This document shows positions 1 through 64,000 of a stretch of 64,000 nt of DNA, in pieces (position 1 is the stretch's first letter; each line of letters begins with the position of its first letter). Below the pieces are notes generated by a model that saw nothing but the letters and a program-made list of their open reading frames with translations, did not search any database and had not been told where the DNA came from. The translations under genes were made by a program, and so were the position numbers. The stretch is from Synechococcus sp. JA-2-3B'a(2-13) (GTDB lineage Bacteria > Cyanobacteriota > Cyanobacteriia > Thermostichales > Thermostichaceae). The stretch is from the NCBI RefSeq assembly GCF_000013225.1, contig NC_007776.1:2734501-2798500 (forward strand), read 5' to 3'.

Positions 1-328
1 CCTGGAAATCGGGATCCGGCCAACGGTCTTTTTGCAGGACAGGCTTATGCAACTGCAGGGTGTGCTGTAGCCAGGGGATCTCTTCCCCCAAAATTTGCGC
101 CTGCACAGGAGCTGTAGCGCAGAGCAAGGTGGGGTTGGGCCACATCAGGGCCGGCAGCAGATAACTGAGGCGGTGCTGACCCCCAGCAGGCACCTGGATC
201 AAGGTGCTGCGACCCAACCGCAACCCTCGCGCCACCATGCGAGCCATCGTCAACTGGTGGGGCCACAGGGCTTCGGGAGACTGCCGCAAAAGCTGCCGCA
301 ACTGTTGGTGGACTTCAACCTCAATCAC
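1..328 (-). CDS. DinG-like ATP-dependent DNA helicase, N-terminal part (runs off the left edge)
   Basis: An open frame on the minus strand starts at a GTG at 326-328, preceded two codons upstream by an in-frame TGA, and runs off the window edge. It begins VIEVEVHQQLRQLLRQ and continues with LIQVPAGGQHRLSYLLPAL, where a helicase of this superfamily has its first nucleotide-binding region. The pattern resembles the N-terminus of cyanobacterial DinG/XPD-type (helicase C2) proteins, in which the Walker A element is degenerate. Only about 109 residues are present, so Walker B and the iron-sulfur region cannot be checked. The gene is divergent from ygfZ with about 95 bp between starts. The family call rests on remembered similarity. 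Confidence 0.55.
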   Translation of the reverse strand, partial: MIEVEVHQQLRQLLRQSPEALWPHQLTMARMVARGLRLGRSTLIQVPAGGQHRLSYLLPALMWPNPTLLCATAPVQAQILGEEIPWLQHTLQLHKPVLQKDRWPDPDFQ

Positions 329-422
329 AGTTCAGTACGCCGGGGGTCTGCCACAGACGGTAGGGTGAACTAGCCTATTCTAGGGTAGAGAAGAAAACCA
401 AAGCCCATCTCTGGGGTGAGCG

Positions 423-1391
423 ATGTCTCTTCTAGCTGCTGTTTCCACGGGATCCCTGCTTCTGGATCGCTCCGGGTGGGGCCGTTTGCGCATGAAGGGA
501 TCCCCAGGCTTGGACTATCTGCACAACCGAAGCACCCAAAATCTGAAGGCCCTCCAGCCAGGGCAGGGGGCCGACACGGTTTTCGTGACCCCCACCGCCG
601 GCATCCTGGATCTGGCCACAGTGTACGCGGGAGAAGAAGACTGCTGGATCTGGACTTCGCCCCAGCGGCGCAGCCTGCTGATGCAGAGTTTGGGGCGTAT
701 GCTGCCTTTGGTGCGGGGAGCACAGTTGAAAGATGAGACGGACCAGACCTTTGGTTTTGGGTTGCTCGGCCCCCAGAGTCAGGCTCTCCTGGAGCAAGTG
801 GTGAGCTCAGAAGAGATTCCGACCAGGCTCAATGAGCACTGCGCCGTGGAGATCCAGGGGATCCCTGTCCATCTGGCTTGTGGCACGGGTCTTGCCCAGC
901 CGGGGTTTACCCTCTGGGGCACCATTGACCAGAAAGTCGCTCTTGAAGAATGCTTGCTCCAAGCCGGAGCCAAGCTGGCCCCACCTGAGCTGTGGGAAGT
1001 CCTCCGCCTAGAAGCGGGTCGCCCCGCCGCCGACCGAGAGCTGACCTCAGACTACAACCCCCTAGAAGCCGGCCTGTGGCGAGCTGTTTCCCTTGACAAA
1101 GGTTGCTACGTTGGCCAGGAAGTCTTGGCCAAGCAGGTAACCTACCAGCGCATTCGGCAAACTTTGTGGGGGATCCGCCTCCAAGGAGAAGCTCATCCTG
1201 GCACAGAGATTTTGCGGCAGGGGGAAAAGATTGGGCTGCTGACCAGTGCAGGCCTAACTTCCCAAGGGTACCTGGGATTGGGATACGTGCGCACCAAATT
1301 CGATCCTGCCGAGGGGCTGGAAGTTGAAGTCGGCTCAGCGCCGGGAGTCCTGACCCGAATGCCGTTTTTGAGTTTCCCGCCTATTGTCTAG
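423..1391 (+). CDS. ygfZ: YgfZ/GcvT-like folate-binding protein
   Basis: The 322-residue product has the YgfZ signature K-G-C-Y-V-G-Q-E (about residue 223), which in this family contains the conserved cysteine. YgfZ proteins are related to the glycine-cleavage T-protein, bind a folate and support assembly or repair of certain iron-sulfur enzymes, including tRNA-modifying MiaB. They lack aminomethyltransferase activity as far as is known. The length fits the family. The start is ATG with a purine-rich GGGGTGAG immediately upstream. Four GGATCC sites lie inside, as in neighbouring resident genes. It converges with the HNH gene across about 65 bp. Confidence 0.85.
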   Translation: MSLLAAVSTGSLLLDRSGWGRLRMKGSPGLDYLHNRSTQNLKALQPGQGADTVFVTPTAGILDLATVYAGEEDCWIWTSPQRRSLLMQSLGRMLPLVRGAQLKDETDQTFGFGLLGPQSQALLEQVVSSEEIPTRLNEHCAVEIQGIPVHLACGTGLAQPGFTLWGTIDQKVALEECLLQAGAKLAPPELWEVLRLEAGRPAADRELTSDYNPLEAGLWRAVSLDKGCYVGQEVLAKQVTYQRIRQTLWGIRLQGEAHPGTEILRQGEKIGLLTSAGLTSQGYLGLGYVRTKFDPAEGLEVEVGSAPGVLTRMPFLSFPPIV

Positions 1392-1455
1392 CATTATTTT
1401 TGCGGCAGAAAGCTCTCCTGCTTTGTAGAGAGAAAATGGGCAAAGGATTAAGAAC

Positions 1456-1710
1456 TTACCAGTCAAAGTGACGGCGAAAGCGGGGATCCCGTCGATCCTT
1501 TTTGCGTCGGTTACAGGTTTTGCACAACGTTTGCAGATTGCTGATGTCGTTGCTGCCCCCTTGGGCAATGGGGATGATGTGATCGATCTGAAGCTGAACC
1601 TCTGGGGGCGACTTTCCGCAACCGCGACAACGGAAGCCGTCTCTTTGGAAAACATACTCCCGCACGGCTGCTGGAATTAGAATCCTTTCGCCGGATTTTC
1701 TTTCTTTCAT
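1456..1710 (-). CDS. Small HNH endonuclease-domain protein
   Basis: This 84-residue protein is essentially one HNH domain. It carries two CxxC zinc-binding pairs (CRGC near residue 25 and CKTC near 63) around the core DHIIPIAQGG with the metal-binding His, followed by NLQTLC. HNH domains of this size act as nicking or double-strand nucleases; the target here cannot be inferred. It is the last gene of a leftward cluster, starting 2 bp after the stop of the KGK-type gene at 1713, so it is probably co-transcribed. One GGATCC site is present (1482). It may be a stand-alone homing-type nuclease that arrived with the cluster or the effector of it; nothing in the sequence decides. Confidence 0.75.
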   Translation of the reverse strand: MKERKSGERILIPAAVREYVFQRDGFRCRGCGKSPPEVQLQIDHIIPIAQGGSNDISNLQTLCKTCNRRKKDRRDPRFRRHFDW

Positions 1711-1712
1711 CG

Positions 1713-2135
1713 TTATTCATCCATACTGCGAAGATCGTCCAGTGGAGACTTTTCATCTAGAGGTTCTAATATCTCTTGGTCGGGTTCTTTTATCAGAAAT
1801 TCAGGATTGTCAGGATAAAAGTCAATCGTAACTTCTACTCTTACTTTTACTCTACCGGTCTGCCAACCGTTAGTTTTAGGAGAAAGAATCAAGCATGGAA
1901 CTCCTTTATCGAAAAAATGAACCTGATCTTCATAGGGAATACCTGTTTCTATCTGTATCTCACGCGAACTCAAGTAACTGTCTAGTCCTCTTCCCATTTG
2001 GTCAAACCTCAGGAAATAAGAATTGATAGAATCGCAAAGCTTGGAAATCATGTAGACTTCCTGCTTATTGTTCTCGTTGATAAAAGTGATAACTCCGTCT
2101 CGCAGTTGGCTAAGATTAATGGATGTTTTTGTCAT
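1713..2135 (-). CDS. Small KGK-type protein 4 with C-terminal SPLDDLR motif
   Basis: I choose the ATG at 2135 because GAGG lies 9 bases upstream and because it avoids overlap with the gene ending at 2146; a longer frame begins at 2183. The 140-residue product has the segment GWQTGRVKVRVEVTIDFYPD, matching the W-x-x-G-[RK]-[VI]-x-[VL]-[RK] pattern of the cyanobacterial KGK family (Pfam KGK), whose function is unknown. It ends SPLDDLR-SMDE. The motif S-x-L-D-D-L-R is shared with the three neighbouring paralogs and the dynamin-like protein. The DNA has no GGATCC site and is AT-richer than flanking genes, which suggests acquisition. No signal peptide or membrane segment is visible. Confidence 0.6.
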   Translation of the reverse strand: MTKTSINLSQLRDGVITFINENNKQEVYMISKLCDSINSYFLRFDQMGRGLDSYLSSREIQIETGIPYEDQVHFFDKGVPCLILSPKTNGWQTGRVKVRVEVTIDFYPDNPEFLIKEPDQEILEPLDEKSPLDDLRSMDE

Positions 2136-2145
2136 CTTATCGACC

Positions 2146-2511
2146 TCAAGACATAGAGACAACTTGAACAGCCCGTAAATCATCCAGTATAGAATCCTCT
2201 AGTTTTCTGGGAGCGCTATCTCCAGAATCTCTATATGGGTCATCAGGAACAAACTCGAGATAAACTTTGACTGATATCTTGCCAGAGATCCACGACTTTC
2301 TGGGCTGTAAGACTCTAGATTTTATTCCATCCACGAGCATTCTAATGTCCGCATAAACCTTTCTTGATTTAAGGTAACCGTTTGTCCGGAAAGTATCTGA
2401 AAGAAGGTAATTAATAATTGCACTATGCAATCTACTTGGAAGGTAGACTTGATCACCAATTCCAACGACAGTTTCCCTATCATCTGACCTAAAAACTATC
2501 GGATCGACCAC
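2146..2511 (-). CDS. Small KGK-type protein 3 with C-terminal SILDDLR motif
   Basis: The 121-residue protein begins MVDPIVFRSDDRETVVGIG and contains SWISGKISVKVYLEFVPDD, the KGK-family core of an aromatic residue, G-K and alternating basic/hydrophobic positions followed by an acidic end. Near its C-terminus is SILDDLR, identical in seven residues to the C-terminus of the dynamin-like GTPase encoded upstream, but with different codons, so the similarity is at protein level. Here eight further residues follow the motif. Function unknown. It lies between two paralogs, 27 bp after the gene ending at 2539 and 10 bp before the next start. The gene contains no GGATCC. Confidence 0.6.
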   Translation of the reverse strand: MVDPIVFRSDDRETVVGIGDQVYLPSRLHSAIINYLLSDTFRTNGYLKSRKVYADIRMLVDGIKSRVLQPRKSWISGKISVKVYLEFVPDDPYRDSGDSAPRKLEDSILDDLRAVQVVSMS

Positions 2512-2538
2512 GGCATTGTCTCCTATTGCTAACAGACT

Positions 2539-2907
2539 TTACTGACTGACATCTCCCCGAATGTCATCCAAAGGCGATCTACTGCTCCCTGATCCCGTTT
2601 CTTCTGGCTCAAACTCAACCACTAGTCTCATCCTAACTCTACCAGCAATCCACGGTGAGCCAGGACGTAAGAGTTTAGCAGGAATTCCTTTCACGTTAGT
2701 TATTCCGTTCAAGTTGCTCCATAGAATCGAGACTCCCTTTTCGCTAAGTTTGCTGGATAAGTAGGATCTGATACTCTCATAAACAATCTCTGAGTACACC
2801 TGAGCAAACTCTTGCGAGTAGATTAGGCGTCCTCCTATATCAATGACAGTATTTTGGAAAATATCTAGCTCAACAAAGCACTCCTGAGATTGATCATTAC
2901 TTGACAC
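2539..2907 (-). CDS. Small KGK-type protein 2 with C-terminal SPLDDIR motif
   Basis: I place the start at the GTG at 2907, with GAGGGGG eight bases upstream. An open frame extends to 3015, but it would overlap the preceding gene by 74 bp, and the GTG start lines up with the start of the paralog at 2511. The 122-residue product contains PGSPWIAGRVRMRLVVEFEP, the KGK-type core, and ends in SPLDDIR-GDVSQ. It is a paralog of its neighbours, with variation in the N-terminal half and conservation at the core and C-terminal tag. No known catalytic motif, signal peptide or transmembrane segment is seen. Confidence 0.6.
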   Translation of the reverse strand: MSSNDQSQECFVELDIFQNTVIDIGGRLIYSQEFAQVYSEIVYESIRSYLSSKLSEKGVSILWSNLNGITNVKGIPAKLLRPGSPWIAGRVRMRLVVEFEPEETGSGSSRSPLDDIRGDVSQ

Positions 2908-2941
2908 TTGCCCAACCCCCTCTATGTCTCTCTGGCTTAGG

Positions 2942-3352
2942 CTAGCTCTCACTTTCGCGAAGGTCATCCAGAGGGGATCCACTGCTGCTCTCTGAGCCTG
3001 TATCCTCTGGCTCAAACTCTACAATGATCCGCAATCTGACTCTGCCTTTTTCCCAATCCTTCTTGCCTGGCACCAAGAGCTGACAAGCAAGTCCCTGCCC
3101 AAACCACTTCGCTTCTTGCAACAATTTTTCTTCTGGCTTGGGAGCAAGAAGGCTACTGGCAATGTTGAGCAAGTCTTCCGGCGGCAGGATCCCTGAGGAT
3201 CTCAAGGCCGCAATGAACAAGCGATGCAGCTCTTCTTTCTTGGTCAAGTCCTCTTGGGCTGCTTTGACCAAGTTGGCAACCTTGAAAGTTTTCTCCCTTA
3301 CAGAGAGGATCCCTTCTGGGTGCTGCTGTAGAGGTATCGATTTGGATCCCAT
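2942..3352 (-). CDS. Small KGK-type protein 1 with C-terminal SPLDDLR motif
   Basis: The 136-residue product is the first of four paralogs downstream of the dynamin-like gene, 47 bp after its stop. It contains PGKKDWEKGRVRLRIIVEFE, the clearest KGK-type core in the set, followed by an acidic and serine-rich linker and SPLDDLR-ESES at the C-terminus. The N-terminal half is predicted mostly helical from its pattern (KVANLVKAAQEDLTKKEEL). Unlike the next two paralogs it holds or abuts four GGATCC sites. The ATG start has only a weak ribosome-binding site, so translation may be coupled to the upstream gene. Function unknown. Confidence 0.6.
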   Translation of the reverse strand: MGSKSIPLQQHPEGILSVREKTFKVANLVKAAQEDLTKKEELHRLFIAALRSSGILPPEDLLNIASSLLAPKPEEKLLQEAKWFGQGLACQLLVPGKKDWEKGRVRLRIIVEFEPEDTGSESSSGSPLDDLRESES

Positions 3353-3399
3353 GACTTTATCTGGATCAAGTGAAAGGCCAAAAACAAAGACAAGCCGCT

Positions 3400-5934
3400 C
3401 TATCTCAAATCATCGAGAATGCTATCCAACTCTGGAAAACTCTCGTCTATGGGTGTAGAACGACCAAGAGCGACTGCTTCGCTTGCATTGCTGTCACCTA
3501 CTTGCTGTTCAGGAAGACTTGCCAAAATCTGAACTGACTCACCAACAGAGGAAGGTTCAGGACGAGTAATCAAGGGCAGCATCTCGCGATTGAGGCCCAA
3601 AGCTTGCAAGCAGAGGTTGATCCCAGAAACAGCTTGGTTGTACTTGTCTATGCTTGCCTCCAGTTCTTTCAGCCGCTGTTGGTTAAGCGCAATTTTCTCT
3701 TCAGCCTCTTTTCTGAGAGTTGCTTCCATGAACTGCTTTGCTTCTGGGTACTTTTGCAAAATCTCATCGGCTACTTGCTTGGCAACCGGCAATAGCTGAG
3801 TTTTTAGAGTATTGTTGGTCTCTTGTCGGAAGCTAGAACGCACTGTCTGGTTAATTTTCGGCTCGAAGTCAAGCTTAAGTAATTGTCGGATTCCAGGCTC
3901 TGCGTCGCGAATAGCAGAGATGTCATAAGATTGGCTGGTTTGCTTTAGGACTTCTCGAAACTGGTAGATCGAGAATGTTCCTTCGTCGTAGAAGCGGGGA
4001 CTTTCTCTGAGGTAGCGGTCGCACTCTTTTCGGGCACCATTGACAAGAGAACTCAAGGTTACCTCCTTAACCAAAAGAAGCTTTTTCTCTAAGTCCCCAT
4101 CGGATCCCAGTAGGCGAAACAACTGCCTGTAGTAGCTCGAGCTGCGAACTTCATCAACAAGGCGACGAAAGAAGTTCTCTACAAGCGTGCTGGCTGATTC
4201 TACCAGGATGTCCTCTAGATGGTTGGACAAATAATAAAAGGCTTCGACCAATACAGCTAAGAATGGAGCTGTGGAGTTGCGAGGACGGATGCGAACGGCT
4301 TGACTGTAAACATTGTCCAACGAAAAAGTATCCAAAAGCTCATCTAGCCTCCGTACCATCCTAGCCTGCAATTTACGGAAATCGTTCTCAAATTCTTTGT
4401 TTTCTCCGTTAATAACTTTATTGACTACTGTCTGGATATGCTCGTCAAACTCTCGGCCAATACTGGCTAGCTGCTGATTGATCAGCGTCAGCTCATAGGA
4501 AATCATGCTGTCAATCTCTTTGGGCTGGCTATCAATGTCTCGGTAGAGATCTAGATAGGACTTCCTCATCTCGATGCAGAGAGGTTGCAAATCATCGGCC
4601 AGCGCGGAAAATAGCTGTGGCCGCTTTTCTTCCGTTAAATAACGAGTGATCCCAGCCCGAAAGTCTTCAATACCGCTATCTTTAATCATATACTCAATCA
4701 AAGGTTTTCCCCACTCCCTCAGAATCCGAACGTAGTTATTTATGGGTGTGTCGTACCCATGTACAGAAGGGCGGAACGGGGATCCAACCAACCTACCTGA
4801 CGTGCAGTACTTATTAAACTCGCTGACAAACTGGGGCGTTTCTTCCTCACCACCCAATTCTTTGATGCTTTCTGAAAAGATTGTATCCAGTCCAAATCGA
4901 TCCTCGGGGGTAGTTGCCTTGATCTGGGAACCATAGAAGCCGAGAAGGCCGCTTGTCTTAAATACGCGGAGTTGACGAAACTGCTGGTCGATAATGTTTT
5001 CTAGTCTATGCTTTAGTTGTGCGTTGTACCAAGTCTCATCAATCCGGTTAAACACATAGAAGACGCGATCCCTGATGCTGTCATTACCTTGAATGTGTTC
5101 AATAAGTTCTGTCTCTTCCTTGGTCAGCTCACCCGTTGCAGCACACTTGAGAACGCAAACAACTGCGGACGTATCCGGATCGGCAATTTTTCGATAAGTA
5201 CGCTCTGCATCCGCTTTGACTGGAGCATCGATCCCAGGAGTATCGACAATAACGTTTCCATCTTCCAGTAAGGGGTGATGGCAGTAGTATTCGACTTTTC
5301 GCAAAACTGCGCTATTGGCACCGCGCCGGGCAAAACCCGCAGCTTCCCTTAGGTTGCCGAAGTTGAGCTGCTCCATCGAGAAGACTTTGTTCTCGGTAGG
5401 GTGAATTTTGTCCCGGTTCTGCTGGAAACCTGTAATCAACAAGCGGAGGGCATCCGCCTGCTTTGCCCGCTCTGACTTGCTTTTACCTCCCTCCTGCTGA
5501 ATAATAGCCTCAGCACGCTCCTTCAGGGGATTCAGTGCAGTGTCTTCCAGCCTGCTGAGTGACGGAGCCAAGTTTAGGAAAGCGCAGAAGGCGGTCATCT
5601 GTTCTTGCACTTCCTGCTCGCTAAGAAAAGTGAGCACTACCCTCTCCGCATTTGGCTCTGCGTAGGCGATGTAGCACTCTGTCCCTGTGGCGTGCCCTTC
5701 GGCGCTGTAGAGAAGCTCTCTTTCTAAGAGGGCATTGATTAGCATAGACTTGCCAGCACTGAAAGCACCGGCAAAGACAATCTCGAAGGTTGGAGAAATA
5801 GCTTTGCTGAGGGAAGCTTGAATCCGAGTGGTATCTTGCTTGCCTGAAAAAGTGGAATCCTGATGCCAGAGTTGCAGGATAGCTTCAACCTGCTCTTTCA
5901 AGTTCTCACACTGAGGCAGGAGCTTTACAGACAT
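3400..5934 (-). CDS. Dynamin-like GTPase with C-terminal SILDDLR motif
   Basis: The 844-residue protein has an N-terminal dynamin-type GTPase domain. The P-loop GAFSAGKS is at about residues 56-63, a G2-type threonine follows in HATGTE, G3 DTPGID is near 230 and G4 NRID near 295. Long helical segments follow, with a hydrophobic stretch around residues 550-570 (FLAVLVEAFYYLSN) that could be a membrane-contacting paddle. Bacterial dynamin-like proteins bind and remodel membranes, and some protect against phage or membrane damage. The last residues are ELDSILDDLR, the motif also found near the C-termini of the four small proteins encoded immediately downstream on the same strand. Only two GGATCC sites occur in 2.5 kb. 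It probably heads a leftward operon. The GTPase call is firm; the role is not known. Confidence 0.8.
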   Translation of the reverse strand: MSVKLLPQCENLKEQVEAILQLWHQDSTFSGKQDTTRIQASLSKAISPTFEIVFAGAFSAGKSMLINALLERELLYSAEGHATGTECYIAYAEPNAERVVLTFLSEQEVQEQMTAFCAFLNLAPSLSRLEDTALNPLKERAEAIIQQEGGKSKSERAKQADALRLLITGFQQNRDKIHPTENKVFSMEQLNFGNLREAAGFARRGANSAVLRKVEYYCHHPLLEDGNVIVDTPGIDAPVKADAERTYRKIADPDTSAVVCVLKCAATGELTKEETELIEHIQGNDSIRDRVFYVFNRIDETWYNAQLKHRLENIIDQQFRQLRVFKTSGLLGFYGSQIKATTPEDRFGLDTIFSESIKELGGEEETPQFVSEFNKYCTSGRLVGSPFRPSVHGYDTPINNYVRILREWGKPLIEYMIKDSGIEDFRAGITRYLTEEKRPQLFSALADDLQPLCIEMRKSYLDLYRDIDSQPKEIDSMISYELTLINQQLASIGREFDEHIQTVVNKVINGENKEFENDFRKLQARMVRRLDELLDTFSLDNVYSQAVRIRPRNSTAPFLAVLVEAFYYLSNHLEDILVESASTLVENFFRRLVDEVRSSSYYRQLFRLLGSDGDLEKKLLLVKEVTLSSLVNGARKECDRYLRESPRFYDEGTFSIYQFREVLKQTSQSYDISAIRDAEPGIRQLLKLDFEPKINQTVRSSFRQETNNTLKTQLLPVAKQVADEILQKYPEAKQFMEATLRKEAEEKIALNQQRLKELEASIDKYNQAVSGINLCLQALGLNREMLPLITRPEPSSVGESVQILASLPEQQVGDSNASEAVALGRSTPIDESFPELDSILDDLR

Positions 5935-6138
5935 AAGAGAGCAATCTCCACAGAGGCTGCCGGGATTATAACTTGCCTATGCTTGAGGTGAGGATTCCTA
6001 CAACAATTTTCTTCAGTCCCGAAGCTGTGTGGCTATATGTGCATACACGTGAAGAGAGAAGAGCAGAACTCCCCAGACCGACATAGCAAAAAGGCTTAGG
6101 TCGTTGACCCAAGCCCGCCTCAGCATACTCATACCAGA

Positions 6139-6211
<73 letters not shown>

Positions 6212-6270
6212 TCTAGACCTACTATCTTACGATGTCGAGGGGGGTTTTGACAACTGGTGGCGCCCCCAAT

Positions 6271-6957
6271 TTAGCCAATCAATTTCTCCAAAGCCTCCAT
6301 CTGGGGGATGCAGAGAACATCTCGGTTGCGATCCCGGCGGATCAGCTCCTCTTGCTCCAGCTTGGACAGGACGCGAGTGACCGTTTCCCGGGCTAGGCCA
6401 CTTAGGCTGCTCAGCTCCCGATGGGGCAAGTTGGGGATCTCTACGCCACTTCGGCTAACCCGGCCACGGGATTCGGCCAAAAACAGCAGGATATCGGCAA
6501 CACGGGCCGTACTACTGGCCTCGCGCAACTGCAGACGACGGTTGATCTGCCGTAAGCGGCGCGACATGAGCTGAGCAAGGCGGATGCCGGCCTGAGGATC
6601 AGAAGCCAAAAAAGCCAGGAAGTGTTGGGCCGACAGACAACTGACTTTGGTGGCTGTTAGGGCTACAACGTCGGTAGAACGAGGCGCTTCGTCCAAAGCA
6701 GCCATTTCCCCGAAGATTTCCCCTGGACCAAGAATGGTGAGGGTGATCTCCCGGCCTTCGAGATCATGGGTGCGAATCTTGACCCACCCTTCCAGGATGA
6801 AATAAACGGCGTTACCCCAGTCATTTTGTAACAAGATGGCCTGATTGACTGGGTGGGAGCGCAACGACATTTGCCCGGCCAGCGGCTCTAGCCTCTCAGG
6901 AGGAAAGCCCTCGAACAGGAGCATCAGGCGAAGGTCATCTGGAGTTACATCGCTCAC
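6271..6957 (-). CDS. Crp/Fnr-family transcriptional regulator
   Basis: The product has an N-terminal cyclic-nucleotide-binding-type beta-roll (QNDWGNAVYFILEGWVKI, then GPGEIFGEMAALDEAPR) and a C-terminal winged helix with ELSSLSGLARETVTRVLSKL as recognition region. The frame opens at 6975, but AGGAGG sits eight bases before the GTG at 6957, so I use that start (228 residues). The beta-roll has GE-x6-R spacing (E of FGEMAALDE, R of APRSTD) resembling cAMP-binding members, but ligand binding is not proven. The recognition helix differs from that of NtcA, so I do not call it NtcA. It lies downstream of the divergent-looking 7.0-7.2 kb spacer and upstream of tRNA-Phe. Confidence 0.85.
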   Translation of the reverse strand: MSDVTPDDLRLMLLFEGFPPERLEPLAGQMSLRSHPVNQAILLQNDWGNAVYFILEGWVKIRTHDLEGREITLTILGPGEIFGEMAALDEAPRSTDVVALTATKVSCLSAQHFLAFLASDPQAGIRLAQLMSRRLRQINRRLQLREASSTARVADILLFLAESRGRVSRSGVEIPNLPHRELSSLSGLARETVTRVLSKLEQEELIRRDRNRDVLCIPQMEALEKLIG

Positions 6958-7218
6958 TGTTGGATCCTCCTGCACGGGGTTGGTTCTGGTTGAGTGGGAT
7001 GGGAAAAGGGTAGGCCTGGAAAGCCCCCCTGCTCCCCAGCCTACAGCCCGCCAGGGCGAACTGCGTAGCGATAGGGCAGGGCTTTAGACCCAATTTTGAC
7101 CTCTACTTTGGAAAGGGATCCCTGCCCAAAAAAGCTGCTGCCATTCTCTAACCCAGAAACGGCAAAATCCATCTTGCTGATGTTAATTCTCTCGACTTTG
7201 TGCAGTTTGAGTCGAGAT

Positions 7219-8814
7219 CTAGACCTGCTGAAGTTGAGATGGCCAATCTTGGCTGGTATCCAAAACCTTTAAAAAAGGCCGTTCCGAATCGGAAAAATCC
7301 TGCCAGTGGGCCTGCTGTTGGGAGAGCATCTCGGCGGTGGCATCAGCAATGTCGGCAGAGTGCTGCTGATCTCCATCGATGCAGCCGGCTGGGGCCAAGA
7401 GGGGTTGAGGAGCTGGGCTGCGGCGTTGCAGGCGCTCCCGCAAAACAGGTTCAGGGGCGTAGCAGTGGAGGATGCGCAGTGGGATCCCTTGGCGTTGGGC
7501 CTGATCAATGGCCATCCCCCGCAGGGCTTGCCGGTCAAACTTGGCGTCCAGAATCACGGTGTAGCCTTCCTGGGCCAGCTCTACTCCCAACTGCACCAAG
7601 CGGCGGTAGGTTTTATCGGTCATCTCCGGGGTATAAACCTCCGGCCCCCCCCGTTGCCGCAGAGGGATCCCGGCCAAATGCTTGCGCACCGCATCGGAGC
7701 GAATGTGAATGGCTCCCCGCTGACGGGCCAAGTGGCGGGCTACCGTGCTTTTGCCGGATCCCGACAATCCCGACATCAGGAACAACTGCCCCCGCTTGGG
7801 GAGGGTGTATTCCCAGGCAAGACGGTAATAGCGGGCGGCGGTGCTAAAGGCTGTGGCCTTGGCTTCCTCTGCTGCAGTGGGATCCTCCAGCAAAAAAGAG
7901 GTGACCTTGGCCCGCACGTAGGCCTGCCGATTGAGGTAAATAGGCAAGATCTTCAACCCTTCCCAATCTCCGGTTTCTTCCAGGTAGGTGTTCAAATAGG
8001 CGTTTCCCAGATCGGGGCGATGGCGGGCATCCAAATCCATCACCCCATAGGATATGTCGTACATGACATCCACAAAGCGGAAGGCTTCATTAAACTCGAT
8101 GCAATCAAAAAGCAGGATCTTCCCTTCCCAAAAACAGATGTTGCCTAGGTGCAGGTCTCCGTGGCATTCACGAATGCGGTTTTGTTCTATTCTTTGTTGA
8201 AACAGCTCCTGCCGCTCAGCAAAAAAGCGATCGGTGTAGGCTTGGGTTTCTCGATATTGCTGAGCCGTTTGTGGGCCGCCGACGTAGCGCTGGGTTTGGG
8301 CGTAATTCTCGTCAAAGGCTTCTCGCACCCGTTCTGGCCGGCCAAAGCTGCGGATGTAATCGTTGGTCTCGGTTTGGGCGTGAAACCTCGCCACCACCCG
8401 CCCCAGCTCCTCCATCAAGGCCGGCGTTAGCTCTCCCCGCTCAAACAGGTTGCTGAACAGTTGCTCTTGGGGAAATTGCCGCATTTGCAGAGCGTATTCT
8501 ATGGGCTCGCCGCTGCTGTTGAACTGAAATCGGCCATCGGTCTGGACAATGGGCAACACTTGCAGATAAAGGCCGGGAGCACCGCGCTGGTTCATGCGCA
8601 GCTCTTCTTGGCAAAAGTGGCGTCGCTTCTCCAGAGTGGTGAAGTTCAAAAAGCCAAAGTCCAAAGGCTTTTTCACTTTATAGGCATAGTCGCCTGTCAG
8701 CAGAATATAGGAAATGTGGGTTTGAATAAGCCGAATGGGATCCTGTACCGGATGAGGGTAGAAGGCGGGATCCAGCATCGCTTGGATCAAGGGGGGCAGG
8801 TGGGTATCGACCAT
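7219..8814 (-). CDS. Aminoglycoside-phosphotransferase-like domain fused to P-loop kinase
   Basis: The N-terminal 330 residues show an APH-type kinase fold: HGDLHLGNI holds the catalytic Asp and Asn, and LLFDCIEFN the metal-binding Asp. The C-terminal part begins LMSGLSGSGKSTVARHLA, a Walker A of the gluconokinase/adenylylsulfate-kinase-like type, and continues with IRSDAVRKHL. Proteins with this two-domain layout are widespread in bacteria and have no established substrate; the name aminoglycoside phosphotransferase should not be read as resistance. The frame is open back to 8889, a GTG one base after the stop of the upstream gene with AGGTGGAGG around it; I prefer the ATG at 8814 by comparison with the family (MVDTHLPPLIQAM). 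The start is uncertain. It is likely co-transcribed with 8890-9459. Confidence 0.8.
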   Translation of the reverse strand: MVDTHLPPLIQAMLDPAFYPHPVQDPIRLIQTHISYILLTGDYAYKVKKPLDFGFLNFTTLEKRRHFCQEELRMNQRGAPGLYLQVLPIVQTDGRFQFNSSGEPIEYALQMRQFPQEQLFSNLFERGELTPALMEELGRVVARFHAQTETNDYIRSFGRPERVREAFDENYAQTQRYVGGPQTAQQYRETQAYTDRFFAERQELFQQRIEQNRIRECHGDLHLGNICFWEGKILLFDCIEFNEAFRFVDVMYDISYGVMDLDARHRPDLGNAYLNTYLEETGDWEGLKILPIYLNRQAYVRAKVTSFLLEDPTAAEEAKATAFSTAARYYRLAWEYTLPKRGQLFLMSGLSGSGKSTVARHLARQRGAIHIRSDAVRKHLAGIPLRQRGGPEVYTPEMTDKTYRRLVQLGVELAQEGYTVILDAKFDRQALRGMAIDQAQRQGIPLRILHCYAPEPVLRERLQRRSPAPQPLLAPAGCIDGDQQHSADIADATAEMLSQQQAHWQDFSDSERPFLKVLDTSQDWPSQLQQV

Positions 8815-8889
8815 GAAAAACGATAGAGATGGAAAAAGGGCTTGGACGGGGATCCCTATCTTCCGCCGACAGAGCAGATTGTCCTCCAC

Positions 8890-9459
8890 CTATTCCTTAA
8901 AGGGCAAGGCGGCTTCTTGGGGGGAAAGACGGATGAGGCTGATCCCCTGCTGAATTAGCGTATCTTGAGCAGCGCTGGAAAGGGCGTAGGGCCAGACCAG
9001 ATATTTGGTGTTGATGTAGTCTTGTCCGCGCTTGGCCAGGTTTACCTGTTCCGAGAGCATGCGCACGTCTGGCCCGCGGCTGATAGTGGCTTCGGCCCGG
9101 CGAATGCGCTGCATCAGTTGGCTGAACAGCTCTTGGGGCTGCTGCACAAACACCACAATGGCCAAGTCACAGGGGTTGTAATAGTTGCCGATGCCGCAGA
9201 GGAGCAGGGCTTCACTGGAGAGAACAAGGGTTTCTTGATCCCCCAGAGCCACCACCGGATACAGAAAGGTGCGCACATCTTCCAGTTGCCAGTGGTTGAA
9301 AGAACGGCTGTCCACCTCCCCCCGCACCCAAGAGGAGATGGCAGGAAAAACCGCTTCGCTCAACAGCCGATAGGCCGTTTGCGGTCGTCCCAGCCAGCAG
9401 AGGGCATTTTCGTAGAAGCTCTCGTTCTCCAGCAGGTGGGGGGTGAGAGGAGCAACCAT
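8890..9459 (-). CDS. Conserved-looking protein of unknown function
   Basis: I do not recognise this 189-residue protein. It is soluble by composition, with no signal peptide or membrane helix. Hydrophobic stretches such as TLVLSSEALLLCGIGNYYNP and DLAIVVFVQQPQELFSQLM suggest an alpha/beta fold. It contains several GGATCC-free but otherwise resident-like codons and lies between the oxidoreductase gene (33 bp upstream) and the APH-kinase gene (downstream, essentially abutting). The tight spacing suggests a three-gene leftward operon 10494 to 7219. No function is proposed. Confidence 0.65.
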   Translation of the reverse strand: MVAPLTPHLLENESFYENALCWLGRPQTAYRLLSEAVFPAISSWVRGEVDSRSFNHWQLEDVRTFLYPVVALGDQETLVLSSEALLLCGIGNYYNPCDLAIVVFVQQPQELFSQLMQRIRRAEATISRGPDVRMLSEQVNLAKRGQDYINTKYLVWPYALSSAAQDTLIQQGISLIRLSPQEAALPFKE

Positions 9460-9492
9460 GGGCAGATCCTCAACGGGCTTTCTCCAGCATGC

Positions 9493-10494
9493 CTACTCGG
9501 GGATGGTTAAGGCAATTTTGCCCAGAACGGATCCCTGCTCCAGCAACCGGTGGGCGGCAGCCGCTTCGGCCAGAGGAAAGGTGTGGCTGAGCTGGATCCG
9601 CAGTTGGCCTTGGTCGATGAGGCGGGCACATTGCCTGAGGATTTCCGCCTGATTTTGTTGGGCGTTGGTCAGGCTTTTCAGCATCGGGGTGAGCATCAGC
9701 TCAAATCCCACCCGCAAGTTGCGGTCGCGAGCCACCCGCCAGTCGATCTCTGGGGCCGGGGCCAGCAGGGTGACGATATCTCCGTACACGCGCACTGCGG
9801 GGAAGGTCTGCTCCAATAGCTTGCCGCCCAAGGTATCTAGGGCAAGATCCACCCCCTCTCCCCCTGTCCAGTCCAAAACGGCGCGCACAAAGTCTGTCTG
9901 CCGGTAGAAGATGGGCAAGCCGGCGCCTAGGGAATGGACAAACTCTGCCTTTTCCGGGGTGCTCACGGTGGTGGCCACTTTGGATCCCCGTAGACGGGCC
10001 AGTTGAATGGCCACATGGCCAACTCCACCCGCTCCCCCGTGGATGAGCACACTTTGGCCGGCCTGGAGACGCCCCCGGTCGTAAAGCGCTTCCCAGGCGG
10101 TGATCAGCACCAGCGGGGCAGCAGCAGCCTCCGCAAAGCTCAGAGTTCTGGGCTTGGGAGCCACAAAACGCTCGTCCACCACGATCAGCTCGGCGTAATT
10201 CCCCGCCTGCCTGCCCAGACCCCCGTGGCAGAAGTACACCTCGTCTCCCACTGTAAAGTGCCTAACTCCGGATCCCACGGCTTCCACAACGCCGGCACCG
10301 TCACACCCCAAAATGGCGGGCATCTCCTCTGGATAGAAGGTGCCCCGTTGCCGCAGTTTGGTGTCGATGGGGTTGACGCCGGCTGCCCTCAGACGGATGC
10401 GCAGCTCCCGCTCGCCGCGAATTTGGGGCTCAGGTACTTCTCGGAGCTGCAGAACCTCTGGCCCGCCGGGCACACTCATGACTACGGCTTTCAT
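9493..10494 (-). CDS. Zinc-independent alcohol dehydrogenase / NADPH:quinone oxidoreductase-like protein
   Basis: The 333-residue product belongs to the medium-chain dehydrogenase superfamily. It starts MKAVVMSVPGGPEVLQL, has the catalytic-domain GCDGAGVVEAVGSGV and the Rossmann motif IHGGAGGVGHVAIQLA. The zinc-ligand Cys/His set of classical alcohol dehydrogenases is not evident, so a quinone-oxidoreductase (QOR/zeta-crystallin-like) enzyme using NADPH is more likely. Substrate unknown. It is the first gene of a probable leftward run with the unknown protein and the APH-kinase fusion; the ATG start is the family-typical one. Confidence 0.85.
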   Translation of the reverse strand: MKAVVMSVPGGPEVLQLREVPEPQIRGERELRIRLRAAGVNPIDTKLRQRGTFYPEEMPAILGCDGAGVVEAVGSGVRHFTVGDEVYFCHGGLGRQAGNYAELIVVDERFVAPKPRTLSFAEAAAAPLVLITAWEALYDRGRLQAGQSVLIHGGAGGVGHVAIQLARLRGSKVATTVSTPEKAEFVHSLGAGLPIFYRQTDFVRAVLDWTGGEGVDLALDTLGGKLLEQTFPAVRVYGDIVTLLAPAPEIDWRVARDRNLRVGFELMLTPMLKSLTNAQQNQAEILRQCARLIDQGQLRIQLSHTFPLAEAAAAHRLLEQGSVLGKIALTIPE

Positions 10495-10740
10495 GCGCTC
10501 AAGTTGTCAGCTTCAGTTGGGTTGGCCCGCTCAAAGGATGCAGGGTAGAGTTTGTTCTGGTGATGAGAAGATGGGCATCTCCCCATTGGGGTGTTGCTTT
10601 GCAACCCTGCGGAGTCTTGCAGCTGCTCTCTAGCCTATTTTAGCTAAACCGCCGAGAAGCCCCGCGCTGTATGCGCAGGGTCAACATACCCACGCAAAAC
10701 CGAAGCCGTCACCCCACTCCATGAAGCAATAAAAAGGCTA

Positions 10741-12029
10741 GTAAACTACCCGACACCCGCGCTATGCGCAGGGTGCGGGCTTTATCCCAATCCCTAGCGG
10801 CCCCAGAGGACAGCTAAGTTTCGGAATTTCAGGCGAGTTTACAGTCGCCCCAAGGAGAGAGATTACTTGAGCAGCGTTATGGTCAGCATCCCCTTCCCAC
10901 CCGCAGTGTCCACACTTGAACGACTTACCATTGCGGTAGGACTTACCCCGCTCAGGGTGGATGTGCAGGCATTTGTGGCAGGTCTGACTGGTATAGGCAG
11001 GCGGAACCAGTACCACAGGCACCCCAGCAATGGCAGCCTTGTAGGCTACAAACATCCTGAGCTGGTAGAACGCCCAGTTGTTAGTCCTGCGCCGCTCAGC
11101 CTTACTTCGAGACTTCTGATTCAGGCAATCTCTGATGCCTGTCAAGTCTTCAAAAGCCAGTGCCGCACCAATAGCCTGGGCATCCCTGACCAAGGTTTTG
11201 CTGATGTTATGGTTCAGCCATGTCTGGTAGCGCCGTTCTCTCCCAGAGAGCCTTCTCAGCAGTCTCCTAGAGCTGCGAGTGCGTTTGGATTGAACCTTGG
11301 CGCGTACACGGCTGAACCGGTCACGGACGGCCTGGATGTGCTCTCCACTCCAAGAGCGTCCGTTGCTAGCGGTGGCGATATCCCGCCTGCCCAAGTCAAC
11401 TCCGATTACCTTTGGAGTTTTGCCAGTCGGGGGAGTATCCAGCTCAACAGCAATGTTGATGTAGTAGTCCCCTTGCTTGGTCTTGGACAGAGTAGCGCTG
11501 GTGGGCGTTTGCCCCCGCAGGAGCGCTATCTGGTAGCCACCGATCTTGAGTTTGAGCCAGACTCGCCCGCTCAACAGAGTCACACCAACAGTCTGTTCAG
11601 ACTCTCGGTACCTAAAAGTACGCGCGTCCAAAGTCAGACTGGTGGGGCGAAACTTGTGGACTTGCTTCACCGCCTTGGCATTGCTAATCACCCGACGGAG
11701 CGCCTGACAGACGTGGTTGGCTTTCAGCCCCGTTGCTGCCCTTACCGGCCGATAGACCAAGTGGTGCAGCTTAGCGGTGTTCCAGCAGTTCTTTTGTTTG
11801 GCGGTATCGAGAATCTGGTTGCAAGCATTCGCAAAGCCCTGCAAAGTGCGGTCAATTTCTTGACGCAACTCTTGTGGGACTATCAGCTTGCAACGTACGG
11901 ATATAGTCTGGCTCATGGGCTTATTGTAGTTTATCCAGACTTTTGACCAGCAAACCTATATGGAGGAGGGCTTTCCTCCCGACACCACGCCTGCGGCTAT
12001 GGTGCGGGCCTCCAGCCCGAAAATTTGGT
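10741..12029 (-). mobile_element. IS200/IS605-type element, tnpB only (family A, copy 1)
   Basis: The ends are defined by alignment to copy 2 at 55351-56639, where similarity starts and stops abruptly. The right end (low coordinates) is GGGTAGTTTAC read on the minus strand, preceded by an imperfect hairpin; the left end reads TCACCAAATTTTCGGGC and contains a second hairpin. There is no tnpA, so mobility would need a transposase in trans. No GGATCC occurs inside. Apart from a 120-bp block at 11491-11612 the copies differ by about 2 percent. Confidence 0.8.
10762..11916 (-). CDS. tnpB: TnpB, RNA-guided nuclease-type protein of IS605 family (copy 1)
   Basis: The 384-residue protein has the split RuvC-like active site: Asp174 in IGVDLGRRDI, Glu256 in LAFEDLTG and an Asp in DADHNAA (about 345). 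A zinc finger is formed by Cys313, Cys316, Cys335 and Cys338. All key residues are intact. TnpB proteins are programmable DNA nucleases guided by a right-end RNA and are ancestors of Cas12. Here the stop codon sits in the loop of the right-end hairpin, so coding and RNA scaffold overlap. An antisense open frame of similar length is a composition shadow. The protein differs from copy 2 at only a handful of residues, mostly between residues 100 and 140. Confidence 0.9.
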   Translation of the reverse strand: MSQTISVRCKLIVPQELRQEIDRTLQGFANACNQILDTAKQKNCWNTAKLHHLVYRPVRAATGLKANHVCQALRRVISNAKAVKQVHKFRPTSLTLDARTFRYRESEQTVGVTLLSGRVWLKLKIGGYQIALLRGQTPTSATLSKTKQGDYYINIAVELDTPPTGKTPKVIGVDLGRRDIATASNGRSWSGEHIQAVRDRFSRVRAKVQSKRTRSSRRLLRRLSGRERRYQTWLNHNISKTLVRDAQAIGAALAFEDLTGIRDCLNQKSRSKAERRRTNNWAFYQLRMFVAYKAAIAGVPVVLVPPAYTSQTCHKCLHIHPERGKSYRNGKSFKCGHCGWEGDADHNAAQVISLLGATVNSPEIPKLSCPLGPLGIGIKPAPCA

Positions 12030-12210
12030 GACTAGTGACTAGTCACTACGCACTACTCTACAGGGCGGTGGGGCATCCCGTCCTTTTCGCGTCAGCGGGA
12101 CGTAGTCCTTAAGCTCAGGAAATGTCTGAAGCGATAGCAGGGGTCACTGAGAAGCCCGCGCTGTGTGCGTAGCAACCCTGCGGGAAGCTAGCTACAGCGT
12201 CGGGAGTATG

Positions 12211-13125
12211 TCACGCAGCCTGCGACTTCATGGGCTCCGAGCAGGCCAAAATGAACTGAATGAACTGGTCGATCTCCAGCAGAATGTGTTCCGCCTCGGC
12301 CAGAGAGGTCGGTACGGTTGCCAGCACCTGGGCATCTACTTCTGCAGCCTGCCCCGCTTCTCGCAAGAGGTTCATCGAGTTATGGCTGAGCAGGAGCTCC
12401 AGCTCGTTCAGGGTTACCATGGCCAGCTGCTCCTCGGCTTGATGGAGCTTATTTTGCAAAGTCTGAACTTGTTCGGTTTGCACCTTCAGCCTAGCTTCCG
12501 CCTGCTCAGCGCGAGATACAGCCAGTTGTGCAGCTTGCTGGGCCTCATCCCGCTGAGCTTTCAGGAAGGCCATCTCTTGCTCCAATTGTGCCAATCGCTC
12601 TTGCAGGCTGTAAATGTGCTGATCCCGGTCTCCCAAAGCTCGCTCCAGCTCGCGATTTCGAGCCTCCATCTGCTGACGAGCTTCGTTCGCTTGGGCCAGC
12701 TGTTCCGCCAAGTTTGCCATTTCCTCTTCCATGTTGGTGAGCCGACTCAAGCGTTCCAAAACCTGAGCATTTTCGGCTTCCAGTTTCTCAATCAGCGCTT
12801 GAGCGCTCAACAGTTCTGCTTTGGTAGAGTCCAGCTCGCCGCAGACTTGGTCGTAGTTGGCGATTAGCTCGCCAAGCCGGGCCTCTTTGGCTTGCAGTTC
12901 TTCTCGCAAGGAGTTCATCCAGCGGTCGCTCTGCTCAATCCGCTGTTGCAAGAGCGGCAGTTGAACCAGAGCTTGTTGGGCAGCACTGAAATAGCCAAGG
13001 AGTCGTTTGATGTAGTGCTGTAGGCGGCTGTGGGACTGATCCAATTTGTCGAAGGCTTCGTTGAGAGAGAGATAGGCCTCGCACAGTTTCATGTAGCGCC
13101 GAGCCACAGAATCAGGATGATCCAT
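12211..13125 (-). CDS. Long coiled-coil protein of unknown function
   Basis: Almost the whole 304-residue sequence is heptad-like and rich in Glu, Gln, Leu and Ala, from about residue 20 to 265 (for example LIEKLEAENAQVLERLSRL and RLAQLEQEMAFLKAQ). It has no signal peptide or catalytic motif. The product may be a structural or scaffold protein; similar low-complexity coiled coils occur in cyanobacteria, but similarity by composition is not evidence of homology. Its TGA stop (12211-12213) lies in the terminal TCAC of an adjacent mobile-element end, so the natural C-terminus may have been changed. The start at 13125 has no clear ribosome-binding site; an ATG at 13092 is an alternative. Confidence 0.6.
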   Translation of the reverse strand: MDHPDSVARRYMKLCEAYLSLNEAFDKLDQSHSRLQHYIKRLLGYFSAAQQALVQLPLLQQRIEQSDRWMNSLREELQAKEARLGELIANYDQVCGELDSTKAELLSAQALIEKLEAENAQVLERLSRLTNMEEEMANLAEQLAQANEARQQMEARNRELERALGDRDQHIYSLQERLAQLEQEMAFLKAQRDEAQQAAQLAVSRAEQAEARLKVQTEQVQTLQNKLHQAEEQLAMVTLNELELLLSHNSMNLLREAGQAAEVDAQVLATVPTSLAEAEHILLEIDQFIQFILACSEPMKSQAA

Positions 13126-13456
13126 AGGGTTATAGAGTCCAGGTGGGGGTGCCGTGTCTATTTTATGCTGTTCATTCTATTGGCCAAGCCTGGAGAAGGA
13201 GGCATTTGATACAACAACTGGGGGCTTAATTTTACTTTAATATCCGGTGCCCCAATCTCTCTTGCGAGCCAAGGCCAAAGAGTCTGCCCAAATCCAGCTT
13301 CAGACATTGCCCACGGGCCATACGGAGACTAGAGCTTCTCCCCCAAGGCAATCATTCTCTTGACCGCAAAATGTTTATCTACACATTTAGTGTCTACAAG
13401 AGGATGCCCGCGAGTCCTAACGCTAGATACGCTGCAAAAGCAGGGCTCTTCATGGC
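13126..13456. other. Intergenic region between the coiled-coil and amidase genes
   Basis: This stretch of about 330 bp must hold the promoter of the coiled-coil gene (AT-rich around 13225-13245) and the 3' flank of the amidase gene. Short open frames here are overlaps of neighbouring coding frames; I see no convincing gene, RNA or terminator. Confidence 0.4.
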
Positions 13457-14857
13457 TCAGACCGGCTGGGCATTGGGGATCCCTAGCTTCTCCAAATAGG
13501 CGGCTGCCCGCAGCAGTTTGGCTTCTTGATAGGGGGCGGCCACCAGTTGTACGCCAAAGGGCAGGGATCCGCTCTCGCGCAACGGCACTGAAAGCACCGG
13601 CAGGCCGATAAACGAGAGGGGCTGAGTGTAGAGGCCGAGGTTGGGCCGAGTGAGAACCTCTACCCCATCGATCACCATCTTCTCTTGGCCGAGCAAGGGG
13701 GCAAAGCAGGGGGTGGTGGGGGCAATGAATAGATCGATCTCCTGAAAAATGGCCTGCACCTGCTGGCGATACCAGCGGCGAAAGCGCTGCGCCTGCAAGA
13801 TCCAACTGGCAGGCAACAGGGCTCCGGCCAAAAAGCGATCCCGGGTGGCCGGGTCAAAGTCGTGGGGGCGAGTTCGCAGGTTGGGCAAGTGCAGGTTGGC
13901 TCCCTCAGCAGCCGTGATCAGGAAGGCGGCGGCACGGGCGCGCTGGGCTTCCGGGATCCGCACAGTCTGGCGGGCCCCCAGGGCTTGGGCCACCTTTTCT
14001 ACCCCGGCCAAGATGGGGGGCTCTGCCCCTCGGGCAAAGTAATCATCCGCCACCGCGATGCGCAAGCCCTCGATCCCCTGCCCCAATTGCCCAAAGGTGG
14101 GATCTACAGGACGCCGGGTACAGACGGGATCTTGGGGATCCGGCCCTTGCATGACATCGAAGCTGAGGGCAATATCGGCCACCGAACGGGCCAAGGGGCC
14201 CACGTGGTCAAAGCTGGCGGCAAACAGAGCCACCCCTGCCCGCGACAGACGGCCATAGGTGGGCTTGAGGCCGTAGACGCCACACAAAGAGGCCGGTACC
14301 CGAATCGAGCCGTTGGTGTCGCTGCCCAGGGCAAGGGGCACCAAACCTCCTGCCACCGCTGCTGCCGAGCCGCCGGAGGATCCCCCCGCACTGCGGTTGA
14401 GATCGTGGGGGTTGTGGGTGGGGCCGTAGTGGCTGTTTTCGGTGACGAAGCCGTAGGCGTACTCGTCCATGTTGAGGGTGCCCACCAAGATTGCCCCTGC
14501 CTGCTTGAGACGAGCCGCCACCGTTGCATCTTGGATGGCCGGGGGATTCTCGCGGTTGATCGCCGAGCCAGCCAGGGTGGTGAGGCCGGCCACGTCAAAT
14601 AAGTTCTTGACGGCAAAAGGCACCCCTGCCAACGGGCCTACAGGGATCCCTTGAGCCACCTGTCGATCCACCTGCTCCGCCGCTTGTAAGGCCGATTCCT
14701 CCAAGACAGCTGTAAAGGCATTGAGCTGGGGATCCCGCCGGCGAATCCGCTCCAGACAGGCGGCCACCACCGCTTGGGCGCTCACGGATCCCTGGCGGAC
14801 AGCCCTGGCAATAGAGACCGCGTCGGCGCTGCCGAGAAGATGGGGATCCCCGGTCAT
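13457..14857 (-). CDS. AtzE-like amidase (amidase-signature family)
   Basis: The 466-residue enzyme has the amidase signature: catalytic Lys in FAVKNLFDVAG (about residue 83), and the glycine/serine-rich segment GGSSGGSAAAVAGG (about 155-168) with the cis-Ser and nucleophile Ser region GSDTNGSIRVPAS. Its sequence most resembles AtzE-type hydrolases, which act on 1-carboxybiuret or related small amides, rather than GatA. The preceding gene encodes a small AtzG-like partner and overlaps it by 4 bp (ATGA), supporting a two-subunit enzyme. Substrate in this organism is inference. Convergent spacing and several GGATCC sites mark it as resident. Confidence 0.8.
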   Translation of the reverse strand: MTGDPHLLGSADAVSIARAVRQGSVSAQAVVAACLERIRRRDPQLNAFTAVLEESALQAAEQVDRQVAQGIPVGPLAGVPFAVKNLFDVAGLTTLAGSAINRENPPAIQDATVAARLKQAGAILVGTLNMDEYAYGFVTENSHYGPTHNPHDLNRSAGGSSGGSAAAVAGGLVPLALGSDTNGSIRVPASLCGVYGLKPTYGRLSRAGVALFAASFDHVGPLARSVADIALSFDVMQGPDPQDPVCTRRPVDPTFGQLGQGIEGLRIAVADDYFARGAEPPILAGVEKVAQALGARQTVRIPEAQRARAAAFLITAAEGANLHLPNLRTRPHDFDPATRDRFLAGALLPASWILQAQRFRRWYRQQVQAIFQEIDLFIAPTTPCFAPLLGQEKMVIDGVEVLTRPNLGLYTQPLSFIGLPVLSVPLRESGSLPFGVQLVAAPYQEAKLLRAAAYLEKLGIPNAQPV

Positions 14858-15042
14858 GGCTGAGGGTCAAAGGTGGGATCTGGCTCAACTATCGGCGGCA
14901 ACGGGAACTCCAGCACCTGTTGAGCAATGGGCAGAAAGCGGGCAAAATTTTCGATCACCCCTGCTCGGTGTTCAGGATGCAGGGGCAGTTGCAGCAGTTG
15001 GGCCATTTGATCGACGTAGGTTTCGGGATCCCAGGGCTGCAT
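14854..15042 (-). CDS. AtzG-like small subunit (DUF4089-type)
   Basis: This 62-residue protein contains YVDQMAQLLQLPLHPEHRAG followed by VIENFARFLPIAQQVLEFPL, the pattern of DUF4089/AtzG proteins, which are GatC-like and bind the amidase AtzE. It is translationally coupled to the amidase gene through ATGA. The ATG start at 15042 is the only reasonable one. It probably stabilises the amidase in the cytoplasm. The assignment rests on the pattern and the gene pair. Confidence 0.7.
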   Translation of the reverse strand: MQPWDPETYVDQMAQLLQLPLHPEHRAGVIENFARFLPIAQQVLEFPLPPIVEPDPTFDPQP

Positions 15043-15113
15043 GGTTTTGGGGTCAGGGAGCCGATTGCAGCAAAAATACCACCACTAGCCTCCAACAACA
15101 AGACCGTCGTCGA

Positions 15114-15746
15114 CTAGGGAGCGGACATTTGCACAGTGTTGCCCTGCAGCGACCAGAGACGCTCGTTGGGCAAGACAGGGCGGGTTATCGCCTGCCGTTC
15201 CAGCTCATTCAAAGCAACGCGACGGCTATGTGCAGAGCGATTGGAAGCAGCGCTGGCTTGCAGGCGTTTGCGGAACAGACGCAACTGCTGCTGCTCTGCT
15301 TCGGGAGAAACATGCTGGGCAAAGAGGGGATGCAAGATTTTCTCCTCCTGATCAAACTGAGCCCGCAATTGCCGATAGAAGTGAAGGGCAGCAGAAGGAT
15401 CCACCTGCTGCGGGGTGCGCTCTGATTGGTGCAAAAAGCGCGTCAGCTCTGGAATCTGATCCCGCAGATGTTGCTCCAGCCGCTCAATTTGGTCGCTAAG
15501 GTGGGGATCCCCCTGGAGAGCCGACCTGAGCAGGGGGTAGAGAACATGGCGCTCCAGTTGAATGTGGCGGGAGAGGCGCTGTCGCAACCTTTGTACACAG
15601 AGGCGTCGCTGCTCCAGATCCAACTCCGGCGCTCGAGACAGGCGAGTCAAAAACTGCAGGATGACGCGGTGCTGTTCAGCACAGAGGGCGATCAGCGTAC
15701 CGGCAGAGGTTGCTCGCGTCAGCGGGAGGGACTCCTCAGAAGACAT
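15114..15746 (-). CDS. Hemerythrin-like HHE-domain protein
   Basis: The 210-residue protein shows the hemerythrin (HHE) pattern of a four-helix diiron-binding bundle: His in CAEQHRVILQFL, HIQLERHVLYPLL with two His and a Glu, an H-x-x-R-containing helix, and DQEEKILHPLF with Glu and His. Such proteins bind oxygen or nitric oxide or sense iron/redox; which applies here is unknown. A basic, Gln-rich tail of about 55 residues follows. It is leftward and separated from the AtzG-like gene by about 70 bp. Confidence 0.75.
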   Translation of the reverse strand: MSSEESLPLTRATSAGTLIALCAEQHRVILQFLTRLSRAPELDLEQRRLCVQRLRQRLSRHIQLERHVLYPLLRSALQGDPHLSDQIERLEQHLRDQIPELTRFLHQSERTPQQVDPSAALHFYRQLRAQFDQEEKILHPLFAQHVSPEAEQQQLRLFRKRLQASAASNRSAHSRRVALNELERQAITRPVLPNERLWSLQGNTVQMSAP

Positions 15747-15904
15747 GGCAGTTGACAGCAGAGAAGTTTCATCTCAGCTTAACTTTGTCAAGAAATGATG
15801 GCCTGCGTAAGGGTACGGGAATAGCGCAGGTGTCTTGGATACACTCGGGCAGCAATCCTGGGAAAAGTTGTCCAGATCTGAACTCCGGCAACGCCACTCT
15901 CTAG

Positions 15905-16713
15905 GTCGTGTTGATCTTATGTTAGGATAGAGAGAATAGTTTATAGAGGAAAGAGGATGAAGTTGGTTTTTTTAGATGAAAACAAATGGCAGAAGATATT
16001 GGCTTTTTTACAGACAGAAGAGAGAGTTAACATTGGGAAAGAAGCAAACTGCAAACAGTTTATTGAAGCAGTTCTTTGGATAGCCCGTTCCGGTGCTCCT
16101 TGGCGCTACCTCCCAGAAGGATATGGCAAATGGTACACCATCTATCAAAGATTCCACCGGTGGAGTCGTTTTGGAGTGTGGGAACGGATGTTCAAGTATT
16201 TTATTGACGACCCTGATTTAGAGCATCTCATTATTGATTCAACCATGGTTCGAGCGCACTCCTGTGCTGCCGGAAAAAAGGGGAGCAAGCTTTGGGGAGA
16301 AGCCGAGGGGGATACAGCACCAAGATTCATGTGAGTGTAGATGGGTTGGGAAATCCGCTGGAATTGAGAATAACTGGCGGAGAAAAGAGCGATATTACTC
16401 AAGGGGAAGAATTGATAGAGGGCTGGCAGAGAAAGGATACCAAAGTAATTGGGGATAAAGGATATGATGCGGATAAGTTGATTGAGAAGATAGGGGAAGC
16501 TCAAGCGGTTATTCCGCCTAAAAGGAATAGAAAGACGCAGCGGCATTATGACAAGCATCTGTATAAAGAGAGGCATTTAATCGAATGCTTTTTTCATAAG
16601 TTAAAGCAGTACCGGCATCTATTTTCTCGTTTTGACAAATTGGCCAGGAACTTCTTGAGTTTTCTCTATCTCGTCAGTGCTCTCTTTTGGCTCAAATGAA
16701 AGATCAACACAAC
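15905..16713 (+). mobile_element. IS5-family (IS427-like) insertion sequence
   Basis: The terminal inverted repeats are GTCGTGTTGATC (15905-15916) and GATCAACACAAC (16702-16713), matching at 11 of 12 positions. They are flanked by CTAG on both sides (15901-15904, 16714-16717), a plausible 4-bp target duplication of the kind IS5 elements use. The transposase is encoded in two frames joined by a slippery heptamer. There is no GGATCC inside and base composition is AT-richer than the flanks. The element looks complete and potentially active. Confidence 0.85.
15957..16699 (+). CDS. IS5-family transposase made by -1 frameshifting
   Basis: Frame one (15957-16334) and frame two (16292-16699) overlap. 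At 16274-16280 the heptamer A-AAA-AAG lies in the phase needed for tandem slippage; after a -1 shift the protein reads GKKGEQALGRSRGGYSTKIH, which restores the canonical IS5 sequence. The fused product is about 247 residues. The DDE triad is Asp in IIDSTMVRAH, Asp in IGDKGYDAD and Glu in ECFFHKLKQYRHL. Thus the split frame is probably programmed and not a mutation. Confidence 0.85.
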
Positions 16714-17580
16714 CTAGGCTTGCACAGGCCAGCGGCGTTTCCAAGCAGAAGTGGGCTCCAAAGGGGATCCCTGCTGTTCCCGTTGGCGTTGCAGACGGAT
16801 TTGCGCTCTATCTCCTTTCAAGGTGGGATCCCGGTAGGGCACGGCAGCGCGAGTTTTCAGGTGCTCCCACTCCATGGGGGAAAGAGGCGGCAGGTGGTCA
16901 GGTTGGGGCGAGGCCACTGTCCCCGGCCAAGGACGACCTACCGGGGGGGTAGAGCCGATGAAAAGCCCTGCTTCCAACAGAGCCGCTCGCACCGCCGCTG
17001 CACAGGAATAGGTGGCCAAAATGCCGGTTGGTCGCATCCGTTCAGCCACGGCCCGCAGGAAATCCACCGTCCACAGCTCTGGGCAAACCGAAGGGGAGAA
17101 GGGATCCAAAAACACCGCATCTGCCCATCCCAACGGCACCTGCATTAGAGTTTGGCGGGCATCGCCCCACAGCAGCGTTCCGCGCCAGCGCTCCGATTGC
17201 CAGGATCCCTGTTCAATCCAGTGTTGCCATTCTTGCCCAAAGCTCCAGTCGGATCCCACCCCCGCCTGCCAAGCCTGGCGAGGCACTTCCGGGGATCGCT
17301 CTAGGCCGATTACTTCTACAGAACAGTGGGGCCGGATTTGCCAAATGGTTTCTAGGGCAAGGCCGGAGTTGTAGCCCAAGCCAAAGCAAATATCCAAAAG
17401 GCAAATGGGCTGGGCGGGATCCCGCTCCAAAGGCAGCCGATCCAGCCGGCAAGGGCGGACAAACTTCTCCAAAGCCTCCTGGGCGGCACCACTGACGTTG
17501 TGAAAAGCCTGTCCAAACTCTTCCGAGAAAAAGGTCAGGGATCCATCCCCTGTGGTCAGCACCTGCCACCGAGTCTCCAT
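16714..17580 (-). CDS. MnmC-like SAM-dependent methyltransferase
   Basis: The 288-residue product has LLDICFGLGYNS (SAM-binding motif I) and DAVFLDPFSPSVCPELW, the DPFSP motif of the Methyltransf_30 family represented by the N-terminal domain of MnmC, which methylates the aminomethyl group of wobble uridine in tRNA. The FAD-dependent C-terminal domain of bifunctional MnmC is absent, as in other cyanobacterial stand-alone forms. Its TAG stop coincides with the CTAG target site of the IS5-type element; because the duplicated target is the same sequence, the protein end was not altered by insertion. tRNA substrate is inferred. Confidence 0.75.
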   Translation of the reverse strand: METRWQVLTTGDGSLTFFSEEFGQAFHNVSGAAQEALEKFVRPCRLDRLPLERDPAQPICLLDICFGLGYNSGLALETIWQIRPHCSVEVIGLERSPEVPRQAWQAGVGSDWSFGQEWQHWIEQGSWQSERWRGTLLWGDARQTLMQVPLGWADAVFLDPFSPSVCPELWTVDFLRAVAERMRPTGILATYSCAAAVRAALLEAGLFIGSTPPVGRPWPGTVASPQPDHLPPLSPMEWEHLKTRAAVPYRDPTLKGDRAQIRLQRQREQQGSPLEPTSAWKRRWPVQA

Positions 17581-17704
17581 TGCCTGCTGTTGTCTCTATT
17601 TTCAGTTGGGCGATTCTTTGATAGCTTGAGAACGTTGAGATGTGTTTCGCAGCTCACCGGCAGGGCTCTCAACATCCCTGAGTAGGGAGGATATTTCAAC
17701 AGCT

Positions 17705-18649
17705 ATGTCTCTACTGGATTGGTTTGCGGAGCGGCGCAGACAAACCTCTCTGAACCTGACAGGTAGCAGCCCCTTCGACAAAGAGCGTCAGGTGAGAGAA
17801 ATTGCCGATGGCCTCTGGCAAAAGTGTCCTGCCTGTGACACCCTGACCTACACAAAGGATCTGCAGCAAAACTGGCAAGTTTGCCCCAGCTGTGGGCATC
17901 ACCACCGCATTACAGCCCCAGAGCGTCTGGAACAGCTTTTGGATCCCGGATCCTGGCAGCCCCTGGACGAACACCTGGCTCCCACGGATCCCCTGCACTT
18001 TTTCGACCAAAAGCCCTACTCCGAGCGCTTGGCCACCTACCAGGAGCGCACCCAGCTCAAGGATGCCGTCCTGACAGGGCTGGGAAGCCTGGAAGGGATC
18101 CCGGTGGCGATTGGAGTGATGGACTTTCGCTTCATGGGCGGCAGCATGGGCTCGGTGGTAGGCGAGAAGATCGCCCGCCTCACGGAACGGGCCACCTGCG
18201 ATCACCTGCCCTTGATCCTCTTTTCGGCTTCGGGGGGAGCCCGCATGCAGGAAGGGATCCTCAGCCTGATGCAGATGGCCAAAACCTCAGCCGCCCTACA
18301 AAGGCACCGCGACGCCAGACAATTGTTCATCTCCGTGCTCACCCATCCCACCTATGGCGGGGTAACTGCCAGCTTTGCCATGCTGGGAGATTTGATCCTG
18401 GCCGAGCCAGGCGTGCAGGTGGGGTTTGCCGGGCCGAATGTAATCGAGCAAACCATTGGCAAGGGCAAGCTTCCCGAAGGCTTCCAAACCGCCGAATATT
18501 TGCTGGCCCAAGGGCTCATCGACGCGATTGTGCCCCGCACCGAGTTGCGCAAGCGCCTGGCCCAGTTGCTCTCCATGCACCGTCCCCGTTTGCACATGTC
18601 CCTTCCCTCCATAGACTCGGAGGCTTTAACCCTGCAGCCCATGCTGTAG
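17705..18649 (+). CDS. accD: Acetyl-CoA carboxylase carboxyltransferase subunit beta
   Basis: The ATG at 17705 gives a 314-residue protein starting [15 protein letters not shown], typical of AccD; a longer open frame to 17642 is not needed. The zinc ribbon is Cys41, Cys44, Cys60 and Cys63. The carboxyltransferase core includes [17 protein letters not shown] and [11 protein letters not shown], which bind the carboxybiotin/acetyl-CoA. AccD pairs with AccA to make malonyl-CoA for fatty-acid synthesis in the cytoplasm. It is monocistronic in appearance and faces the MnmC-like gene head to head. Confidence 0.97.
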
Positions 18650-18888
18650 GTAGATCTGGCTGGAACCTGAGATGGGTGGCCGAGGCCGGATCCCTTCCCT
18701 GCGGGGGATGGAGTTCCTGCTAAGCTCTGGGGCGGCTCTTACTTCATGGGTTTACACGGCTTCCCTCTGGCTTGTTGGGAGAGGAGCTGGGGGCGAGAGG
18801 GCAGATGTTTTTGGAGGGAGCCGCGCTGTCCCTGGGGATCTTCACAAGATTTCCTGGTGGGCGGTAGCGGATGGTGTTAAGGTGGGGC

Positions 18889-19284
18889 ATGAGGTCTTCA
18901 CTGGAAACGATGGATTTCAAGCTGCGCATCCGTACTGCTGAGACTCCGCAAGGGCAAAAACTGGCAATTGTGCCCCTGGAAGGTCGTTTTGACGCCAAGG
19001 CCGCCTCAGAAGTTCGGCAATTGCTCCAGCAGGTTTTAGATTTCGGTTACACCAATATGTTGATCGATATGTCGTCGGTCACTTTTATGGACAGCTCTGG
19101 GCTGGGGGTGTTGATCTCTGCTTTGCGCAAGTGCCGTGCTGCTGGGGGCAACCTCAGCCTCTGTTGCGTGCCGGAAAATGTGGCCCTCGTCCTCAACCTC
19201 ACCTCTATGGAAAAGGTATTGACCTGCTTTAGCGACCTGGAGACCGGCATTGCCAACTTTTCCAGCGCTCCCACTGCTCGTTAG
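18889..19284 (+). CDS. STAS-domain anti-sigma-factor antagonist-like protein
   Basis: A single STAS domain of about 120 residues covers the protein: LAIVPLEGRFDAKAASEVR, then MLIDMSSVTFMDSSGLGVLI with the phosphorylatable Ser in the DSSGLG motif. Such proteins are switched by a serine kinase and phosphatase and bind anti-sigma factors or other partners. I use the ATG at 18889 because AAGG lies about seven bases upstream; ATG at 18910 (MDFKLRI) is possible. No kinase or PP2C gene is adjacent in this window, so its partner is unknown. Confidence 0.85.
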   Translation: MRSSLETMDFKLRIRTAETPQGQKLAIVPLEGRFDAKAASEVRQLLQQVLDFGYTNMLIDMSSVTFMDSSGLGVLISALRKCRAAGGNLSLCCVPENVALVLNLTSMEKVLTCFSDLETGIANFSSAPTAR

Positions 19285-19385
19285 GCCGACATTAGGCCTT
19301 ACTTTTGGGGATCCCCCGATGCTCTTTTCAGCCCATCAGCGAATTCTGGTGATCCCTCTAGCAATTTTCTCAACAATCTTCAGCC

Positions 19386-20090
19386 ATGCCCCAGACCGGC
19401 CTCGATACCTTTCAGCTTCTCTACCAGCACCACCGTGGCCCCAGCTTCTGCGAGCGCATGCTGGCAACAGCTCCTGGGCGCTTTAACGAGGCGTTTTGGC
19501 AGTTCTGGCAGATGCACATCGAGCCCTGTCTGCCTCCTGCACCGCGCTTGTTGGATCTGGGAACCGGGCCGGGGTTTGCTCTGGGTCAGTGGGCGCAACG
19601 CTATCCCGGAGGACACTTCATCGGGGTGGATGTGATGCCCTACATGTTGGAGCGAGCGGCGGCAGATTTGAAGGGGATCCCTGGAATCCAGCTGCTGCAG
19701 GCCGACCTGCACGACCCTCACTTGCCGCTTGCGGCCAACAGCATCGATGCAGCTCAGGCAGTGGTGGTGTTGCACGAGATGGTGCAGCCCTTGCGCTTGT
19801 TGCAGGAGGTGTTGCGTCTGCTCAAGCCGGGGGGGCGATTTTTGCTGGTGGATTGGGTGCGCGCCCCGCTCAGCCTCTACTTCGATGCCGATACAGAGGC
19901 CCAACTCTTCCAGTCGGACACGCCTTTGGAAACGCTGCTGGATCAGTTTACCCACTTCTACGAGCACAATCGCTTCAGCGCCGAAGACCTGGCGTGGTTG
20001 TTGGAGAGGGTGGGTTTTGCGGTGGTGGCTCAGCAGCTCTACAACCAAAATCGCTTTGTGCGACTTGCAGCCGAAAAGCCTATCTCCTGA
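19386..20090 (+). CDS. Class I SAM-dependent methyltransferase
   Basis: The 234-residue protein has motif I LLDLGTGPGFALGQWA, motif II GVDVMPYMLERA, motif III IQLLQADLHDPHLPL and the post-motif LLKPGGRFLLVDWV, all typical of Methyltransf_11-type enzymes. The substrate cannot be told from sequence; small molecules such as quinone or lipid intermediates are possible. It follows the STAS gene at about 100 bp and converges with the channel gene. Confidence 0.85.
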   Translation: MPQTGLDTFQLLYQHHRGPSFCERMLATAPGRFNEAFWQFWQMHIEPCLPPAPRLLDLGTGPGFALGQWAQRYPGGHFIGVDVMPYMLERAAADLKGIPGIQLLQADLHDPHLPLAANSIDAAQAVVVLHEMVQPLRLLQEVLRLLKPGGRFLLVDWVRAPLSLYFDADTEAQLFQSDTPLETLLDQFTHFYEHNRFSAEDLAWLLERVGFAVVAQQLYNQNRFVRLAAEKPIS

Positions 20091-20165
20091 ATGTCCAACT
20101 GCCCATAACGAGATGTTTTGGACTACGGAGTGCAGAATAGACCAATAAACAGAACAGTGTCCAAA

Positions 20166-22382
20166 TCAATTCAGATTACTCTCGCTGTTTTCGTTCATGG
20201 CTGCAGGGATCCAATGGGCAGGCTGCGCCTGGGCAAACACCTGCACTTCAGTGCTCATTTTGCGCAGTTGGCGGGCCAACTTGATCGCCTTGTCACGGGG
20301 AAGGGGCGGGCTCACCACCGCCGGCAGACAGCCCAATAGGGGTTTCAGGGCCGTCTTGGGCAGGCGTGCGTAGAACGATAAAGCCGAGAGGATCTCATCT
20401 TCAAAATAGGGGTTGCGATACTCTAGGAGGCGCACCTGATACAGCTCTGGGGGAAGAGGCCGTCCTTGGGTTAAGCGAATCAGGGATCCCACCGTTCCCA
20501 TCACATAGAGTTGATCGCCTTCTTTCAACAGGGTCTTGCCCTCTTTTTGCCAGATCTTGGGAAAAACACAGGGTTTCCCCGGTCGGGAGCGATGCAGCAA
20601 GATCACCAGGTCATAGTCCTGGGCCAGTTGGCGCAAGGATAGCCCCAGGTAGTGGCAATCGGCCGAGACCTCCAGCAGCGTCACCAGCAGAGTTTCCCCC
20701 TGCCAAGCCAGGGTGCCGTAGACGGATCCCACCAGTGCTGCGGTGGCAAAAGCCCGTGCCCCCAGCCCGGTAGCGCTGTAGCTGATCCCCAGGGTCTGCA
20801 TGTGGCGCTGCATGCGAGCCGCCAATTCGGGATCGGTAACCCGCAAAATGGTGCGGATCCCCGGCTGCAGGCTGTGGGCCGTCAGGGCCGTCTCCAGGTT
20901 GGTGAGATCGTCAGGGGTGGTGCAGATCAGGCAGCGGCTGCCTTGAATGCGAGCCTGCTGCAGCGTGCTTGCCAGGGCATAATCCCCACGAACCACCACC
21001 GCTCCCTCCCGTTCCGCTGCCTCCAAGAGAGGGTTCTCGCTATTGGGATCCACCACCACCACCTCGTAGCCCATCTGCCGCAACAACTGCAGCACCAAAT
21101 AGCTCAGCCGCCCCAACCCTGCGATCACCACATGATCCTCTTTGGGCATACGGGCAGCCCGACCCAAGCCAAAGCGACTGCTCACCAATTTGTCGGTCAC
21201 CAAGCCGTAAATCAACCCCACCAGGGCAGCCCCCACCAAGGTCATCATCACCGCCAGCACCTTCACCCCCAGCGGTGTTTCCGGCTGTTGAAAAGCCTCA
21301 ATATCCCCGTAGCCCCCTGTCAGCACCACGATCGTCAGCAAAAGCCCATCGATGAGGGGTTTGCCGATCATCCTGAAGTTGATCACCCCCAGCACCAGCA
21401 TGGCCCCCAAGGTGAAGGTGAGGGTGCGCACGATGGGCTTGACCTGTAGGAGTCCCTGCACTCCTCTGCGCAGCCAAGACCCAAGGGATCCCCGCCCCAA
21501 CGACCTGCCTTGCCGTTGTTGTCGCTTGTCCTGCATCTGGCCGCTGGCCCAGCGCTGTGCCCGTGAGGAGCCCCGTCGCCCGTTGCGTTCCAACAGTTGC
21601 AGGTAGGCTCTGGGATCGCAAATGACCAAAACGCGATCCCCCTCCAGCAGCTCTGCCTCGTGGTCAAAGTCGTCGAAAACTCGCTGTTTGGAAAAGTCAG
21701 AAAGCCCATCCACCGGGTAATGAAACAGCACCCGCGCCCCAAAAGTTTCCTCCAGCTCCGAGAGGGGCATATGCAGCAGGCGGGAGTTGTATCCGATGGT
21801 CAGCTCTACCACGTTCCAGAGGGTGGTCTCTCGGTCTGAGACAAAGTAAGCCGGATCTGCCAGCTCTGGCGGAAGCGTGGCCGGCTGGGCTTCCAGCTGG
21901 GGCAGCTCAAAGTAGCCAACAAATTCGTCGGAAACGGCCTTAAGGGCAAAAGCCGGGGCAGCCAAAGCCGCCACCGATAGGGAAAAATGCTGCGGCAAAG
22001 CCGAGTCGAGATAGCGGGCAAGGCTGTGGTTGAACAGACGGGAGACGACACGCACCTGTGGATTGAGATCTCGAATCAGCAAAGCCAGCTCAAAGTTGGC
22101 TTGGTCATCGTCCTCCAGCAGCAGCGCCACCTTGACCCGCTCGATCCCAGCCCGCTGCAACACCCCCGGCTGGCGGGGATCCGCCTGTAGGTATTGCCAC
22201 TGCTCTTCCAAATGAGGGGGCAGATCGGGAGCAACTACTACAGCGCGATGTCCAAAAGCTTCTAGGGCTTGGAGAGTGAGCTCCACCAAATCGTTGTAGC
22301 CGCAGACCAGGATAGAGACACCTGGATCCCTGCTATTCTCTTGCACCTGTGCATGAGGCGATCTCGAAAGGGAGCTCACCAT
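20166..22382 (-). CDS. Potassium-channel-like protein with two RCK/TrkA-N modules
   Basis: The 738-residue protein begins with a TrkA-N/RCK-like Rossmann domain (VSILVCGYNDLVELTLQALE), followed near residue 330 by two transmembrane segments around a pore sequence TGGYGD, which resembles the K+ selectivity filter TVGYGD. A second Rossmann domain follows (HVVIAGLGRLSYLVLQLLRQ), with TrkA-C-like segments at the C-terminus. An N-terminal nucleotide-binding domain before the pore is unusual compared with MthK-type channels (pore first) and recalls the CASTOR/POLLUX-type architecture, although those have the pore before the RCK domains. Ligand and ion specificity are inference. Confidence 0.75.
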   Translation of the reverse strand: MVSSLSRSPHAQVQENSRDPGVSILVCGYNDLVELTLQALEAFGHRAVVVAPDLPPHLEEQWQYLQADPRQPGVLQRAGIERVKVALLLEDDDQANFELALLIRDLNPQVRVVSRLFNHSLARYLDSALPQHFSLSVAALAAPAFALKAVSDEFVGYFELPQLEAQPATLPPELADPAYFVSDRETTLWNVVELTIGYNSRLLHMPLSELEETFGARVLFHYPVDGLSDFSKQRVFDDFDHEAELLEGDRVLVICDPRAYLQLLERNGRRGSSRAQRWASGQMQDKRQQRQGRSLGRGSLGSWLRRGVQGLLQVKPIVRTLTFTLGAMLVLGVINFRMIGKPLIDGLLLTIVVLTGGYGDIEAFQQPETPLGVKVLAVMMTLVGAALVGLIYGLVTDKLVSSRFGLGRAARMPKEDHVVIAGLGRLSYLVLQLLRQMGYEVVVVDPNSENPLLEAAEREGAVVVRGDYALASTLQQARIQGSRCLICTTPDDLTNLETALTAHSLQPGIRTILRVTDPELAARMQRHMQTLGISYSATGLGARAFATAALVGSVYGTLAWQGETLLVTLLEVSADCHYLGLSLRQLAQDYDLVILLHRSRPGKPCVFPKIWQKEGKTLLKEGDQLYVMGTVGSLIRLTQGRPLPPELYQVRLLEYRNPYFEDEILSALSFYARLPKTALKPLLGCLPAVVSPPLPRDKAIKLARQLRKMSTEVQVFAQAQPAHWIPAAMNENSESNLN

Positions 22383-22803
22383 AGCTCTGTCATCTACCCT
22401 GCTCCCTTTATACCCGAAGCCTCTTCAGCTTTCGCGAGTGCTGTCAATACCGCTGACCGCAAAGCCCTGGGTAGAGACCCGTTGCTCAACAAGACCGGCT
22501 GCGTTGCTGGCCATCTCAGGCGCTGTCGAGGACAAGGGGAAGCCACCCAGTTTCATCCCAAAGGGTGAGAAGTGAGAACAACTCCCAAGAGCTTGACCTG
22601 GTACTTGAGATCTCCTATCATTGCCTCAAGGCAAAGTTCTTGAATAAAAGTCTCAATAAGGTTGGCCCAAGATAAGAGCCAACAGAGTGAGGCTTGCGGG
22701 GACTGTCTTTGTCCTTTGGGCTTGGCTTTCCGGTGCTTTCTCAGAGAGAGCCTGGCCGGTGGAGCTGTGTCTCTTGAGATGTTTTTGAACTTAGGAGTTG
22801 GGT
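22383..22803. other. Intergenic region upstream of futA
   Basis: About 420 bp separate the divergent channel gene and futA. GGATCC is missing. A small hairpin TTGCC-TCAA-GGCAA lies at about 22621-22634. Promoters for both genes must be here. I found no clear Fur-box palindrome; a short open frame in this region has no coding-like features. Confidence 0.4.
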
Positions 22804-23850
22804 ATGCGCTTATCGCGACGGCAATTTGTCAGTGGAGCCACGCTGGGTTCTGCGGCTCTGGCAGCAGGGTCTCTTCTGCGTCCGGCCCATGGCGCCAATC
22901 GGGAAGTGAACCTCTACACCTCGCGACACTACAGCACAGACGAGAAATTGTACGAACTTTTCCAGCAGAAAACGGGCATTACCGTGAATTGGGTGCAGGG
23001 CAAAGCCGATGAGATCATCGAGCGCATCCGCAGCGAGGGATCCAACAGCCCCGCCGACATCTTCATGACGGTGGATGTTGCCCGGTTGTGGCGGGCTCAG
23101 AACGAGGGCTGGTTTCAACCCATCCAGTCGGAGACGCTCTCCAAAAATATTCCCGAGTCTCTGCGGGATCCAGAGGGGTACTGGTTTGGCCTCACCAAGC
23201 GGGCGCGGGTGATCATGTACAACAAAGACAAGGTGGATCCCAAGGAGTTGTCCACCTATGAGGACTTGGCAAACCCCAAATGGCGGGGCAAGGTGCTCAC
23301 CCGCTCCTCCAGCAACGTTTACAGCCAATCCTTGACGGCTTCGATCATCTTGGCCCACGGGATCCCGGAAACGGAGCAATGGGCCCGAGGCTTGGTGGCC
23401 AACTTTGCCCGTCCGCCGGAAGGGGGAGACATAGATCAGATCAAGGCCGTGGCCGCCGGGGTGGGAGACGTGGCTTTGGCCAACACCTACTATTTGCCGC
23501 GTTTGATCAAATCCGACAATCCAGAAGAGCGCGCCGTAGCCGAGAAAATCGGCGTCTTCTTCCCCAACCAGCAGGATCGTGGCACCCACGTCAACATCAG
23601 CGGGGCCGGCATTCTGAAAACAGCTCCCAACAAAGAAGCGGCCATCCAATTTTTGGAGTTTCTCTCCGGGCCAGAGGCGCAGGCCATTTTTGCCCAGAGC
23701 AACAATGAGTACCCGGTACTGCCTGGGGCTGAGATCGACTCGTTGGTGGCCAGCTTTGGCACCTTTAAGGAAGATACGATCAACGCTGCCAGCATTGGCC
23801 GCGTCACCCCTGATGCCCTAAAGGTAATGGATCGGGCCGGTTGGAAGTAG
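22804..23850 (+). CDS. futA: Iron(III) ABC-transporter substrate-binding protein (FutA-like)
   Basis: The product begins MRLSRRQFVSGATLGSAAL, a twin-arginine signal (RRQF), so folded export to the periplasm is likely. The mature part follows the FutA/IdiA family: VNLYTSRHYSTDEKLYELF, with a Tyr of the iron site, and GDVALANTYYLPRLI, with paired Tyr ligands. AGGAG is seven bases before the ATG at 22804, so the longer frame from 22798 (TTG) is rejected. FutA binds Fe(III) and delivers it to FutB/FutC. The permease gene lies downstream; the ATPase gene is not in this window. Confidence 0.92.
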   Translation: MRLSRRQFVSGATLGSAALAAGSLLRPAHGANREVNLYTSRHYSTDEKLYELFQQKTGITVNWVQGKADEIIERIRSEGSNSPADIFMTVDVARLWRAQNEGWFQPIQSETLSKNIPESLRDPEGYWFGLTKRARVIMYNKDKVDPKELSTYEDLANPKWRGKVLTRSSSNVYSQSLTASIILAHGIPETEQWARGLVANFARPPEGGDIDQIKAVAAGVGDVALANTYYLPRLIKSDNPEERAVAEKIGVFFPNQQDRGTHVNISGAGILKTAPNKEAAIQFLEFLSGPEAQAIFAQSNNEYPVLPGAEIDSLVASFGTFKEDTINAASIGRVTPDALKVMDRAGWK

Positions 23851-24023
23851 ATCAGGCCTCCAGGACAGGCCCTGAGTGCAGCCTTTCATTGCTTGACGCC
23901 GTGAACGTTAAGCAGCTTGACGGTTCTTGGCCAAGCGTCGATACTCTAGGACGGCGTTGCTTCCGTTCGAGGCCGCTCAGGCGTCCTGTCTTTCTTTTTC
24001 AAAAGCTTCTGGAGGTTTGCCAA

Positions 24024-24389
24024 ATGAAACAACTGCGAACAGCAGGCTTGTTCTTGCTCCTGCTTTCTTTAGCTTCTTTCTACACCAATAGCCCGGCAAA
24101 GGCAATTGAAAACCTTCCCGAAAAGGCTCCTGTTCCAAAGCGGGATCTGCTTTTGAACACAGAAAACAAAGAAGAAGTATTTGACATTATGTCGATCCCC
24201 AATTATCCCCACGACAAGCCCGAGGGGTTGGCCATTCTCAACTCAACTACCCTAGCGATAGTTAACGACGACGACTTTGGCATCGTCTCGGAAAAGGGCG
24301 CGGTTCAAGAAAAAACTATGCCTTACCTTGGTAACAAGCAAGACGAGAACATCGTTTATTTCGTTAAGCTGCCCAAGAGCTTGTTTTGA
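24024..24389 (+). pseudogene. Truncated phytase-like esterase remnant with intact signal peptide
   Basis: GGAGG eight bases upstream supports the ATG at 24024. The 121-residue frame has a signal peptide (MKQLRTAGLFLLLLSLASF) but then only about 90 residues. The later part, PHDKPEGLAILNSTTLAIVN, DDDFGI and VYFVKLPKSLF, resembles the C-terminal end of the esterase-like phytase domain family, whose full members exceed 350 residues. The middle is missing, so this looks like an internal deletion that joined signal and C-terminus. It may still be secreted as a short protein. It sits between futA and futB. Confidence 0.5.
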
Positions 24390-24403
24390 GAGAAAACTTG
24401 GTT

Positions 24404-24430
24404 GGGGATCCCTGGAGGATCCCCTTTTCT
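24404..24430 (+). terminator. Rho-independent-type terminator built from two GGATCC palindromes
   Basis: GGGGATCC (24404-24411), a 5-base loop, GGATCCCC (24417-24424) and TTTTCTT form an eight-pair stem followed by U-rich RNA. It lies after the remnant gene and before futB, so it may separate or attenuate transcription between futA and futB. Termination has not been tested. Confidence 0.6.
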
Positions 24431-24470
24431 TCCCCAGGAGTTGCTCAAGAGGTAGCTCCCGCCTGTTGAG

Positions 24471-26183
24471 ATGGACAAAGAGATGAGGTTGAAGTTGTTG
24501 AGCAAATCTCTGCCGGGAAGTGGCTTCTTTCCTCTGAACGGCTGGGCGCTTCTGACTCTGACCCTCAGCGGTCTCATTCTCGTTCCTGTCCTTACGGTGT
24601 TGCTCAGCCTTTTTGCGGACGAGCGGCAGGTTTGGGAGCACCTGGCCGATACGGTCTTGGGGCTTTATGTGCGCAATAGCCTGGTGATGATGGCAGGGGT
24701 GGCGGCGGGGGTCATCCTGGTGGGCAGTGGCACTGCCTGGCTGGTGACCATGTGTCAGTTTTGGGGGCGGGCCTGGCTGGAGTGGATGTTGGTGCTGCCC
24801 CTGGCGGCCCCCACCTATGTGTTGGCCTACGCCTACACCGATTTTTTGCAGGTAACCGGCGGTTTCCAGATCTGGCTGCGGCGGGTAACAGGTTGGGGGA
24901 TCGGCGACTACTGGTTCCCTAACATTCGCTCGTTGTGGGGGGCGATCCTGCTGCTGATCCTCACCCTCTATCCCTATGTTTACCTCTCGGCCCGGCTGGC
25001 CTTTCAGGAGCAATCGGTGGCCTGCTTAGAGGTAAGCCGCTCCTTGGGCTACGGGCCTTGGGCCAGCTTTTTCAAGGTGGCTTTGCCGCTGGCCCGACCG
25101 GGGATCGTGGCCGGCTGTCTGCTGGCCTTGATGGAAACCCTCAACGATTTCGGCACCGTCAGCTATTTCGGGGTAGATACCTTTACAACCGGCATCTACC
25201 GCACCTGGACGGCCCTGGGCAATCTGGTGGCGGCGGCTCAGCTTTCGGCGCTGCTGTTGCTGCTGGTGTTGCTGCTGATAACGATGGAGCAGGTCTCCCG
25301 CCGGCGGGCGCGCTACTATCGCCAAGGGTTCAAACCCACCCCAACCCGTTACCGCCTACAAGGGATCCGGGCGGTGGGGGCTTGGCTAGCCTGTGGGATC
25401 CCGATTGGGCTGGGCTTCGTCGTGCCGGCCTTGATTCTGCTCAATATGACCCTGCGCCAGGGGGAGCTGGGTCGCCGCTTTTGGAGCTACGCCCAGAACA
25501 GCTTTCTGCTATCGACCATCACGGCTGTCATTGCCGTTTCCGTGTCGGTGGTGGTGCTGTACGGGCTGCGCATGCAGGGGCTAGGACGGGCGGGATCCCC
25601 GTGGGGCCTGCGGCTGGCAGTGCAGTTGTCTTCTCTGGGCTATGCGCTGCCTGGGGTGGTGATTGCAGTGGGGGTTCTGATTCCCCTAGGGTGGTTGGAT
25701 CAACTGCTGAGCTACCTGCGGCAGGTGGTGCTGCAACAGCCACCTGGCCTGGTGATCAGTGGCACCCTCACGGCTTTGGTGTTCGGCTACCTGGTGCGGT
25801 TTTTGGCCGTTTCTTTGGCCACCGTTGAGGCCACGCTGCTGCGCATTCCCCCCAGTTTGGATGAGGCAGCCCGCAGCCTGGGACAGGGATCCCTGGGTAC
25901 CCTCTGGCGGGTGCATTTGCCCTTGATGAGCGGTGGCCTCTTGGGGGCCATGCTGCTGGTATTTGTGGATGTGATGAAGGAGCTGCCGGCCACGATGGTG
26001 CTGCGGCCCTTCAACTTCGACACCTTGGCGGTGCAAACCTACCGCTTGGCAGCCGATGAGCGTCTCGCGGAGGCAGGGGCACCGGCTTTGGCCATTGTCT
26101 TAGTGGGGATTTTGCCGGTGGTTCTGCTCAACTCCCAGATGGCGCGGCAACGCAACCTCGGCTCCTCAGGGGATCTCCTTTGA
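24471..26183 (+). CDS. futB: Iron(III) ABC-transporter permease (FutB-like)
   Basis: The 570-residue protein has about twelve transmembrane helices in two homologous halves. Each half has an EAA-type loop for the ATPase: EVSRSLGYGPWASFFKVALP and EAARSLGQGSLGTLWRVHLP. This fused two-domain permease is the FbpB/FutB arrangement of Fe(III) importers. The start at 24471 (MDKEMRLKLLSK) has a weak ribosome-binding site. It is downstream of futA, with the remnant gene and a terminator-like hairpin between. It converges with atpG across 6 bp. Confidence 0.9.
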   Translation: MDKEMRLKLLSKSLPGSGFFPLNGWALLTLTLSGLILVPVLTVLLSLFADERQVWEHLADTVLGLYVRNSLVMMAGVAAGVILVGSGTAWLVTMCQFWGRAWLEWMLVLPLAAPTYVLAYAYTDFLQVTGGFQIWLRRVTGWGIGDYWFPNIRSLWGAILLLILTLYPYVYLSARLAFQEQSVACLEVSRSLGYGPWASFFKVALPLARPGIVAGCLLALMETLNDFGTVSYFGVDTFTTGIYRTWTALGNLVAAAQLSALLLLLVLLLITMEQVSRRRARYYRQGFKPTPTRYRLQGIRAVGAWLACGIPIGLGFVVPALILLNMTLRQGELGRRFWSYAQNSFLLSTITAVIAVSVSVVVLYGLRMQGLGRAGSPWGLRLAVQLSSLGYALPGVVIAVGVLIPLGWLDQLLSYLRQVVLQQPPGLVISGTLTALVFGYLVRFLAVSLATVEATLLRIPPSLDEAARSLGQGSLGTLWRVHLPLMSGGLLGAMLLVFVDVMKELPATMVLRPFNFDTLAVQTYRLAADERLAEAGAPALAIVLVGILPVVLLNSQMARQRNLGSSGDLL

Positions 26184-26188
26184 GAACC

Positions 26189-27133
26189 CTACAAGGCCTC
26201 CGCTCCGGCCACCACCTCCAGGATCTCCTGGGTAATAGCCGCCTGGCGAGCTTTGTTGTAGGCAAGACCCAGCGTGCGAATGAGCTCGCTGGCATTGTCG
26301 CTGGCGTTGTTCATGGCCGTCATGCGAGCTGCCAATTCGCTGGCCGCCGCCTCCTGCAAGGCCCGTAGCAACTGGTTGTTCAGGTACAGCGGCAGCAGTG
26401 CATCCAAAATCTGCACGGGATCCTGCTCAAAGATCATGTCCTGAGGTGGGGCCGAGACCGCTGCGATGACTTTGCTGCGCTCGACAGTAAACTCTCCGCC
26501 CCGCACCAAAAGACGAAAAATTTCATCGTCTTGAGTGGCCAACCGCGACGGATCGAGGGGCAACAGGGATTGCACCACCGGACGGGAGCTGATCAAAGAG
26601 ACAAAGCGGGTGTAGAGCAGCTCTACCTTGTCCACCTTCTCCGACAAGAAGGCCGCCAGGAGCTGATCCCCAATCTGGGCAGCCTCAGCCGCCGTGGGGA
26701 TCTGCGACAAATTCACGTAGGTCTTGGCGATGGGAGCGGAGCGCCGCTGGAAATACTGCACCGCCTTGCGGCCCACCAGGTAAAGCTGCACCTGCTGCCC
26801 TGTCTCCTGCAGCTCGCGAACCCGCTCCTCGGTGCGCTTAATCACGTTGGCGTTGTAGGCTCCGCATAAGCCCCGATCCCCGGCCACCACCAACAGCCCC
26901 ACCGTCTGGATGGGCCGCTGCTTCAGCAGAGGCAAGTTGACATCCTCCAGTCGCAGCCGCGTCTGCAGCCGATAGAAAACCTGGGCCAGTCGGTCGGCAA
27001 AGGGACGGGTGGCCATCACTTGCTCTTGGGCGCGCCGCACCCGAGCTGCTGCCACCAGCCGCATGGCCTCGGTAATTTTGCGGGTGTTTTTCACCGCCTT
27101 GATGCGATCGCGGATGCGCTTGAGGTTTGCCAT
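26189..27133 (-). CDS. atpG: ATP synthase gamma subunit
   Basis: The 314-residue protein starts [20 protein letters not shown] and ends [12 protein letters not shown]-type C-terminal helix followed by [15 protein letters not shown], both conserved in gamma. The central-stalk subunit rotates inside alpha3beta3. The insert near residues 197-235 ([14 protein letters not shown]) is the cyanobacterial/chloroplast regulatory segment; the chloroplast redox-cysteine pair is not obvious. It is last in the leftward atp operon, 62 bp after atpA. Confidence 0.96.
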
Positions 27134-27194
27134 AACCTACTCCCTCTATTTTGGTGGTCGACAGGGATCCGGGCCAGGAGAGATCCGCGTCACC

Positions 27195-29308
<2,114 letters not shown>

Positions 29309-29328
29309 ACCTTTCTCCTCCTTGAGAG

Positions 29329-29892
29329 TTAGCGGGCAATCATTTGGATCCCTTTCTCGATCAGGCTGCGGTGAACCTCTTCGTTGAGGTGCTGCGGCAA
29401 CTCCTGCTCCACCTTGCTCAGGGCTTGGCGAACGATCTGCCGACGCAACTCCTGAAAAACCCGCTCCTGCTCGCTGGACAACTCTTTCTCAGCATTGGCC
29501 CGCAGCCGCTCCACTTCCCGCTCCGCCTGCTCCAACAACTCTTGCCGACGGGCTTCGGCGTTGGCTTCCGCCTGCTTGCGGATACGTTCAGCCTCCTGCT
29601 GAGCCTGGGCCAGCTTTTGCTGCTCCTCCGCCAGCCTCTCGATGGCTTCCCGCTTGCGCTGCTCCGCTTGCCGCAGTTCTTCTAGGATCCCCTCCCGCCG
29701 CTTGGCCAGGGCTTCTCCCACCACTTTGCGACCCAAGATAAACAGCAAGGTGAGAATGATCGCGATGTTGATCAGGTTGCTCTCGAGAATCTTGGCCAAG
29801 AGATCCCCCTCTCCTGCCTTGGCTTCTGGGAGTAGCTCCGTGGTCTCGGCCACAGCCAAGATCCAACCGGCCACCCAACTCCACACAGGCAT
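29329..29892 (-). CDS. atpF: ATP synthase b subunit
   Basis: One membrane helix ([19 protein letters not shown], about residues 42-60 from the 29892 start) is followed by a long Glu/Arg/Gln-rich coiled coil, the peripheral stalk. I choose ATG 29892 ([15 protein letters not shown]), with the frame open nine codons further to 29919. It pairs with the b' subunit encoded just upstream. The gap to b' is 9 bp if the longer start is used. Confidence 0.95.
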
Positions 29893-29927
29893 CGCAAGCT
29901 CCTCCAAAAGTACTTCCAACCAGCGAT

Positions 29928-30401
29928 CTAACGAGCACTGCCCAACAGTTTCTGGGTAATCTGGGCGGCAATGGCATCCACCTGCTGCTGCAGCTGTTCG
30001 AGGGCTGCCTGCTTCTCTTGCTCGACCTGTAGCCGCGCCGCCTCCAGCTTCTGCTGGATCTCTGCCTGCACGGCAGCCAGTTTCTCGGAACGAATGCGAG
30101 CAGCTGCAGCCTCTGCCTCAGCGATCACCTGCTGGGCTTGCAAGCGGGCCTGGCTGATCTCAGACTCATACTGTCGGGTCAACGACACCGCCTTGTCCAA
30201 CCGCTCTTGGGCTTCCGCTTGAGTGGTGCGGATGTAGTCGTTGCGGCTGTCGATAGCCCGCGTAACCGGCTCATAGAAGAGGGAGTTGAGCACTGCCACC
30301 AACAGCAAAAACTGAATGGCAATCAGGGGCAGGGTGGCATCCAGATCGAAAAGACCACCTTTTTCAGCCGCTTCAACAGCCAACAAGGTTGGAAAGAACA
30401 T
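29928..30401 (-). CDS. atpG': ATP synthase b' subunit
   Basis: The ATG at 30401 gives [20 protein letters not shown], then the membrane helix [20 protein letters not shown] and a long coiled coil. A second, diverged b-type subunit (b', also called AtpX) is characteristic of photosynthetic organisms. The longer open frame to 30503 overlaps atpE and is rejected. It sits between atpE and atpF, the usual cyanobacterial position. Confidence 0.94.
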
Positions 30402-30495
30402 GACGTTGCAACCCCAACAGGAACTGAGTCTGAGATGGAGCTGGGTGAGGGGGCGGGCGGATGGGTAAATCAATGCAGTCCGCCCCCAATGAGAG

Positions 30496-30795
<300 letters not shown>

Positions 30796-30969
30796 TCAGC
30801 CTTGGGATGATCCGGGCTCAGTAAATCGACCTCGCTCACCCCTTTGTCGGCGGCCTTCAGCATAACTTGTCGGCCCCAACAAACCTTACCAGAGAAGGGA
30901 TCCCTTGCGCTGACCCCCTTGAGATGATTTTCCCGAAAAGGGCCAAGGTGGATCGACCGAACAGCGGCC

Positions 30970-31722
30970 TCAATCACGGTGATCCCCTCCTCCATGACCT
31001 TCCAGCGCCTCTCCAATGTAAGCTGCCGAGAGGGTTGAGAAGATCAAAGCCTGAATTGCCCCCGTAAACAGGAACAGAACCATCACCGGCACGGGGATAA
31101 ACAAGGGCACCAGCAACACCAACACCGCAATCACCAGCTCTTCTGCCAGGATGTTGCCGAATAGACGGAAACTCAGGGAAAGGGGCTTGGTGAAATCTTC
31201 TAAAACGTTGATGGGCAGCAGAATCGGGGTAGGCTCGATGTACTTTTTGAAGTAAGACAGCCCCCGCTTGCTGATGCCGGCCACGAAATACATGATGCTG
31301 GTGAGCAGCGCCAACCCGGCAGTGGTGTTGATGTCGTTGGTGGGGGAGGCCAACTCCCCTTCCGGCAGAGGAATCAGCTTCCACGGGAAGAGGTTGCCCA
31401 TCCAGTTGGAGACAAAGATAAACAGGAACAAGGTGCCGACATAGGGTACCCAGGGCCGGAAGTTTTTCTCGCCAATCTGGGCTCGGGCAATGCTTTGCAC
31501 AAATTCCAGGGCATACTCGACAAAGTTTTGCAGGCCAGCCGGCTCCCGCTGCAGTTGACGGGTGCCCAAAATGACCACCGTCAAGATCAGGGCAATGGCG
31601 ATCCAGCTGGCGATCAAAACCTGCCCGTGAACCGTGAATTTGCCCAGGTGCCAGTAAAGGTGATGGCCGACCTCGAGTTCTGCCAAAAGAGGAGGAGAGG
31701 AGAAGGACAGGTTCATGGGCAT
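30970..31722 (-). CDS. atpB: ATP synthase a subunit
   Basis: The ATG at 31722 ([16 protein letters not shown]) overlaps the atpI stop as TGATG, indicating coupling; an ATG two codons later (31716) is the alternative. The roughly 250-residue membrane protein includes the essential Arg in [20 protein letters not shown] and the C-terminal helix [20 protein letters not shown]. It forms the proton half-channels beside the c ring. The upstream frame to 32052 is out of family. Confidence 0.97.
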
Positions 31723-32297
31723 CACACAGAAGAAGATGAACGGGTCAAGGTCTGGACAAGATGAATGAGCAGGGTGACCTTGTAGGTCATGAACCCCAGG
31801 AAAATGGGCAATATCTGTAAAGACTTCACCTGAGTGGCTAAAACGATCAGCCCGACAAACAGAGCCAAACGCGTCACCCCCAAACGGTTGCGGCTTTTGC
31901 CCAGCTCCGCTACGCCGCGGCCCAGCATGCGCAGATAAACCACGCCAACAACCGCCCCCAGCAAGTAGTTGGCAGCTACCCCCAGAGAGTAAACCAGGGC
32001 CACTCCCACGGCAATGGCCAGACTTACCCCCAAGGTAACCAGCACCAGCCACAGCTGCAGCGCTTCATAGCTCCCGCTGCCAGCAACTGCTGCCCCCCTA
32101 GCTCCACCCTTCACCTTCCTCGCCAAATCGGGCTTCCCCAGGGCAAGGGGTGGCTCTGACGCAACTGGATCCCCTGTCTCTTCCTCCCGCTTCGGAGAAG
32201 GAGGTGCATTCTCCAAGGGAGGCAGTGGTCTGGGCTTCCACTGGGTCGCCTTCCAACGGGTAGAACTGTGAGAGAGGAGTCTGGAAGAACGGGCCAT
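31722..32297 (-). CDS. atpI: ATP synthase protein I (AtpI-like), first gene of atp operon
   Basis: The 191-residue protein has a hydrophilic, Pro/Lys/Glu-rich N-terminal extension of about 75 residues, then four hydrophobic segments ([20 protein letters not shown] and others). The gene position directly before atpB and the membrane pattern fit AtpI/Atp1, thought to help c-ring assembly or magnesium handling. It heads the leftward operon atpI-B-E-G'-F-H-A-G. The beta and epsilon genes are elsewhere, as in other cyanobacteria. Confidence 0.8.
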
Positions 32298-32922
32298 GGT
32301 TTTGAGGTCATGCCTCTCAAGGTTTGACCTTAACCCAAGATAACACGATTAAGTAACAATACTTAATGAGATTAAGTTGGGCCAAGGTCTGAAGGAGACT
32401 CCGCTGGTCGCTCAGACAGGCAGCTGGCCTTCCGAACGACAGGGATACTGATACATTTACGCTGAACACTGCTGAACATCACTGTTCAACTATGCAGCGA
32501 TAGCATTCTGTTTGTTTCCAAACAGAATGGCGGTATCCCGCAAAGCTTTGAGTAGAATACCCAAAGCGCAGTTTCCGTGTCGTCTTACTACCAATTTTCT
32601 GCTTTGCTTTGGCTACCATGTTGGCAGACTCGAAAGTAAACAGAAAGATCAACTGGTAGTAATCTGTACTGAACATATTATACACTATTTTCAGTATAGT
32701 TGAGCTTATTATTGACTAGAGTCATGCTCCTCTGAGGAGCTAGCTAAGAATCTACCACTTTCGGGGATCGGTAGCGGCAAAATGGAAAACTTTCTGAAAG
32801 CTGTCTGGTGTAAAGTTTTGCTGGGGATGGTCAGCAGGCGTTAACATTCCGTAACTCTCTGTGTCCCGTCCTGGATCCCCCAGGTTTCATATACTAAGGG
32901 GCAGGAGTGGCAGAGGGTGAGG
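32298..32922. other. Long intergenic region with inverted repeats, atp operon promoter side
   Basis: About 625 bp, AT-richer than neighbours and with only one GGATCC (32871). It holds a perfect 11-bp inverted repeat CATTCTGTTTG/CAAACAGAATG at 32504-32529 with a 4-base loop, an imperfect repeat TACTGAA/TTCAGTA at about 32670-32697 and the palindrome GCTCCTC-T-GAGGAGC at 32727-32741. It must carry the atp promoter and that of the DUF3177-like gene. A short open frame on the minus strand (32479-32685) is not supported as a gene. Confidence 0.5.
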
Positions 32923-33510
32923 ATGACTCCCCAGAGTTGGCTGGTGGATGCAATCTGGCTGGACTACCGCTTGGCAGTGGCGCTGACGGTGGTGATGCCA
33001 TTGCTGCTGCTGATTTGGGCTTTTGCGGTGGGGTTGCGGCCCTTGATTCAGCTATTGATCGTTTATTGGCGGGTATCGAGCCTCTTGGCGGTGACGGTGT
33101 ACCTGATGATTGGGGGCCTGCCCGTCAGCTTTCTCAGTGGAGCAATGGCGCGGCTGTTGATCTTGGTTTGTCTTTGGTTTTGGCGGGACTGGAGTGCTGC
33201 TCTCGAGCAGTCGAGAACCTGGGCGGCGCGAGCCTTTTTGCTCTGGCGGTGGGGCCTGACTGGTTATATGGGGGCCGGGATCCTCTTTTCGGGGGCCTTT
33301 GTGCCCTGTGCTTTCCGCACTTCTCTGCCAGAGGAGTGCCGGGCTTGGTTTGGGCCACCGCTGGGGTTTCGGGAGATCTTCCATCCCAATGTATCGCCGG
33401 AGCTGCTGGGGAGCGTGGGGGCCTGGGGGCTGGTGGCCTACCTGCTCTACAGCCTCTACTTTGTCTGGCGGCTGCGACCCGGAACTGATAAGGGGGAACT
33501 GGAAGCATGA
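32923..33510 (+). CDS. Membrane protein of DUF3177 type
   Basis: The 195-residue protein has five or six hydrophobic segments (LAVALTVVMPLLLLIWAFAV, LLAVTVYLMIGGLPVSFLSG, LLGSVGAWGLVAYLLYSLYF). It resembles the cyanobacteria/plastid-specific DUF3177 family, of unknown function. The frame opens at a GTG at 32917; the ATG at 32923 is the more likely start. Its stop overlaps the next start by 4 bp (ATGA), so the two are translationally coupled. Confidence 0.7.
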   Translation: MTPQSWLVDAIWLDYRLAVALTVVMPLLLLIWAFAVGLRPLIQLLIVYWRVSSLLAVTVYLMIGGLPVSFLSGAMARLLILVCLWFWRDWSAALEQSRTWAARAFLLWRWGLTGYMGAGILFSGAFVPCAFRTSLPEECRAWFGPPLGFREIFHPNVSPELLGSVGAWGLVAYLLYSLYFVWRLRPGTDKGELEA

Positions 33511-33821
33511 GGGCCCTGCCTTGGCCCTTGGCCTTGGAGCGCTATAGCCAAGACCACCCGCAAGAGGTGCTGCGGGTTGAGGTGGAAAGCGAGGGAGAGT
33601 CTGATCTGGTGCTGATCTACCGCGGCTACAGCAGCTCCTTGCGCCGACCCACTCCCCCCGATCCCGAAGCGGCGGTGATCCCTCCCCAGGCCCGCTTTTT
33701 GCAGTTGGAGCGCTTGGCTGCCCCCTATCACCCCGAGCGCTCACGGGTTCTGGCTGTCTATCGCAACTGGGGAGAGCTAACAGCATGGCTGGCCCAAGAA
33801 GGGATCCCAGTGACGGAGTAA
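33507..33821 (+). CDS. Small conserved-looking protein of unknown function
   Basis: The 104-residue protein is coupled to the upstream DUF3177-like gene by ATGA. It is soluble, with VLRVEVESEGESDLVLIYRG, a beta-rich segment, followed by a proline-rich stretch and LAAPYHPERSRVLAVYRNW. I recognise it only as resembling small cyanobacterial proteins of unknown function. It ends 15 bp before the convergent gpmI gene. Confidence 0.65.
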   Translation: MRALPWPLALERYSQDHPQEVLRVEVESEGESDLVLIYRGYSSSLRRPTPPDPEAAVIPPQARFLQLERLAAPYHPERSRVLAVYRNWGELTAWLAQEGIPVTE

Positions 33822-33835
33822 GGGATCCCTGGCAC

Positions 33836-35428
33836 CTACCGCCCCACAGGACTGGGTTGCCGCTGGAGGATGGTGTATTCTGCCGGCTGCAAAAGCGAAC
33901 GTCCTGTCATTTCGGGGGGCTGAGGCAGGCCCAAGATCTCCAGCAGGGTGGGGGCCACATCAGCCAAAGTGCCGTTGGAGCGCAACTTGACATCGCCGCC
34001 ACAGCCGGGGATTTTGCGCCTTTCCCCCTCCACCAGAATGCAGGGAACGGGGTTGGTGGTGTGGGCCGTCCAGGGGTTGCCGTTCTCATCCCACATCAGC
34101 TCTGCATTGCCATGATCCGCCAGGATCAAAGTAGTGCCTCCCGCATCTACCACTGCCGCCAGCAGCCGGCCCAAACAGCGATCCACCGTTTCCAGGGCGC
34201 GGATGGTGGCTTCGTAGTTGCCGGTGTGACCTACCATGTCGGGGTTGGCATAGTTGAGCACCACCAGGCTGTATTCGCGGCGGGCGATGGCCTCTATCGC
34301 CTTGTCGGTCACTTCCACTGCCGACATCTCCGGCGCCTGGTCGTAGGTGGTCACCAGCGGGCTTTGCACCAGGATGCGATCTTCGCCGGGGAAGGGCTGC
34401 TCGATGCCGCCGTTGAAGAAGTAGGTGACATGGGCGTATTTTTCCGTCTCGGCAATGCGCAATTGCTTGAGGCCGGCCTCGCTCACCACTTGGCCCAGCA
34501 GGTGATTCAGGTTCTGGGGCTTGAACAGCACCTGCACCGGCAGATCCGCCTCGTACTGAGTCATGGTGATGAAGGTGAGAGCCGGCAGCAAGGGGCGTTG
34601 AAAACCCGAAAAGTCTGGGCAGACAAAGGCTTGGGTAAGTTGGCGGGCGCGATCTGGGCGGAAGTTGAAGAAAAGCACCGCATCTCCCGGCTGCACAGCC
34701 CCCGGAGCCAGGCGGGTGGGCGGGATGAACTCGTCTGTGAGATCCTGGGCATAGAAAGCTTCCATCACCTCCGCGGCGCTTTGTCCACGGCCAGGGCCGT
34801 CTTGGGTCATGATCTCGTAGGCCTTTTGGGTGCGCTCCCAACGGCGATCCCGATCCATGGCGTAGTAGCGTCCGCTCAGGGTGGCGATGACGCCATTGCC
34901 CAGCCATTGCAGCTCTTTTTCCAGGGCGGCCAGAACCCTGGCACCATCGCGGGGCAAAGTGTCGCGGCCATCGGTGATGGCGTGGACATAGGCCGGAATC
35001 TCAGCCTGGGCCGCCAGCTTGAGCAACCCATAGAGATGGTCGATGTGGGAGTGAACCCCCCCCTCGGAGCAAAGGCCAACGAAGTGAAAACGGCCCCCTC
35101 GCTCTCTGAGCTGGCGACAAACTTGCATCAACAAGGGATCCTGGAAGAGGGATCCTGTCTCTATCGCGTCGCTGATGCGCACCAATTCCTGCGGCACCAC
35201 CCGCCCTGCCCCCAAGGTCAGGTGCCCGACTTCAGAGTTGCCCATCTGTCCTGCCGGCAGGCCCACGGCCCGACCCGAAGCTTGCAGCAGGGTGTGGGGA
35301 TAGGCAGCCCAAAGGCTATCCAGGACAGGGGTTTCCGCAGCCAGCACCGCGTTGCCATCGAGAGCATCCCGATAACCCCAGCCATCCAGGATCACCAAAA
35401 CCACAGGTGCTACCGATTGCGAATCCAT
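33836..35428 (-). CDS. gpmI: 2,3-bisphosphoglycerate-independent phosphoglycerate mutase
   Basis: The 530-residue enzyme begins with PVVLVILDGWGYRD (metal Asp) and has the phosphoserine loop QMGNSEVGHLTLGAGRVV, with Ser as nucleophile, and NYANPDMVGHTGNYEATIRA and ADHGNAELM, supplying the two manganese-binding sites. It interconverts 3- and 2-phosphoglycerate in glycolysis and carbon export from the Calvin cycle. Length fits the family. Confidence 0.97.
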   Translation of the reverse strand: MDSQSVAPVVLVILDGWGYRDALDGNAVLAAETPVLDSLWAAYPHTLLQASGRAVGLPAGQMGNSEVGHLTLGAGRVVPQELVRISDAIETGSLFQDPLLMQVCRQLRERGGRFHFVGLCSEGGVHSHIDHLYGLLKLAAQAEIPAYVHAITDGRDTLPRDGARVLAALEKELQWLGNGVIATLSGRYYAMDRDRRWERTQKAYEIMTQDGPGRGQSAAEVMEAFYAQDLTDEFIPPTRLAPGAVQPGDAVLFFNFRPDRARQLTQAFVCPDFSGFQRPLLPALTFITMTQYEADLPVQVLFKPQNLNHLLGQVVSEAGLKQLRIAETEKYAHVTYFFNGGIEQPFPGEDRILVQSPLVTTYDQAPEMSAVEVTDKAIEAIARREYSLVVLNYANPDMVGHTGNYEATIRALETVDRCLGRLLAAVVDAGGTTLILADHGNAELMWDENGNPWTAHTTNPVPCILVEGERRKIPGCGGDVKLRSNGTLADVAPTLLEILGLPQPPEMTGRSLLQPAEYTILQRQPSPVGR

Positions 35429-35643
35429 GAAATGGCCTCTCGTTTTATTTAAGACATAATACCAGCCCAGGCAACACGATACCGGATCTTACATTTGCGC
35501 TCAAGATTTCAGTATTATCAATCTTCTTTTGAGAGGATAAGGAAGTGCCTGCACAGGCAGGATGGAGTCTTTAGAGCCAACTCCTATGGACAACTGTGCT
35601 GCGGTCAAGAGTATTTCTGCGGATGGAATTGCAGATGGGATCC

Positions 35644-36162
35644 TCAGGGGCTGGGCTGCAACCGTTTGCGCAGAGACTCCGAGCGCCGCTTAGCAATGGC
35701 ATTTCGGGGATCCAACTTCAGGGCAGTTTCGTAAGCTTCCAGGCTTGGGCCATAGAGATTTTTCTTCTCATAGGCATGGGCCAGATTGTTCCAAGCAGTT
35801 ACATAACCGGGATCCGCAGCCACGGCATCCTTGTAGTAACGGATGGCCAAGTCGTACTGCCCCTGGCTGAAGTAGGCAAAACCGAGGGCGTTGCAGACGG
35901 GGGGAATGTTCTCCCCGGCCACTTCTAGGGCTTTTTTGAGCTGGGCAACCGCCTGGTCGTAGAGGCCTTTTTGCAAATAGACGCTGCCCAACTCGTAGTG
36001 CTCCTGCGGGGATCCCTTGCCTTTGCTCAGGCGGGGCTGCAGCTCACGGATGACCTTTTCCTGGGCCCGTACCCGCAGCACCTCCCGCAGGACAAAGAAG
36101 CCCGCCACGCCGAGGATACTGGCCAGAGCCACCAAATACAGGAGGGGAACGTTAACGCCCAT
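35644..36162 (-). CDS. TPR protein resembling Ycf37
   Basis: The 172-residue protein has an N-terminal membrane helix (VPLLYLVALASILGVAGFFV) and three TPR motifs: HYELGSVYLQKGLYDQAVAQ, NALGFAYFSQGQYDLAIRYY and WNNLAHAYEKKNLYGPSLEA. Size, anchor and TPR order match Ycf37, which helps photosystem I assembly or stability. Generic TPR proteins look similar, so the photosynthetic role is inferred. Upstream 35429-35643 holds no gene. Confidence 0.7.
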   Translation of the reverse strand: MGVNVPLLYLVALASILGVAGFFVLREVLRVRAQEKVIRELQPRLSKGKGSPQEHYELGSVYLQKGLYDQAVAQLKKALEVAGENIPPVCNALGFAYFSQGQYDLAIRYYKDAVAADPGYVTAWNNLAHAYEKKNLYGPSLEAYETALKLDPRNAIAKRRSESLRKRLQPSP

Positions 36163-36201
36163 TTTGCTTGATCCACTTGCCTGTGACTGGCCTCGCTGGC
36201 G

Positions 36202-36702
36202 TCACGCCTGCAGGTGAGCCTCGATAAACCAAAGATCTTTGTCAATCTGGCGCGAGATCTCGGTGAACAGGTCTGCTGTGTCGGCATCCCCCAGTTCGGT
36301 GGTGCGGTCAATGTTGCGGCGGACGGAAGCTGCATAGTGAGCGTAACGGGCTGCCAAAGCCTGCAGGTGATCCCGACCCTCTTCAGCGGCCAGATCGTAC
36401 TCCGGCAAGGTGGAGGTTTGGGCAACGATGCGAGCCGTGCCGCGGGCGATGCCCCCCAGCGCCGTAACCCGTTCCGCCAGCATGTCCACGTAGTTTTCCA
36501 GGGTGCTGGCAAAAGTGTCGAACATCTCGTGCAAGGCGATGAAGTGCATGCCTTTAACGTTCCAGTGGGCCTGTTTCACCTGCGTCTTCAGATCCAACGT
36601 GTCTGCCAAGGACTGGTTGAGCAGCTCCACCAGTTGCGTGCGGGCCTCTGCCGGCAAGTCGATCCGGGTGGGGTACAAACGGGTTTTCTCGGCGGTAACC
36701 AT
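36202..36702 (-). CDS. dps: Dps-family ferritin-like DNA-protection protein
   Basis: AGGAG lies eight bases upstream of the ATG at 36702, giving a 166-residue product (MVTAEKTRLYPTRIDLP); the longer frame to 36765 is rejected. The ferroxidase residues are His in QAHWNVKGMHF, and Asp/Glu in ENYVDMLAERV. Dps dodecamers oxidise and store iron with peroxide and may coat DNA. It shares this location with the ycf37-like gene on the same strand (40 bp apart), possibly one transcript. Confidence 0.93.
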   Translation of the reverse strand: MVTAEKTRLYPTRIDLPAEARTQLVELLNQSLADTLDLKTQVKQAHWNVKGMHFIALHEMFDTFASTLENYVDMLAERVTALGGIARGTARIVAQTSTLPEYDLAAEEGRDHLQALAARYAHYAASVRRNIDRTTELGDADTADLFTEISRQIDKDLWFIEAHLQA

Positions 36703-36812
36703 GCCTAATCTCCTAATTGTGTTTCCATTATCGGGGATCCGCTTCGGCTTCCCAACTGAGCCCATAGTAACACAAACTCAAAATGAGTATGAGTTAGGAG
36801 GAGTCTATAGAG

Positions 36813-38192
36813 TTACTTGCCGATGCAGAAGCGGCTGAAAATCTGATCCAGCACTGATTCCGAGATCTCCTCGCCGGTGATCTGGCCAAGGGCATGCAGG
36901 GCGCCCCGTAGGTCGATGCTCCAAAAGTCCAGGGGGAGCTGAGCTTGGATGGCCTGCCCCACCTGTTCCAGGCTGGCTTGGGCTTGTTGGAGGGCAGCGG
37001 CCTGCCGCTGGTTCAGGCTTATCTCCAGATTGGGCTGGGGACGTCCCTGGGTGACAAGCTGCTCCAGGGCTTCTTCCAGCTCCGGGATCCCTTTCCCTTG
37101 GGCGGCAACGGCGGGGACGCGGTGGGCAATCTCGGGGGGGAGAGGGATCCCCTCTGGCGGGGCGAGGTCGGTTTTGTTGATCACCAGGATGAGGGGGCGA
37201 TGGCGGATCGACTCGTAGATGGCGGCGTCGGCAGCCGTCCAGCCCGCTTGGGCGTCGATGACCAGCACCAGCACATCGGCAGCCTGGGCTAGGCGTTGGG
37301 AGCGCTCCACCCCCAGCCGTTCCACCGGATCTTCGGTGGCGCGGATGCCGGCAGTGTCCAGCAGTTGAACGGGGATCCCTTTTACCACCAGGTGGGATTC
37401 CACCACGTCGCGGGTGGTGCCGGGCAGATCGGTGACGATGGCCCGATCCTGTCCTGACCAAGCATTGAGCAGGCTGGACTTGCCCACATTGGGCCTCCCG
37501 ACAATGGCCACCTTCACCCCGGTGCGCAGCAGTTGTCCCCGTTCTGCTGTGGCCAGCAGAGCTTGGATCTGGGTTTGTATAGCTTGGAGCCGGGCCTGCC
37601 AAGCGGCAACATCCAAGGGGGGCAGATCCTCTTCAAAGTCGAGGCGAGCCTCAATTTCTGCCAACAAACCCAGCAGCTCCTGGCGCAGGGCGCGAATGGA
37701 TCCCCCTAACTTACCCTGCAAGCCTGCTAGGGCCATCCGGGCCGCCTGAGGGGAGCGGGCCGCCACCAGATCGGCCACACTCTCGGCCTGGGTGAGGTCA
37801 ATGCGGCCATTCAGAAAAGCGCGCAGGCTAAACTCCCCCGGCTGGGCCAACCGCGCCCCCTGCCGCAGGCATTGTTGCAACGTGGCCTGAACCACCATGA
37901 TGCCACCGTGGCAATGCAGCTCTGCCACATCTTCGCGGGTGTAAGAACGGGGGGCCTGCATCCAAACAGCCAGCGCTTCGTCTAGGATTTGGCCTTTCTC
38001 GTCGCGGATCCAGCCGTAGAGGAGCCGATGGCTCTCCCAGACTGCGTTGCGGCGGGCAGGGGTAAAGATGGCTTGGACAATGGGAAGGGCTCGTGACCCG
38101 GAAAGGCGCACAATCCCCACGCTGCCCTGTTCAGGCACTACCGCAGTGGCAATGGCAGCGATCGTATCGGCCAGGGGCGCAGTCGGATCCAT
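36813..38192 (-). CDS. mnmE: tRNA uridine-5-carboxymethylaminomethyl modification GTPase
   Basis: The 459-residue protein has the folate-binding N-terminal domain ([18 protein letters not shown]), a helical domain, and an inserted GTPase: G1 [14 protein letters not shown]2 TTRD, G3 DTAGIR, G4 NKTD. It ends FCIGK with the conserved Cys. MnmE with MnmG modifies wobble uridine in certain tRNAs. It divides the region with the divergent glgP, 150 bp away. Confidence 0.97.
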
Positions 38193-38342
38193 CCCAAATA
38201 GAGCCCTGAGGGAGTTCGAGCAGCCGTTGGATTACAGCTCGGCATCCACTGGATTACAAATCGACATTCAAGTTAAAAAGCCACGCCCTCAGCCTGAGGG
38301 CAAGGTAGCCTGACAGTGGAAACAACGCTCCTCCCAGTCTTT

Positions 38343-40943
38343 ATGAAGCCGCTACGCACGTTTAAGGTCACTCCCTACCTGCCTACTCCGCTGGAAAGTC
38401 TGCGCTTGTTGGCTTACAACCTGCATTTTAGTTGGAACGTAGAAACCCGCAGCCTATTCCGGCGCATGGATCCGGATCTGTGGGATGCCTGCAGCCACAA
38501 CCCGGTGGCTCTTCTGGGCCGGATTCGGCAGGAACGGCTGGATGAGTTGGCGGAGGATCCCGGCTTTTTGGCCCAGTTGGAACGGGCCAGCCAACAACTG
38601 CAGAGCTACCTGCAGGAAGACACTTGGTACCGCAAGTATCGTTCGGCCCAAGCGGTGGAAGGGGAGTGCTACGCTTATTTTTCGGCCGAGTTTGGTTTGG
38701 CCGATTGTCTGCCCCTCTACTCAGGCGGCTTGGGGGTTTTGGCCGGGGATCACCTCAAGGCGGCCAGCGACCTGGGCTTGCCCCTGGTGGGTGTGGGCTT
38801 GCTCTACCAAAAGGGGTATTTCCGCCAGTACCTCAACCCCGACGGCTGGCAGCAGGAACGCTACCCAGTTAACGATTTCTTTAACATGCCCCTGGAGCTG
38901 CAGAGAGATGCGGAGGGCCGCGAAATTCGCATTGAGGTGGATTATCCCAACCGCAAGGTGTTCGCCCGCATTTGGAAGGTGACGGTGGGGAGGGTGCCCC
39001 TCTATCTTCTGGACACCAACATCGAGCCCAACAGCCAGTACGACCAAGACATCACCGATGAGCTGTACGGTGGCGACCAAGATCTGCGCATCCACCAGGA
39101 GATCATGCTGGGGATCGGCGGCGTGCGGGCTTTGCGCGCCCTTGGCATCCATCCCACCGTCTACCACATGAACGAAGGGCACTCCGCCTTTTTGGCAGTA
39201 GAGCGGATTCGCCTGTTGATGGTGGAGCAGGGGCTGAGCTTTGAAGAGGCCTGGCAGGTGGCCAAGTCCAGCCAGATGTTTACCACCCACACGCCGGTGC
39301 CCGCCGGGATTGACTTGTTCCCGCCCGACAAGATCGATTACTACCTCGGCTTCTACTACAGCCAGATGGGCCTGAGCCGGGAGCGCTTTTTGGCTTTGGG
39401 ACGGGAAAATACCGGCGACTTCCAATCTCCCTTCAGCATGGCAGTGCTGGCCATCAACATGGCCTCTTTTGTGAACGGTGTGAGCAAGCTGCATGGGGCG
39501 GTTTCCCGCAAGATGTTCAGCCGGCTGTGGCCTGGGATCCCGCTGGAAGAAGTGCCGATTACTTCCATCACCAACGGGGTACATGTCCGCACCTGGGTGG
39601 GGGAGGAGAACCAAGCCCTCTACGACCGCTACCTGGGGCCGGATTGGGCAGAGGCTCCTCCTTCGGATCCCCTCTGGCAAAAGGTGGATCGGATTCCGGA
39701 TGGGGAATTGTGGCGGGCCCACGAGCGCAGCCGCTCCCGCCTGATTAACTTTACCCGCGAGCGCTTGATGGAACAGCTCCAGAAACGGGCTGCCTCAGCG
39801 GCTGAGATCCAACGGGCCTCTGAGGCCCTCAACCCGGAGGTGCTTACCATTGGGTTTGCCCGCCGCTTTGCCACCTACAAGCGGGCCACCCTTTTGTTCC
39901 ACAACCTGGAACGGCTCAAGGCTTTGCTCAACCATCCTCAGTACCCGATGCAGTTTATCTTTGCCGGCAAGGCCCACCCCCGCGACATACCCGGCAAAGA
40001 GCTGATCCGCCAGATCGTGCAGGTGTCGCGGCAGCCGGAGTTTCGCCAGCGCTTGGTTTTCATTGAGGACTACGACATGTATGTCACCAGCTTGATGGTG
40101 GCCGGGGTGGATGTGTGGCTGAACAACCCCTTGCGCCCCCGGGAGGCCAGCGGCACCAGTGGCATGAAGGCGGCAGCCAACGGTGGACAGAACCTCAGTA
40201 TTTTGGACGGCTGGTGGGACGAGGCTGACTATTACCAGACCGGCTGGCCCATTGGCCGCGGTGAGGAGTATGAGGATCGCGCCTATCAAGATGAGGTGGA
40301 GTCGAATGCCCTCTACGACCTGCTGGAACAAGAGGTTGCCCCTCTCTTCTACCAGCGCGGCAGCGATGGCCTACCCCATCAGTGGATCCAGCGCATGAAG
40401 CAGGCGATTCGCCTCAATTGCCCCCAGTTCAGCACGCAGCGCATGGTGTTGGAGTACGTCCAGCGAGCCTACATTCCTCTCAGCAACTACTTCGACCGCA
40501 TGCGCCGTGACCACTTCGAGTCGGCCCGCCAGTTCGTTCGTTGGCAAAACCACCTGCAGGAGCATTGGTACAACATCCAGGTTCTCAACGTCCAGATCGA
40601 AACCCCGAAGAAAGCTGCCGCTGCCGGCCTTGCCTTGGCACAGGATGACCAAGTGGTGATGGCCAGGGATCCCCTCACCGTGACGGTGGAAGTGCGGCTG
40701 GGATCCCTGCAACCTCAGGATGTGATTGTGCAAGCTTATCAGGGGCCGGTCAAGGATGATGGCCAGATTCAGAAAGGACAGGCAATCTCCCTGCGCTATG
40801 TGGAGACGCTGGAGGATCGGGCCATCTTTTCCGGCCAGATTTGCTATGAGGCCAGCGGCTTGCAAGGGTTAGCCATCCGCTTGCTGCCCTTTCACCCCGA
40901 TATGCACGATCCCTATGAGCTGCGGTTGATGCTCTGGGCGTGA
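38343..40943 (+). CDS. glgP: Alpha-glucan phosphorylase
   Basis: The ATG at 38343 starts MKPLRTFKVTPYLP; the frame extends nine codons upstream. This 866-residue form has the N-terminal DUF3417 segment and belongs to the phosphorylase class found in many bacteria and archaea, shorter at the C-terminus than animal or MalP-type enzymes. Conserved parts include AEFGLADCLPLYSGGLGVLA, HMNEGHSAFLAVERI and PLRPREASGTSGMKAA near the pyridoxal-phosphate site. It releases glucose-1-phosphate from glycogen. Its TGA stop lies in the GTGACAT terminus of an adjacent mobile element. Confidence 0.95.
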   Translation: MKPLRTFKVTPYLPTPLESLRLLAYNLHFSWNVETRSLFRRMDPDLWDACSHNPVALLGRIRQERLDELAEDPGFLAQLERASQQLQSYLQEDTWYRKYRSAQAVEGECYAYFSAEFGLADCLPLYSGGLGVLAGDHLKAASDLGLPLVGVGLLYQKGYFRQYLNPDGWQQERYPVNDFFNMPLELQRDAEGREIRIEVDYPNRKVFARIWKVTVGRVPLYLLDTNIEPNSQYDQDITDELYGGDQDLRIHQEIMLGIGGVRALRALGIHPTVYHMNEGHSAFLAVERIRLLMVEQGLSFEEAWQVAKSSQMFTTHTPVPAGIDLFPPDKIDYYLGFYYSQMGLSRERFLALGRENTGDFQSPFSMAVLAINMASFVNGVSKLHGAVSRKMFSRLWPGIPLEEVPITSITNGVHVRTWVGEENQALYDRYLGPDWAEAPPSDPLWQKVDRIPDGELWRAHERSRSRLINFTRERLMEQLQKRAASAAEIQRASEALNPEVLTIGFARRFATYKRATLLFHNLERLKALLNHPQYPMQFIFAGKAHPRDIPGKELIRQIVQVSRQPEFRQRLVFIEDYDMYVTSLMVAGVDVWLNNPLRPREASGTSGMKAAANGGQNLSILDGWWDEADYYQTGWPIGRGEEYEDRAYQDEVESNALYDLLEQEVAPLFYQRGSDGLPHQWIQRMKQAIRLNCPQFSTQRMVLEYVQRAYIPLSNYFDRMRRDHFESARQFVRWQNHLQEHWYNIQVLNVQIETPKKAAAAGLALAQDDQVVMARDPLTVTVEVRLGSLQPQDVIVQAYQGPVKDDGQIQKGQAISLRYVETLEDRAIFSGQICYEASGLQGLAIRLLPFHPDMHDPYELRLMLWA

Positions 40944-41185
40944 CATACTCCCATCACTGACCCTACGGGTACAGTGTGGGCTTCTCGCTTCATCGGGGAG
41001 CCTACGCAAGAACCCTCTGCGAGCAGACACGGGATGTCCCACCGCCTAGCTGCACCAGATTCCGGCAAAGCCGTTTTGTGCAACTACTCTCATCATACAC
41101 CATGTGGGGGTCTCTGTATCCCGACACTGACGCTACGGGTACAGTGCGGGGCTTAGCTACCCCCACACCCCCACAAGCTAAAGGG
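40940..41185 (-). mobile_element. Short non-autonomous IS605-like element (MITE)
   Basis: About 245 bp between glgP and the TPR gene. One end (40940-40975) carries GTGACATACTCCC plus the hairpin CACTG-A-CCC-TAC-GGG-T-ACAGTG. The other (41104-41166) carries the same type of hairpin inside an outer stem GTGGGGG/CCCCCAC. Ends match those of the tnpB element at 48859-50300, but there is no open frame inside. The right end (low coordinates) abuts glgP. Confidence 0.65.
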
Positions 41186-41355
41186 TTGGGAGGAGCACGG
41201 GGATCCCCTTTCTACTCTTGATCCAAGTGAGCTACGGGAGCTTTTTGGGCTTGAGCTGTTCGGCGTTTTTCGCTGCCAAATCGGGCAGAATCAGAGAGAA
41301 GCTCGCGAGCAGATTAAAAAAACAGGATACGCTCGTAACAGCGGTGCAGAGCAGT

Positions 41356-42417
41356 ATGTTCAGAGCCCACGACTCTGCCGGTTTGCGCCTTTTGATTGCG
41401 GTTGCCCTGTTGCTGGGGAGCATGGCCAGCTGGCGGCAGGATCGTCTTTTGGCAGTGATGGGCCTGGTGGGTGCAGCCGCCATCTCTGCCTTTACCCGTC
41501 CGGCCATCTTGGCCTACAACCGTGGTCGAGAACGGTGGCTGAACCGGGATTTGCTGGGGGCTATTGAACAGCTCAGCTTGGCTCTGCAACGGGATCCCTG
41601 CCTGGCCAACGCCTACATTTTGCGGGGAGAAGCCTACTTTGCCCTCGGCCAAGTTCCCCAGGCCCTGGAGGATTTCGGCCAGGCGATCCGGTTGGCCCCG
41701 CGGCGACCAGAACCCTATTTTTATCGCGGGCTGATTCGTCAATCTCAGGGGGATCTCCAGGGAGCAACGGCGGAGTTTGCTGAGCTGGTGCGCCTACACC
41801 CCAATGTCCCCCACCACCTCAGCTTGGCCAACCTGCTCATGCAACAGGGATCCCTGCCTTTGGCCCTAGCTCATCTGGATGAAGCCATTCGCTTGGATCC
41901 CACCTCAGCGCTTGCCCATTCCCAGCGGGCCCGTTTGCACAGCTACCTGGGCGAATGGGAGGCGGCTTTGTCCGATTGGTCGCAGGCTATTGACTGGGAT
42001 CCCAGCCCAGCCCACTACTACCAGCGGGGGGTGACCTACGCCTGTGGTGATTACTTTGACGAGGCCATTGCCGACCTCAGCCGCAGCCTAGAAATAGAAC
42101 CCCAACAGCCCAACGTTCTCTACATCAGGGGCAACCTTCTCTATGCGCTGGGGGAGATCAAAGCTGCTTTGGACGACTACGAGCGGGCCTTTCGCCTGGA
42201 AGCGGACATGAACCGCATCGACCTCTCCGACGAGTATGGGTTGTACGGACGAGGGCTGGCCTACTGGAATATGGGGGATAAAGCGACAGCTTTTTCGGAT
42301 TTGCAGGCAGCTTTGCAGGTCAGCCGCCAACATCACAACCTGGCTCTGGAGCAGCGGGTGCGCCGGTCTCTGCTGCAACTGAGCAATCCCGACTGGGATC
42401 CTGCGCAATCTGCCTAG
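41356..42417 (+). CDS. TPR-repeat protein with N-terminal membrane segment
   Basis: Five to seven tetratricopeptide repeats make up most of the product (AYILRGEAYFALGQVPQALE, YQRGVTYACGDYFDEAIADL, YIRGNLLYALGEIKAALDDY). Two hydrophobic segments near the N-terminus (LRLLIAVALLLGSMASW, LAVMGLVGAAAISAF) suggest a membrane anchor. The open frame goes back to 41218; I use the ATG at 41356, but no strong ribosome-binding site decides. It may scaffold a complex; partner unknown. It overlaps the convergent regulator gene by 4 bp. Confidence 0.7.
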   Translation: MFRAHDSAGLRLLIAVALLLGSMASWRQDRLLAVMGLVGAAAISAFTRPAILAYNRGRERWLNRDLLGAIEQLSLALQRDPCLANAYILRGEAYFALGQVPQALEDFGQAIRLAPRRPEPYFYRGLIRQSQGDLQGATAEFAELVRLHPNVPHHLSLANLLMQQGSLPLALAHLDEAIRLDPTSALAHSQRARLHSYLGEWEAALSDWSQAIDWDPSPAHYYQRGVTYACGDYFDEAIADLSRSLEIEPQQPNVLYIRGNLLYALGEIKAALDDYERAFRLEADMNRIDLSDEYGLYGRGLAYWNMGDKATAFSDLQAALQVSRQHHNLALEQRVRRSLLQLSNPDWDPAQSA

Positions 42418-43223
42418 CGGGATTTGATTGATTGATTTGCAGGTGCCTCCCCTGACGCTGCGACTCCACGACGCTGCCGCTGAGGCCCAGATCCCGAAAC
42501 GCCTGCAGCCACTGAAACGGTTTTCTGTTCCTGAGGCAGCGGGGGGTTGAGACCGAAGCAGTAGCCGACATTGCGCACTGTGTGGATCAAGCTGGGCTGG
42601 CGCGGATCCCGTTCCAGCTTTTTGCGCAACGAGAGGATATGGGTATCGACGGTGCGAGGGTTATCGGTGGAATCCGGCCATGCTCGCTCTAGTAGCTCTA
42701 GACGAGAGACGGGATCCCCGTCCGCCTGCACCAGCACCATCAGCAGGCTAAACTCCTGGGGCGTGAGGTCGATCTCTTCCCCAGCCAAGGCGACGCGCCG
42801 TTGCACCAGGTCAATTTTGAGATCCCCATACTGCAGAAAGGTGGGAGGAATATGACGCTGTCGCCGCCGAGCCAAGGCTAGAAGGTGGGCATCCAGCAGT
42901 TGCATACTGAAGGGCTTGGTGAGGTAATCGTCCGCTCCTGCCTCCAGGCCGGCGATGATATCCGCCTCGGATCCCCGGTGGGAGAGTAGCAGAATTAACA
43001 GATCACATTGGCGATGGGCCCACCGGCACAATTGCAGCCCGCCGCGGTTGGACAGCTCCGCATCCAAAATCAGCAGGTGAATGGGCTGGTGTTGCAGCAG
43101 GGTCTTTGCCTGGCGAAGGGTCTCTGCTGCCCAAACTTGGTGTCCGGCCTGTTGCAAATGCCAACACAGCAAGCTGCACAGATGAGGGTTGCCTTCTGCC
43201 AGCAAGATGTGCAAGGGTTGCAT
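42414..43223 (-). CDS. OmpR/PhoB-type response regulator with atypical acidic pocket
   Basis: The 269-residue protein has a receiver domain with the phospho-acceptor Asp54 in LLILDAELSNR and Lys in YLTKPF, and a winged-helix DNA-binding domain (DLTPQEFSLLMVLVQADGDP, then RTVDTHILSLRKKLERDP). The usual acidic pair after beta-1 is replaced by AEGN (one Glu at position 10), so metal binding and phosphorylation may differ. A Lys/Arg/Gln-rich tail of about 40 residues follows the domain. No sensor kinase gene is adjacent. Confidence 0.88.
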   Translation of the reverse strand: MQPLHILLAEGNPHLCSLLCWHLQQAGHQVWAAETLRQAKTLLQHQPIHLLILDAELSNRGGLQLCRWAHRQCDLLILLLSHRGSEADIIAGLEAGADDYLTKPFSMQLLDAHLLALARRRQRHIPPTFLQYGDLKIDLVQRRVALAGEEIDLTPQEFSLLMVLVQADGDPVSRLELLERAWPDSTDNPRTVDTHILSLRKKLERDPRQPSLIHTVRNVGYCFGLNPPLPQEQKTVSVAAGVSGSGPQRQRRGVAASGEAPANQSIKSR

Positions 43224-43255
43224 GGCTGTCCGGTTGGGATCCCGCCCACATCATA

Positions 43256-43450
43256 GTGCTCCGCACCGCTGACGCGACAGTGCTATGCCTCCGGCACCCT
43301 ACCGGGAACCGCACTGCTGTCCCAGTAGATAGCGAGTCACCTTGGACTCCGTCCCGCTAGCGCGAACGGGCAATGCTGTTCGCTTTTGGCAGCGCGCGGC
43401 GTTATAGACTGACAATCTCTACCAAGACCAAGGTGCTCCGCACTGCTGAC
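43256..43450 (+). repeat. Direct repeat flanking the leader of fni
   Basis: GTGCTCCGCAC-[C/T]-GCTGAC occurs at 43256-43273 and at 43433-43450, 17 of 18 bases identical; the second copy ends just before the fni ATG. The sequence between holds no gene. It may be the remnant of a small repeated element. Confidence 0.4.
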
Positions 43451-44512
43451 ATGATGGCCGATTCTCTACCCCCCATTTCCGAGCGCAAACAGGATCACCT
43501 GGACATTGTTCTGCAGCAGGATGTGGCTGCCAAAGGGATCCGCACCGGCTTTGAGCGGTTTTTCTTTGAGCATGTGGCGCTGCCGGAGCTGCTGTTGCCG
43601 GAGATCGACCTAAGCTGCGAATTCTTGGGAAAACGCCTACAGGCACCCCTGCTCATCAGCAGCATGACGGGGGGAACAGAGGCTGCCCATGAGCTAAACC
43701 GACAACTGGCCGCCGCTGCCCAACAGTTGGGCATTGCCATGGGGGTGGGATCCCAGCGGGCAGCTTTGGAACATCCAGAGCTGGCCCGGACTTACCAGGT
43801 GCGCCAAGTGGCCCCGAATATTTTGCTGCTGGCCAACCTGGGTGCCGTTCAGCTCAACTACGGCTATGGGTTGGAGCAGGCGCGACGGGCGGTGGAGATG
43901 ATCGAGGCGGATGCATTGATTCTGCACCTCAATCCTCTCCAGGAGGCGGTTCAACCCCAAGGGGATCCCGACTGGCGTGGATTGTATGGCCGCATCGAAC
44001 AGTTGGTGGCGCAGTTGCCGGTGCCCGTGGTGGTGAAGGAAGTGGGCAATGGCCTCAGTGCTAAGGTAGCCCAGCGGCTGGCCGAATGCGGTGTGGCGGC
44101 CCTAGATGTGGCGGGAGCGGGCGGCACCAGTTGGAGCGAGGTGGAGGCCCATCGCCAACCAGATGCTCTCAAGAAACGCATCGCCCACAGCTTTAGGGAT
44201 TGGGGGATCCCAACGGCTTTGTCCCTGCTGGAAATTCGTCGCCTGCTGCCGGACTTACCCCTGGTGGCCAGCGGTGGCATCCGCAATGGCATCGACGCGG
44301 CCAAAGCTATCCGTCTGGGAGCCGATGTGGTGGGTATGGCCGCCCCCGCTTTACACGCCGTCTCCCAAGGACAGATGCAGGCGGTGGTGGACACCTTTCG
44401 TGCCGTGATCGAGGAGCTACGTATTGCTGCCTTTTGCACCGGATCGGCCAACTTGGCCCGGCTGCGACAAGCTACTCTGCGGCGGCAGGATACCTGGGAT
44501 CCCTTGCCCTAA
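43451..44512 (+). CDS. fni: Isopentenyl-diphosphate isomerase, type 2 (FMN-dependent)
   Basis: From the ATG at 43451 the product has 353 residues (MMADSLPPISERKQDHLDIV). It carries the type 2 signatures: SERKQDHL with substrate-binding Lys/His, LLISSMTGGTEAAHELN (FMN and Met-Thr-Gly-Gly), VAGAGGTSWSEVE and LVASGGIRNGIDAAKAI (FMN phosphate). It interconverts IPP and DMAPP for carotenoid and chlorophyll phytyl chains. The frame extends to 43373, into the repeat-bearing leader, which is unlikely to be coding. Confidence 0.95.
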   Translation: MMADSLPPISERKQDHLDIVLQQDVAAKGIRTGFERFFFEHVALPELLLPEIDLSCEFLGKRLQAPLLISSMTGGTEAAHELNRQLAAAAQQLGIAMGVGSQRAALEHPELARTYQVRQVAPNILLLANLGAVQLNYGYGLEQARRAVEMIEADALILHLNPLQEAVQPQGDPDWRGLYGRIEQLVAQLPVPVVVKEVGNGLSAKVAQRLAECGVAALDVAGAGGTSWSEVEAHRQPDALKKRIAHSFRDWGIPTALSLLEIRRLLPDLPLVASGGIRNGIDAAKAIRLGADVVGMAAPALHAVSQGQMQAVVDTFRAVIEELRIAAFCTGSANLARLRQATLRRQDTWDPLP

Positions 44513-44575
44513 ACTCCAAGCACTTGCCACAAACTGAGGGTCAATACCAGAGCCCCCAGATGATAGGGCCACTGT

Positions 44576-44614
44576 ATGCTTTGTCGAGATGCTTTGTCGA
44601 GATGCTTTGTCGAG
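44576..44614 (+). repeat. 13-bp tandem repeat, three copies
   Basis: ATGCTTTGTCGAG is repeated three times without variation in the spacer between fni and the convergent DUF-type gene. A short array like this could be an artefact of replication slippage; function is not known. Confidence 0.85.
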
Positions 44615-44783
44615 CTATTTTGCCGGTCAGCACCCAGGAGAGAACCAGAGCCAAGATAGCGTGGATCCCTGGAAAAACCGAATCACCGCCCGGTAAACCT
44701 GCCAGAGATAGAAAGAGGGGATCCCGGCTGGGAGAAAGTTGCTCAGGTTACCAGCAGCACCTAACCTGCCTCCATCTGGACGG

Positions 44784-46388
44784 TCAAGGCAAGTGCAATT
44801 GTCGGCTAATCCGCACCATCGGCCCCAGTCCCAGTCCCGTTGGGTTCAAAGCCTGCATCTCAAACAAGGCCAGAATGTGGCGCACTTGCAGCTCTGGACG
44901 CGTAGAATTCACCCCCATCGCCACCACCAAGCCGCAATAGCCACCCGTATCCCGGCAACGCCGCTCCCAGCGCTTGCGAGCCATGGAGTGAACGGGATCA
45001 TCTTCGGGAAACTCTCCAAACAGGTGCAGATCGCGATTGCCCGTTTGCACAATTTCCAAGTCGTAGCGATCGCCATCGAAGGGATCCACCCCTGTGTTGA
45101 AACAAACGCCTTGCGGCCCACCTTCCCCACGCAAATTCTCGATGAGCTGCTTTGCTTTTGATCGAGAGGTGCGCACAATCACCACCGGCAGCCCTTCTCC
45201 ATTTTTCACCAGCTTGCTTTGGGGGAGGGGATGCCATTGCCCCGTGCGACGCAGCATTTCCACCGTTGTCCACGGCAAGACCCCCAGACCTATCTGCGCG
45301 CCCTCGGGCACCAAATCATCCCGCAGCAGGGTTTGGGCAGGTTCTTCCTCCTCCCCTTCCAGCTGCAGCAGCTCTTCGGCCACGTCCGGCAGGGTGCGCA
45401 CCTGCACCGAAATGGTTGTCCCCTTCTCTTGGGGATTGGGAATGCGGTACCGGCCTTGATAGGGTCGAAAGTCATCTTCCAGCTTGCGGTGGTACTGCTT
45501 GAAGAAGCGATGCAAGGCTTCCAGGGCCACCGATAAGGCCGCCGCCTCATCCTCCTGCAAAGTCACGCGCAAGCCTTCCAGGGGGTGAATGGTGCCGAAG
45601 TTCGGCTCAATTTCCTCAGGATCCAAATCTGCCAAGTCCAGATCCGGCAGTTCGTTAAGTTCAGGATTGCGAGCTTGGAATGTGAGATAGAGACAATCTT
45701 GTCTGAGGAAGGCTTCCTCCATCTCTTCGGGAGTATCCGGCTGGCCCGCATCCTGGCGAAACTGTTTAAGAGAGGGCAGCGAGCGATAAAAAAGCACCCC
45801 ATACTCCATGCCCAACCGCCCCATCACCGAGAGATAAAGGGTTTGGATGTCCCAGTGATCTAGGTCGATGGCCAAGATTTGGTGATCCTCTAGGTAATCC
45901 CAGGGAGCATCTCGCCAGAGGGTAAGGGCTTTGCCGGCCAGCAACTCAACATAGTGTTCCGGCAGAGGGGGAGGGATCCGTTCGTTGGCCTCTTCAAAGC
46001 TCTGCAGGATCTCATCGATTAGAGGCAATTCCGGCTGGCATTCCACCTTGATGTCCAGCTCGTGCAGGATGCCGCGCAAGAAAAATTGCACCTCTCGATC
46101 CCGCACGATGATCTTCTGGGGGCGAGCAGGTGAGGCAGCATGGGGCCGCTCCATGGCCACAATCAAGGTTCGCACCATCGGCTCAAAGCCAGAATCGGCG
46201 GGCACTACTTCCATGGCCCGTACCACGCCCTGAGCGCCATCTACCCAAAGAATGCACTCCCCCTCTGTCTGGGATCCCATGGGTGGCGATCCTGAGAGCT
46301 TGTGGCGATCCCCTTCCCACACGGAGGGCACCTGGGGCAGCTTTTGCAATCGACGAACCGTAGCGGCTGGGAGACCGGACATAGACAT
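44784..46388 (-). CDS. Large soluble protein of unknown function, cyanobacterial type
   Basis: The product (about 534 residues from M at 46388; the frame opens at 46472) begins MSMSGLPAATVRRLQKLPQV and contains CILWVDGAQGVVRAMEVV, a segment I associate with an uncharacterised cyanobacterial protein group. Its mid part is acidic (DLDLADLDPEEIEPN), and there is no signal peptide or membrane span. I do not recognise a catalytic motif. Length and lack of frame breaks support a real gene. Convergent with fni; upstream is tRNA-Thr. Confidence 0.7.
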   Translation of the reverse strand: MSMSGLPAATVRRLQKLPQVPSVWEGDRHKLSGSPPMGSQTEGECILWVDGAQGVVRAMEVVPADSGFEPMVRTLIVAMERPHAASPARPQKIIVRDREVQFFLRGILHELDIKVECQPELPLIDEILQSFEEANERIPPPLPEHYVELLAGKALTLWRDAPWDYLEDHQILAIDLDHWDIQTLYLSVMGRLGMEYGVLFYRSLPSLKQFRQDAGQPDTPEEMEEAFLRQDCLYLTFQARNPELNELPDLDLADLDPEEIEPNFGTIHPLEGLRVTLQEDEAAALSVALEALHRFFKQYHRKLEDDFRPYQGRYRIPNPQEKGTTISVQVRTLPDVAEELLQLEGEEEEPAQTLLRDDLVPEGAQIGLGVLPWTTVEMLRRTGQWHPLPQSKLVKNGEGLPVVIVRTSRSKAKQLIENLRGEGGPQGVCFNTGVDPFDGDRYDLEIVQTGNRDLHLFGEFPEDDPVHSMARKRWERRCRDTGGYCGLVVAMGVNSTRPELQVRHILALFEMQALNPTGLGLGPMVRISRQLHLP

Positions 46389-46572
46389 CCAAGGAGAATC
46401 AGGAGAACAACCCAATCGGCTGAGTAGGTATGCCAAACTGAGCAGGGATCGGCCTTGGCCTCCTGTCAACAAGACCCAGGGATCCCGCTAATGCCAATCT
46501 AACCACCAGTGTAGAAGCTGAGTTCTGCTTCAGCGAGAGGAGACGGCAGAGCCCAGCTCTATAGCAACAAAA

Positions 46573-46644
46573 GCTGATGGTCAGATTCGAACTGACGACC
46601 GCTCGATTACAAGTCGAGTGCTCTACCAACTGAGCTACACCAGC
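46573..46644 (-). tRNA. tRNA-Thr(TGT)
   Basis: The reverse complement is a 72-nt cloverleaf: acceptor GCTGGTG/CATCAGC (with wobble), D-arm GCTCAGTTGGTAGAGC, anticodon loop CTTGTAA (TGT) and T-arm with GTTCGAATC. CCA is not encoded. Confidence 0.95.
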
Positions 46645-46727
46645 AATTTCTGCTCACCGATTCTAGCATTTGTCCCCTGCGAACTGGGGCTCGCAGGGAA
46701 GGACGCCCAGCCGACTTCACGAGTCAG

Positions 46728-47540
46728 CTACTGCTGATCCACTGCCGGGCGAGCAATGGGAGCCAGGTAGATCACCAAAGCCCCTGCCAAAAACCCCAAG
46801 ACGTTGCGCAACACCGGGATCCAATCCTGCGTGCGTGTGACCACCGGCCCGATACCGAAGGCCCCGAACAAAATAAACCACAGGGGAGAAATGAGCAAGG
46901 CCCAACGCCAGTTAAACAGCTCCTCCGCATGGCGGGGCTTGCCGGCAAACCCGAAGACAATCCCGCCCAAAATCGAGGTCACCAGCGTTAGGATCCACTG
47001 CTCTTGAGGCAGGCCGGGCACCACACGGCAGCCCCCCTGATGAAAGCAGCGATCCAAGACATCAACGGTCTCCAGGATGGCGCGTTGGGTGCCGTGCTCC
47101 CGCACATAGAATTGGTTGCCAAAGCGAGATTGCAGCTCAATCCAAAAGGTACGTGGCAAGATCTCGCGCACAGCATCCCCCACATTAAACGCCAGCAAGT
47201 TGCCCCCCCTGGGATCCGCCACCATCAGAACGCTGCGCTCATTCAAGCCCCAGTATTCCTTCACCTGACGACCCGGTGTTTGGTCGAACTGAGTCAGCAC
47301 CCGCAGCTTCCAGCCGGTGTCTTGCTCTAACTTGTTCAGATGCTGGGCCAGTTGAGCTTCCTGATTGCTGGTCAACTGATCCGCCAAGTCCAAGACCGGC
47401 ACGGGCGGCTGAGGCAGCTCCATCGGCACCACCGGCAGGGCAGGTTGCGCCCAGGTCAGGGATCCCCCGCCCACCGCAATCAACAGCCCAAGGCAAAAGC
47501 CCACCCCAACGCGGAGTATCCGTTGCCACTCGATGCTCAT
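46728..47540 (-). CDS. psb32: TPM-domain protein resembling Psb32
   Basis: The 270-residue protein has a signal peptide or anchor (LRVGVGFCLGLLIAVGGG, cleavage near TWAQPAL), a TPM-type domain (LDLADQLTSNQEAQLAQHLN, then WKLRVLTQFDQTPGRQVKEY), and two or three C-terminal membrane segments (WILTLVTSILGGIVFGFAG, NVLGFLAGALVIYLAP). Order and length match Psb32, implicated in photosystem II repair under light stress. The homology call is by pattern. Confidence 0.8.
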   Translation of the reverse strand: MSIEWQRILRVGVGFCLGLLIAVGGGSLTWAQPALPVVPMELPQPPVPVLDLADQLTSNQEAQLAQHLNKLEQDTGWKLRVLTQFDQTPGRQVKEYWGLNERSVLMVADPRGGNLLAFNVGDAVREILPRTFWIELQSRFGNQFYVREHGTQRAILETVDVLDRCFHQGGCRVVPGLPQEQWILTLVTSILGGIVFGFAGKPRHAEELFNWRWALLISPLWFILFGAFGIGPVVTRTQDWIPVLRNVLGFLAGALVIYLAPIARPAVDQQ

Positions 47541-47683
47541 GCTGATCCCTCTCTTAGCTTTGACGCTGAGATACTGAGAAATGATGTTAAGAAATGTTTC
47601 AATTTCTTATAGATCTATCATGCACCGGAACAAGACGTTTGGCCAGAGGGATCCCGAGGAAGCAGCGGTGGCGAGGGCGATGT

Positions 47684-48838
47684 TTATATCAAGCTGGGGC
47701 TAAAGGTGCCGGCAGGGTCGAAGTGCTGCTTCAGCTTGCGCATTAGGCTGGCAGCCGGGCCAAAGTCATGGGCAAGAGCCCTCTTCAGAGCTGGCGGCGC
47801 CTCCAGAAGCAGGAGAAATCCGCCTGCGGACTTGAGGTAGCGTTGCAGTTGCATTAGGGATCCCACTTCTGGCTGAACCAGCCAAGCCCGCCCTAGCCCA
47901 CAGCCTCGGTGCAGTTGCACCTGAGCCCCAGGGAATAGGGTTTGAAACTGCTCCAATGTTGCCAAGCTCTGACTGGGCAGGCACCCGAACTTGGCCAGCA
48001 CCGCCCCTGAGCCGGGTTGAGGCAGGGACAGAGAGCCGGGATTCACTTCCTGCAAAGTCAGCCCTGCAGGGGCCAGCCGCCGCGTTTGGGCCATCTGTTG
48101 GGCGATTGCTCGCTCCGATCCATGAAAGCTGAGCCAAACCTGGGATCCCTCTGCCCTTAGCCAGAGATCCACCCCCACAGGGTTAACCGGGCCGGTCAGC
48201 ACCTGCTGACACAGGACCTCCAGCTCCGGCAAAGATCCTATGGCCAGCAAAGCAGACTGAGCTGCCGGCAACGGGTAAAGCCGTAGGCTCACCTGGGTCA
48301 AAATTCCTAGGCTGCCCAAGGATCCGGTGAACAGCTTCATCAGGTCATAGCCAGCAACATTCTTGACAACCCGCCCGCCCGCTTTGGCCACCTCCCCATC
48401 CGCCCGCACCCAGGCTATGCCCAGTAGCAAGTCGCGGATCCCGCCGTAACGCCAGCGCAGAGAACCCGTATCGGCAGTGGCGATAATGCCCCCCAGGGTA
48501 GCCCGCTCCGGATAGAGGGGATCCACCGGCCACCATTGCCCCCGCTCCGCCAAAATGGGTTGCAGTTCCGCCAAAGTCATACCGGCTTCCACCGTAACGG
48601 TGAGATCGGCGGCTGCATGGTCGATGAGCCGGCGTAAGCCACGTGTGCTGAGAACCAGATCCACCGGCTCCACAGAGTGGGCCCAGCCCCACTTGCTCCC
48701 CTGCCCCAGCGGCAGCACTTTCCGCCCTTGGCACTCCTTTAAGATTCCGGCCAATTCCGAGACCGTTGATGGAGTCTGGATCGGCAAGGGATCCCCTGGA
48801 TCAGATAGCAAGGTCGCCAGTGAATGGGGAGAAGACAT
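47684..48838 (-). CDS. FAD-binding oxidase, GlcE-like glycolate dehydrogenase subunit
   Basis: The 384-residue protein contains an FAD-binding-4 (PCMH) domain: VLPLGQGSKWGWAHSVEPVD, ERATLGGIIATADTGSLRW and GGRVVKNVAGYDLMKLFTGS. The fit is best to GlcE, partner of GlcD in oxidising glycolate during photorespiration. The ATG at 48838 is preferred; an in-frame ATG at 48865 lies inside the mobile-element end (GGATGTCAC), and the frame opens at 48934 inside the element. So the 5' region of this gene was affected by the neighbouring insertion. No GlcD gene is in the window. Confidence 0.78.
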   Translation of the reverse strand: MSSPHSLATLLSDPGDPLPIQTPSTVSELAGILKECQGRKVLPLGQGSKWGWAHSVEPVDLVLSTRGLRRLIDHAAADLTVTVEAGMTLAELQPILAERGQWWPVDPLYPERATLGGIIATADTGSLRWRYGGIRDLLLGIAWVRADGEVAKAGGRVVKNVAGYDLMKLFTGSLGSLGILTQVSLRLYPLPAAQSALLAIGSLPELEVLCQQVLTGPVNPVGVDLWLRAEGSQVWLSFHGSERAIAQQMAQTRRLAPAGLTLQEVNPGSLSLPQPGSGAVLAKFGCLPSQSLATLEQFQTLFPGAQVQLHRGCGLGRAWLVQPEVGSLMQLQRYLKSAGGFLLLLEAPPALKRALAHDFGPAASLMRKLKQHFDPAGTFSPSLI

Positions 48839-48858
48839 TGGGGAAAGCGAAGCAGAGA

Positions 48859-50300
48859 GTGACATCCTCCCGACGCTGACCCTACGGGTACAGCGCGGGC
48901 TTCCTAACCTCACGGTTAGGCATTCCTGCCCCACGCCACTTATCTAGGTCATAGACCCCCGACAGAACGACTTGGCAGGCTGTTTCCGTTCCCCAGAGTC
49001 CCTGGGCTACTACATTCTCTAGTCCACGATGCAAAACCATTTCTGCTGCTGCATGGTCACGATGAGTTCGATACCCACACTCAGGACAATGATGCTCCCT
49101 TGCTGTCAACGTTTTGCTGACAGTAGCAAAACATTTGGGACAGGTTTGGCTAGTCCCGTTGGAGTTGACTTTAGCGAAGTACACTCCACGTTTCCAGCAC
49201 ACCCATTCCAACAGAGACAGAAATTGTCCAAAGGCGGCATCAACACAACCTTTTCGCAGCATTCCCCGTGTCAAGCCTGTGACATTGAGGTCTTCTGCAA
49301 AGATGGTTTGCGCTTGGTCACAAAGCTTATGAGCCGTCTTCAGGTGGAAATCTTTACGACGGTTCGCAATCCGATGGTGCATTCTGGCAACTTTGATTTG
49401 TGCCTTCTCCCAGTTTCGTGACCCCTTCTGTTTTCGTGCCGCTCTGCGTTGCAGCAATTTCAGCTTGCGTTGCATCGACCTAAAAAACTTGGGTCGCTCC
49501 TGGAAGCTACCATCTGAAACCGTCAAAAACCGTTCCAATCCCAGATCAATCCCAATCGCACGACCGTGAACCGGAGCATCGGGAACCGATATGTCCGATT
49601 CGATGGTAACGACGACATACCATTGCGTCCCTCTTACCTTGGACAGTACCCTCACCTGCTTGACCTTGAACCCATCTGGGATAGGACGATGCAAGTTGAT
49701 AGGCACTTTTCCTATCTTTGGTAGCTTGATACTGCTGCCGGAGATGGGATTGTCCTTGAACTGGGGAAACACAAAAGACTTAAATTGGCCTTGTTTCTTG
49801 AAACGGGGAAACCCATATCCCCGCTTCTGGAATGCCTCCCAAGTATCATGCAGCCTGCGAATCGTAGCCTGCAAGACCTGAGAATGCACCTTGGCCAAAT
49901 GCGGGAATTGCTTCTTTGCTTTGGGTAGGTTATTTTGCTGACGATGATAAGACGGGAATGGCTCATCGGCAGGAATGATGTACTCCTTCTCCAGTGAGCA
50001 TCTGTCTATGGGACACTTACGGGAAGCAATCCAGTCTTTGAGTTCGCGCAAAGCGTAGTTGTACACGCCTCTGCACGTCTCAAGCCACGACCGCAGCTTG
50101 GCCTGCTGCGCGGCATCTGGATAGATCCGGTAAGTGTAGTTCATGGTCAGCATAGTGGCAGTTTACCACAAGCTATAGCTGCTGGTAAATACTTGTCTTA
50201 TCCCATCGAGAGAATCGACAAGTGCGGGGAGTCCATGTATCCCGACGCTGATGCTTTGCATACAGCGCGGGACTTATAGCTCCCCGCGCCCCTCCTTTGT
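48859..50300 (-). mobile_element. IS605-type tnpB element (family B)
   Basis: The right end (low coordinates) is GTGACATCCTCCC with the hairpin CGCTG-ACCC-TAC-GGG-TACAGCG. The left end (50224-50287) holds an outer stem GCGGGGA/TCCCCGC and inner stem CGCTG/CAGCG. The only gene is tnpB; no GGATCC occurs inside. The ends resemble those of the small element at 40940-41185. Boundary at 50300 is approximate. Confidence 0.7.
48882..50153 (-). CDS. tnpB: TnpB, RNA-guided nuclease-type protein (family B)
   Basis: The 423-residue protein has a RuvC-like Asp in AIGIDLGLERFL (about residue 200), Glu in TIFAEDLNVTGL, and Asp in THRDHAAAEMVL, with a CPKC...CPEC zinc finger between. It is only distantly related to the family A proteins in the same window. 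Its last codons (KPALYP) and stop lie in the right-end hairpin. The start MLTMNYTYRIYPD could be at the second Met (50144). Confidence 0.9.
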   Translation of the reverse strand: MLTMNYTYRIYPDAAQQAKLRSWLETCRGVYNYALRELKDWIASRKCPIDRCSLEKEYIIPADEPFPSYHRQQNNLPKAKKQFPHLAKVHSQVLQATIRRLHDTWEAFQKRGYGFPRFKKQGQFKSFVFPQFKDNPISGSSIKLPKIGKVPINLHRPIPDGFKVKQVRVLSKVRGTQWYVVVTIESDISVPDAPVHGRAIGIDLGLERFLTVSDGSFQERPKFFRSMQRKLKLLQRRAARKQKGSRNWEKAQIKVARMHHRIANRRKDFHLKTAHKLCDQAQTIFAEDLNVTGLTRGMLRKGCVDAAFGQFLSLLEWVCWKRGVYFAKVNSNGTSQTCPKCFATVSKTLTAREHHCPECGYRTHRDHAAAEMVLHRGLENVVAQGLWGTETACQVVLSGVYDLDKWRGAGMPNREVRKPALYP

Positions 50301-50727
50301 TAAAGAGAGAAAACCTGTCCAAACCAGCCCAATTGCGGGGTTATCCCACCCTACCTCAGTCTGCGGGCAACAAGAACCTCTGTTTGGAGAGATGGCCCTC
50401 AACCAGAGCCGGCCTTCAGTGCAGTACCGCCCTTGCGCAGGTCTGCCGAAAATCTCGGAACCAAAGCTCTGTCTCGCCGCTGCTCACCCAGCAAGATCCT
50501 GAAGAGATCCATAAGTCTACACAACTTTCTTTCCCCCGCGAACTAGTATTTGATAGCGGTGGGAAGTCCGTGCACAGCGGATCGGGCTCCATAGGCAAAA
50601 ATTTTGTAAGCCCTGTAAGCAATGTAAACAAAAACAAAAAACGGCAACAGTAGAAAACGTAGTCTGCAAACGCTGTGGGCGGATTGTCTGCTAGGGTAGA
50701 TGCTCTCTGTATTGGGGAAAAGCAGTC
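50301..50727. other. Intergenic region upstream of coxB
   Basis: About 430 bp between the left end of the tnpB element and coxB. An AT-rich, A-rich stretch (50620-50650) precedes the gene and may hold the promoter. An open frame at 50297-50653 shows no domain-like pattern. I see no RNA gene or clear operator. Confidence 0.4.
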
Positions 50728-51732
50728 GTGAGTGCGATTAGCAACATCATCTTGGTGGGTATGGGGATCCTCCTGACCCTGGCAAGCCTTTGGTACGGGC
50801 AAAACCACCATCTGCTTCCCGAATCTGCTGCCGAATCAGCCCCCTTGTTCGACAGCCTCTTTAACAGCACCATGACCATTGCCACAGGGATCTTTTTGGT
50901 GGTACAGGGAGTGCTTCTCTACTGTATTGTCCGCTACCGCAAGCGGCGAGGCGACAAAGGCGACGGGGATCCCAATCACGGCAATGTGCTGTTGGAGATC
51001 GTGTGGACGGCGGTGCCGGCGGTGATCATTCTTTGGTTGGGCTTGGCCAGTATAGATGTCTATCAGGCTGTTTACGGGGGCACCGATGTGGGCGGCCATA
51101 TCCACACGGCCATGGTGATGGAGTCTTCCCACGAAGCTGAGGCGGGGGATCCCGGCTACGCTTATACCCCTGTAGTGCTACCCGGGAAGGAAATGGGCCA
51201 GCCGGATCTGGTCGTTCAGGTGCAGGGCATGCAGTACGCTTGGCTGTTCACCTATCCGGAGTCCGGCCTGGTGGCCAGCGAGCTGCACCTTCCTCTGAAC
51301 AAGCGGGTGCGCTTGGATATGACGGCTCTGGATGTGAACCATGCCTTCTGGGTGCCGCAGTTTCGCCTCAAGCAGGATGTGATCCCGGGCCGAGAGACCC
51401 ACCTGGAGTTTGTGCCCACTCAACTGGGGCAGTACCCCATCATCTGCGCAGAGCTGTGCGGCCCCTATCATGGGGTGATGGCAGGGCAATTGTTTGTGGA
51501 TACGCCGGAAGACTTCGAGCGCTGGCAGCAGGAGCAAGTTTTGGCCGCCCGTGGCGAGGGCAGCACCTTGGCCCTCGTTTCAGATTTCTCGCCAGTCCAT
51601 CCCTCTCCTCGGCCAGGCTCCCCTGAGGCCGAGTCTGCCTTTGCCCATGTCCACCACCAGCGTTTGGGCGTCTCCCCCTCAGATTTGAAGTCTCTCCAGT
51701 CCCATTCTGGATCCCTTCCTTCCGCAGGCTAG
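50728..51732 (+). CDS. ctaC: Cytochrome c oxidase subunit II
   Basis: The GTG at 50728 starts VSAISNIILVGMGILL, followed by two membrane helices that anchor the periplasmic (lumen-side) cupredoxin domain. The CuA ligands are in CAELCGPYHGVM (two Cys, His and Met) plus His in VNHAFWVP. Electrons from cytochrome c or plastocyanin enter here. A Ser/Pro-rich C-terminal tail follows. First gene of ctaC-D-E, with subunit I 78 bp downstream. Confidence 0.96.
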   Translation: MSAISNIILVGMGILLTLASLWYGQNHHLLPESAAESAPLFDSLFNSTMTIATGIFLVVQGVLLYCIVRYRKRRGDKGDGDPNHGNVLLEIVWTAVPAVIILWLGLASIDVYQAVYGGTDVGGHIHTAMVMESSHEAEAGDPGYAYTPVVLPGKEMGQPDLVVQVQGMQYAWLFTYPESGLVASELHLPLNKRVRLDMTALDVNHAFWVPQFRLKQDVIPGRETHLEFVPTQLGQYPIICAELCGPYHGVMAGQLFVDTPEDFERWQQEQVLAARGEGSTLALVSDFSPVHPSPRPGSPEAESAFAHVHHQRLGVSPSDLKSLQSHSGSLPSAG

Positions 51733-51809
51733 CTGGGATCCCTGACGCCCCTTTGGCCTGCGCTTGTGGGAACAACATTCTGCCAACGCGATATAGGAGC
51801 TTTTGTGCA

Positions 51810-53516
51810 ATGACCCAGCTGCAAGACAGCCCAAGACTTGTTGCTGCACCGAAGGTTGAACTTGAACTTCCTGCTGAGCCTTGGTGGCGCTTCTTTACCT
51901 TCTCCACCGATCACAAGGTCATCGGGATCCAGTACTTGGTGACCACCTTTTTCTTCTACTTGGTGGGAGGGGCGCTGGCGACGGCAGTACGGGCAGAGCT
52001 GGCTACTCCAGAGGCCGACTTTCTCGGCTTTGAGCGGTACAACGGTGCCTTTACCCTGCACGCCACGATCATGATCTTTTTGTGGATCGTGCCTGCTTTG
52101 GTGGGGGGCTTTGGCAACTACCTGGTACCGCTGATGATCGGGGCGCGGGATATGGCCTTCCCCAAGCTGAATGCAGTGGCCTTTTGGCTGGTTCCGCCCA
52201 CAGGGATCCTGCTTTTGGCCAGCCTGTTCATAGAGGCTCCGGCTGCCGGCTGGACTTCCTACCCCCCCCTCAGCTTGATCAGCGGCAAGGTGGGGGAAGA
52301 ACTCTGGATCCTGAGCATTTTGTTGGCAGGAACCTCTTCCATCCTGGCGGCGGTTAACTTCATCACCACCATTCTGAAGATGCGCATGCCCGGCATGAAG
52401 ATGGAAGACATGCCGCTGTTTTGCTGGGCCATGCTGGCAGCATCTATTCTTACCCTCATTGCAACACCGGTTTTGGCTGGTGCGTTGATCTTGCTCAGCT
52501 TTGACCTGTTGGCGGGTACGGCCTTTTTCAACCCCAGCGGCGGCGGGGATCCGGTGGTGTACCAGCACATGTTCTGGTTCTACTCCCACCCGGCGGTGTA
52601 CATCATGATCTTGCCGGTCTTTGGCATGATCTCGGAGATTTTGCCGGTGCATGCCCGCAAGCCCATCTTTGCTTACAAAGCCATTGCCTATTCCAGCTTG
52701 GCCATCTGCTTTTTGGGGTTGATCGTCTGGGCGCACCACATGTTCACCAGCGGCACCCCTGACTGGATGCGGGTGTTCTTCATGATCGCCACCATGGCCA
52801 TTGCCGTTCCCACTGGGATCAAGGTGTTTAGCTGGCTGGCCACTTTGTGGGGCGGCAAAATCCACTTCCGCTCGGCCATGCTGTTTGGCATGGGTTTTGT
52901 CTCGATGTTCGTGATCGGCGGCTTGAGCGGGATTATCCTCGCCTCGGTGCCTCTGGATATCCACGTTCACGACACCTACTTTGTGGTGGCCCACCTACAC
53001 TACGTGTTGTTTGGCGGCAGCGTCTTTGGGATCTATGCCGGCATCTACCACTGGTTCCCCAAGATGACGGGGCGCATGTTGAATGAGTTTTGGGGGCGGG
53101 TACATTTTGTGCTGACCTTCGTCGGCTTCAACATCTGCTTTCTGCCGATGCACAAGCTGGGCCTGATGGGGATGCCCCGCCGGGTGGCCCAGTACGATCC
53201 CCAATTTGCCGACCTCAACTGGATCAGCTCGGTGGGGGCCTTTGTTCTGGCCATTTCCACCCTGCCCTTTTTGGTTAACGCCATCTACTCCTGGGTGGCC
53301 GGGCCAAAAGCTGGGGATAATCCTTGGCAGGCCCTGACACTGGAGTGGACAACTTCTTCTCCCCCGCCCCATCACAACTTTTATGGGGATCCCATTTTGC
53401 TGACCGGCCCCTATGACTACGGTTTGCACAGCAAGGAGACGCTGGACTACTTTGCTGCTCAGTTGCAAACCTTGCGGGAGCTGGCGCTGGCAGAAGCGGA
53501 GCCTACTTCTTCTTAG
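51810..53516 (+). CDS. ctaD: Cytochrome c oxidase subunit I
   Basis: Start ATG at 51810 with TAGGAGC upstream; the frame open to 51753 is rejected. The 568-residue, 12-helix protein has the heme a/CuB core: FTLHATIMIFLWIVPALVGG (heme His), WFYSHPAVYIMILPVFG (CuB His with the cross-linking Tyr position) and DTYFVVAHLHYVLFG (paired His). The K-channel and the D-channel Asp can be sought, but the usual Glu of PEVY is replaced by YSHPAVY, the type A2 pattern. It reduces oxygen to water in the membrane respiratory chain. Confidence 0.97.
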   Translation: MTQLQDSPRLVAAPKVELELPAEPWWRFFTFSTDHKVIGIQYLVTTFFFYLVGGALATAVRAELATPEADFLGFERYNGAFTLHATIMIFLWIVPALVGGFGNYLVPLMIGARDMAFPKLNAVAFWLVPPTGILLLASLFIEAPAAGWTSYPPLSLISGKVGEELWILSILLAGTSSILAAVNFITTILKMRMPGMKMEDMPLFCWAMLAASILTLIATPVLAGALILLSFDLLAGTAFFNPSGGGDPVVYQHMFWFYSHPAVYIMILPVFGMISEILPVHARKPIFAYKAIAYSSLAICFLGLIVWAHHMFTSGTPDWMRVFFMIATMAIAVPTGIKVFSWLATLWGGKIHFRSAMLFGMGFVSMFVIGGLSGIILASVPLDIHVHDTYFVVAHLHYVLFGGSVFGIYAGIYHWFPKMTGRMLNEFWGRVHFVLTFVGFNICFLPMHKLGLMGMPRRVAQYDPQFADLNWISSVGAFVLAISTLPFLVNAIYSWVAGPKAGDNPWQALTLEWTTSSPPPHHNFYGDPILLTGPYDYGLHSKETLDYFAAQLQTLRELALAEAEPTSS

Positions 53517-53634
53517 CAGGCCGGATGCCCGGTGGGCGGCTGATCCCCTGCTCACTGGGTATTCCAGTCTTGGCTGGGCTGCTTGTACAGCCTCAAGAAG
53601 TCTCAGGAATTCAGGAATTTAGGTGGAAAGGAAT

Positions 53635-54246
53635 ATGCAAGGATCCCTTGCCTCTGAAACGCTGATGGTTGGCCACTCAAGGGCCCACACTGCCCACGCT
53701 GAGCACCCAGATCATCGCGTCTTTGGCATCTTGATGTTTTTGGTGGCAGAAGGCTGTCTTTTCCTAGGGCTGTTCATGGCCTACCTGGCCTACAGCCTCA
53801 CCGCTCCTGTCTGGCCGCCGGAGGGAACCCCAGAGCGGGAATTGCTCTTGCCCGGGATCAACACGGTGATTTTGCTCTCCAGCAGCTTCGTCATTCACAA
53901 AGCTGGGTCGGCCATCAAGGCCGATGATGTCAGGGGTCTGCGGCTGTGGTTTGCCCTCACAGCGCTGATGGGGGCGGTTTTCCTGGCAGGGCAACTCTAT
54001 GAGTACAGCAACCTGGAGTTTGGCCTCACCACCAATTTGTTTGCCAGCACCTTCTATGTTTTAACGGGGTTTCATGGTCTCCACGTGATGGCAGGGTTGC
54101 TGTTTATTCTGGCAGTGCTCTGGCGCTCCTTTAAACCCGGCCACTACAGCGCTCAACATCATTTTGGCGTCGAAGCTGCCGAGATCTACTGGCACTTTGT
54201 GGATGGGGTTTGGATCGTGTTGTTTATTCTGCTCTACTTGCTCTGA
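53635..54246 (+). CDS. ctaE: Cytochrome c oxidase subunit III
   Basis: The ATG at 53635 is preceded by GGAAAGGAAT; the frame is open back to 53623. The 203-residue protein has five membrane helices with the Glu-containing segment FLVAEGCLFLGLFMAYLAYS and FYVLTGFHGLHVMAGLLFIL, then EAAEIYWHFVDGVWIVLF, all typical of bacterial subunit III. Its end overlaps the convergent holA gene by 13 bp. Confidence 0.95.
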   Translation: MQGSLASETLMVGHSRAHTAHAEHPDHRVFGILMFLVAEGCLFLGLFMAYLAYSLTAPVWPPEGTPERELLLPGINTVILLSSSFVIHKAGSAIKADDVRGLRLWFALTALMGAVFLAGQLYEYSNLEFGLTTNLFASTFYVLTGFHGLHVMAGLLFILAVLWRSFKPGHYSAQHHFGVEAAEIYWHFVDGVWIVLFILLYLL

Positions 54247-55226
54247 GCTCGGCCTTCACCCAATATAGCCACGATTTGGATCAGCGCTTCTTGAAAGGCA
54301 TCTCGTTCCGGCTGTCCTTGCTTGAGGTTGTATTCCAATTGCAAAAGCTGCTGCATTGCTTTCAGTAAAGCTGTGGTCTTCAGGGATCCCACCTCTTTTT
54401 GCAGAAAGTAAACCCGATTGGGATTCCCGATTTCTGCTTTCTGGGCGATGACCTTGGGATCCCGTTCTCCCTGATCCAGCAGCAGCCGCACCCATAGCCA
54501 GGTGCGAAATTGGCCCACCAACACCGCCAGAACCTTCAGAGCCGGCTCGTTGTGATCCAGCAGATGGGTCAAGATGCGTAGGGCTTGTTCCAGATTCCCT
54601 TTGCGCAGGGATCCCGCCAATTGAAAGCTGTTGTAGGCGCTGGCGGGAACTAACGCCTCGACTTGTTCAGGAGAAATGGGATCCTGTTGACCTGCCGTAA
54701 ACAGGGCCAGCTTTTCCAATTCCATCGCCAAGCGACGGGAGTCATTGCCCACCGCCTCGGCCAATTTCTGGGCGGCTGCCGGGCTGAGGGCCAGATCCCG
54801 TTGTTCAGCTTCCCGCTGCACCTGCTGGAGAATGCCCTCCTCATCCCAAGGGGCCAGTTGCGAAAACTCGCGGACAATGGCCGTTTTTTTGAGGATTTTG
54901 GTGGATTTCAGGCGCCCATCCGGTTTGCTGCTGGTGGTCAAGAGCAAATGGGTGGTGGGGGGCAACTGGGCCAGTGTGCGCTCCACTTCTTCCCACAGAT
55001 CTTCCGAGCAATGGTGGGTGAGCGTCGTCTCTTCCAGCCAAACCAAGCGGGCGGTGGATCCCAGCGGCGGGGTCATGGCTTGGTTGAGCCCGGCAATCGT
55101 GGATTCCGGCGGCAGGCGATCGTAGTTAAAAGCAGCCCAGTGGGGATCCAGCACTTGGTCGCGCAACTGCTGCACCGCCTGCATCAGGCGATAGGTGTCA
55201 TCTCCCCAGTACAGGTAAACGGGCAC
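54234..55226 (-). CDS. holA: DNA polymerase III delta subunit
   Basis: The 330-residue protein begins MPVYLYWGDDTYRLMQAVQQ, the N-terminus of the HolA family, and carries the clamp-loader wrench and AAA-like domain without a functional Walker A. Segments such as LPPTTHLLLTTSSKPDGRLK and LAEAVGNDSRRLAMELEKLA match. It opens the beta clamp as part of the clamp-loader complex. The gene converges with ctaE, overlapping by 13 bp. Confidence 0.93.
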   Translation of the reverse strand: MPVYLYWGDDTYRLMQAVQQLRDQVLDPHWAAFNYDRLPPESTIAGLNQAMTPPLGSTARLVWLEETTLTHHCSEDLWEEVERTLAQLPPTTHLLLTTSSKPDGRLKSTKILKKTAIVREFSQLAPWDEEGILQQVQREAEQRDLALSPAAAQKLAEAVGNDSRRLAMELEKLALFTAGQQDPISPEQVEALVPASAYNSFQLAGSLRKGNLEQALRILTHLLDHNEPALKVLAVLVGQFRTWLWVRLLLDQGERDPKVIAQKAEIGNPNRVYFLQKEVGSLKTTALLKAMQQLLQLEYNLKQGQPERDAFQEALIQIVAILGEGRAQSK

Positions 55227-55350
55227 GCTTCGACCGAGTGATTTACGAGATGCTTTTCCCCTACTTCCTCCATTTTGCGTAGGTCAGTTCCCCTTGTCTA
55301 AGCGGTTTGGCCGGGATCCCTGCTCAACTTGGTGGAGGGAGTCAGTCCAA

Positions 55351-56639
55351 GTAAACTACCCGACACCCGCGCTACGCGCAGGGTGCGGGCTTTATCCCAA
55401 TCCCTAGCGGCCCCAGAGGACAGCTAAGTTTCGGAATTTCAGGCGAGTTTACAGTCGCCCCAAGGAGAGAGATTACTTGAGCAGCGTTATGGTCAGCATC
55501 CCCTTCCCACCCACAATGTCCACACTTGAACGACTTGCCATTGCGGTAGGATTTACCCCGCTCAGGGTGGATGTGCAGGCATTTGTGGCAGGTCTGACTG
55601 GTGTAGGCAGGCGGCACCAGCACCACAGGCACTCCAGCAATGGCAGCCTTGTAGGCTACAAACATCCTGAGCTGGTAGAACGCCCAGTTGTTAGTCCTGC
55701 GCCGCTCAGCCTTACTTCGAGACTTCTGATTCAGGCAATCTCTGATGCCTGTCAAGTCTTCAAAAGCCAGTGCCGCACCAATAGCCTGGGCATCCCTGAC
55801 CAAGGTTTTGCTGATGTTGTGGTTCAGCCATGTCTGGTAGCGCCGTTCTCTCCCAGAGAGCCTTCTCAGCAGTCTCCTAGAGCTGCGAGTGCGTTTGGAT
55901 TGAACCTTGGCGCGTACACGGCTGAACCGGTCACGGACGGCCTGGATGTGCTCTCCACTCCAAGAGCGTCCGTTGCTAGCGGTGGCGATATCCCGCCTGC
56001 CCAAGTCAACTCCGATCACCTTTGGAGTTTTGCCAGTCGGGGGAGTATCCAATTCAACAGCAATGTTGATGTAGTAGTCCCCTTGCTTGGTCTTGGACAG
56101 GGTTGCGCTTGTCGGCTTCTGGCCTCGCAGAAGCGCTATCTGGTAGCCACCGATCTTGAGCTTGAGCCAAACCCGTCCGCTCATCAGGGTCACGCCCACG
56201 GCTTGGTCGGACTCTCGGTACTTAAAAGTACGCGCGTCCAAAGTCAGACTGGTGGGGCGGAACTTGTGGACTTGCTTCACCGCCTTAGCATTGCTAATCA
56301 CCCGACGGAGCGCCTGACAGACGTGGTTGGCTTTCAGCCCCGTTGCTGCCCTTACCGGCCGATAGACCAAGTGGTGCAGCTTGGCGGTGTTCCAGCAGTT
56401 CTTTTGTTTGGCGGTGTCGAGAATCTGGTTGCAAGCATTCGCAAAGCCCTGCAAAGTGCGGTCAATTTCTTGACGCAACTCTTGTGGGACTATCAGCTTG
56501 CAACGTACAGAGACAGTCTGGCTCATGGGCCTATTGTAGTTCATCCAGACTTGACCAGCAAACCTATATGGAGGAGGGCTTTCCTCCCGACACCAAGCCT
56601 GCGGCTATGGTGCGGGCCTCCAGCCCGAAAATTTGGTGA
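55351..56639 (-). mobile_element. IS200/IS605-type tnpB element (family A, copy 2)
   Basis: Near-identical to copy 1 at 10741-12029 at offset 44610 over its length, apart from a 121-bp block at 56101-56222 (23 differences) and a 2-base indel near the left end. The ends are the same (GGGTAGTTTAC right, TCACCAAATTTT left). The flanks differ, showing two separate insertion sites. No tnpA. Confidence 0.85.
55372..56526 (-). CDS. tnpB: TnpB, RNA-guided nuclease-type protein of IS605 family (copy 2)
   Basis: Starting at ATG 56526, which corresponds to the start used for copy 1 (MSQTVSVRCKL; the frame extends six codons), this is 384 residues. RuvC residues Asp174, Glu256 and the Asp of DADHNAA, and the zinc finger CHKC...CGHC, are all intact. 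Differences from copy 1 lie at position 5 and mainly between residues 100 and 140. The stop TAG is in the loop of the right-end hairpin. It could be active in trans. Confidence 0.9.
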   Translation of the reverse strand: MSQTVSVRCKLIVPQELRQEIDRTLQGFANACNQILDTAKQKNCWNTAKLHHLVYRPVRAATGLKANHVCQALRRVISNAKAVKQVHKFRPTSLTLDARTFKYRESDQAVGVTLMSGRVWLKLKIGGYQIALLRGQKPTSATLSKTKQGDYYINIAVELDTPPTGKTPKVIGVDLGRRDIATASNGRSWSGEHIQAVRDRFSRVRAKVQSKRTRSSRRLLRRLSGRERRYQTWLNHNISKTLVRDAQAIGAALAFEDLTGIRDCLNQKSRSKAERRRTNNWAFYQLRMFVAYKAAIAGVPVVLVPPAYTSQTCHKCLHIHPERGKSYRNGKSFKCGHCGWEGDADHNAAQVISLLGATVNSPEIPKLSCPLGPLGIGIKPAPCA

Positions 56640-57453
56640 AGATACCGAGCCCAGCTTGACTCAAGTTGTTTAAGAATAGGTCAAGTACTCGCCCTGTCTG
56701 GCGAAAACAAAGGCATCTTTACATAACTTTCATAATCCAGAAGTCTCCGCAGCTCAAAAAGTTCTGTATTCCCACTGAAGAGGTTTCGTAGACCTTCTCC
56801 TACAGTTGAATTAAGAGCAGAGACTGCAGGGTTAAAGATTATGGATGGCATTGGCGAGTTTGAGTTTAAGGTGCAAATCTTAGCCCGTTGCATGGGATCC
56901 GCCCTGGGTCTGGGCCGTCCTACTCGTATTCAGATTCACTATTCCAACTCCAATTCCCAGAACGCAGTTAGAGCCAAGGAAGGTTGGTCTGGATCCCGCT
57001 TAGGCGATCAAATCCCTTCTCCTAATGCCGAAGGTGAAAGAGGATCTCAAGGTCAAGTGTTAGCCTGTGTTGCCTGAAGAATCTTTTGAGAATCGGTCTG
57101 TGGTAGGTCAGGAGATCTTCGATTGCGGCAATCCAACATTTGATTGAAGATTGAGATAGAGCTTTTTGTAGTTTTTCCTGCTGTTCTTCTTTGCTTTTTA
57201 CAGAGACTTGTTCTTAAGATTGAAAACCTAACTTTGATAACTCTTCGGTGCGTTTTGTCTTGTAGAGTCTTGTGAGTCAGCCGGTTCTTTGTTTTTGTTG
57301 AGGGGTACTTTGTCCGGCTGGCGCGATAAGAAGTTGCGCTCTTCTTCGTTGTCTCTTTGCCTCTGGGGATATAAGCTAGAACTTCGTCCCACCGACACAA
57401 TCGGAAGGTGACTTGGGGCGTATGAACTTGTGCCCAACAGGCTCCGGAGGGTT
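56640..57453. other. Long intergenic region between tnpB copy 2 and ictB
   Basis: About 810 bp. It has two GGATCC sites (56898, 56990). Short frames in both strands (for example 56681-56893 and 56841-57077) lack ribosome-binding sites and domain-like patterns. The half next to ictB is AT-rich with poly-T-like stretches and may contain the ictB promoter. It could hold decayed genes; I cannot identify any. Nothing resembling a standard structured RNA is evident by eye. Confidence 0.4.
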
Positions 57454-58869
57454 ATGGAACGAGCAACGCAACTGTGGCAGGGTTTTCTGCTGCGCGACTT
57501 TCCCATCAAGGCTTGGCAGCAGGGGAGCCTTTTGGGCCGCCTATTGGGATCCCTGCAAAGTTGGGGGAAGAGCAGCATATTGGTTCAAACTTCCGACCGG
57601 ATTGGCCTGGGGCTAGTGCTGCTCTACTGGATTTTCTCTGCGCAAAGCTCCACCGGCATCCTGGGCCTGATTTTGCTGGCTATGGCCGCTCTGGTGGGCC
57701 TGGGCACTTTGGTGGAAACGCCGATTGGGCTGCCGCTGCATCTGCCCCTGGTCCTTTTCTGGGGAATCGCCACCTTGGCAACGATTCTCTCTCCGGTTGC
57801 CTACGCAGCACGGGATGGCTGGCTGAAGTTGACTCTCTACCTGGCTGGTTATCTGTTGTTGCATCGTCTGCTGCGCAAACCCCAATTCCGAGATGGGATT
57901 GTGGGATCCCTGCTTTTGGTCAGCTTGGTGATGGGGATCCATGGCCTGCGGCAATACTTTTATGGGGCAGCAGAACTGGCCACCTGGGTGGATCCGGAGT
58001 CGGGTTTGGCGGGTCTGACGCGGGTGTACAGCTATCTGCGCAATCCAAATCTGTATGGGGGCTACTTGATCCCGGTCATTCCCCTGGGGCTGGCCGCCAC
58101 TTGGATTTGGCCCAGTTGGGGGGCGAAACTCCTGGCCGGGTTTACGACGGCGGTGAACCTGATTTGCCTGTTGCTCACCTACAGTCGTGGCGCCTGGATT
58201 GGGGGGCTGGCCATGCTCACCCTGATGGCCGTGCTGTTGGCACAGTGGCATTCTGTCGATTTGCCAGCCCGCTGGCGGCGTTGGGCCTTGCCGGCCCTGT
58301 TGGGCGGAGGGGGGGCTGCTCTGTTGCTCGGGATCCTGACGGTACGCTCCCTGCGGCTGCGGGTGCAGAGCCTTTTTTGGGGGCGGTTGGATACCAGCAA
58401 CAACTTTCGCCTCAATGTCTGGGCGGCGGTGCTGGAGATGATCCGCGACTTTCCCATCTTGGGGATCGGCCCCGGCAATGTTGCCTTTAACCGCGTCTAT
58501 CCCCTCTACCAACGAGGCAACTTCAGCGCCCTTGGAGCCTATTCGGTGCCGCTGCAGCTCACCGTAGAGACTGGCTTCATCGGATCTTTAACTTTCGCCT
58601 GGTTCCTCTTGGTGCTCTGGGATCACGGCTGGAGATGCTGGAAAACTTTGCTCAACTTGCGGGATCCCCAGGGTCTGTGGGTGGCAGCGGGCTTGGCCGC
58701 TTGCACCGGCATGATGGCCCACGGCTTGGTGGATACCATCTGGTATCGTCCCCAGGTACAAATGCTGTGGTGGCTTGCGGTAGCGCTCATTACAGCCAGC
58801 TTGGCCTCTCTTAGCCCTCAGCCGCCCGTGGATGTTGGTGAGACCCCATCGGAGGCTTCCTCCCGTTAG
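57454..58869 (+). CDS. ictB: IctB-like membrane protein (O-antigen ligase/Wzy_C fold)
   Basis: The ATG at 57454 follows GGAGGG and gives a 471-residue protein with about ten membrane helices (LGLVLLYWIFSAQSSTGILG, LLAMAALVGLGTLVETPIGL and others). The segment YSYLRNPNLYGGYLIPVIPL is characteristic of IctB. IctB was first linked to inorganic carbon accumulation in Synechococcus, but its fold is that of O-antigen ligases, so its biochemical role remains uncertain. It lies upstream of glnB. Confidence 0.85.
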   Translation: MERATQLWQGFLLRDFPIKAWQQGSLLGRLLGSLQSWGKSSILVQTSDRIGLGLVLLYWIFSAQSSTGILGLILLAMAALVGLGTLVETPIGLPLHLPLVLFWGIATLATILSPVAYAARDGWLKLTLYLAGYLLLHRLLRKPQFRDGIVGSLLLVSLVMGIHGLRQYFYGAAELATWVDPESGLAGLTRVYSYLRNPNLYGGYLIPVIPLGLAATWIWPSWGAKLLAGFTTAVNLICLLLTYSRGAWIGGLAMLTLMAVLLAQWHSVDLPARWRRWALPALLGGGGAALLLGILTVRSLRLRVQSLFWGRLDTSNNFRLNVWAAVLEMIRDFPILGIGPGNVAFNRVYPLYQRGNFSALGAYSVPLQLTVETGFIGSLTFAWFLLVLWDHGWRCWKTLLNLRDPQGLWVAAGLAACTGMMAHGLVDTIWYRPQVQMLWWLAVALITASLASLSPQPPVDVGETPSEASSR

Positions 58870-58947
58870 GGTAGCTTAAGCTTGACCTTCCAGTCTTGAC
58901 GGGAGCCAACCCAGAGTGGTAAGCATCTTCAGTAGGAGATAAAAAAT

Positions 58948-58961
58948 GTATCCGTTTTTAC
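58948..58961 (+). promoter_or_regulatory. NtcA-type operator upstream of glnB
   Basis: GTA-TCCGTTTT-TAC matches the NtcA consensus GTA-N8-TAC. An imperfect -10-like TAGAAA lies 22 bases downstream (58984), the spacing of class II NtcA-activated promoters; TAGTGT at 58978 is closer at 16 bases. The site is 60 bp upstream of the glnB start. NtcA binding would link PII and perhaps amt to nitrogen status. Confidence 0.6.
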
Positions 58962-58993
58962 AATTCACAGGTGTTGGTAGTGTTAGAAATTAG

Positions 58994-59359
<366 letters not shown>

Positions 59360-59510
59360 GGAGGGATCTTTGGGGTTTGGGCTACCCGTCCTGAGCCTTG
59401 TGGGGGTTTGCTGCATGTCTCTTTTGCTATATACCTGATGAGATGTTCTTGCCCCACTTTCCGGGTAATGTCTTTTGAGAAGTACTGTCCCTTTAGGTGA
59501 GTCGAAAAGC

Positions 59511-60923
59511 ATGAGTACAACAATGATCCAAAAGCTCAAGAGCCAGGTGCCCCAGTGGCTCTGGCGACCGGCCAGGTGGAGTCTGACTGCTGCTCTAATG
59601 GCTGCGCTGGTCTTTCTATTCGGCCAGGGAACTGCCTTTGCTCAAGAGGCCGAGGCAGTTCAGAAACACGCTGACATTGTTTGGACGATCGTGGCAGCAG
59701 CCTTGGTGTTCTTCATGCAGGCAGGGTTCGCCATGGTGGAGACGGGCTTTACCCGCGCCAAGAATGCCGCCAACATCATGATGAAGAACTTGATGGACTT
59801 CTGCATGGGCTGTTGCGCCTTCTGGTTCATCGGGTTTGGCCTCATGTTCGGCAACAGTGGTGGCTTGTTCGGCACCGACTGGTTTGCTTTTGGCTGGCAG
59901 CAGGCTTACGAGGCAGATGGCTGGCCCTTTACTTTCTTTGTCTTCCAGATGGTGTTTGCCGCCACTGCCGCCACCATTGTTTCCGGAGCCATGGCGGAGC
60001 GCACCAAGTTCTTGGCCTACTTGATCTACTCCATCGTTATTTCTGGGCTAATCTACCCCATCTCTGGGGGTTGGGCCTGGAACGGGCTGTTCGGCGACTA
60101 CAACGGCGGCACAGCCGGCTGGCTGGAAAATCTGGGCTACATTGATTTCGCTGGATCGGGGGTGGTGCATTTGGTAGGCGGCGCTGCGGCCTTGGCAGGC
60201 GCCTTTGTGCTCGGCCCTCGCATTGGCAAGTACGGCCCTAATGGAGAACCGCGGGCGATCCCTGGCCACAACCTGCCGCTGGGGATGTTGGGGGTGTTTA
60301 TCCTCGCCTTGGGCTGGATCGGGTTTAATGCCGGTTCCACCACTGCAGCCTCTGTCGATATTGGCTGGATTGCCATGAATACGCTGCTGGCAGCTTCGGC
60401 TGGAGCAATTGGGGCGATGTTCACCTCTTGGGTTCATTTTGGCAAGCCGGATATGACCTTTGCCGCCAACGGTGTCCTGGCCGGCTTGGTGGGGATCACT
60501 GCCCCTTGCGATAGCGTCCATCCTTTGGGTGCTCTGATCATCGGCTCGGTGGCCGGGATTCTGGTGGTGATTTCGGTGGTGATCCTGGATACGGTGCTGA
60601 AAATTGATGACCCGGTGGGCGCGATTTCGGTACACGGCACCTGTGGTATCTGGGGGGTGTTGGCAGCAGGGATCCCCTTCTTTGCCAATGCCAACTATGC
60701 TGAAGAGGTCACCTGGGCCCAATTTGGGGTACAAGTGGTGGGCGCTCTGTTCTACTTCCTCTGGCCCTTTATTACCTGCTTGATCCTGTTCTATATCCTC
60801 AAGGCTGTAACCGGCCTGCGCACCAGCGCCGAGGAAGAGATCGCCGGTTTGGATGTGGGCGAGCATGGCAACGTGGCCTACCCCGACTTCGTTACTGCTG
60901 CCACCGATTCGGAGCAATCTTGA
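59511..60923 (+). CDS. amt1: Ammonium transporter
   Basis: The ATG at 59511 with AGGTGAG upstream gives 470 residues. A cleavable signal peptide (LMAALVFLFGQGTAFAQ) precedes eleven membrane helices of the Amt family; conserved segments include FVLGPRIGKYGPNG, GHNLPLGMLGVFILALGW, the Trp/His region and the C-terminal HGTCGIWGVLAAGIP. It imports ammonium or ammonia at the plasma membrane and can be blocked by PII. A terminator-like hairpin follows at 60994. Confidence 0.96.
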   Translation: MSTTMIQKLKSQVPQWLWRPARWSLTAALMAALVFLFGQGTAFAQEAEAVQKHADIVWTIVAAALVFFMQAGFAMVETGFTRAKNAANIMMKNLMDFCMGCCAFWFIGFGLMFGNSGGLFGTDWFAFGWQQAYEADGWPFTFFVFQMVFAATAATIVSGAMAERTKFLAYLIYSIVISGLIYPISGGWAWNGLFGDYNGGTAGWLENLGYIDFAGSGVVHLVGGAAALAGAFVLGPRIGKYGPNGEPRAIPGHNLPLGMLGVFILALGWIGFNAGSTTAASVDIGWIAMNTLLAASAGAIGAMFTSWVHFGKPDMTFAANGVLAGLVGITAPCDSVHPLGALIIGSVAGILVVISVVILDTVLKIDDPVGAISVHGTCGIWGVLAAGIPFFANANYAEEVTWAQFGVQVVGALFYFLWPFITCLILFYILKAVTGLRTSAEEEIAGLDVGEHGNVAYPDFVTAATDSEQS

Positions 60924-60993
60924 GCCGTTGTGCTCGGTCTGACCTGGGGTTGCCGGATCGGAGCATTGCTGAACTGAGCATCAAATGAGCATC

Positions 60994-61026
60994 AAAAGGG
61001 AGGGTCAGGGCTGGCCCTCTCTTTTA
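60994..61026 (+). terminator. Terminator-like hairpin downstream of amt
   Basis: AAAAGGGAGGG (60994-61004) pairs with CCCTCTCTTTT (61015-61025), one G-U-type mismatch, with a run of T at the 3' side. It lies in the open frame that extends ispD upstream, supporting the later ispD start. It may work as a bidirectional terminator. Confidence 0.7.
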
Positions 61027-61083
61027 TGGCTTGTTGACCTCAAGCAGTACACTGGGATCCGGTTGAATGCGCTTTTGGATCCC

Positions 61084-61791
61084 ATGCACCTTCTGATCCC
61101 GGCGGCTGGCAGCGGCAAGCGAATGGGAGCTGCGGTCAATAAGCTGTTGCTGCCGCTCTTGGGTCAGCCGATTTTGGCTTGGACGTTGCAGGCTGCGGAT
61201 CAGGCCAGCTCCATCGAGTGGATCGGCATTCTCTCCCAACCCGGCGATTGGCCAGCCATCGAGCAGATCCTGGCGGCAATGGATCTGTCCACGCCGGTGC
61301 AGCTTTTACAAGGGGGGGCGACGCGGCAGGAGTCGGTTTACAGGGGGGTTGAGTATCTCTATAACCTGGGAACAGTAGAGCGGGTGTTGATCCACGATGG
61401 GGCCCGCTGCCTAGCTACCCCTAAGTTGTTCGATCGCTGTAGTGCTGCTTTGCAGCAGGTGGATGGTCTCATCGCGGGGATCCCTGTCAAGGACACGATT
61501 AAAGTCGCTGAGGCAGGCCCAAAAGGGATCCAAATTCAGTCAACCCCAGAACGCAGCCGGCTGTGGGCAGCGCAAACGCCGCAGGGGTTTCGCCTGTCGA
61601 TGCTATGGCAAGCCCATCGGGAGGCTCTGGCCCAGGGTTGGCAGGTAACCGATGATGCAGCCCTATTCGAGAAGCTGGGTTGGCCAGTCTACATCGTCGA
61701 AGGGGAGGAATCCAATCTGAAGCTAACCACCCCCCTAGATGTGTTGCTGGCCGCACAAATCTTGCAGCAGCGTCTCGGACCAGCGCGTTAG
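61084..61791 (+). CDS. ispD: 2-C-methyl-D-erythritol 4-phosphate cytidylyltransferase
   Basis: The ATG at 61084 gives 235 residues (MHLLIPAAGSGKRMGAAVNK), the typical IspD start with the CTP-binding glycine-rich loop. The Arg/Lys active-site pair and LIHDGARCLATPKLFDRC, AAQTPQGFRLSMLWQAHREA and DDAALFEKLG are conserved. It makes CDP-ME in the MEP isoprenoid pathway, as does fni in the same pathway's end. The frame from 60985 runs through a terminator-like hairpin and is rejected. Confidence 0.96.
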   Translation: MHLLIPAAGSGKRMGAAVNKLLLPLLGQPILAWTLQAADQASSIEWIGILSQPGDWPAIEQILAAMDLSTPVQLLQGGATRQESVYRGVEYLYNLGTVERVLIHDGARCLATPKLFDRCSAALQQVDGLIAGIPVKDTIKVAEAGPKGIQIQSTPERSRLWAAQTPQGFRLSMLWQAHREALAQGWQVTDDAALFEKLGWPVYIVEGEESNLKLTTPLDVLLAAQILQQRLGPAR

Positions 61792-61831
61792 CTCAATTCA
61801 ATCCCGGTAGGGCCAGTCTCAACCTTGGGAA

Positions 61832-62213
61832 TTAAAAGTAGGAAGGAGGAAATCTAGGTTCACTAAGAGCACTTTGATCACCCCATCTCTTGTGGTCCGT
61901 TGGAAATGAAAATGATAAGTCTGGCTGTTTAGAATCTAATGCACCCAAGACACCTGAAACCAAGCAAAAGATGAGATTAATGCACTTTTCACTTTCTTCA
62001 TAAACTTGCCGTTCTGAGAACCGAACTACAACCCAGCCTCTATCCGCTAGATAAGCATCACGCTTACTTTGCTTAGGATCATTCACAGTATGGGCTGGCC
62101 TACACAGATTACCTTCAAGAAACCATGGCTCATCAATTTCAATGTCAATGAGTAAAACGAGTGATCTTTTTCCATCTCTAGATACCTGCATTGCGATATC
62201 AGCTAGAAATCGC
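61832..62213 (-). pseudogene. DUF559-like nuclease fragment, N-terminus lost at a tnpB element
   Basis: The fragment reads in frame from about 62213 into the element boundary (…RFLADIAMQVS), so the ATG at 62191 is internal. The 3' part (PKQSKRDAYLADRGWVVVRF) fits the C-terminal half of DUF559/Vsr-like very short-patch-type nuclease-fold proteins, with the Asp/Lys pattern incomplete. There is no GGATCC in it, in line with a foreign origin. The upstream half is not in the window. Its function, if any, is lost. Confidence 0.55.
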
Positions 62214-63522
62214 AGGAGCCCCGCACTGTACCCGTAGGGTCAGTGTCGGGAGGAATGCGCTTTGATGAAGTACAATGAACTTATGAGCCAAGTCCTGACC
62301 ATCTCCTGCAAGCTCAAGGTGTCCCAGTCGCAAGCCGCTAAATTGGACGCGACGATGGATGCCTTTGTGCAGGCACTGAACTGGGTCAACCAGAACACGC
62401 CGGAGAAGATCGTCAATGCGGTCAAACTGCAATCCCTTTGCTACTACGAGATTCGCGCCCGATTCGGCTTGTCTAGCAACTTGGCCCAACAGGTCTGCAG
62501 ACGGGTGGCAGGCGCTCGCAAAGTGGCGAGACAGCGCAACCGTCCAGTTAAAGAGTTCAAGCGTAGGTTCGTTACCTACGACGCACGCATCTTCTCGTTC
62601 CGTCAAAAAGACTGGACGGTGTCGCTGACCACGGTGGAAGGGAGAGAACGCTTTGAACTGGCCATTGGCAACTACCAGCGTGGGATGCTGGCTGGTTCCA
62701 ACCCCAAATCTGCCACCCTGGTCAAGCGCAAAGATGGCTCCTACTACATCCAGATTTGCGTAGAGAAAAAACCACCCAAGCAACAAGATACCGACAAGGT
62801 GATCGGGGTGGACTTGGGGAGGACAGATATTGCCCATACGTCAGAGGGGGACAACTGGAATGGACAGCAGTTGAACAAAGTCCGCGACCACTACTCCCGG
62901 TTGAGGGCGGTACTCCAACGCAAAGCCAGTAAGGGCACACGCAGTTCGCGGCGCAGATGCAGAGAACTGTTGCAACGGCTGTCTGGCAAGGAGAGACGCT
63001 TTCAGTCGCGTCAGCGTTGCGTAGCAAAAACGTGGGTCAATCATCGCATCTCCAAAGCTATTGTCTCTAGGGCAAAAGCTACCAACAGCGCTATTGCTCT
63101 GGAAGACTTGACAGGGATCCGGGAAAGGGTCAATCAACAACCCCGCAGCAAAACCGAAAGGCGCAGGGCCAACAGTTGGGCGTTCTACCAACTACGTCAA
63201 TTTCTGGAATACAAGGCGAGGGTTGCAGGGGTTTCTCTGATTCTTGTGCCGCCTGCCTACACGTCGCAGACCTGCCACCGGTGTTTGCACATCCATCCCG
63301 ACCCTGCGCAATCCTACCGCAGTGGCAAGTCGTTCAAGTGTGGGCACTGTGGATGGGAAGGAGATGCGGACTTGAATGGTGCAAACGTAATTGCGCTCTT
63401 GGGGGCTGCCGTAAACCAGCCTAGAGGTTCGGGCCTGTTTTGTTCTCTGGTAGAGCAGAGCAGGCTCAGGGCTACTGAAAGCCCGCTCCGTACCGCTTAG
63501 CGGTCGGAGCCGGGTAGTTTAC
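62214..63522 (+). mobile_element. IS200/IS605-type tnpB element (family A, copy 3, diverged)
   Basis: The right end is GAGCCGGGTAGTTTAC, sharing GGGTAGTTTAC with copies 1 and 2; the left end has CCCCGCACTGTACCC...GTCGGGAGGAA, homologous in layout to the left end of copies 1 and 2. A hairpin GCTCCG/CGGAGC (63485-63510) overlaps the tnpB stop. The insertion broke a DUF559-like gene. There is no tnpA. Confidence 0.75.
62283..63500 (+). CDS. tnpB: TnpB, RNA-guided nuclease-type protein (family A, diverged copy 3)
   Basis: The ATG at 62283 (MSQVLTISCKLKVSQ) aligns with the starts of copies 1 and 2; the frame opens at 62262. The 405-residue protein keeps VIGVDLGRTDIAHTSEGDN (RuvC Asp), AIALEDLTGIRERVN (Glu), the zinc finger CHRC...CGHC, and DADLNGANVIA (Asp). 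One GGATCC is present (63115). The C-terminal 30 residues are extended relative to copies 1 and 2. The stop TAG is in the hairpin loop. Confidence 0.9.
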   Translation: MSQVLTISCKLKVSQSQAAKLDATMDAFVQALNWVNQNTPEKIVNAVKLQSLCYYEIRARFGLSSNLAQQVCRRVAGARKVARQRNRPVKEFKRRFVTYDARIFSFRQKDWTVSLTTVEGRERFELAIGNYQRGMLAGSNPKSATLVKRKDGSYYIQICVEKKPPKQQDTDKVIGVDLGRTDIAHTSEGDNWNGQQLNKVRDHYSRLRAVLQRKASKGTRSSRRRCRELLQRLSGKERRFQSRQRCVAKTWVNHRISKAIVSRAKATNSAIALEDLTGIRERVNQQPRSKTERRRANSWAFYQLRQFLEYKARVAGVSLILVPPAYTSQTCHRCLHIHPDPAQSYRSGKSFKCGHCGWEGDADLNGANVIALLGAAVNQPRGSGLFCSLVEQSRLRATESPLRTA

Positions 63523-63549
63523 GGGTATAGCACCGGACACTAGACTGCT

Positions 63550-63864
63550 CTATGCACCAGCACCAGTTGCCCATGCCGATTGCAGCTTGCCCATCAAAGG
63601 CTGGGGTAGCTCGGGTAGATTTGGCCTAACAGGGCGTTCCGGCATTCGAGGTAGTTCAGGTTCCGTTGGGCGCTCCGGCATCTGTGGCGGCTCCGGCTCC
63701 AGCGGACGGGCAGGCATCTGTGGCGGCTCCGGCTCCGGCGGGCAAGGTGGGAGATCTGGCCCCCTCAAGAGGAGAGCAATCGGCTGGGGTAAAACAACGT
63801 AGGGATAATAGTCTTCCCGAACGTACCTTAAGATGGGATGCGAGTGCCTGTCGTGATCTTGCAT
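63550..63864 (-). CDS. Proline-rich repeat protein of unknown function
   Basis: GGAGG seven bases before the ATG at 63864 gives MQDHDRHSHPILRYVREDYY, about 104 residues. The C-terminal half is a degenerate tandem repeat of P-x-M-P-x-R-P-x-x-P-x-P-P about every ten residues, mirrored in the DNA as a 30-bp periodicity. A complementary-strand frame rich in Gly/Ser/Arg is a shadow of the same repeat. The N-terminal half has no recognised domain. It could bind SH3- or EVH1-like partners, but that is speculation. Confidence 0.55.
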   Translation of the reverse strand: MQDHDRHSHPILRYVREDYYPYVVLPQPIALLLRGPDLPPCPPEPEPPQMPARPLEPEPPQMPERPTEPELPRMPERPVRPNLPELPQPLMGKLQSAWATGAGA

Positions 63865-63961
63865 GCTTGAGCCTCCAGATAAGTTCCCTTGGAATCCAGT
63901 TTGAAAAGACTTTGGAAAAGGGATCTTCAAAGAGGCCCTTGAAGGGGTAGGAAGCAAGCAA

Positions 63962-64000
63962 ATGCGCGAACCGACGTCGTGGCCTGTCTACATTGTCGGG
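63962..64000 (+). CDS. Start of a gene running off the right edge
   Basis: AGGAAG lies upstream of ATG 63962, and the frame reads MREPTSWPVYIVG to the window end. The V-Y-I-V-G pattern would suit the N-terminus of a tetrapyrrole methylase or an NAD/FAD-binding protein. Too short for a firm call. Confidence 0.3.
   Translation, partial: MREPTSWPVYIVG

What the first reader, a model, noticed from the sequence alone, without database searches (positions are those of the whole stretch)
1456..5934. Dynamin-like GTPase and four small KGK-type proteins share a C-terminal S-[PI]-L-D-D-[LI]-R tag
Seen directly: the dynamin-like protein ends LDSILDDLR, and the four small proteins end in SPLDDLR-ESES, SPLDDIR-GDVSQ, SILDDLR-AVQVVSMS and SPLDDLR-SMDE. 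The codons differ (for example in the GTPase and the protein at 2146-2511), so this is protein-level conservation. The small proteins share a KGK-type core (W-x-x-G-[KR]-[VI]) and are otherwise variable; the GTPase shares nothing else with them. The genes are adjacent, leftward and closely spaced, with an HNH gene at the end. Known: KGK is a cyanobacterial family of unknown function, and some bacterial dynamins act in membrane protection or phage defence. Inferred: the motif is a common docking, targeting or processing signal of a membrane-acting system in which several KGK variants address one GTPase, possibly with a nuclease arm.
Basis: partly seen in the sequence, partly recalled or inferred. 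Interest (0 to 1): 0.88.

Follow-up and report, generated by a model that had tools for sequence, protein, structure and literature searches.

The report
Shared tail tag beside cyanobacterial dynamin
In cyanobacteria a membrane-working dynamin-like protein is encoded next to small KGK proteins that mostly end in the same seven-residue tag, and often next to a small HNH protein; in two distant lineages the dynamin itself carries the tag, which suggests a plug-in code whose function is still unproven.

Summary
The GTPase is an orthologue of SynDLP (slr0869; PDB 7zw6) and the four small proteins are KGK (PF08872). That such dynamins have a KGK gene downstream is published ("KGK clade", 2018). Three things appear new. 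(1) The tag, S-P-L-D-[DE]-[IL]-R on a variable linker, recurs on KGK proteins across the phylum: 111 of 162 dynamin-linked KGKs carry a strict form, against 0.3 in shuffled tails. A DNA pattern for it gives 85 hits in 50 dynamin-bearing genomes (8 reversed), 74 of them in KGK genes; in 69 KGK genomes without this dynamin it gives 15 (10 reversed), 2 in KGKs. (2) The dynamin itself bears the tag in two distant lineages: the window's family (5 of 112 full-length dynamins) and Okeania with a related genus. (3) The HNH gene is not incidental: an ~81-residue HNH was found in 53 of 121 dynamin loci, always on the dynamin's strand, and 96 of 121 dynamin genomes hold it against 18 of 267 others. I read this as a docking motif in a dynamin-KGK(n)-HNH operon, the dynamin being the likeliest receptor. 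Docking is unproven: AlphaFold showed no ordered tag, and the phylogeny-corrected test had no power.

The parts
3400..5934 (-). SynDLP-type dynamin-like GTPase (844 aa), 'KGK clade'
   Evidence: Dynamin_N in Pfam; match to Slr0869, PDB 7zw6, 1029 bits over residues 4-798
3403..3423 (-). C-terminal tag SILDDLR of the GTPase, at the extreme C-terminus
   Evidence: ILDDLR is kept in all 5 full-length DLPs of this family that were read, although the preceding linker looks unalignable between genera (by eye)
2942..3352 (-). KGK protein 1 (136 aa)
   Evidence: PF08872, 72.5 bits; AlphaFold2 mean pLDDT 81.8
2957..2977 (-). tag SPLDDLR of KGK1
   Evidence: predicted helix at residues 127-134, block pLDDT 62-68
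2539..3015 (-). KGK protein 2 (start uncertain; the listed TTG start overlaps KGK1)
   Evidence: PF08872, 48.2 bits
2557..2577 (-). tag SPLDDIR of KGK2
2146..2511 (-). KGK protein 3 (121 aa)
   Evidence: PF08872, 46.4 bits
2173..2193 (-). tag SILDDLR of KGK3
1713..2183 (-). KGK protein 4 (start uncertain)
   Evidence: PF08872, 66 bits
1728..1748 (-). tag SPLDDLR of KGK4
1456..1710 (-). small HNH protein (84 aa), last gene of the operon
   Evidence: HNH_5 73 bits, HNH 61.9 bits; found in 53 of 121 DLP loci, all on the DLP's strand; co-occurrence in 388 genomes

Best explanation
The locus is one operon: a SynDLP-type dynamin, then a variable array of KGK proteins, then a small HNH protein. Each tagged KGK protein is a small folded domain followed by a variable linker and a short helix-prone motif, S-P-L-D-[DE]-[IL]-R, near the C-terminus. 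The motif works as a plug, as the C-terminal tips of SSB or FtsZ do (analogy recalled). The most likely socket is the dynamin, so that different KGK domains can be coupled to one GTPase. Where the dynamin ends in the same plug (the window's family; Okeania and a related genus), the plug would occupy the socket in cis or on the neighbouring subunit of the oligomer and compete with KGK. The HNH protein belongs to the same system and is probably its nucleic-acid arm. Shown: gene order, conservation, near-restriction of the tag to KGK and this dynamin, co-occurrence. Inferred: binding, the receptor, competition, the nuclease role.
For: Tag in strict form on 111 of 162 DLP-linked KGKs (29 more relaxed, 22 without) and on 22 of 32 unlinked KGKs in DLP+ genomes (10 without); shuffled tails give 0.3 and 0.11 strict, 3.83 and 1.1 relaxed. 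The strict motif ends 0-13 residues from the C-terminus in 136 of 138 KGK ORFs that hold it. Of 20,085 closed stop-to-stop ORFs in 194 loci 125 hold the tag in their last 45 residues: 119 KGK by the core profile, 1 KGK by the earlier profile, 1 short fragment beside a KGK and 4 DLPs. DNA pattern for SPLD[DE]xR: 85 hits against 8 reversed in 50 DLP+ genomes, 38 of which have a hit; 74 of the 85 lie in KGK ORFs (71, 3). In 69 KGK+/DLP- genomes 15 against 10, 2 in KGKs and 1 in an 11-residue ORF beside one. DLP itself tagged in 5 of 112 full-length DLPs, all of family f1, and in Okeania and a related genus, with synonymous changes inside the tag. G029 has neither DLP nor KGK; G079 has a truncated DLP and no KGK. 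G356, tagged but DLP-less, keeps a 19-residue DLP match upstream of its truncated KGK. HNH.
Against: AlphaFold2 of a DLP-KGK1 read-through chain left the DLP tail (793-867, tag included) below pLDDT 50, and the KGK tag helix at about 53-57: no sign of docking. On the KGK tree only 3 independent pairs on supported branches differ in DLP presence, so the tag-DLP link is not separated from descent; by eye the untagged KGKs of DLP- genomes largely look like one subfamily. G338 (99% complete) has a KGK with LDEIR 17 residues from its end and no DLP found; G259 and G290 (85% and 82% complete) have tagged KGKs and no DLP found. 22 of 162 DLP-linked KGKs have no tag even in relaxed form. In 44 of 121 DLP loci no KGK was counted in the stretch fetched, some of it cut by contig ends, so the DLP may do without. 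12 of 50 DLP+ genomes have no SPLD[DE]xR pattern hit.
Confidence: 0.48

Rival explanations
1. The socket is the KGK domain, not the dynamin. Tags link KGK proteins head to tail, and a dynamin that gains the tag is recruited directly into the KGK assembly.
For: The tag is mostly on KGK, and on the dynamin only in a few lineages. KGKs occur in arrays of up to 7 per locus.
Against: KGK domains persist without the tag in genomes that lack the dynamin (37 of 44 KGKs), as expected if the socket were the dynamin. The model of KGK1 alone gives the tag helix only pLDDT 62-68.
Confidence: 0.22
2. The tag is read by a third protein, for example a protease adaptor, chaperone or membrane anchor, which acts on KGK and, in some lineages, on the dynamin.
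For: Its C-terminal position on a linker would suit a degradation or targeting signal (inference; no call tests it).
Against: A signal read by a general host factor should appear on unrelated proteins too. In 50 DLP+ genomes 74 of 85 pattern hits are in KGK ORFs, 1 more is a weak KGK match and 4 are short fragments that may be KGK relics; DLP-less genomes show little excess over the reversed pattern (15 against 10).
Confidence: 0.17
3. The dynamin tag is a by-product of recombination with the 3' end of a neighbouring KGK gene and has no function on the dynamin.
For: Okeania: the DLP ends EEVSPLDDLRREMNLNS and three of its four KGKs end EVSPLDDLRQKFNQENQ, so the stretch may come from a KGK gene.
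Against: Tag codons differ synonymously among DLPs while the linker in the window's family looks unalignable between genera (by eye); the tag DNA of DLP and KGKs in Okeania agrees at only 16-17 of 21 bases, about as KGKs agree with each other (17-18). Against constraint: one member reads K for R (L431), one ends before the tag (L432) and one is a broken gene (L434).
Confidence: 0.1
4. Chance similarity of short C-termini.
For: The motif is short; the looser pattern LD[DE]xR is not enriched in the window's whole genome (35 against 44 reversed).
Against: as above.
Confidence: 0.01

Closest known systems
SynDLP (Slr0869) and the 'KGK clade' of cyanobacterial bacterial dynamin-like proteins
   Same: Homologous over residues 4-798; KGK gene downstream, as published (PMC5827413, PMC10104851; passages read). 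A cysteine is kept at SynDLP C8 and at the INxC stretch near its C777 (alignment; C777 is named, C8 as its partner is recalled).
   Different: C-terminal linker and tag on the dynamin; the KGK tag, multi-copy arrays and HNH gene are not mentioned in the passages that I read, and neither main text holds the word HNH.
KGK family PF08872
   Same: All four proteins score above the Pfam cut-off, and the model runs through the tag.
   Different: The 2018 paper calls its function enigmatic (passage); no PDB match for the AlphaFold model.
C-terminal hub peptides such as SSB-Ct or the FtsZ C-terminal peptide (recalled)
   Same: Conserved short motif on a variable linker at the C-terminus.
   Different: Different motif; here it is spread over paralogous proteins and, in two lineages, their putative receptor. 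No binding data.
LeoABC dynamin systems and Septu (PtuB HNH) in PADLOC
   Same: A dynamin GTPase; an HNH protein.
   Different: The best stretch of the LeoA match is residues 33-71 (46.7 bits in all); PtuB matches are about 21 bits or less, over the HNH; the four KGK proteins matched no PADLOC family at E 0.01.

Membership tests
SynDLP / KGK-clade cyanobacterial DLP | Dynamin GTPase domain with P-loop | tested here: met
   PF00350 58 bits, residues 52-286; GAFSAGKSMLINALL present in the ORF
SynDLP / KGK-clade cyanobacterial DLP | Homology to Slr0869 over the folded length | tested here: met
   1029 bits, residues 4-798 on 3-799
SynDLP / KGK-clade cyanobacterial DLP | KGK gene downstream | tested here: met
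   Four KGK ORFs
SynDLP / KGK-clade cyanobacterial DLP | Oligomerisation, GTP hydrolysis, binding of acidic lipids | not testable with these tools
   Needs biochemistry
KGK (PF08872) | Score above curated cut-off | tested here: met
   46.4-72.5 bits against 25.6
HNH nuclease (HNH, HNH_5) | Score above curated cut-offs; HNH-type residues and four cysteines | tested here: met
   73 and 61.9 bits; invariant C28, C31, D43, H44, N58, C63, C66, N67 in 57 rows, which were chosen by an HNH pattern that fixes most of these
HNH nuclease (HNH, HNH_5) | DNA cleavage | not testable with these tools
   Needs an assay
LeoABC | LeoA/LeoBC match over most of the protein, with the partner genes | tested here: not met
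   Best stretch of the LeoA match is residues 33-71, of LeoBC 45-244; none of the other five proteins matched a Leo family
Septu | PtuA ATPase with PtuB HNH | tested here: not met
   Weak HNH match of an 84-aa protein to 206-227-position PtuB models; no PtuA match among the six proteins

The most novel reading that the evidence does not exclude
A membrane-to-DNA response system: fast-diverging KGK sensor proteins plug, through one C-terminal code, into a dynamin-like GTPase at the membrane and so control a dedicated HNH nuclease, as an anti-phage or envelope-damage response; dynamins that carry the same plug have a built-in brake or self-assembly switch.
Probability: 0.22. Interest if true: 0.88.

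Novelty: new variant of a known kind. Interest (0 to 1): 0.62.

Why it matters
KGK is a cyanobacterial family whose function is called enigmatic in print, and SynDLP has a cryo-EM structure while its in vivo role is still open in the passages I read. A conserved tag shared by KGK and, in places, by the dynamin gives a testable hypothesis for how they meet, and the HNH gene is an unexpected third component. If the tag binds the dynamin, adaptor peptides would address a bacterial dynamin, and two unknowns would become one experiment.

Tried and rejected
Chance was rejected by permuted motifs, shuffled tails and the reversed DNA pattern in DLP+ genomes. In the window's own genome the looser pattern LD[DE]xR is not enriched overall (35 hits against 44 reversed); 5 of the 35 lie in this locus. 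Of the other 30, six short ORFs (28-107 residues) have it within 20 residues of their end, one of 76 residues ending NSLDDFR (L226); I took none for a relative, by eye only.

AlphaFold2 as a docking test: KGK1 alone folds (pLDDT 81.8) with the tag as a loosely predicted helix; a DLP-KGK1 read-through chain gave a folded DLP and no ordered tag. Inconclusive: the tool reports no contacts, and the KGK part rested on 13 rows. A first mixed alignment gave KGK rows no credible placement and was not used.

KGK fold: no PDB match by Foldseek (best E 1.6) or VIA-align (0 of 298 with Z of 2 or more). PDB sequence search with KGK1: no credible match.

Phylogeny-corrected test of tag against DLP: too few supported independent pairs.

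Known defence families: only partial or weak matches. NCBIfam: no match over a cut-off.

Caveats on counts. The first KGK profile may have held seeds read on the wrong strand; rebuilt it from 117 core segments, and the counts come from that. Alignment A1 held only KGKs that passed a loose tag filter (75 of 131 tagged candidates, two then dropped, plus the window's four), so its invariant L and R are partly by selection. KGKs from DLP- genomes: 44 of the 85 places listed were read, from 39 of the 69 genomes. The 50 genomes were chosen by me from the DLP+ ones and include near-identical strains. The HNH profile was built mostly from DLP loci, which favours those lineages; the locus scan used a fixed motif within the stretch fetched. 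Of 14 read-through rows prepared one (L171) was left out of A4.
Full report
What is there. The window lies in a single-contig 3.05 Mb cyanobacterial genome; from its exact length I recall Synechococcus sp. JA-2-3B'a(2-13), and G068, whose contig is 2,932,766 bases, would then be JA-3-3Ab (recalled, no call names them). Six leftward ORFs follow one another: dynamin-like GTPase, four KGK proteins, HNH protein. The GTPase is an orthologue of SynDLP/Slr0869, solved by cryo-EM (PMC10104851). These four KGKs are the only matches to the family in the genome at E 10. A tRNA-Phe lies at 6139-6211, just upstream of the GTPase gene.

What is already in print. PMC5827413 (passages read) sorts cyanobacterial dynamin-like proteins into clades and says that in the first, typically, a KGK protein is encoded downstream; PMC10104851 (passages read) places SynDLP in this clade. 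I searched for 'KGK domain', 'KGK family', 'PF08872', 'SynDLP', 'slr0869', the tag sequences, dynamin-like + HNH + cyanobacteri, and bacterial dynamin + phage + defence + cyanobacteri. The tag search and the HNH search listed no paper. Of the papers the others listed I read passages of four (PMC5827413, PMC10104851, PMC3141437, PMC9950537) and none of these passages mentions the tag or an HNH partner; the rest I saw only as listings. Subscription papers and supplements were not searched.

The tag on KGK. I searched 388 genomes of the class: KGK in 164, this dynamin in 121. I fetched 120 dynamin regions beside the window, and part of the KGKs found away from dynamins. With a KGK profile cut to the core, the strict tag LD[DEN][ILFMV][RK] is on 111 of 162 dynamin-linked KGKs, with 29 more in a relaxed form and 22 without; on 22 of 32 unlinked KGKs in dynamin-bearing genomes, 10 without; and on 4 of 44 in genomes without this dynamin, with 3 relaxed and 37 without. 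Shuffled tails give 0.3, 0.11 and 0.08 strict and 3.83, 1.1 and 2.17 relaxed hits, so the 3 relaxed ones in the last group are no excess. By genome 68 of 76 (dynamin-linked KGKs) against 7 of 39 (no dynamin) have any tagged KGK, strict or relaxed (Fisher 2e-14, uncorrected for descent). The consensus is S-P-L-D-[DE]-[ILF]-R-[QRK]; in 125 of 138 KGK ORFs with the strict motif it ends 3-12 residues from the C-terminus. The linker before it varies in length and sequence (by eye).

Is it specific? A DNA pattern for SPLD[DE]xR found 85 hits in 50 dynamin-bearing genomes (38 of them with a hit) against 8 for the reversed pattern. 73 of the 85 lie in loci I already held, 71 of these in KGK ORFs, one in a 17-residue and one in a 55-residue ORF beside KGK genes or the dynamin. 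I fetched and read the other 12: three are further KGKs, one is a weak KGK match (E 0.015), two are in a 12- and a 57-residue ORF that may be KGK relics, one is internal to a 738-residue ORF, and five sit in short, doubtful ORFs. In 69 KGK genomes without the dynamin the same pattern gives 15 hits against 10 reversed; two are in KGKs and one in an 11-residue ORF beside one. No such dynamin was found in those 69 beyond one 50-residue match in G295. Of the tagged exceptions, G356 keeps a 19-residue dynamin match upstream of a truncated KGK; G290, G259 and G329 (relaxed tag) are incomplete and their KGKs lie on contigs of 3.2-5.8 kb without a dynamin; G338 is 99% complete and remains unexplained. 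The relaxed hits in G134 and G034 look like chance.

The tag on the dynamin. Of 112 full-length dynamins only 5 have it, all in the window's family f1. In these the last six residues ILDDLR are identical, with synonymous changes, although the linker before them looks unalignable between genera. A scan of 46 loci of named genomes found it in four: two Okeania genomes and two that are members of f1. A search of the family that should hold Okeania showed it in 5 of the 30 loci read, from two genera, one of them with K for R, while the other genera read there (Microcoleus- and Planktothrix-like by their tails) lack it; two further members of the tagged genera end before it or are broken. Two origins on the dynamin are the simplest reading; I did not test this on a tree. 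In Okeania the tail also shares the residues EV before the tag with three of its four KGKs, which hints at recombination with a KGK gene; the DNA has since diverged.

The HNH gene. A motif scan found an HNH of about 81 residues in 53 of 121 dynamin loci: 53 on the dynamin's strand, 52 downstream, and after every KGK in all 44 of these loci that have KGKs. The one not downstream, G079, is a dynamin cut after residue 220 and running in frame into the HNH. A profile of it hits 114 of 388 genomes at E 1e-20, 96 of them among the 121 with the dynamin, 18 among the other 267; at genus level 51 both, 9 HNH only, 14 dynamin only, 86 neither, tabulated by me and tested (uncorrected for descent). The HNH is sometimes far from the dynamin in the same genome, as in G190, G333 and G386, which argues for shared function rather than mere proximity. 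In a blastp of ORFs of at least 110 residues from 20 of the 121 loci against all, nothing but dynamin, KGK, HNH and ORFs antisense to the dynamin recurred in more than 11 loci; an ABC-type ATPase reached 11.

Evolution in the window's genus. Between the window and G004 the dynamin is 97.9% identical (dN/dS 0.05), KGK1 95.5%, KGK4 about 82%, KGK3 68.6% and HNH 89.3%; the tags of these three KGKs are unchanged in protein. In G068 a deletion of 481 bases joins KGK2 to KGK3. G029 lacks dynamin and KGK, and 1.5 kb beside its copy of the flanking gene shows no match to dynamin, KGK1, KGK4 or HNH. The KGK array is thus the variable part, the dynamin and the tag the constant ones.

Mechanism. The architecture (folded domain, variable linker, short motif predicted as a helix) is that of a docking peptide. 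The dynamin is the best candidate receptor because the tag tracks it across genomes, and because a receptor that copies its ligand's peptide is a familiar form of self-regulation (recalled). This is inference. AlphaFold did not show docking, the KGK tree is too poorly resolved to separate tag-dynamin association from descent, and KGK-KGK docking or a third partner remain open. A defence role would fit the patchy distribution, fast KGK turnover and HNH partner, but none of the six proteins is a convincing member of a PADLOC family, and SynDLP has been proposed to serve thylakoid dynamics and repair.

Verdict. The pairing of dynamin and KGK is known. The tag code, its appearance on the dynamin in two lineages and the conserved HNH partner appear undescribed in the library searched. 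Function remains to be tested.

Noticed in passing
L180:3076-3912 and L462 (G079): The dynamin's first 220 residues run in frame into the HNH protein; the rest of the dynamin and the KGK genes are gone. Probably a deletion relic.
   Followed up: partly
window 2162-2642 against L458/L065 (G068): A near-identical strain lacks these 481 bases, which joins KGK2 to the end of KGK3; the stretch holds the tags of both, and the joined ORF has none.
   Followed up: partly
L082:4628-6133, L098:2947-4647, L100:7711-9414, L103:2261-3949: Proteins of about 500-567 residues with several KGK-like repeats near the operon; the N-terminal part looks MazG-like to the eye (recalled, not tested).
   Followed up: no
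L253:1416-2927, L268:1378-2718, L283:624-2363: Unlinked, untagged KGK domains followed by very long acidic tails (ORFs of 446-579 residues).
   Followed up: no
L193-L213, L270-L281: Many KGKs of dynamin-less genomes share another kind of C-terminus, rich in R, D and E and often ending in DEY, DNY or similar (by eye).
   Followed up: partly
L363 (G362) and L385/L394 (G176): What looks like the same non-KGK protein in two genomes holds SPLDDIR internally, 76 residues from its end.
   Followed up: no
L323: A contig binned as Chloroflexaceae MAG SM1_2_4 carries the dynamin (split in two ORFs) and two tagged KGKs; transfer or mis-binning.
   Followed up: no
window 1713-2138 against L065: KGK4 between the window and G068 shows dN 0.034 and dS 0.012; few changes and approximate gene limits, so only a hint of positive selection.
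   Followed up: no
window 10762-11916 (-): ORF that looks like a TnpB/OrfB transposase-associated protein by eye.
   Followed up: no
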